This document shows, one piece after another, positions 1-20,042 of a stretch of DNA of 20,042 nt (positions are counted from its first letter, which is position 1; the number at the start of each line of letters is the position of its first letter). The stretch is from a virus: positions 1 to 20,042 of IMG/VR virus record IMGVR_UViG_3300023116_000464. One strand, written 5' to 3'. The position numbers and the translations under genes are program-made. Under the pieces are notes generated by a model. That model did no database searches. It had not been told where the DNA came from and was given only the letters and a program-made list of their open reading frames with translations.

Positions 1-2
1 TG

Positions 3-53
3 ATCGGACTAGTTGCAGTTTGGATTTTATATCATATCTACAACAGAAAATAA
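3..53 (+). CDS. C-terminus of a small membrane protein (partial)
   Basis: The reading frame is open from the window edge and ends at TAA at 51-53. The 16 visible residues are a hydrophobic run (IGLVAVWILYHIY) followed by a basic tail (NRK), which is how a single-pass membrane protein often ends. The start and the rest of the protein lie outside the window. An intrinsic terminator follows within 30 bases, which fits a real gene end. No function can be assigned, and so short a piece could be chance. Confidence 0.4.
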   Translation: MGLVAVWILYHIYNRK

Positions 54-82
54 TATAAAAATCTAGAAATACGTAAAACCTT

Positions 83-129
83 AAGGGTGGTGTGATTATA
101 GTTTTGGATTGTATCACATCGCCCTTTTT
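83..129 (+). terminator. Rho-independent terminator
   Basis: The arms 85-96 (GGGTGGTGTGAT) and 113-124 (ATCACATCGCCC) pair over 12 bp with two G-T wobbles around a 16-base loop. TTTTT follows at 125-129. It closes the unit upstream and isolates the gene that starts at 266. Confidence 0.85.
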
Positions 130-156
130 CTTTGCAGTTTACACGGCCTAAAATCT

Positions 157-164
157 GGTAAATA
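157..164 (+). promoter_or_regulatory. Putative T4-like late promoter (GGTAAATA)
   Basis: GGTAAATAC matches the variant seen at 3341 and 11771 and shares the TAAATA core with every other unit head here. By T4 spacing, transcription would start near 170, giving a leader of about 96 bases. It lies just after a terminator and before a gene with a strong ribosome binding site. The GG in place of TA or CA is weaker than the T4 consensus. Confidence 0.5.
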
Positions 165-190
165 CACATAGTTCAAACGTGCTCTTGCAT

Positions 191-258
191 CTGGCAGGAG
201 ACTTATGCGGATAAAACCGCGTAGCCAGGAGAACTGGCATTGGACTCCTTTAAAGGAG
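191..258 (+). promoter_or_regulatory. Structured 5' leader with a sequestrable ribosome binding site
   Basis: Visible pairings are: 205-210 with 217-222 (6 bp, loop ATAAAA); CTGGC 191-195 with GCCAG 224-228; the alternative GCCAG 224-228 with CTGGC 234-238; and a 14-base perfect palindrome CTCCTTTAAAGGAG at 245-258. The 3' arm of the palindrome is the Shine-Dalgarno AAGGAG (253-258), 7 bases before the ATG at 266. AGGAG also occurs at 196-200 and 227-231, so the CTCCT segment has three possible partners. A regulatory role is inferred. Confidence 0.45.
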
Positions 259-265
259 AAAACAA

Positions 266-703
266 ATGGGAAGACCAGTAAAGAAAAGTAGATTTGGTAA
301 CTCAGCAGGAGACTTCGAAGTCACTGGTGCGTTCGCCACAGGAACAACTCAACCAGACGGATCAGGTGCTGAAGCGGTATCAACTGCATCAGGCAACTAC
401 ATCGTTTCACAGAGATCAAGTAAGCAGTTCAAAGTGAACTTCTTATCTGCGGATGGATCAACAAGATTGACACAGGTGTTGACCTTGACAGCGAAAGCGC
501 CGGGATCACTGACTAACGGTGAATTCTGTGTGCAGATCATCTTGGATGACTCAACGGTTGCTTACGCGAGTAAGATCTTCAACAACACAGTACACTACGT
601 TACAGCAGGTAGCGTGACAGGTTCAACGAAGTACTCATTGAGCTCAGAGGGTGCTGATGAAGGTGCAGGTTCAGACGACGTGGGTCAAATCGACACAATC
701 TAA
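266..703 (+). CDS. Small virion-associated protein, MGRPVKK family (145 aa)
   Basis: The protein is 145 aa with a basic N-terminus (MGRPVKKSRFG), a beta-rich Thr/Ser/Gly body and an acidic C-terminus (EGADEGAGSDDVGQIDTI). It has no signal peptide, membrane segment or catalytic motif. I recognise the MGRPxxKxxFG start and the KAPGSLTxGE and DDSTVAYASKIxNxTV segments as a type of short conserved protein found in T4-like marine phages, usually left hypothetical and sited among structural genes. AAGGAG sits 7 bases before the ATG, which makes this start secure. The gene is a single-gene unit: terminator and late-like promoter upstream, perfect hairpin at 722-746 downstream. That arrangement and the strong ribosome binding site suggest high late expression. 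The 155-aa gene at 1953 has a similar start (MGRYVK). The structural role is inferred. Confidence 0.8.
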   Translation: MGRPVKKSRFGNSAGDFEVTGAFATGTTQPDGSGAEAVSTASGNYIVSQRSSKQFKVNFLSADGSTRLTQVLTLTAKAPGSLTNGEFCVQIILDDSTVAYASKIFNNTVHYVTAGSVTGSTKYSLSSEGADEGAGSDDVGQIDTI

Positions 704-721
704 TACAGTTAACGTGCTTTT

Positions 722-746
722 ATGGGGGAGTCACACGCTCCCCCAT
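722..746 (+). terminator. Strong hairpin between genes, probable transcript end
   Basis: ATGGGGGAG (722-730) and CTCCCCCAT (738-746) form a perfect 9-bp stem with a 7-base loop, 19 bases after the preceding stop codon. No T-run follows on the plus strand, so it is not a textbook intrinsic terminator and may instead protect a 3' end. A late promoter motif begins only 7 bases further on. Confidence 0.6.
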
Positions 747-752
747 TCACAA

Positions 753-760
753 CATAAATA
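753..760 (+). promoter_or_regulatory. T4-like late promoter (CATAAATA)
   Basis: CATAAATA differs from the T4 late motif TATAAATA in one base. Only 7 bases separate it from the ATG at 768. With T4 spacing the transcript would begin about 2 bases before the start codon. No Shine-Dalgarno sequence is present before that ATG. Confidence 0.7.
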
Positions 761-767
761 ATAGCAA

Positions 768-1610
768 ATGGCAAAGACTCTACGGACATCAGGTGATTAC
801 ACAGTGAAAGCGGGTGCTGGATACGATTCAGGATCAGGCTCAAACACCATACAACTTGATGCGAGATACGTCAGGATTCCAGGAGATCTCACCGTCGCAG
901 GAACACAGACCACAGTTGACTCACAGACACTGACGATAGAAGATCAGTTCATCGAAGTAAACAGGAACAACTCGACGGCAGGCACGGAAGATTCAGGGAT
1001 ACTGTTCAATCAAGGAAGTTCAAACAACCAACTTTTCTACTATGATGCGGATCAATCTGAATTCGTTGTAGGTGCGACAACACATGATGCATCAGTTTCG
1101 GCCATAACAAACATCACACCAGGCAAACTGAGATTGGCAGATCCAACAGAAACAGATCACGCCGCAACAAAAAATTATGTAGACACACAAGTGGGCGGTG
1201 GATTTAGCCTCAAGGTAGCAGGAGATGACTCAACACAGATCACTGTGGCGACAGGAAACACCCTACAGTTCACAGGCGGATCAAACATCAACACAGCAGG
1301 TGCGGAACCTGACACAATCACTTTGAATTTAGACAATGATCTCACAAACATCACTTCAATAACTTCAGACACATCCAACGGTGACCTTACTTTGGTAACC
1401 AACGGTACAGGCGATGTGGTGATCGACGACACACTGACATTCTCAGGTGCGGCCTCAACACCAACCGCAACAACAGTTACAAAATTATACAATAAAACAC
1501 CAGCGGGAGGAGGCACGGGATTGTACTTCATAAACTCACAGGTAAGTGCCACCGAGGGAGAACTGATAAGTAAAAAGAAAGCAACCGCTTTGGCGATTGC
1601 GTTAGGATAA
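768..1610 (+). CDS. Fibre-like virion structural protein (280 aa)
   Basis: The protein is a 280-aa Thr/Ser/Asn/Gly-rich beta protein with no signal peptide. Residues 39-112 hold the block GDLTVxGTxTTVDSxxLTIED followed by a GILFNQGSSNNQLFYYD-type segment. Related blocks occur in the fibres at 3362, 9081 and 11847. Residues 124-142 (ADPTETDHAATKNYVDTQV) match the DPTxxxxAATKxYVD signature common in phage fibres. The C-terminus is basic and helical (ISKKKATALAIALG), a possible oligomerisation or docking end. A late motif lies 7 bases before the ATG and no ribosome binding site is seen, so the mRNA may be almost leaderless. The gene heads a tight set with 1612 (1-base gap) and 1953 (5-base gap). 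The role as a fibre or whisker component is inferred from module sharing. Confidence 0.85.
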   Translation: MAKTLRTSGDYTVKAGAGYDSGSGSNTIQLDARYVRIPGDLTVAGTQTTVDSQTLTIEDQFIEVNRNNSTAGTEDSGILFNQGSSNNQLFYYDADQSEFVVGATTHDASVSAITNITPGKLRLADPTETDHAATKNYVDTQVGGGFSLKVAGDDSTQITVATGNTLQFTGGSNINTAGAEPDTITLNLDNDLTNITSITSDTSNGDLTLVTNGTGDVVIDDTLTFSGAASTPTATTVTKLYNKTPAGGGTGLYFINSQVSATEGELISKKKATALAIALG

Positions 1611-1611
1611 C

Positions 1612-1947
1612 ATGGCGATAACACAGACAAGAATTGACGGATCAGCGGAGCAACTGGGCACAGCAGTGTTCACGGCCACAGCCGACACGGCGGTGACCAC
1701 TATACACCTTTGCAACATATCATCGGCGGCCGATGCAACATTGAACGTATACCTATTACCAAGTGACGGATCAACGACTGTGCCAACTGAGAACAACAAA
1801 TTATACAATCAGTTAACTGTACAGGCAACAGACACTTACATAATTGACACTGAAAAATTGATATTAGCGAATGGCGACAAGATATTCATAGAGTTGCCAG
1901 ACTCGTCAGGACAGATCATAGCAACTATCTCAACCATAGGATTATAA
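1612..1947 (+). CDS. Small structural protein (111 aa), unrecognised family
   Basis: The 111-aa protein opens MAITQTRIDGSAEQLG and is then beta-rich, with alternating hydrophobic strands (TTIHLCNISS, TLNVYLLPSDG, DKIFIELPDSSGQIIATISTIGL). No catalytic or membrane feature is visible. A small jelly-roll-like or tail-accessory fold is plausible but not shown. The ATG is one base after the preceding stop codon and has no clear Shine-Dalgarno sequence, so translation is probably coupled. The minus-strand frames over the same region are shadows. The DNA for its DGSTTV segment shares an exact 15-base word with the gene at 1953. The function is unknown; virion association is inferred only from the operon. 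Confidence 0.75.
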   Translation: MAITQTRIDGSAEQLGTAVFTATADTAVTTIHLCNISSAADATLNVYLLPSDGSTTVPTENNKLYNQLTVQATDTYIIDTEKLILANGDKIFIELPDSSGQIIATISTIGL

Positions 1948-1952
1948 TAGCC

Positions 1953-2420
1953 ATGGGAAGGTATGTTAAAAACAGACAACTGGAACAAGGTGCACTGACG
2001 GTAGAGATACCACAAGTCACAACTGCAAATAGGCCTGCAGGACAAAATGGTCAACTCATATACAATACCACAACATCATCATATCAAGTGTACAATGGCG
2101 CACAATGGTACAACATATCAGAAGCATCGAGAGAAAAAACACTGACCGTGGACACCTTCCAGGGCGATGGATCAACGACTGTGTTTGGAAATGGATCAGG
2201 TAACACACTGGACGGATCTACAGCGGCCAACTTGACCGTGGAACCTACTGACGCAACAGACATGCAGATATTCATTGGTGGAGTATACCAGATACCTGGG
2301 ACACACTACACCTACTCGGGTGGAGCGATCACGTTTGGATCAGCACCCCCGGCCAACAACGGATCAGACAGCGGACACATCGTGGCCGTTATACACAATC
2401 TACACAAACTAGGCGAATAA
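1953..2420 (+). CDS. Fibre-module structural protein (155 aa)
   Basis: The start MGRYVKNRQLEQG resembles that of the 145-aa protein at 266. Residues 27-53 are the RPxGxxGxLIYNTTT...YNGAQW block, seen in equivalent form in the fibres at 7060, 9081 and 13573. Residues 69-149 form the GDGSTTxF...IFIGGVYQIPGTHYTYSGGAITF block, shared with the C-terminal parts of 7060 and 9081. The protein is therefore essentially two common fibre modules behind a short N-terminus. It is the last gene of the 768-1612-1953 set and ends 11 bases before the stop codon of a convergent minus-strand gene. No hairpin terminator is visible in the AT-rich gap. It is probably a fibre tip or adaptor; that role is inferred. 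Confidence 0.82.
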   Translation: MGRYVKNRQLEQGALTVEIPQVTTANRPAGQNGQLIYNTTTSSYQVYNGAQWYNISEASREKTLTVDTFQGDGSTTVFGNGSGNTLDGSTAANLTVEPTDATDMQIFIGGVYQIPGTHYTYSGGAITFGSAPPANNGSDSGHIVAVIHNLHKLGE

Positions 2421-2431
2421 TTTTTTATTTC

Positions 2432-3298
2432 TTAATTGATTTGACCGAATGGTCTCCAACTGCCAGGTGTGCCACCCTTGACACAGACCCAACCGATCGG
2501 TTGATTCAATTCTGGCTTGTCATTCCAAACTATGGATCCTGTGTCCCATCTTCCTTCGGTGGGTGCCTGTGATCCTGATGAGAAAGTTCTTTCAGCAAAC
2601 TTGATGTTGCCAACCACGTGCAGGCTTTCCTGTGGATTCTTGGCTCCTATGCCCAACTTGCCTGTCACTGTGACATTGGTCGAAGAATTATTCTCATCTC
2701 CCAGCACTATGTCACCGTTGGATTTACAGGTTATCCTTGCTGTGTTATCTGTGCCTATGGCGAATGGCACTGGAGAATGTGTTCCAACGTAGGCGTTTTT
2801 CTCATGCATAGTCGTGATCACTTCATAGCCATCAACGTTCACTGAAAACTCTGCGGAAGGTGCCTCTGTGTTGACACCAACACGTTTCTGTGAAACGAAC
2901 AAAGTGTTTTCTACCTGTAGATTTTTGAGGATTCCTAGTTGTGTCAGTGAACTTGTCTTCACACTCTTGCCCAAAGTGTGCTTCCAGATCACTTCGTTGT
3001 GGTCTATCATGACTGCCTCTGTGACATTGAGTTTTGGAACCTGTGCCTCAACATATTTCAGATTCTCAACAGTGACCGTGCCCTTGACTTCCAAGTCATT
3101 TTTGATCTCTATCTTGTCATCGTTTACAGTGATCTGTACGGATTCCGCTTGATCTTTTATGCCCGTGCTGTTGAAATCTGTTATCTTGCCACCGTGGATG
3201 GCATCACCGCTGATAGAATTTTCATAAACGTCCACCTGATTAACGTCAACACGTTTCTCGGCCACTCTCTCGATTTTGTTGATGGGTAATAGTGTCAT
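2432..3298 (-). CDS. Minus-strand fibre/adhesin-like structural protein (288 aa)
   Basis: I place the start at the ATG at 3298 (MTLLPINKIERV). The longer frame to 3352 would begin upstream of the late promoter CATAAATA, which lies 8 bases before this ATG. The N-terminal 120 residues are charged and beta-rich (DLEVKGTVTVENL). Two GVNTEAPSAEF/GIGAKNPQESLHVVGN segments (about 140-155 and 216-231) resemble the GIGTxxPxxxLHVxG motif of many phage fibres and bacterial adhesins. The C-terminus (about 251-288) carries SIVWNxxPxxxxPIGWVCVxGGTPGSWRPFG, a Trp/Gly-rich end known in marine phage structural proteins and possibly sugar-binding. The gene faces away from the 3362 fibre. The receptor-related role is inferred. 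Confidence 0.83.
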   Translation of the reverse strand: MTLLPINKIERVAEKRVDVNQVDVYENSISGDAIHGGKITDFNSTGIKDQAESVQITVNDDKIEIKNDLEVKGTVTVENLKYVEAQVPKLNVTEAVMIDHNEVIWKHTLGKSVKTSSLTQLGILKNLQVENTLFVSQKRVGVNTEAPSAEFSVNVDGYEVITTMHEKNAYVGTHSPVPFAIGTDNTARITCKSNGDIVLGDENNSSTNVTVTGKLGIGAKNPQESLHVVGNIKFAERTFSSGSQAPTEGRWDTGSIVWNDKPELNQPIGWVCVKGGTPGSWRPFGQIN

Positions 3299-3306
3299 AT
3301 AATGAA

Positions 3307-3314
3307 TATTTATG
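3307..3314 (-). promoter_or_regulatory. T4-like late promoter (CATAAATA, minus strand)
   Basis: The minus strand reads CATAAATA, then 8 bases, then ATG at 3298. The predicted transcript starts about 2-3 bases before the start codon. It forms a divergent pair with the plus-strand motif at 3341. Confidence 0.7.
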
Positions 3315-3340
3315 GTTGATCGCCGCCGTTGTGTTTGTTT

Positions 3341-3348
3341 GGTAAATA
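3341..3348 (+). promoter_or_regulatory. Putative late promoter (GGTAAATA)
   Basis: GGTAAATACC lies 13 bases before the ATG at 3362, in the 63-base gap between divergent genes. The variant matches those at 157 and 11771. The predicted start leaves about 8 bases of leader with no Shine-Dalgarno sequence. Confidence 0.55.
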
Positions 3349-3361
3349 CCAAAGTAGTATT

Positions 3362-6300
3362 ATGGCAATTAACAGAATAAGTGGTGATATATTAGAATCG
3401 AACCTTATCCGTTCGAGCGATCTGGCGTTCAATACCAATCTACTGTACGTGGATGTGGCAAACGGAAGGATCGGTGTAAAGACTGATTCACCGGGTAATT
3501 TTGCCCTAGATGTAAACGGTAACACACGGGTACAAGGTAACCAAACAATCACCGGAGACCTGACCGTACAGGGCACCACTACCACGATAGACTCTCAACA
3601 ATTAGTTGTCGAGGACAACATAATCACCATCAACGAGAACGCTTCAAGTGCCACGGACGCTGGTATAATGATCAACAGGACGTCTGCCAACAACGCCATT
3701 TTCATCTGGGACGAGACCCTAGACAAATTCAGATTTGGAACAACAACGCAGGATGGTTCCACGATCACAGACTATTCAAACTTAACTCTTTCAAACATAC
3801 AAGCGGCCGATCCCACAGCGGCCGAAGATGTCGCGACCAAGTCATATGTTGACAGCCAGATCAGTTCAGGAGGTGTGACAGGAGACAACGTTGAAATGAG
3901 GCTTCCAACAGACTCAACGTTCGGCGACGGTGCCTACCTCGGATTGACTTCGACCACTACCGTGACAAATGCCATAGACGAATTGAACGAAGTGCTTGGA
4001 AACGTACAGGCAGGGACCTACATAAAATCAACATCATTCGTGGCAGATGAAACTGCGATCAGCGCCGGTGACCCGGTGACACTGACAATCACCAACACAC
4101 CAACCGCGGGTGCCAACACCAGATACACCATCACCTGGGGAGACGGTGACGTCACAACGGGCACATCAGATTCAACACCAAGCCACACATACGCATCAGG
4201 TGGAACATACTCGGTCACAGTGAAAGCGTTTGAAAACGACGCGGACACGACGGATTCAGCGGGAAGTTTCGCGACATCTACCAGGACCGATTACATAGTG
4301 GCATCGACTGCAGAACCTGTGTTGACGTTCGCCATGTACGCGGCGGCATCGGGAGGTGATCCAATCACGACTGCGGACACAGGAGACACGGTGTACCTAC
4401 AGAACAACTGCACAAACACATCAGGTGCAACGGTCACATACGACGTCGACTGGGGAGACGGAACAGAAGACACCATCAGTGGTGACGGAGTGGCAGGTGG
4501 TTCAAGTGCGAACGGCGGATCACGTCTGGCGCACACCTACACAAACTCAGCAGGCGATGATGGATCAACGGTTGCAGGTACGGGTTCGGGTGACACCAAG
4601 TATGCAATACGTCTGAGACTACTGACACACTCGACTGCCAACCCGGCGGTGATTCCAAAGACGGCCACAAACAATTTCGAGGTGTATTCGGAACACACAC
4701 CACTTTATTCAACAGCAGATTCAACAATCAGAGGCGTCAACGAGGAATCAACATCAGGTTTCCCTGTGACGTTCACCAACGACACAGCGACGAATCCAGG
4801 TAGCAACTCAGATTTCAGTGCCACACAGACATACAGTTGGGACTTCGGCGAGGGTGCAGGCGCAACTGTGGTCAACATCGGATCGGGAGGTTCTGGAGAC
4901 ACGGGCAACACAATCGCAAACACATTCAACCTGAGTTCGGACAACCAGAACAACGGTACCACTACCACATTCACTACTAGCCTAACACTGGCGAATGGAC
5001 ACACAAATTCAACTTTCAGCAGTAACCTCAACATAATCGTTGAACCAGACGTGAGGGCCAACATCGCCGGCACGGCTGTCACAGTTAACACGGGTTCAGG
5101 TGACAACAGCCTATCATTGTATGACGTGGTCGACCTTGACGGTGTTAACAGGGCCATAGCAAGATTTACCAACACATCACAGAACGCGGACAACTACGAG
5201 TATGATTTCTTCGATGATTCCAGTTCTATCACTACTGTCGCTGAGGATGGATCCACAGCAGGAACAATCGGAGATGGTTCTGGTGTTGCTCTTGACAAGG
5301 ACTACTCAGGCACATCAACAGGAAATATCAACTTCAGATTTAGAGCATCTGGTACACCTGACACGATAGCACAAGACGACGAGGAAACCATCACATTTGT
5401 GATGAAATCGGTGCCAAGTGCACCAAATGGATTGAGCAGTTTCAGTTTGGCATTGTCAGACTCGGCACAGGGAACTTCACCCAAGTTGTGTGCAAGTTTC
5501 ACTGACAACACCAGTTCAGCAGACACACTGGCGGCGGGAACCTCATTGAATTCTACCACAGCGAGAAGATACACAAGCACATCAACCATTGACACAACCG
5601 TGATGAACGGTTTCCTAGTCAACGATGCCAATGGCACGGGTTCAACTGTTAACCAGACCGTCACAGCATCAATCAACGCCAGTGCCTCGGGTGCGAGGAC
5701 ATTCACAACCACAGAAGGTGGAGCCAACAACGGAACATTCACCAAACTGGTCACATCAGATCACAAGGACTATGACCAAGTGGACAGTTCATATCCACAG
5801 AGATTATACCTGGTCGCTGATGCCAAGATCACACAGGATCTAGCAGACTACTCGGTGGGATTGACTGCCCAGAGATTGGAAAGTTCAGCAGGTGGTAACA
5901 CGGGATATGTACACGTGTTGAAGGACGACATCACTGCGACACCTACAACAACGATAGGTACAGTGGCCGAGGGAACACAGGGAACCTACAGATATGTGTC
6001 CGGTGTGCCATACTACAACACAGGATCGCCAACTGTGACTGTCACTGGTACAACCATAGAGGACTTCACAGGACAGGCGTACCAAGACACCACATCACCA
6101 CACGAGGTAGACAACGACACCAACCAGGAATCAACTTCAGGCGATGTCATAACAAATTCAGATTTCACATACGCACAAGTAGATGGTGCTTCAACCATGC
6201 TGTCAGGTGGCGTGCCTGTGACAGACACGGGCGTTGGAACACCTTACACAATAGGAGCGGTGACAGTGCCCATAACGAGTTCAGGTGTGAGGTCAGTCAA

Positions 6301-7060
6301 GACCATCAAAGCGAGAAGTAAGAACGCTAACGGAACTGGCAGTTACGACAGTTCTTCAACAAAAATTCAAGTTTATACCGCATCATTGTTAGCACTAGAC
6401 GATGAGGCAGACGGTATAACTGTATCAGATTCACTAGGCGCCGGCTTCGATGACGACGCTGTGAGAATAAGCGGGTTTGGATCCCTGTCAGGTGACACAC
6501 CGTCACTTAATGATTCTTCTAATGCCAACTACTACACGGATCACGCATGGTCGGGTGCAGTCACAGTGGCGGGGACCAACGAAGCGATATCAAGATTTGG
6601 AACGATCAAACACTTCACCACAGACTTGAGCTCGGGTTACCTACCAGTGGGGCCAGACCTAGCAACGGATAGGTCAGGTGCACAGTACTACACCTTCGCT
6701 TTCAGAAGAACCACGATGGCCAACTTCACTGTGAGATTGACAGGAACTGTGTCAGGCTTCTTCATCGCGGCGCCAGGCACTGCGATAGATTCAGCATCAG
6801 GACTGAATGGTTGGTTGGACGCCAGCATCACTTACGGTGGATCAGGTGTACCAGGATCAGACACCGGCAACGGCGGAAACGGATCCAATGGTTGTGCGTT
6901 CACATCGGGAGACAGAATTCAAGACAGTACAAGTTATTCAAACTCAACATTCACGCTGACACTGGGATCAGAGAACGCCACGAATGCCACAGGAAATAAT
7001 GTACTGATCAGAATCAAATTAGAATCGGGAGACAGTATAACAGCACTGAGCATTGAGTAA
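3362..7060 (+). CDS. Large PKD-domain tail fibre / adhesin (1232 aa)
   Basis: The start at 3362 (MAINRISGDILESNL) is chosen because it aligns with the N-termini of the fibres at 9081 and 13573 and lies after the promoter; the frame extends 11 codons upstream. Domains in order: shared N-terminal block (1-45); GDLTVQGTTTTIDS block (65-140); AATKxYVD-like element (149-168); PKD-like domain 1 (226-312, TITWGDGD then SHTYASGGTYSVTVKA); PKD-like domain 2 (319-443, VDWGDGTED then AHTY); a third, more diverged one (447-561, YSWDFGEG); a possible fourth beta domain (564-683); a long Thr/Ser/Gly body; and a C-terminal domain (about 1105-1232) with AFRRTTMANFTVRLTGTVSGFFIAAPG and a Gly/Asn-rich loop. 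PKD folds are Ig-like beta domains common in surface adhesins. The protein probably projects from the tail and contacts the host. TAA overlaps the next ATG (TAATG). Confidence 0.88.
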   Translation: MAINRISGDILESNLIRSSDLAFNTNLLYVDVANGRIGVKTDSPGNFALDVNGNTRVQGNQTITGDLTVQGTTTTIDSQQLVVEDNIITINENASSATDAGIMINRTSANNAIFIWDETLDKFRFGTTTQDGSTITDYSNLTLSNIQAADPTAAEDVATKSYVDSQISSGGVTGDNVEMRLPTDSTFGDGAYLGLTSTTTVTNAIDELNEVLGNVQAGTYIKSTSFVADETAISAGDPVTLTITNTPTAGANTRYTITWGDGDVTTGTSDSTPSHTYASGGTYSVTVKAFENDADTTDSAGSFATSTRTDYIVASTAEPVLTFAMYAAASGGDPITTADTGDTVYLQNNCTNTSGATVTYDVDWGDGTEDTISGDGVAGGSSANGGSRLAHTYTNSAGDDGSTVAGTGSGDTKYAIRLRLLTHSTANPAVIPKTATNNFEVYSEHTPLYSTADSTIRGVNEESTSGFPVTFTNDTATNPGSNSDFSATQTYSWDFGEGAGATVVNIGSGGSGDTGNTIANTFNLSSDNQNNGTTTTFTTSLTLANGHTNSTFSSNLNIIVEPDVRANIAGTAVTVNTGSGDNSLSLYDVVDLDGVNRAIARFTNTSQNADNYEYDFFDDSSSITTVAEDGSTAGTIGDGSGVALDKDYSGTSTGNINFRFRASGTPDTIAQDDEETITFVMKSVPSAPNGLSSFSLALSDSAQGTSPKLCASFTDNTSSADTLAAGTSLNSTTARRYTSTSTIDTTVMNGFLVNDANGTGSTVNQTVTASINASASGARTFTTTEGGANNGTFTKLVTSDHKDYDQVDSSYPQRLYLVADAKITQDLADYSVGLTAQRLESSAGGNTGYVHVLKDDITATPTTTIGTVAEGTQGTYRYVSGVPYYNTGSPTVTVTGTTIEDFTGQAYQDTTSPHEVDNDTNQESTSGDVITNSDFTYAQVDGASTMLSGGVPVTDTGVGTPYTIGAVTVPITSSGVRSVKTIKARSKNANGTGSYDSSSTKIQVYTASLLALDDEADGITVSDSLGAGFDDDAVRISGFGSLSGDTPSLNDSSNANYYTDHAWSGAVTVAGTNEAISRFGTIKHFTTDLSSGYLPVGPDLATDRSGAQYYTFAFRRTTMANFTVRLTGTVSGFFIAAPGTAIDSASGLNGWLDASITYGGSGVPGSDTGNGGNGSNGCAFTSGDRIQDSTSYSNSTFTLTLGSENATNATGNNVLIRIKLESGDSITALSIE

Positions 7061-8100
7061 TGGCAATAACTGACGCGAAAAAAGTAGACTACCTCTGGAA
7101 GAAATTGGGTTATGGTGCAACTAAGACGGACACCAACACTGCCAAGAAGGCTCCCAACGAAGCCATTGCGTCTCCATTATTACTAAGGGGTGACAACACT
7201 TGGAACCAAGCAAGTAGTATTCCAGGCACGATGCCTGGTTCAAGTTCAGGAGTGGTCACGGTATATCCAACAAGTGCACCAAACGAAACAACAAATGATG
7301 GAACAGCGGCGGCCAACAGAACCTGGAAAACAGGACTTACTGATTGGATACCACCCGAGATAGGATCAACTTACATAGTAAAAGTTTACATACACACAGC
7401 CAGTGATGCCGGCAACGCCGCCGCTTCAGGTGATCAGGTGTTCGCGACAGGTTCAGGCAACGACGACGAGTGGTTCTTTGACTACCAATCAGGTGTGTTG
7501 CACTTCATAGGTGCGAACCTACCCGACGGAATTTCATTCACGGGCAAATCGGTCTACATTTCCGGTGCCAGATACACGGGCCAGAAAGGCCTACAGAATT
7601 TGTCAACATCGTCGGGTAACACAGAGTTCACAGCGAACAACATTGGCAACACAGTGACCAATGCGGACATGACGTTCACCACACAGGGAACGGGCTTGTT
7701 CGACTTCAACACGACGACGGGTTTGGTCGTTCCGACAGGAACTACACTAGAAAGACCATCCGCACAGGAAGGTATCATACGCTTTAATACTACAACGGGC
7801 AAATATGAAGTCTCCCTAGACGGTTCGACCTACACCGCGTTGCGTACGGAGGCCGCGGCATCAAGCATAACCAAGGACGTGTTCACGGGCGACGGTTCAT
7901 CAACACAGTTCACCATGACGGTGACGCCAACCAACGCCAAGAACATAATAGTCTACGTGGATGGTGTGATGCAGGAACCCACAACCAACTACACCATCGC
8001 CACGAACGTTTTGGCGTTCACGGGTGGTGATGATGGATCAACTGTTGAAGCACCACACTCTGGTGCACGTGTTGTCGTGATGCACGGATTCGCCGACTAG
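7060..8100 (+). CDS. Conserved marine phage structural protein with fibre-tip modules (346 aa)
   Basis: The ATG overlaps the stop codon of the PKD fibre by one base (TAATG), so translation is probably coupled and the two proteins are likely partners. Residues 1-175 form a distinctive domain (MAITDAKKVDYLWKKLGYG, SPLLLRGDNTWNQ, RTWKTGLTDWIPPEIGSTY, DEWFFDYQSGVLHFIG, SVYISGARYTG), which I recognise as a family recurring in T4-like marine phages and annotated only as structural. Residues 232-258 are the RPxxxxGIIRFNTTTGKYE block, and 275-343 the TGDGSSTQF...IIVYVDGVMQEPTTNYTI...APHSGARVVV block. Both have close counterparts at the C-terminal end of the 9081 fibre. The last four bases (CTAG, 8097-8100) hold its own TAG and the TAG of the convergent gene. 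A tail-tip or fibre-connector role is inferred. Confidence 0.86.
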   Translation: MAITDAKKVDYLWKKLGYGATKTDTNTAKKAPNEAIASPLLLRGDNTWNQASSIPGTMPGSSSGVVTVYPTSAPNETTNDGTAAANRTWKTGLTDWIPPEIGSTYIVKVYIHTASDAGNAAASGDQVFATGSGNDDEWFFDYQSGVLHFIGANLPDGISFTGKSVYISGARYTGQKGLQNLSTSSGNTEFTANNIGNTVTNADMTFTTQGTGLFDFNTTTGLVVPTGTTLERPSAQEGIIRFNTTTGKYEVSLDGSTYTALRTEAAASSITKDVFTGDGSSTQFTMTVTPTNAKNIIVYVDGVMQEPTTNYTIATNVLAFTGGDDGSTVEAPHSGARVVVMHGFAD

Positions 8101-8462
8101 CCTATCACTATACCTTTTGCCGTGTACAATAATTTGTGCTTGATGTACTTGTCTGAGAAGATGTTGTATCTACCGATCTCTCGGTCCACCTCATAACCTA
8201 TGGTGGCCTGCTCCAATATGAAGTTGTACACATCCGGGCCCTGCTCGAACGCCACGTTGAACCCTTTCAGGTTGTATTCTTCGCTGACCTTAAACTTGCC
8301 ACTACATGATGCTTGGAGGAAATTCTCTATCTTGCTACGCATGCCGTTCATCTCCTTGACGATGTCCGCACGTTCCTCGAGCACTTTCAGACCCCTGTTC
8401 TGGCAGTGCGGTGGCCATAGTACCTTGATTATGTAATTGATGCTATCTGGTCTATCAGTCAT
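8097..8462 (-). CDS. Hypothetical protein (121 aa)
   Basis: The 121-aa protein has mixed alpha/beta character, unlike the fibre genes around it. It has a charged helix-rich middle (KVLEERADIVKEMNGMRSK), two Cys (residues 20 and 53) and a C-terminal YxxxDKYIKHKLLYTAKGIVIG segment. I recognise no domain. It lies downstream of the 8455-8988 gene and overlaps it by 8 bases, so the two are almost certainly co-transcribed and coupled from the promoter at 8998. Its stop codon shares CTAG with the stop of the plus-strand gene at 7060. It might be an accessory or regulatory protein; nothing in the sequence decides. Confidence 0.7.
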   Translation of the reverse strand: MTDRPDSINYIIKVLWPPHCQNRGLKVLEERADIVKEMNGMRSKIENFLQASCSGKFKVSEEYNLKGFNVAFEQGPDVYNFILEQATIGYEVDREIGRYNIFSDKYIKHKLLYTAKGIVIG

Positions 8463-8988
8463 TCTTCAATCGCTCCATGTCCTTGAACAATATGCATTCC
8501 GCGTTCGAACAGTAGTCCAACTGCTTGGTTTTGGGTGGGTTGCAAAGGAAGTAGAACTTCATGTCAGGGTGTAGCATGATCACACTTCTGAGATCCTTCA
8601 ACACCCTAGGGTTTGATATGTCATATCCCACCAACAGTATACGCTTGTCACAGAGACCCAATGCAGACAGTAGGGCCAGCGTCTGGTCGTCGGTGTTGAC
8701 ATCAAGTGTGAGATTGAACTGCGGTGATATGGGTGGGAAACTGTGCACCTGGTCATAGAACACGTATTTCTTGTACAGTTCCGGGGTGGTCACACAATCC
8801 ACGGGCGAAGGCCGCTGTTGCAGGAACCATAAAAGATCCTTTTCGTGCCTGGTCCAAACATAATCTATGTGTTGCACGTCGTGTTTATGGCTTGACACAC
8901 TGATTATAGGTCCGTACTGCTTGAGTTCGCTGAATGGCAATCGTATGGTGTTGTGTCCCAACACAGTAATATACTCATATTTCCTCAT
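8455..8988 (-). CDS. Hypothetical protein with Rossmann-like features (177 aa)
   Basis: The 177-aa globular protein is rich in aromatic residues and His near the N-terminus (SVSSHKHDVQHIDYVWTRHEKDLLWF). A central DDQTLALLSALGLCDKRILLVGYDIS segment runs from a helix to a strand that ends in Gly-Tyr-Asp. A later strand-helix unit (MKFYFLCNPPKTKQLDY) follows. The helix-strand-GxD pattern recalls the DUF115 / GT42 sialyltransferase-like group, but the likeness is weak and no catalytic set is identified. The ATG at 8988 lies 9 bases after a minus-strand late motif and has no Shine-Dalgarno sequence. It is the first gene of a two-gene minus-strand cassette set between fibre genes. Late timing fits virion or glycan-related work, but the function is unknown. 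Confidence 0.72.
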   Translation of the reverse strand: MRKYEYITVLGHNTIRLPFSELKQYGPIISVSSHKHDVQHIDYVWTRHEKDLLWFLQQRPSPVDCVTTPELYKKYVFYDQVHSFPPISPQFNLTLDVNTDDQTLALLSALGLCDKRILLVGYDISNPRVLKDLRSVIMLHPDMKFYFLCNPPKTKQLDYCSNAECILFKDMERLKND

Positions 8989-8997
8989 CTAGGCCAG

Positions 8998-9005
8998 TAT
9001 TTAAC
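8998..9005 (-). promoter_or_regulatory. Putative late promoter (GTTAAATA, minus strand)
   Basis: The minus strand reads GTTAAATACTGGCCTAG and then ATG at 8988. There are 9 bases between the motif and the start codon. It is divergent with the plus-strand motif at 9027. Confidence 0.55.
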
Positions 9006-9026
9006 GGCACAAATAACCAGTCTACA

Positions 9027-9034
9027 AATAAATA
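9027..9034 (+). promoter_or_regulatory. T4-like late promoter (AATAAATA)
   Basis: AATAAATACC lies 46 bases before the ATG at 9081. The predicted leader of about 40 bases carries AAGGGGA at 9067-9073, 7 bases before the ATG. Here the promoter is paired with a normal ribosome binding site, unlike the short-leader promoters elsewhere. Confidence 0.7.
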
Positions 9035-9080
9035 CCTACAGTTTTGCAAGACAATCAATTATCGATAAGGGGATAAAACA

Positions 9081-11723
9081 ATGGCAATAGGACGAATAAC
9101 AGGACAGATGTTATCTGCCAACCTGGCTAGATCAGGCACAGATTTAACATTTGAAACAAATTTATTAGCCTTGGATGTGACCAACAGCAGAGTTGGTGTG
9201 GGAACGGCCTCACCGGCTACCACTTTACACATCTCAAGCACTGACGCACTAAGACTACCGTCAGGAAACTCAGCACAGAGACCAGGTTCACCGGCCAACG
9301 GTGACATCAGATACAACTCAGACACAGGTGCGGTAGAAGGATACGCGGGTGGCTGGTTGAAGATGACTGGTGGTACTGCACTGGCTGACGCAGACGCGGA
9401 CACACAGATCGAAGTGGAGAGAACCTCAGACGAGGACGCGATCCACATCCAGACAGCAGGCGTGGACAGGGCCCACTTCAGATCAGATGGTACGATAGAA
9501 TTGAACAACCTAAAGATCGACGACATGACGATCAGTTCCCTAACAACTAACGGAAACATCGCTATCACTCCAAACGGAACAGGTACTACTACGGTCACGA
9601 ACCTAGTGGTTGCTGGATCATTTGACCTAGGTGATCTAAACGCACTTAACGTTGGAGACATCAACGTTGACTCATTGAGTTCAGATGATGGCAACGGATT
9701 CGATCTATTATTAGACGACAACAAGGCCAACGCAATGGAGATCAAAGAGGGATCTAACGTGTACATGAACTTTGCTACAACCGACTCATCAGAGTTGATC
9801 ACTGTGAGCAAGGACATGACCATCGCAAGTGGTGTGACTTTCACAACAGACACGGCAGACATCAACGGTGGTGCCATTGACGGTACTACGATCGGTGGTT
9901 CAACTGCGGCGGCAGGTACGTTCACAACTGCAACGGCAACAAACGTACAGGCTACAAACTACAAAGCCAATGACGGAACAGCGGCCATGACGATCGCTGA
10001 CTCATCTGGAGACGTAAACGTTTCAACCAACTTCTCAGTCGACGGTAACTTGACTGTAAATGGAACCACGACAACGATTGACAGTGCTACATTGACAGTT
10101 GAAGATCCGCTTATCCAATTGGCTAAGAACAACTCAGGTGGAGATGCAAACACATTTGACCAAGGTCTATTCTTTAACAGGGGATCACTGGACAACGTTT
10201 CATTCATTTGGGACGAATCAGCGGACCAATTCGCTGTTGCTGTAACGGCATCAGAGGATGGAACAACAGCGGGTAACATCACAATTGACAGTTACGCGGC
10301 CTTCAAAGCAGGTGTAATCACTGCAACAGATGTTGAGACTGCAACAGTTTCAGCGGCAGACGGTACACTGGCCATGACAATGGCCAACTCAACTGGTGTC
10401 GTGACATTTAACGCGGCTCCTAGTTTTGGTGACAATAACATCACTAACGTGGGCGACATAGCACTAGACACAATCAGTGCTGATGGCACTACGATAGGTG
10501 TGTCAATGACTGACAACACAGCGGCGGCCTTTGACATCAAGGAAGGCTCAAACTCATACTTGAAGTTTGACACAACTAACAGTTCTGAGTTAATCACAGC
10601 AGGTGAAAACTTCACAGTTGCAAGTGGTAAGACATTAACAACAGACACTGCTGATATCAACGGTGGTGCAATAGACGGCACAACGATTGGTGCCAACAGT
10701 GCCGCGGCGGCGACTTTCACAACTGCCACTGCAACATCTGTTAATGCCACAAACTACAGAGCTAACGACGGAACAGCGGCTATCGTACTCACAGACTCAA
10801 CAGGTGCTGTAGCGATATCAACAGCAGTGTCAATGACTGGTGCTGTTGACGTAAACGGTGGTAACTTCACATTCAATGAAGATTCTGCTTCGGTAGATGC
10901 TAGATTTGAATCCAACGGTGACACACACGCTTTATTCATCGATGGTTCAGAGGACCATGTTGGTGTAAGAACAAGTTCACCAGCGTATGACTTAGACGTG
11001 GGTGGTTCAACAGATGCGTTGAGACTACCAAACGGTACGACGGGTGAGAGACCAACCGGTGCAACTGGTTTGATCAGATTCAACACAACGACTGGAAAAT
11101 ACGAAGGTTGTCAGGATGGATCCACTTACGTTGACTTTGCGACGGCGGGCGACGCTCCAACTTTCACAAAAGAATCAACAACAGGTGACGGATCTACTAC
11201 AACGTTCACTGGTTTCTTCAGCACTGCTCCAGAATCAGCGAACAACGTTTTCGTTTACATCGACAACGTGTACCAAGAACCAACTGAAAACTACAGTGTT
11301 TCAGGCACAAACATAACATTTACTTCTGCCCCTCACTCGGGTGCGAGGATATTTGCTATCACTGGTGCTGACAACAGTGCGTTGGTGACAGGTGGTGTTG
11401 CTAGATCAGAGACATCAGCGGTATCTGTGTCAGGTTCAAGTGCGGTGACGATCATGAGCTTTAATGCGGCCACTTACAGAGCGGCGGAATTGTTCATTGC
11501 CACACAGGACTCAGGTAACACGCAGTACGCGGCCATGAAGGCCACTGTGGTGCATGATGGTTCAACTGCTTACGGTACAACTTACGCAGTTGTTAACTCA
11601 GCAGGTGGAGACATCGTTGACATATCGTTTGAACACGATGGATCAAACACGGTGAATGTGAAAGCGACTCCATTGAACTCGGGCACACAGAGTGTCAAAG
11701 TTCAGTACTCGTTAGCACAGTAG
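9081..11723 (+). CDS. Large modular tail fibre (880 aa)
   Basis: The start is set by AAGGGGA 7 bases upstream and by MAIGRITGQMLSANLARSG matching the N-termini of the fibres at 3362 and 13573. Modules in order: shared N-terminal block (1-45); RPGSPANGDIRYNSDTG block (67-92); first copy of a 104-residue repeat (213-316); GNLTVNGTTTTIDS block with QGLFFNRGSLDNVSFIWDES (322-400); second repeat copy (478-581); a second RPTGATGLIRFNTTTGKYE block (656-683); STTGDGSTTTF...VFVYIDNVYQEPTENY block (700-761); and a C-terminal ~95-residue domain (about 786-880) related to the triple repeat of the 13573 fibre. It is Thr/Ser/Gly/Asn-rich with no signal peptide or membrane segment, as expected for a trimeric beta-structured fibre. 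A strong terminator follows 36 bases after the stop. Host-receptor binding is inferred. Confidence 0.88.
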   Translation: MAIGRITGQMLSANLARSGTDLTFETNLLALDVTNSRVGVGTASPATTLHISSTDALRLPSGNSAQRPGSPANGDIRYNSDTGAVEGYAGGWLKMTGGTALADADADTQIEVERTSDEDAIHIQTAGVDRAHFRSDGTIELNNLKIDDMTISSLTTNGNIAITPNGTGTTTVTNLVVAGSFDLGDLNALNVGDINVDSLSSDDGNGFDLLLDDNKANAMEIKEGSNVYMNFATTDSSELITVSKDMTIASGVTFTTDTADINGGAIDGTTIGGSTAAAGTFTTATATNVQATNYKANDGTAAMTIADSSGDVNVSTNFSVDGNLTVNGTTTTIDSATLTVEDPLIQLAKNNSGGDANTFDQGLFFNRGSLDNVSFIWDESADQFAVAVTASEDGTTAGNITIDSYAAFKAGVITATDVETATVSAADGTLAMTMANSTGVVTFNAAPSFGDNNITNVGDIALDTISADGTTIGVSMTDNTAAAFDIKEGSNSYLKFDTTNSSELITAGENFTVASGKTLTTDTADINGGAIDGTTIGANSAAAATFTTATATSVNATNYRANDGTAAIVLTDSTGAVAISTAVSMTGAVDVNGGNFTFNEDSASVDARFESNGDTHALFIDGSEDHVGVRTSSPAYDLDVGGSTDALRLPNGTTGERPTGATGLIRFNTTTGKYEGCQDGSTYVDFATAGDAPTFTKESTTGDGSTTTFTGFFSTAPESANNVFVYIDNVYQEPTENYSVSGTNITFTSAPHSGARIFAITGADNSALVTGGVARSETSAVSVSGSSAVTIMSFNAATYRAAELFIATQDSGNTQYAAMKATVVHDGSTAYGTTYAVVNSAGGDIVDISFEHDGSNTVNVKATPLNSGTQSVKVQYSLAQ
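9717..10823 (+). repeat. Two-copy 104-residue in-frame duplication
   Basis: Unit 1 is 9717-10028 and unit 2 is 10512-10823, offset by 795 bases (265 codons). Both encode a DN..A....IKEGSN.Y......T.SSELIT start, the identical DTADINGGAIDGTTIG core, FTTATATxVxATNYxANDGTAA, and end in ...ST. The aligned length is 104 residues with no gap. DNA in the units differs at many third positions, so the duplication is not very recent. Confidence 0.85.
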
Positions 11724-11758
11724 ACGAATAAGCAAAACTAGACCCTAAAGATAATTCT

Positions 11759-11799
11759 AAACGCCCCGATGGTAAATACTATTGTTGGGGCGTTTTTTT
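11759..11799 (+). terminator. Rho-independent terminator with a long loop
   Basis: AAACGCCCC (11759-11767) pairs perfectly with GGGGCGTTT (11787-11795) around a 19-base loop. Seven Ts run from 11793 to 11799. It ends the 9081 fibre unit. The loop holds a late-promoter-like motif. Confidence 0.88.
11771..11778 (+). promoter_or_regulatory. Putative late promoter inside a terminator loop (GGTAAATA)
   Basis: GGTAAATACTATTG lies in the loop of the terminator at 11759-11799. It is the only late-type motif between the 9081 and 11847 genes. The predicted start near 11784 would fall next to the right arm, so the new transcript would not carry the full hairpin. Confidence 0.5.
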
Positions 11800-11846
11800 A
11801 CGGTCTAACACTAAATCAATAATAATCATGCGGGAGATATGGAACC

Positions 11847-13415
11847 ATGACAACAAGAAACTTTAGAGTAAACAACGGTCTTTCAGTTGGTGACATCACT
11901 ATAGATGCAACAGCAAACACGATCGTGGGACTGGCGACAGCGGCACCAAGTGCTGACGGTGACGTCTCAAACAAGAAATACGTAGACGATCAAGATGCCT
12001 TAATAGCATCGGACACGCTCACGTTCACAAACAAAACAATAGACGCGAATGGCACAGGAAACAGTATTACAAATTTAGAAGTGGCAGATTTTGCTGGTTC
12101 GGCCATCATTAACGTATCAGAGACACTGGCATCAAATGATTCAGACACCGCTTTGGTGACTGCTGGTGCCATCATTGACTACGTTGACGCACAGGACGCC
12201 AACATAGCATCAGACACGTTGACATTCACAAACAAGACATTTGACGCAAACGGCACAGGCAACTCGATCTCAAACATAGAGACTGCGGACTTCGCCAGTG
12301 CGGCATTCAAGGACGAGGACGACCTGTCATCAAACAGTGCCACAGCAGTTGCTTCACAACAGTCGATCAAGGCCTACATTGACAACGGACTATCAAGTCT
12401 GTCATCAACTACACTGACAGCGGGCAACACCACAGCGGTGGTTTCTGACTCAGGTTCAGACGGTGCGTTCACAGTAACTTGTGACGGTAACAGTGAACTA
12501 GTCGTGAACGACACAAGTGCCACATTCTCAGGTAACGTGATCGTGTCAGGAAACTTCACAGTCAACGGTACAACTACAACAGTTGCCACAACCAACACAA
12601 CAAACACTGACAACATCTACGAACTTGCTACAGGTACCACAGGCACACCAAGCAACGACGCAGGTATAGTGATCGAGAGGGGTGATTCAAACAACGCCTT
12701 CATCGGTTTTGATGAGTCGGAAGACAAGTTCAAAGTTGGTACAGGTACTTTCACAGGTGCGTCAACAGGTAACCTGACAATCACGACAGGTACTTTGATA
12801 GCGAACCTAGAAGGTGACGTGACCGGTGCAGTAACAGGTAATGCTGACACGGCAACGGAAGCAACAAACGTGACTGTGACGGCCAACAACAGTGCCAACG
12901 AGACTGTTTACTTGACATTCGTTGACGGAGCAACTGGAACACAGGGTATCGAAACAGACACTGGTCTAAGTTACAACCCATCAACCAACGTTCTATCAAC
13001 CACTGCATCAGCGGCACAGTACGCGGACGTGGCGGAGCGTTTCGAAGCAGACGCTCCTATGGAAATTGGTTCAGTTGTAGAAGTAGGTGGTACAGCAGAG
13101 ATCACGGAAGCAACTTCAGATCTATCTGAGGATGTTTTTGGAGTTATCTCTGACAAACCAGCATACATGATGAACGCAGGTGCAGGTGACAACACCACGC
13201 ACCCGTTCGTTGCTATGACAGGTAGAACACCAGTTAGAGTGATCGGTGAGGTTACAAAAGGTCAAAGACTTGTTACTTCATCAACAAAAGGTTGTGCTAG
13301 AGCAGTGGCGCAGGGCGAGTCAATCTCTCCTTTCAACGTCATTGGTAGAGCACTGGAATCTAACACAGAAGCAGGTATCAAATTGGTAAACTGTGCTGTG
13401 AGGACCAACAACTAA
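11847..13415 (+). CDS. Tail fibre with Peptidase_G2-like C-terminal domain (522 aa)
   Basis: The start at 11847 follows GGGAG (11832-11836) by 10 bases. The N-terminus (MTTRNFRVNNGLSVGDITID) differs from the MAIxRI fibres, suggesting a different docking site. Residues 50-86 and 117-153 are a tandem IASDTLTFTNKTxDANGTGN repeat. Residues 232-300 hold the VSGNFTVNGTTTTV and DAGIVIERGDSNNAFIGFDE segments of the common fibre block. Residues 323-387 (GDVTGAVTGNADTATEATN, TFVDGATGTQGIETDTGLSYNPST) are typical of marine phage fibres. The C-terminal ~130 residues (AQYADVAERFEAD, VVEVGGTAEIT, FGVISDKPAYMMN, GRTPVRVIGEVTKGQRLV, NVIGRALE) resemble the Peptidase_G2 / intramolecular-chaperone-like domain, which in some phage appendages self-cleaves after trimerisation. 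Cleavage here is not shown. A terminator follows. Confidence 0.87.
   Translation: MTTRNFRVNNGLSVGDITIDATANTIVGLATAAPSADGDVSNKKYVDDQDALIASDTLTFTNKTIDANGTGNSITNLEVADFAGSAIINVSETLASNDSDTALVTAGAIIDYVDAQDANIASDTLTFTNKTFDANGTGNSISNIETADFASAAFKDEDDLSSNSATAVASQQSIKAYIDNGLSSLSSTTLTAGNTTAVVSDSGSDGAFTVTCDGNSELVVNDTSATFSGNVIVSGNFTVNGTTTTVATTNTTNTDNIYELATGTTGTPSNDAGIVIERGDSNNAFIGFDESEDKFKVGTGTFTGASTGNLTITTGTLIANLEGDVTGAVTGNADTATEATNVTVTANNSANETVYLTFVDGATGTQGIETDTGLSYNPSTNVLSTTASAAQYADVAERFEADAPMEIGSVVEVGGTAEITEATSDLSEDVFGVISDKPAYMMNAGAGDNTTHPFVAMTGRTPVRVIGEVTKGQRLVTSSTKGCARAVAQGESISPFNVIGRALESNTEAGIKLVNCAVRTNN
11994..12305 (+). repeat. Two-copy 37-residue in-frame repeat
   Basis: Unit 1 is 11994-12104 and unit 2 is 12195-12305, offset by 201 bases. 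Both encode IASDTLTFTNKT-x-DANGTGNSI followed by NxExADFAxxA. Repeats of this type are common in phage fibre shafts. Confidence 0.8.
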
Positions 13416-13442
13416 TAAATATCTCTACTTTTTAGTAGAATC

Positions 13443-13474
13443 AAAGGGCGGCTCTAGGGTCGCCCTTTTTTTTT
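13443..13474 (+). terminator. Rho-independent terminator
   Basis: AAAGGGCG (13443-13450) pairs with CGCCCTTT (13461-13468) around a 10-base loop, and nine Ts run from 13466 to 13474. A small TCTACT/AGTAGA hairpin (13424-13439) sits just upstream. The next late promoter starts 5 bases after the T-run. Confidence 0.9.
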
Positions 13475-13479
13475 AGGCG

Positions 13480-13487
13480 TATAAATA
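13480..13487 (+). promoter_or_regulatory. T4-like late promoter (TATAAATA)
   Basis: This is an exact match to the T4 late consensus TATAAATA. It lies directly after a terminator and 85 bases before the ATG at 13573. The predicted start near 13493 gives a leader of about 80 bases that carries two Shine-Dalgarno sequences. Confidence 0.82.
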
Positions 13488-13527
13488 CCTATACTGCTGT
13501 CGGCCGGCAACGATAAGGAGGCCGTGT

Positions 13528-13557
13528 GTGTCATTTGACGCACTAACATTATTATAG
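13528..13557 (+). CDS. Possible 9-residue leader peptide (GTG start)
   Basis: AAGGAG at 13515-13520 is followed 7 bases later by a GTG that opens a 9-codon frame (MSFDALTLL) ending in TAG at 13555-13557. That stop overlaps the second Shine-Dalgarno AGAAGGAG (13556-13563) of the fibre gene at 13573. CGGCC (13501-13505) can also pair with GGCCG (13520-13524), next to the first Shine-Dalgarno. The layout would suit coupled translation, but so short a frame may be chance. Confidence 0.2.
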   Translation: MSFDALTLL

Positions 13558-13572
13558 AAGGAGTACTGAAGT

Positions 13573-16023
13573 ATGGCCATAGGTCGTATATCAGGATCGG
13601 TATTAAAGTCCAATCTGACCAGGAATGGTGTCGATCTTGCATTTGAAACAAACCTACTGTATCTCGACGTGACGAACAGTCGTGTGGGTATTGGTACTTC
13701 TGAACCATCAACAGCATTACAGGTAAACGGAACAGCAACCACAACAGGATTAAACACCACCAATCTATCGATAGGTGGCACAGCGGTCACATCCACGGCC
13801 ACGGAACTTAATGTACTGGACGGCACCACCCTTGGTGCGGCCAACGAACTGTGCGTGGTGGATGCCACGGGCAATTTCATAACGACATCATCCACGCTCA
13901 GCATCGACCAGGGCAACAACTACATCGGTATCAACCAATCCTCACCTGAAGTAACACTACACATGACGGGCGAAGGTGCCCAGACCTCACAGATCAGGAT
14001 GGAGCAGTACAATGACAGTGCTGACGCTCCAGATGTAAGAACAAGAAGATATAGAGGCACAATTGCCTCACCGAGTGCCGTACAATCAGGCGATTATCTA
14101 TTTCGAAGTAACCACGAATACTGGAATGGTTCAGCACTGATTGTCGGTGGTACTTTTGCTTTTGACAACACCAACAATGCCAACAGGACACAGTTTGCTG
14201 TTTCGGTCACCACAGATGGCACATCAGCAGATGCCAACACACCAAGTAAGACACAATTCAAGATTGACGGCAACGACAGTGGTGCTATCACGTTCAACAA
14301 CGCATACAAGTTCCCAACCACGGATGGTAGTGCAGATCAATTCCTAAAAACAGACGGTAGTGGCACATTGAGTTTCGCCACAGTCTCGACAAACTCTATA
14401 TCACAACTAAATTCAAACGTGACCGTAACAGATTCAGGAACAGGTGCGATCACCATAGACGCGGATGGTAGCACGATCATAACAATGAATGCCACCACAG
14501 TGTTGGATGCATCAGCAGTCACCAACGCCATAAGATTACCCAACGGAACCACCGCACAGAGACCAAGCGGAGCAGTTGGTGAGATAAGATACAACAGTTC
14601 AACAGACACCATAGAGGGCTACACATCGGCGGGAGGCTGGGCACAATTGGGTGCGACTAGTACTACGTCGGAAAACACGGATGACACTACCACAGACAGT
14701 GAGACGGCGATCAGTACTACAGAGAAAGTGATCAACCAATTTGTCACTGGGACCTATGACAGTGCATGGTATCTGGCCATAACAAGGGACGAGATCAACG
14801 ACGAAGTATCGACGGCCAAGTACAGTTTGGTACACAATGACACAGATGCGTTCGTGTCAGAATCACACATCACACAGTCAAACGTTAGCAACACGTACAT
14901 AACAGCGACTGCGGACGTGGCGGGCGGTAACGCTAGATTGAAGGCAACTGGTGGTAGTGTGGTCAATTCCGTGAGCTTCTACAGGATAGGATTAGGTGAC
15001 AACACCACGGCAGGCACTACGGGAAATGTAACAACCACGATAAACACAGATGTTGACAGTGCCGCAGAGAAGATAGATGGTTGGGCACTGGCCAGTTACA
15101 GGGGTGCCAAATACTACATCTCGGTCAATAACACAACCACGGGAGAAGTGTCAAACACGGAAGCACTGGTTGTGCATGATGGTTCTTCAGCATACATCAC
15201 ACAGTATGGAAACGTCAACACCGGTAACAATGATCTGATCACATTGACCGCGGAAGTGGACAGCACGGAAGTTGTGTTGAAAGCATCTGCTCAGGCACCC
15301 AACTGCCGTGTCACTGTATACAGGATTCTATTGGCCGATGATGAGTCGGCGTCAACGGGTGATAATGTCAATGTTGTAGAAGCGACTACCGTGAGTTCCG
15401 CCGCAACAACAGTAGATTCATTCAACACATCAACGTACACAGGTGCGTTCTATGTGTTCACTGGTTACAACTCCACAGAGGGTGCGGCCAGCATATCAGA
15501 GGTCATGGTGGTTGCCAATGACGAAGCCTATGTGACACAAGGTCCAATGGTCAGCACAAAAGGCACAGATCAATTGGAAGTCACTGCCAGCCTGTCAGGA
15601 AGCACGGTCACAGTACAAGCGGCGTCAACATCAGGATCAAGCACAACTGTCAACGGATACAGGGTACACATGCTGAGGGGAAGTGCAGGTGCATCAACGG
15701 CAGACACGGTGTTGGTGTCAACAGAACAGACTATTTCGGGTGCCAAAACATTTAGCAGTCCGATCGCACTGACAGTGGGAAGTGATCCATCTGGTGTGGC
15801 CAACAACGCACACATATACGCCAAAGACGAGGCATCTAGTGCAGAAGTGTTCGTTAGGGACGAAGCGGGTAACGTTACCAAAATATCTCCTCACAACGAA
15901 GCGGGTGAGTGGGAATACTTCTCAAGGAACGTCAAAACCGGCAAAACTGTAAGGGTGAACATGGAAGAAATGATCAGAGATATAGAAAAACTTACAGGTA
16001 AGACATATATCAAAGATTCCTAA
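13573..16023 (+). CDS. Large tail fibre with triple C-terminal domain repeat (816 aa)
   Basis: AGAAGGAG lies 9 bases before the ATG, and MAIGRISGSVLKSNLTRNG matches the other MAIxRI fibres. Order: shared N-terminal block (1-45); GGTAVTSTATELNVLDGTT (68-86), a widespread phage fibre signature; a beta body; RPSGAVGEIRYNSSTDTIEGY block (330-350); three ~95-residue repeats (382-476, 497-590, 609-702); TVLVSTEQTISGAKTFSSP (712-730), another common fibre element; and a C-terminal domain with AHIYAKDEASSAEVFVRDEAGNVTKISPHN ending in a charged helix (VNMEEMIRDIEKLTGKTYIKDS), a likely trimerisation or chaperone-binding end. It is Thr/Ser/Asn-rich without a signal peptide. The gene is a single-gene unit from the promoter at 13480. 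Its TAA overlaps the stop codon of the convergent Nudix gene. Host recognition is inferred. Confidence 0.88.
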   Translation: MAIGRISGSVLKSNLTRNGVDLAFETNLLYLDVTNSRVGIGTSEPSTALQVNGTATTTGLNTTNLSIGGTAVTSTATELNVLDGTTLGAANELCVVDATGNFITTSSTLSIDQGNNYIGINQSSPEVTLHMTGEGAQTSQIRMEQYNDSADAPDVRTRRYRGTIASPSAVQSGDYLFRSNHEYWNGSALIVGGTFAFDNTNNANRTQFAVSVTTDGTSADANTPSKTQFKIDGNDSGAITFNNAYKFPTTDGSADQFLKTDGSGTLSFATVSTNSISQLNSNVTVTDSGTGAITIDADGSTIITMNATTVLDASAVTNAIRLPNGTTAQRPSGAVGEIRYNSSTDTIEGYTSAGGWAQLGATSTTSENTDDTTTDSETAISTTEKVINQFVTGTYDSAWYLAITRDEINDEVSTAKYSLVHNDTDAFVSESHITQSNVSNTYITATADVAGGNARLKATGGSVVNSVSFYRIGLGDNTTAGTTGNVTTTINTDVDSAAEKIDGWALASYRGAKYYISVNNTTTGEVSNTEALVVHDGSSAYITQYGNVNTGNNDLITLTAEVDSTEVVLKASAQAPNCRVTVYRILLADDESASTGDNVNVVEATTVSSAATTVDSFNTSTYTGAFYVFTGYNSTEGAASISEVMVVANDEAYVTQGPMVSTKGTDQLEVTASLSGSTVTVQAASTSGSSTTVNGYRVHMLRGSAGASTADTVLVSTEQTISGAKTFSSPIALTVGSDPSGVANNAHIYAKDEASSAEVFVRDEAGNVTKISPHNEAGEWEYFSRNVKTGKTVRVNMEEMIRDIEKLTGKTYIKDS
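14716..15678 (+). repeat. Three tandem ~95-residue domain repeats
   Basis: Units are about 14716-15000, 15061-15342 and 15397-15678. Each runs: short lead, TY(D/R/T)xA or SYRGA, a hydrophobic strand, a segment ending in VVHDGSSAY or an equivalent (LVHNDTDAF, VVANDEAY), then ITLTAEVDSTEVVLKAS-type strands and VxxYRxxL or NGYRVHML. A fourth, separate copy ends the 9081 fibre (about 11436-11720). The copies are strongly diverged, so they are old duplications or exchanges. Confidence 0.78.
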
Positions 16024-16448
16024 ACAATCAAATCCAATATAGTCTGTAATTTTCCCTTAATACTTTTATTATTCAAAGTATTCTTGAGACCCATGTGTAA
16101 ATTCTTGGGCCAACATTCAAACGCACACCAGCAGTATCCCGAATGTTCATCATTTAACTTTGGAATAAATTCTGCATCTATGGCTATGAGATATGTGTGG
16201 AAGAAAAACTTCTGATCGTTTGACGTGAACATTTCTAATGGTATCGTTTTCTTTATTTTGGGCATACTGCCTGTCTCTTCCTCGATCTCACGTTTCAGTC
16301 CCTCGAAAGCACTCTCTGTGAATTTGCTTTTACCGCCAACCAATCCCCACATGCCTTGTGTTTTCCGATCAGTTCTCTGTAGGAACAGGAAACGTTTGGT
16401 GCTGGTGGCGTAGAACAGGGCACCCGAACAGACTATGTTTTCTTTCAT
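16020..16448 (-). CDS. Nudix hydrolase (142 aa)
   Basis: The Nudix signature Gx5Ex7REUxEExG is complete at residues 39-60: G39, E45, R53-E54-I55, E57-E58, G60. The Glu residues of this box bind Mg2+ in the family. The MWGLVGGK lead-in and the FLFLQR strand before it are typical of MutT-like folds. Family members hydrolyse nucleoside diphosphates linked to another group X. The substrate here is not evident; nucleotide sugars, NAD(H), damaged dNTPs or capped RNA are all possible. It is the last gene of the gp14-unknown-gp15 minus-strand operon, 15 bases after gp15. TATAAT stands 6 bases before the ATG and might be a weak extra promoter. T4 has a Nudix enzyme (NudE), but this one's late operon position suggests a late role. 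The stop overlaps the convergent fibre gene by 4 bases. Confidence 0.93.
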   Translation of the reverse strand: MKENIVCSGALFYATSTKRFLFLQRTDRKTQGMWGLVGGKSKFTESAFEGLKREIEEETGSMPKIKKTIPLEMFTSNDQKFFFHTYLIAIDAEFIPKLNDEHSGYCWCAFECWPKNLHMGLKNTLNNKSIKGKLQTILDLIV

Positions 16449-16463
16449 GTTTTATTATAACAA

Positions 16464-17906
16464 CTATGGGGTTGTGGCGTCAAGGCTTGAGTTGTATCCT
16501 GGATCCGCTCCACCATCAAGCACTATGCTCCAATTACCTTGTGTGTACACGCCTTCATAGGATTTGACCCATTCCGTGCCATTGAACCTGTACTGAATAC
16601 CTGTGTTGAGATTGGTCACGTAGTGTTGTGTTGAATCTGGATTGCTGGCGTCAAATGCCACATTCCATTTTGATGTTGAACTGTTGTATTCTATGATGTC
16701 TCCAACGCTGGCCACTAATGTGCCCCATGTCTGACTCTGGAAACTGGCTGTCGAGTCTCCAACATCATTGATCACCAGATATCTGTCACCATTCACAGGT
16801 GTGCCTGGATCAAATGTTGCTGGATTTATTATTTTTTTTACCGCTGTAAGAGAATTGCTTGGTATTGTGTCCCCGTCTATTGTGTACAATAGAATCGTAT
16901 CATCCAGCGTTGATGTTGCTATGGTGCCAACTATCTCATTTCCGTTTGGTTGTGTCAGTCTTATCTGTGATGTGCCGTTTGTCACTTTACCATATTGATC
17001 TAACAGTACCTTCCAGTTCACTGCTGGTCCAAATGTTTCGAAAGGATCGTAGTTGCTTGGTTCGTTCGCACCTGTGTGGAATCCATCTCCTCCTGATTTG
17101 ACATTTGTGCCCGTTGAACCTAGTAATCTTAGTTGGTTACCTGTAACCAATAATCCAAAGTTGTTTGGTGTGATGTAACTCCTAGATGTAAGTTCCCCGT
17201 CTATCAATCCTTTGGCTATGCCGCCATCGTCATCGTATATGCTCATTATGATTTTTTGTACCACACCTAATTTCTTAACTTTCACCGGTGGTGATAACCA
17301 TATTGGCATTGAGAAGGTCAGTGTTGCGACATCTATCTCTGAATCTGCCCCAACAGGTATGGTCCTCGAACTGAACGTTGTTCCTGTCAATTCAACGTAA
17401 CTCAAACTGGTCCAGTCGATGTAGTTGTCCGTTTTCTGTATCTCAAAGTCTGGGTTGAACAGATACAATATCTGTTCCATGATCTGCAATTTCTGATCTG
17501 TGTTTGTTGTCCAGATGTCCGCCGACACTTCCAACCTGAACGGAGATGGCATCACTTTCTCAACTGTGTAACCTGCACCCATCTCATTGGTGTAGTTGCC
17601 GTCCGAGTCTATGCCTCTTTCTCTCAAATGCTGTTTCTCTATGTGATAAGGATTCTGCATCCTGTCCCTGTCGTAGTTTAATTCCCTTACATACGCCGCT
17701 ATCCTAGGTGCGTACTGTAGTGCGTTCTCTGAGTTGTTCCTTATTATGTTTGCAACCTGTCTTGTTGGGTCACCATACACCACCGGCACTGCCCTTAATT
17801 GTACGGAACCGTCACTGCCTTTGCCTGTCTCCACAGAGAAGTTACTCAAGATCCTAATGAATTGAGTGAGAAATTTCCTGACCTGTCCTTCGTAAAAATG
17901 CAACAT
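16464..17906 (-). CDS. 15: gp15-like tail sheath stabiliser / head-tail joining protein (480 aa)
   Basis: The first ~215 residues match the T4 gp15 pattern: MLHFYEGQVRKFLTQFIRIL, LRAVPVVYGDP, a YTVEKVMPSPFRLEVSADIWTTN strand, QKLQIMEQILYLFNPDF, and a SMPIWLSPPV element. gp15 caps the tail tube and contracted sheath and joins the tail to the neck. At 480 aa it is far longer than the 272-aa T4 protein. The extra C-terminus includes DPGTPVNGDRYLVINDVG (366-383), VGDIIEYNSSTSKWNV (401-416) and GIQYRFNGTEWVKSYEG (436-452), which resemble DUF2793-type carbohydrate-module sequence. The ATG is 2 bases after the preceding stop codon (TAA AC ATG), so translation is coupled. The neighbouring gp14 gene supports the call. 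The role of the extension is unknown. Confidence 0.88.
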   Translation of the reverse strand: MLHFYEGQVRKFLTQFIRILSNFSVETGKGSDGSVQLRAVPVVYGDPTRQVANIIRNNSENALQYAPRIAAYVRELNYDRDRMQNPYHIEKQHLRERGIDSDGNYTNEMGAGYTVEKVMPSPFRLEVSADIWTTNTDQKLQIMEQILYLFNPDFEIQKTDNYIDWTSLSYVELTGTTFSSRTIPVGADSEIDVATLTFSMPIWLSPPVKVKKLGVVQKIIMSIYDDDGGIAKGLIDGELTSRSYITPNNFGLLVTGNQLRLLGSTGTNVKSGGDGFHTGANEPSNYDPFETFGPAVNWKVLLDQYGKVTNGTSQIRLTQPNGNEIVGTIATSTLDDTILLYTIDGDTIPSNSLTAVKKIINPATFDPGTPVNGDRYLVINDVGDSTASFQSQTWGTLVASVGDIIEYNSSTSKWNVAFDASNPDSTQHYVTNLNTGIQYRFNGTEWVKSYEGVYTQGNWSIVLDGGADPGYNSSLDATTP

Positions 17907-17908
17907 GT

Positions 17909-18445
17909 TTAATTGTCAGCCTTTGGTTTCAGTGCATCTGTCAATGACTGTCTCTGTTTGACCGTTAATCCGTTTATTGTTGATTCCGTTGTGTTGTTGA
18001 CGAAACTTGTTTTGTAGTTTGATCTAGAATCATTGTTCGTTGTAGTTATTCTCACACTGTCTTCAATTTTGACCCATCTGACTCCGTCATACCTGAACAA
18101 TCTGTTGGGCAAGAAATCTGTTCTCAAGAAATAATCGCCTTGGTCAACACCAGACGTTGGGAATGTGATACCAAATCCTGCTGGATTTCCGTTGGGTGCC
18201 ACACCATCTCCATCTAGGTAGAATCCGTAGTGTGAACTTGCTGGTGTGTCTATTGTGGCATTCACTGTGTTATCACTGCTGGCTCTCTGTGCTTCAGTGT
18301 TAACATTTTCTGTCCTGATGTTGCCCCTTTCATCGATTGGTGCAACATAGTATTGCTTGTAGTTGAATCCCGCCTTTGGTGCATCCTGCTCTGCCTGTGC
18401 AACGATCTGATCGTTGATGGTTTTCTCTCTGTTGTATGTGCTCAT
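17909..18445 (-). CDS. Structural-operon protein between gp14 and gp15 (178 aa)
   Basis: The 178-aa protein has an N-terminal helical, charged segment (TYNREKTINDQIVAQAEQDAPKAGFNYKQYYVAPIDERGN) and a Gly/Asn-rich middle (YGFYLDGDGVAPNGNPAGFGITFP). At 96-126 it carries TSGVDQGDYFLRTDFLPNR then LFRYDGVRWVK, which recalls the GDRYLV...YRFNGTEWVK elements of the gp15 extension. The C-terminal helix (VKQRQSLTDALKPKAD) is charged. T4 has no gene between 14 and 15. Spacing is tight: 12 bases after gp14 and 2 bases before gp15. It may form part of the neck or decorate it; I do not recognise a named family and no function is assigned. Confidence 0.8.
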   Translation of the reverse strand: MSTYNREKTINDQIVAQAEQDAPKAGFNYKQYYVAPIDERGNIRTENVNTEAQRASSDNTVNATIDTPASSHYGFYLDGDGVAPNGNPAGFGITFPTSGVDQGDYFLRTDFLPNRLFRYDGVRWVKIEDSVRITTTNNDSRSNYKTSFVNNTTESTINGLTVKQRQSLTDALKPKADN

Positions 18446-18457
18446 GTAACTGGCGAC

Positions 18458-19078
18458 CTATCCTGTTGTGGTTGCATCGCCTATGATATCTTTGAATTCT
18501 TGTGAATCTACTAGAGTTTTCATCTTCAATCTCAGCAGATGTGGCCACCATGTTTGACTGAATCCTTCCGCGGCCCTGTTCACATCTTCTACCACGTAGT
18601 ATCTCTTTAGTGCGATTGGCACACTTTCATCCAGAGAATAATCTTCCTTCATATGTGGGAATTCTATCACATCGCCACTCATTGGTTTCCTGCCAATCCT
18701 TTCCACGATATCATTCAAATGCACTGTAAGGAATAGTGTGTCATTCTGTAAGAACATGCCAAACTGCGATAGGTTGAAATCTGCATCTTGCACATTGTAT
18801 ATTCCTCTGACTGTGTACACATCACTAGAATATTTCCTGTCTCTGTTTTCTAAAAATAGCAAATCTTGTATTGTGGTCTCGTTTAGGTCACTTCCTGTCA
18901 CCCTGGGTTGGCTGGGACTCGCAGGTCCGTCTTTGTTTGTGTCTCCCTGATCGTAGGGTCCTAGATATTTGTGTAGGTGTAAGTCTGTGCCACCCACGGT
19001 GAACATCTCCTTGATGTTGCGATCGAAGAACTTGTAGTCGTTGCCCTTTTCAGGCTTAAAAATGGATAATCTTGGCAT
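18458..19078 (-). CDS. 14: gp14-like neck protein (206 aa)
   Basis: I set the start at 19078 (MPRLSIFKPEKGNDYKFFDR). The ATG at 19087 overlaps the last base of the late motif, so it would lie upstream of the transcript start, while 19078 is 8 bases after the motif. Key matches to T4 gp14: FGMFLQNDTLFLTVH (106-120) against FGMQVQDEVTLSINP, and KPMSGDVIEFPHMK (131-144) against KEPKEGDLIYFPMD. In T4, gp14 joins gp13 and gp15 at the head-tail junction. At 206 aa it is shorter than the 256-aa T4 protein. The gene leads the minus-strand operon gp14-unknown-gp15-Nudix and is divergent from gp13; in T4, 13, 14 and 15 run in one direction. Confidence 0.9.
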   Translation of the reverse strand: MPRLSIFKPEKGNDYKFFDRNIKEMFTVGGTDLHLHKYLGPYDQGDTNKDGPASPSQPRVTGSDLNETTIQDLLFLENRDRKYSSDVYTVRGIYNVQDADFNLSQFGMFLQNDTLFLTVHLNDIVERIGRKPMSGDVIEFPHMKEDYSLDESVPIALKRYYVVEDVNRAAEGFSQTWWPHLLRLKMKTLVDSQEFKDIIGDATTTG

Positions 19079-19086
19079 ATCATACA

Positions 19087-19094
19087 TATTTATT
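19087..19094 (-). promoter_or_regulatory. T4-like late promoter (AATAAATA, minus strand)
   Basis: The minus strand reads AATAAATA, then 8 bases, then the gp14 ATG at 19078. The predicted start is about 2 bases before the ATG. It is back to back with the plus-strand motif at 19109. Confidence 0.75.
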
Positions 19095-19108
19095 GCACAG
19101 GCAATGAC

Positions 19109-19116
19109 TATAAATA
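19109..19116 (+). promoter_or_regulatory. T4-like late promoter (TATAAATA)
   Basis: An exact late consensus match, with 5 bases between it and the ATG at 19122. By T4 spacing the first transcribed base would be the A of that ATG, making a leaderless gp13 message. Confidence 0.8.
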
Positions 19117-19121
19117 TGAGT

Positions 19122-19883
19122 ATGTCAGAACTACAAACAGGACAACAGGAAATTTTCGATTACGTCAAGAACAATCTCGGTGACGGGATGATTGACGTGG
19201 AATTAGACCCAAAACACTACCAAACGGCACTGGAAAGGGCTGTGAACAAATTCAGACAGAGATCATCAAATGCTGTGGAAGAATCATATGCTTTCCTTGA
19301 ACTGAAAAAGAATCAGAACACCTACATACTGCCTGATGAAATTATCAATGTAAGGAATCTTAACAGGAGGACAGTGGGTTCAAGAACCGAAGGCGGAGAG
19401 GGTGGTACATTGTTTGAACCATTCAACTTGGCATACACAAATACCTACTTATTGAGAGCAGGTGCAACAGGTGGACTGGCAACTTACTACGCTTTCGCAT
19501 CATACCAGGAACTGGTTGGCAAGATGTTTGGTAGTTTCATACAGTTCCATTTTGACGTGGCAACTAAAAAATTAACTATCACCCAAAGACCAAGAGCGGA
19601 CGACGAGACCGTACTGATGCACACGGACAACTACAGACCTGACATCACACTGTTCAAGGACATCTATTCAAAACCATGGATCAGAGATTACACACTTGCA
19701 GTATCAAAAGTGATGCTGGGAGAAGCCAGAGGTAAATTCAACACCATAGCAGGTCCACAGGGTGGTACCACACTGAACGGCGATGCACTAAAGAACGAAG
19801 GACAGGCCGAGATGGAAAGACTGGAATCCGAGATAGGCAATTTCCAAGAAGGTGGAACACCACACAGTTTTGTTATTGGTTAA
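19122..19883 (+). CDS. 13: gp13-like neck protein (253 aa)
   Basis: The start is MSELQTGQQEIFDYVKNNLG at 19122. An ATG two codons earlier overlaps the promoter, and the frame open to 19041 crosses the divergent promoter region. The protein pattern fits the gp13 head-completion/neck family of marine T4-like phages: an N-terminal helix with LGDGMIDVELDPKHYQTALERAVNKFRQRSSNAVEESYAF in several segments, the strand NTYILPDEIINVRNLNRR, and the helix WIRDYTLAVSKVMLGEARGKFN near the C-terminus. gp13 sits with gp14 at the portal vertex and allows the tail to join. It is somewhat shorter than T4 gp13 (309 aa). Its gene diverges from gp14 across a 43-base gap. The call rests on the pattern plus the gp14-gp15 neighbourhood. 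Confidence 0.87.
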   Translation: MSELQTGQQEIFDYVKNNLGDGMIDVELDPKHYQTALERAVNKFRQRSSNAVEESYAFLELKKNQNTYILPDEIINVRNLNRRTVGSRTEGGEGGTLFEPFNLAYTNTYLLRAGATGGLATYYAFASYQELVGKMFGSFIQFHFDVATKKLTITQRPRADDETVLMHTDNYRPDITLFKDIYSKPWIRDYTLAVSKVMLGEARGKFNTIAGPQGGTTLNGDALKNEGQAEMERLESEIGNFQEGGTPHSFVIG

Positions 19884-19899
19884 TTGACCAAGATTTCCA

Positions 19900-19907
19900 T
19901 TTAAATA
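19900..19907 (+). promoter_or_regulatory. Putative late promoter (TTTAAATA)
   Basis: TTTAAATACCC lies 16 bases after the gp13 stop codon and 7 bases before the next ATG. It repeats the close promoter-to-ATG spacing seen at 753 and 19087. Confidence 0.5.
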
Positions 19908-19914
19908 CCCTGCA

Positions 19915-20042
19915 ATGAAAAAATCCAATTACAAGAAATACTCTGACCTCTCGCTGGATGAACTGGAAAAGTTGGTAGAGGAGTTGGAAATCATGAGCAT
20001 AAAGGCGTTGAAAGAACGCAAGAAGACCTTGAGAGCATCAAT
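19915..20042 (+). CDS. N-terminus of an unknown charged coiled-coil protein (partial)
   Basis: The frame is open from the ATG at 19915 to the window edge: 42 whole codons starting MKKSNYKKYSDLSLDELEKL. Lys and Glu dominate, and hydrophobic residues fall at heptad-like spacing (LDELEKLVEELEIMSIKAL), which suggests a helical coiled coil. Its motif-to-ATG spacing matches the other late genes. It is too short to assign to a family. Confidence 0.6.
   Translation, partial: MKKSNYKKYSDLSLDELEKLVEELEIMSIKALKERKKTLRAS

Follow-up and report, generated by a model that had tools for sequence, protein, structure and literature searches.

The segment at positions 11759-11809 probably both insulates two late tail genes of a T4-like myovirus from each other and restarts transcription between them, by means of a gp55-type late promoter nested in an intrinsic terminator. 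It lies in a 20,042-base IMG/VR fragment of an uncultured virus, referred to here in its full length as the window, which covers a structural and tail region of such a phage. Directly visible in the sequences are the hairpin, the T-tract, the promoter motif, the conservation of all three together while the stem covaries, the rule that the motif is either nested or free, and the complementarity of arms B and C (Table 1). Besides the genes of Table 1, the window encodes a MutT/Nudix gene, a head-tail adaptor Ad2 (gp13-like) gene and several fibre-like genes, and a sigma gene is absent from this 20-kb fragment. By protein, the nearest named relatives are large myoviruses, e.g. PA5oct, Phosso and Atu_ph07, at about 35% identity. 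A nucleotide megablast of the region against named phages gave zero matches, and the 45-nt element used as query matched named phages at chance level only. IMG/VR is rich in relatives of both genes flanking the 11759-11799 element. A Pfam search of these two genes (880 and 522 aa) returned no domains.

Table 1. Coordinates, in the window, of the nested element and of the genes discussed in the text.
Feature	Position	Strand	Remarks
Arm A, left arm of the terminator hairpin, AAACGCCCCGATGGTA	11759..11774	+	
TAAATA, late-promoter core (-11 to -6), at the hairpin apex	11773..11778	+	Invariant in relatives
Right arm of the terminator hairpin, TATTGTTGGGGCGTTT	11780..11795	+	
Predicted transcription start +1 (G), six bases past TAAATA	11784	+	Predicted from T4 geometry (PMC1524935), the -1/+1 pattern and the 5' hairpin edge
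Arm B, portion of the right arm, also 5' side of the late transcript's hairpin	11784..11793	+	
T-tract of the intrinsic terminator, also loop of the alternative B:C hairpin	11793..11799	+	Seven T's
Arm C, ACGGTCTAAC, pairs with arm B in the transcript from 11784	11800..11809	+	
GGGAG, likely Shine-Dalgarno of the downstream gene	11832..11836	+	Outside the A:B and B:C hairpins
Upstream late gene, 880 aa, fibre-like	9081..11723	+	Weak PHROG tail-fibre hits
Downstream late gene, 522 aa, fibre/tail-pin-like C-terminus	11847..13415	+	
Tail-sheath-family gene	16464-17906	minus	

When folded as RNA, the 11759-11795 segment pairs over 16 bp and leaves a loop of five bases, AATAC (-21.5 kcal/mol; z -5.7), and none of 200 shuffles folded as well. 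The stem is stable and GC-rich and runs directly into a U-tract, as in an intrinsic (Rho-independent) terminator; the automated terminator scan of the window missed it. The initial annotation had placed the late-promoter motif in an open 19-base terminator loop. Its coordinates, inverted repeat, seven T's and motif (GGTAAATACTATTG, confirmed at 11771-11784) stand, but the supposed loop is itself paired, with GATGGTA matching TATTGTT inside it and only the five apical bases left open. Bidirectional termination at 11759-11799 was also considered and was rejected, the minus-strand tail being only TTT. The 880-aa gene stops at 11723 and the next ATG is at 11847; the 123-nt gap that separates them includes AAACGCCCCGATGGTAAATACTATTGTTGGGGCGTTTTTTT. 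A scan of this gap found no second TAAATA, which agrees with the earlier claim that the motif is the only one of late type before the downstream gene. On its plus strand the gap holds a single sigma70-like match, a weak one (9/12, at 11797-11826), and an Rfam search of 11700-11860 returned no family above the gathering score. A TAAATA dropped at random into the gap would have a chance of about one in four of landing within the 37-nt hairpin; nesting in one phage is therefore weak evidence, and it is the relatives that carry the argument.

The T4 late promoter is TATAAATA at -13 to -6, with position -13 variable in relatives, and that of S-PM2 was reported as NATAAATA (PMC1524935, PMC2984593). 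In the phages compared here, the gene strand has 9.3 copies of TAAATA per kb in the non-coding stretches directly before genes versus 0.08 per kb in coding DNA, a 112-fold enrichment; only one other hexamer is equally enriched there, with one-tenth the count. Of 16 relatives' records, seven, from long relatives, encode a gp55-family late sigma factor (E values down to 1e-86), and the seven include the records of L055 and L064, both carriers of the nested element. Compared with the T4 octamer, the nested site has the invariant core and GG rather than TA at -13/-12, a departure also seen at the window motif sites 159 and 3343. Nested promoters have G at -13 and mostly G at -12, whereas free ones have A at -12 in 62%; given the G at -13/-12, nested promoters may be weaker than free ones. 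With +1 taken as the base six positions after TAAATA, free promoters favour a pyrimidine at -1 and A at +1, and all nested sites carry a pyrimidine at -1 and a purine at +1. Two yardsticks were discarded. The upstream motif rate cannot serve as the expectation for nesting, because it is itself set by these promoters. Outside T4-like phages, bare nesting does not serve as evidence for a late promoter, since scans for TAAATA flanked by CCCC/GGGG or AGCC/GGCT arms match many contigs without upstream TAAATA enrichment.

The loci fetched from relatives were scanned and yielded 340 T-tailed hairpins, 47 of which enclose TAAATA. All 47 stand at the same kind of junction, 9-39 nt past a long upstream frame and usually 45-63 nt before the next ATG (outliers 21 and 91), and in none of them does a further TAAATA occur between the hairpin and that ATG. 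A pattern scan found the nested element in 46 contigs, one per contig. More than 40 distinct versions occupy the same junction in IMG/VR relatives, and the check in related phages that the initial annotation had proposed came out in its favour. In 40 aligned copies TAAATA never varies and the stem does; the stem types include CGCCCC, CGCCCT, CGCTCT, ACTCCC, CCCCTTACGG and CCTCTTACGG, with a matching partner for each. In 39 distinct rows, 95.1% of the cells are paired versus 86.6% after shuffling and at most 64% when slid, and 8 of the 16 stem pairs have changed on both sides (45 cells), a level reached by 0 of 500 shuffles; the relatives share ancestry, so that shuffle and permutation counts are not probabilities.

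The homologous gene family supplied 89 distinct upstream regions. The motif lies in the terminator without any other copy in 45 of them and as a free, non-nested copy in 44, and no region has both or neither. In L007 a terminator stands at the same junction with no TAAATA in its loop, and a separate free TAAATAC follows downstream; this locus is a natural control. Some relatives have lost one part of the element, a point against the nested-element reading. The hairpin of L066 (8130-8158) is retained by pairing (GTTCTAGCGGTAAATATTACTGCTAGGAC) with the T-tract lost. L031 (8097-8200) and L067 (1031-1130) have no T-tailed hairpin but keep the GGTAAATAC promoter, and in both a strong hairpin (GCAATAGAACGTTCTATTGC) begins at the predicted +1.

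The third arm concerns the late transcript itself. An RNA starting at 11784 is predicted to fold GUUGGGGCGU (11784-11793) with ACGGUCUAAC (11800-11809), leaving the U-tract as the loop, and it could not rebuild the terminator because arm A is missing. The first base is paired in the predicted late transcript of 40 of 44 distinct relatives. When the RNA was folded with six extra 5' bases, the 5'-most pair fell at -1 or +1 in 48 of 53 sites, and no comparable hairpin edge at +1 was seen at free promoters. This sharp edge is independent support for the predicted start at 11784. Within one sequence type of 31 members the B:C match beats permuted partners (8-9 of 20,000, counts that kinship keeps from being probabilities), and L050, L057, L060 and L069, with other stems, keep the B:C pairing with different letters. 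The idea that late transcripts in general begin with a hairpin at +1 finds no support at free promoters (32 of 219). A role of arm C as antiterminator was also dropped, since C would be transcribed only after the release point.

A 5'-terminal stem-loop can stabilise bacterial mRNA, as for E. coli ompA and papA (works cited in PMC3997798). For this reason the B:C hairpin is likely to protect the mRNA 5' end. The ompA and papA stem-loops likewise form from the first transcribed base; the difference is that here one arm of the 5' hairpin doubles as the right arm of the terminator before it.

The proposed course of events is as follows. A polymerase coming from the 880-aa gene would make the A:B hairpin and the U-tract and terminate near 11795-11802. 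A late polymerase with a gp55-type sigma would initiate at 11784 from the TAAATA inside the hairpin. Its transcript, lacking arm A, would not terminate itself but read on through the T-tract, and would fold B with C from its first base, by which the mRNA 5' end is plausibly protected. The initial annotation had proposed that upstream transcripts end here and that new ones start without a complete hairpin. The comparative evidence favours this reading, namely the invariant TAAATA in a covarying stem (40 relatives), the nested-or-free rule (89 regions), the pyrimidine-purine step at -1/+1 and the second hairpin at the predicted start. The 880-aa gene has its own TAAATA at 9029. The 522-aa gene is ended by the T-tailed hairpin 13443-13468, after which TATAAATA, running from 13480 with its TAAATA at 13482, would start the next gene. 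On this evidence each tail gene probably forms a late transcription unit of its own, with the boundary at the present element squeezed to about 45 bases.

Late promoters inside hairpins that sequester the ribosome site are established for T4 gene e, I-TevI/II/III and segB, and for Aeh1 mobE (PMC3014915, PMC2988022). As in the gene e/I-TevI type, the late promoter here lies within hairpin DNA, and long upstream RNAs would form the hairpin while late ones would not. In contrast, those hairpins block translation, whereas the GC stem and U-tract of 11759-11795 should stop transcription, and the ribosome site GGGAG lies outside both hairpins. Our scan of T4 recovered the e hairpin and found no convincing T-tailed nested terminator on the gene strand. 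The same kind of scan gave none in Syn9 and KVP40 and weak non-canonical hits only in HTVC008M and P-SSM2. In DSL-LC02 there is one nested terminator, whose right arm also contains a ribosome site. S-PM2 has an element upstream of gp13 (AAATCCCTATCTGATAAATACAGGTAGGGATTTTT) that resembles ours in that TAAATA sits in a T-tailed hairpin a few nucleotides past the upstream stop and before a structural gene; it differs in being a single site in S-PM2, with an unrelated gene and stem, and we found no publication remarking on it. The PeSL cassettes of T4-like phages reportedly combine early (sigma70) promoters with terminators. They are alike in joining a terminator and a phage promoter in a short intergenic module; the promoter at 11759-11799 is of late type, unlike the early ones of PeSLs, and on this point the element does not fit that class.

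Burying late promoters in translation-blocking hairpins is thus already known for T4-like phages, and the terminator version, repeated in unrelated stems, suggests a general design; a literature search of partial coverage found no paper describing late promoters inside terminators. Such a design would let the phage pass from the end of one late message to the start of the following one in about 45 bases. Selection visibly maintains promoter and terminator in one shared run of letters, which apparently also serves as the 5' end of the next mRNA. It is also a warning for annotation: a tool that predicts only terminators, or only promoters, will overlook or misplace half of such an element. A tighter version was seen in other IMG/VR contigs (L277, L220, L313, L230, L259, L300, L317, L316, L280, L260, L322, L243 and L267). 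There TAAATA lies in the terminator loop, the right arm is the Shine-Dalgarno sequence and the T-tract is the spacer, the ATG usually following 18-25 nt past TAAATA; CCCCCTCTTTCtaaataTAAGAAAGAGGGGGATTTTTTATG of L277 is an example, and the downstream genes include gp13-like and gp5-like ones.

Other explanations of the arrangement have to be weighed. Promoter and terminator might overlap by mere chance in a short gap, as the one-in-four rate of random placement would allow, and a T-tailed nested case is indeed missing from Syn9 and KVP40 and, bar weak hits, from the gene strand of T4. Chance is already contradicted by relatives that are far from near-identical, more than 40 distinct ones keeping the nesting with covariation and never with a second motif, and we regard it as extremely improbable. 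The hairpin might instead act mainly as a 3'-end stabiliser, with TAAATA a conserved loop recognised as RNA and no promoter at all. Stem-loops can protect 3' ends, and the loop is invariant in relatives. This does not agree, however, with the single arrangement per gene, nested or free, in the 89 regions, with the strand-specific 112-fold enrichment of TAAATA upstream of genes, or with a second hairpin that begins at the predicted +1, and such a role is very unlikely. The block might also be a recombination cassette, the late-gene counterpart of the PeSLs, in which promoter and terminator provide homology for fibre-gene swaps and regulation is secondary. The element does sit between fibre-like genes whose length differs widely among relatives, and the L007 junction resembles a fusion of the terminator block with another gene's tail and free promoter. 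Recombination, however, does not require a stem that covaries around a fixed TAAATA, and we consider this account unlikely.

A further possibility is termination-coupled reinitiation, by which the polymerase freed at the T-tract would slide back about 15 bp to the nested late promoter, and expression of the downstream gene would rise together with that of the upstream one. Once intrinsic termination has occurred, E. coli polymerase moves along the DNA by diffusion and can initiate again at promoters close by, whether downstream or upstream (PMC6978380), and the predicted start is only about 10-15 bp from the release point. On the other hand, recycling was shown for the sigma70 polymerase in vitro and not for initiation that depends on gp55 and a clamp, and free promoters 0-20 nt past terminators, which are equally common in these phages, would serve recycling as well; coupling of this kind is therefore doubtful here. 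The combined reading is likewise improbable, in which this recycling is added to the double use of arm B (as 3' side of the terminator of one mRNA and 5' side of the hairpin that would protect the next) and adjacent late genes share the polymerase that slides back. In any case the element offers a natural system for asking whether a terminated polymerase is recycled.

Some other sites of the window bear a resemblance to the nested element. The initial annotation had compared it with two terminator-like hairpins, 722-746 and 13443-13474; the latter holds as a T-tailed terminator (13443-13468), but the former has no T-tract. The 722-746 hairpin (GGGGGAG...CTCCCCC) is strong, has CCCCCATTCACAACA on its 3' side and stands just before the TAAATA at 755; it may act at a 3' end or in RNA processing instead of as an intrinsic terminator. 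Another TAAATA (13416-13421) overlaps the stop region of the 522-aa gene and, if active, would give an RNA of only about 45 nt; because it lies upstream of the 13443-13468 terminator, it is unlikely to be a productive promoter. An Rfam freshwater-2 cis-regulatory RNA (RF02980, 77.9 bits) was detected at 183-268, directly upstream of the gene at 266, with a GGTAAATAC motif at 157-165 just before it, and a late promoter there may drive this RNA. At 3325-3366 a weaker hairpin (-11.9 kcal/mol) without a T-tract carries GGTAAATACC at its apex and spans the likely ATG of the 3329-7060 gene, an arrangement resembling that of T4 gene e.
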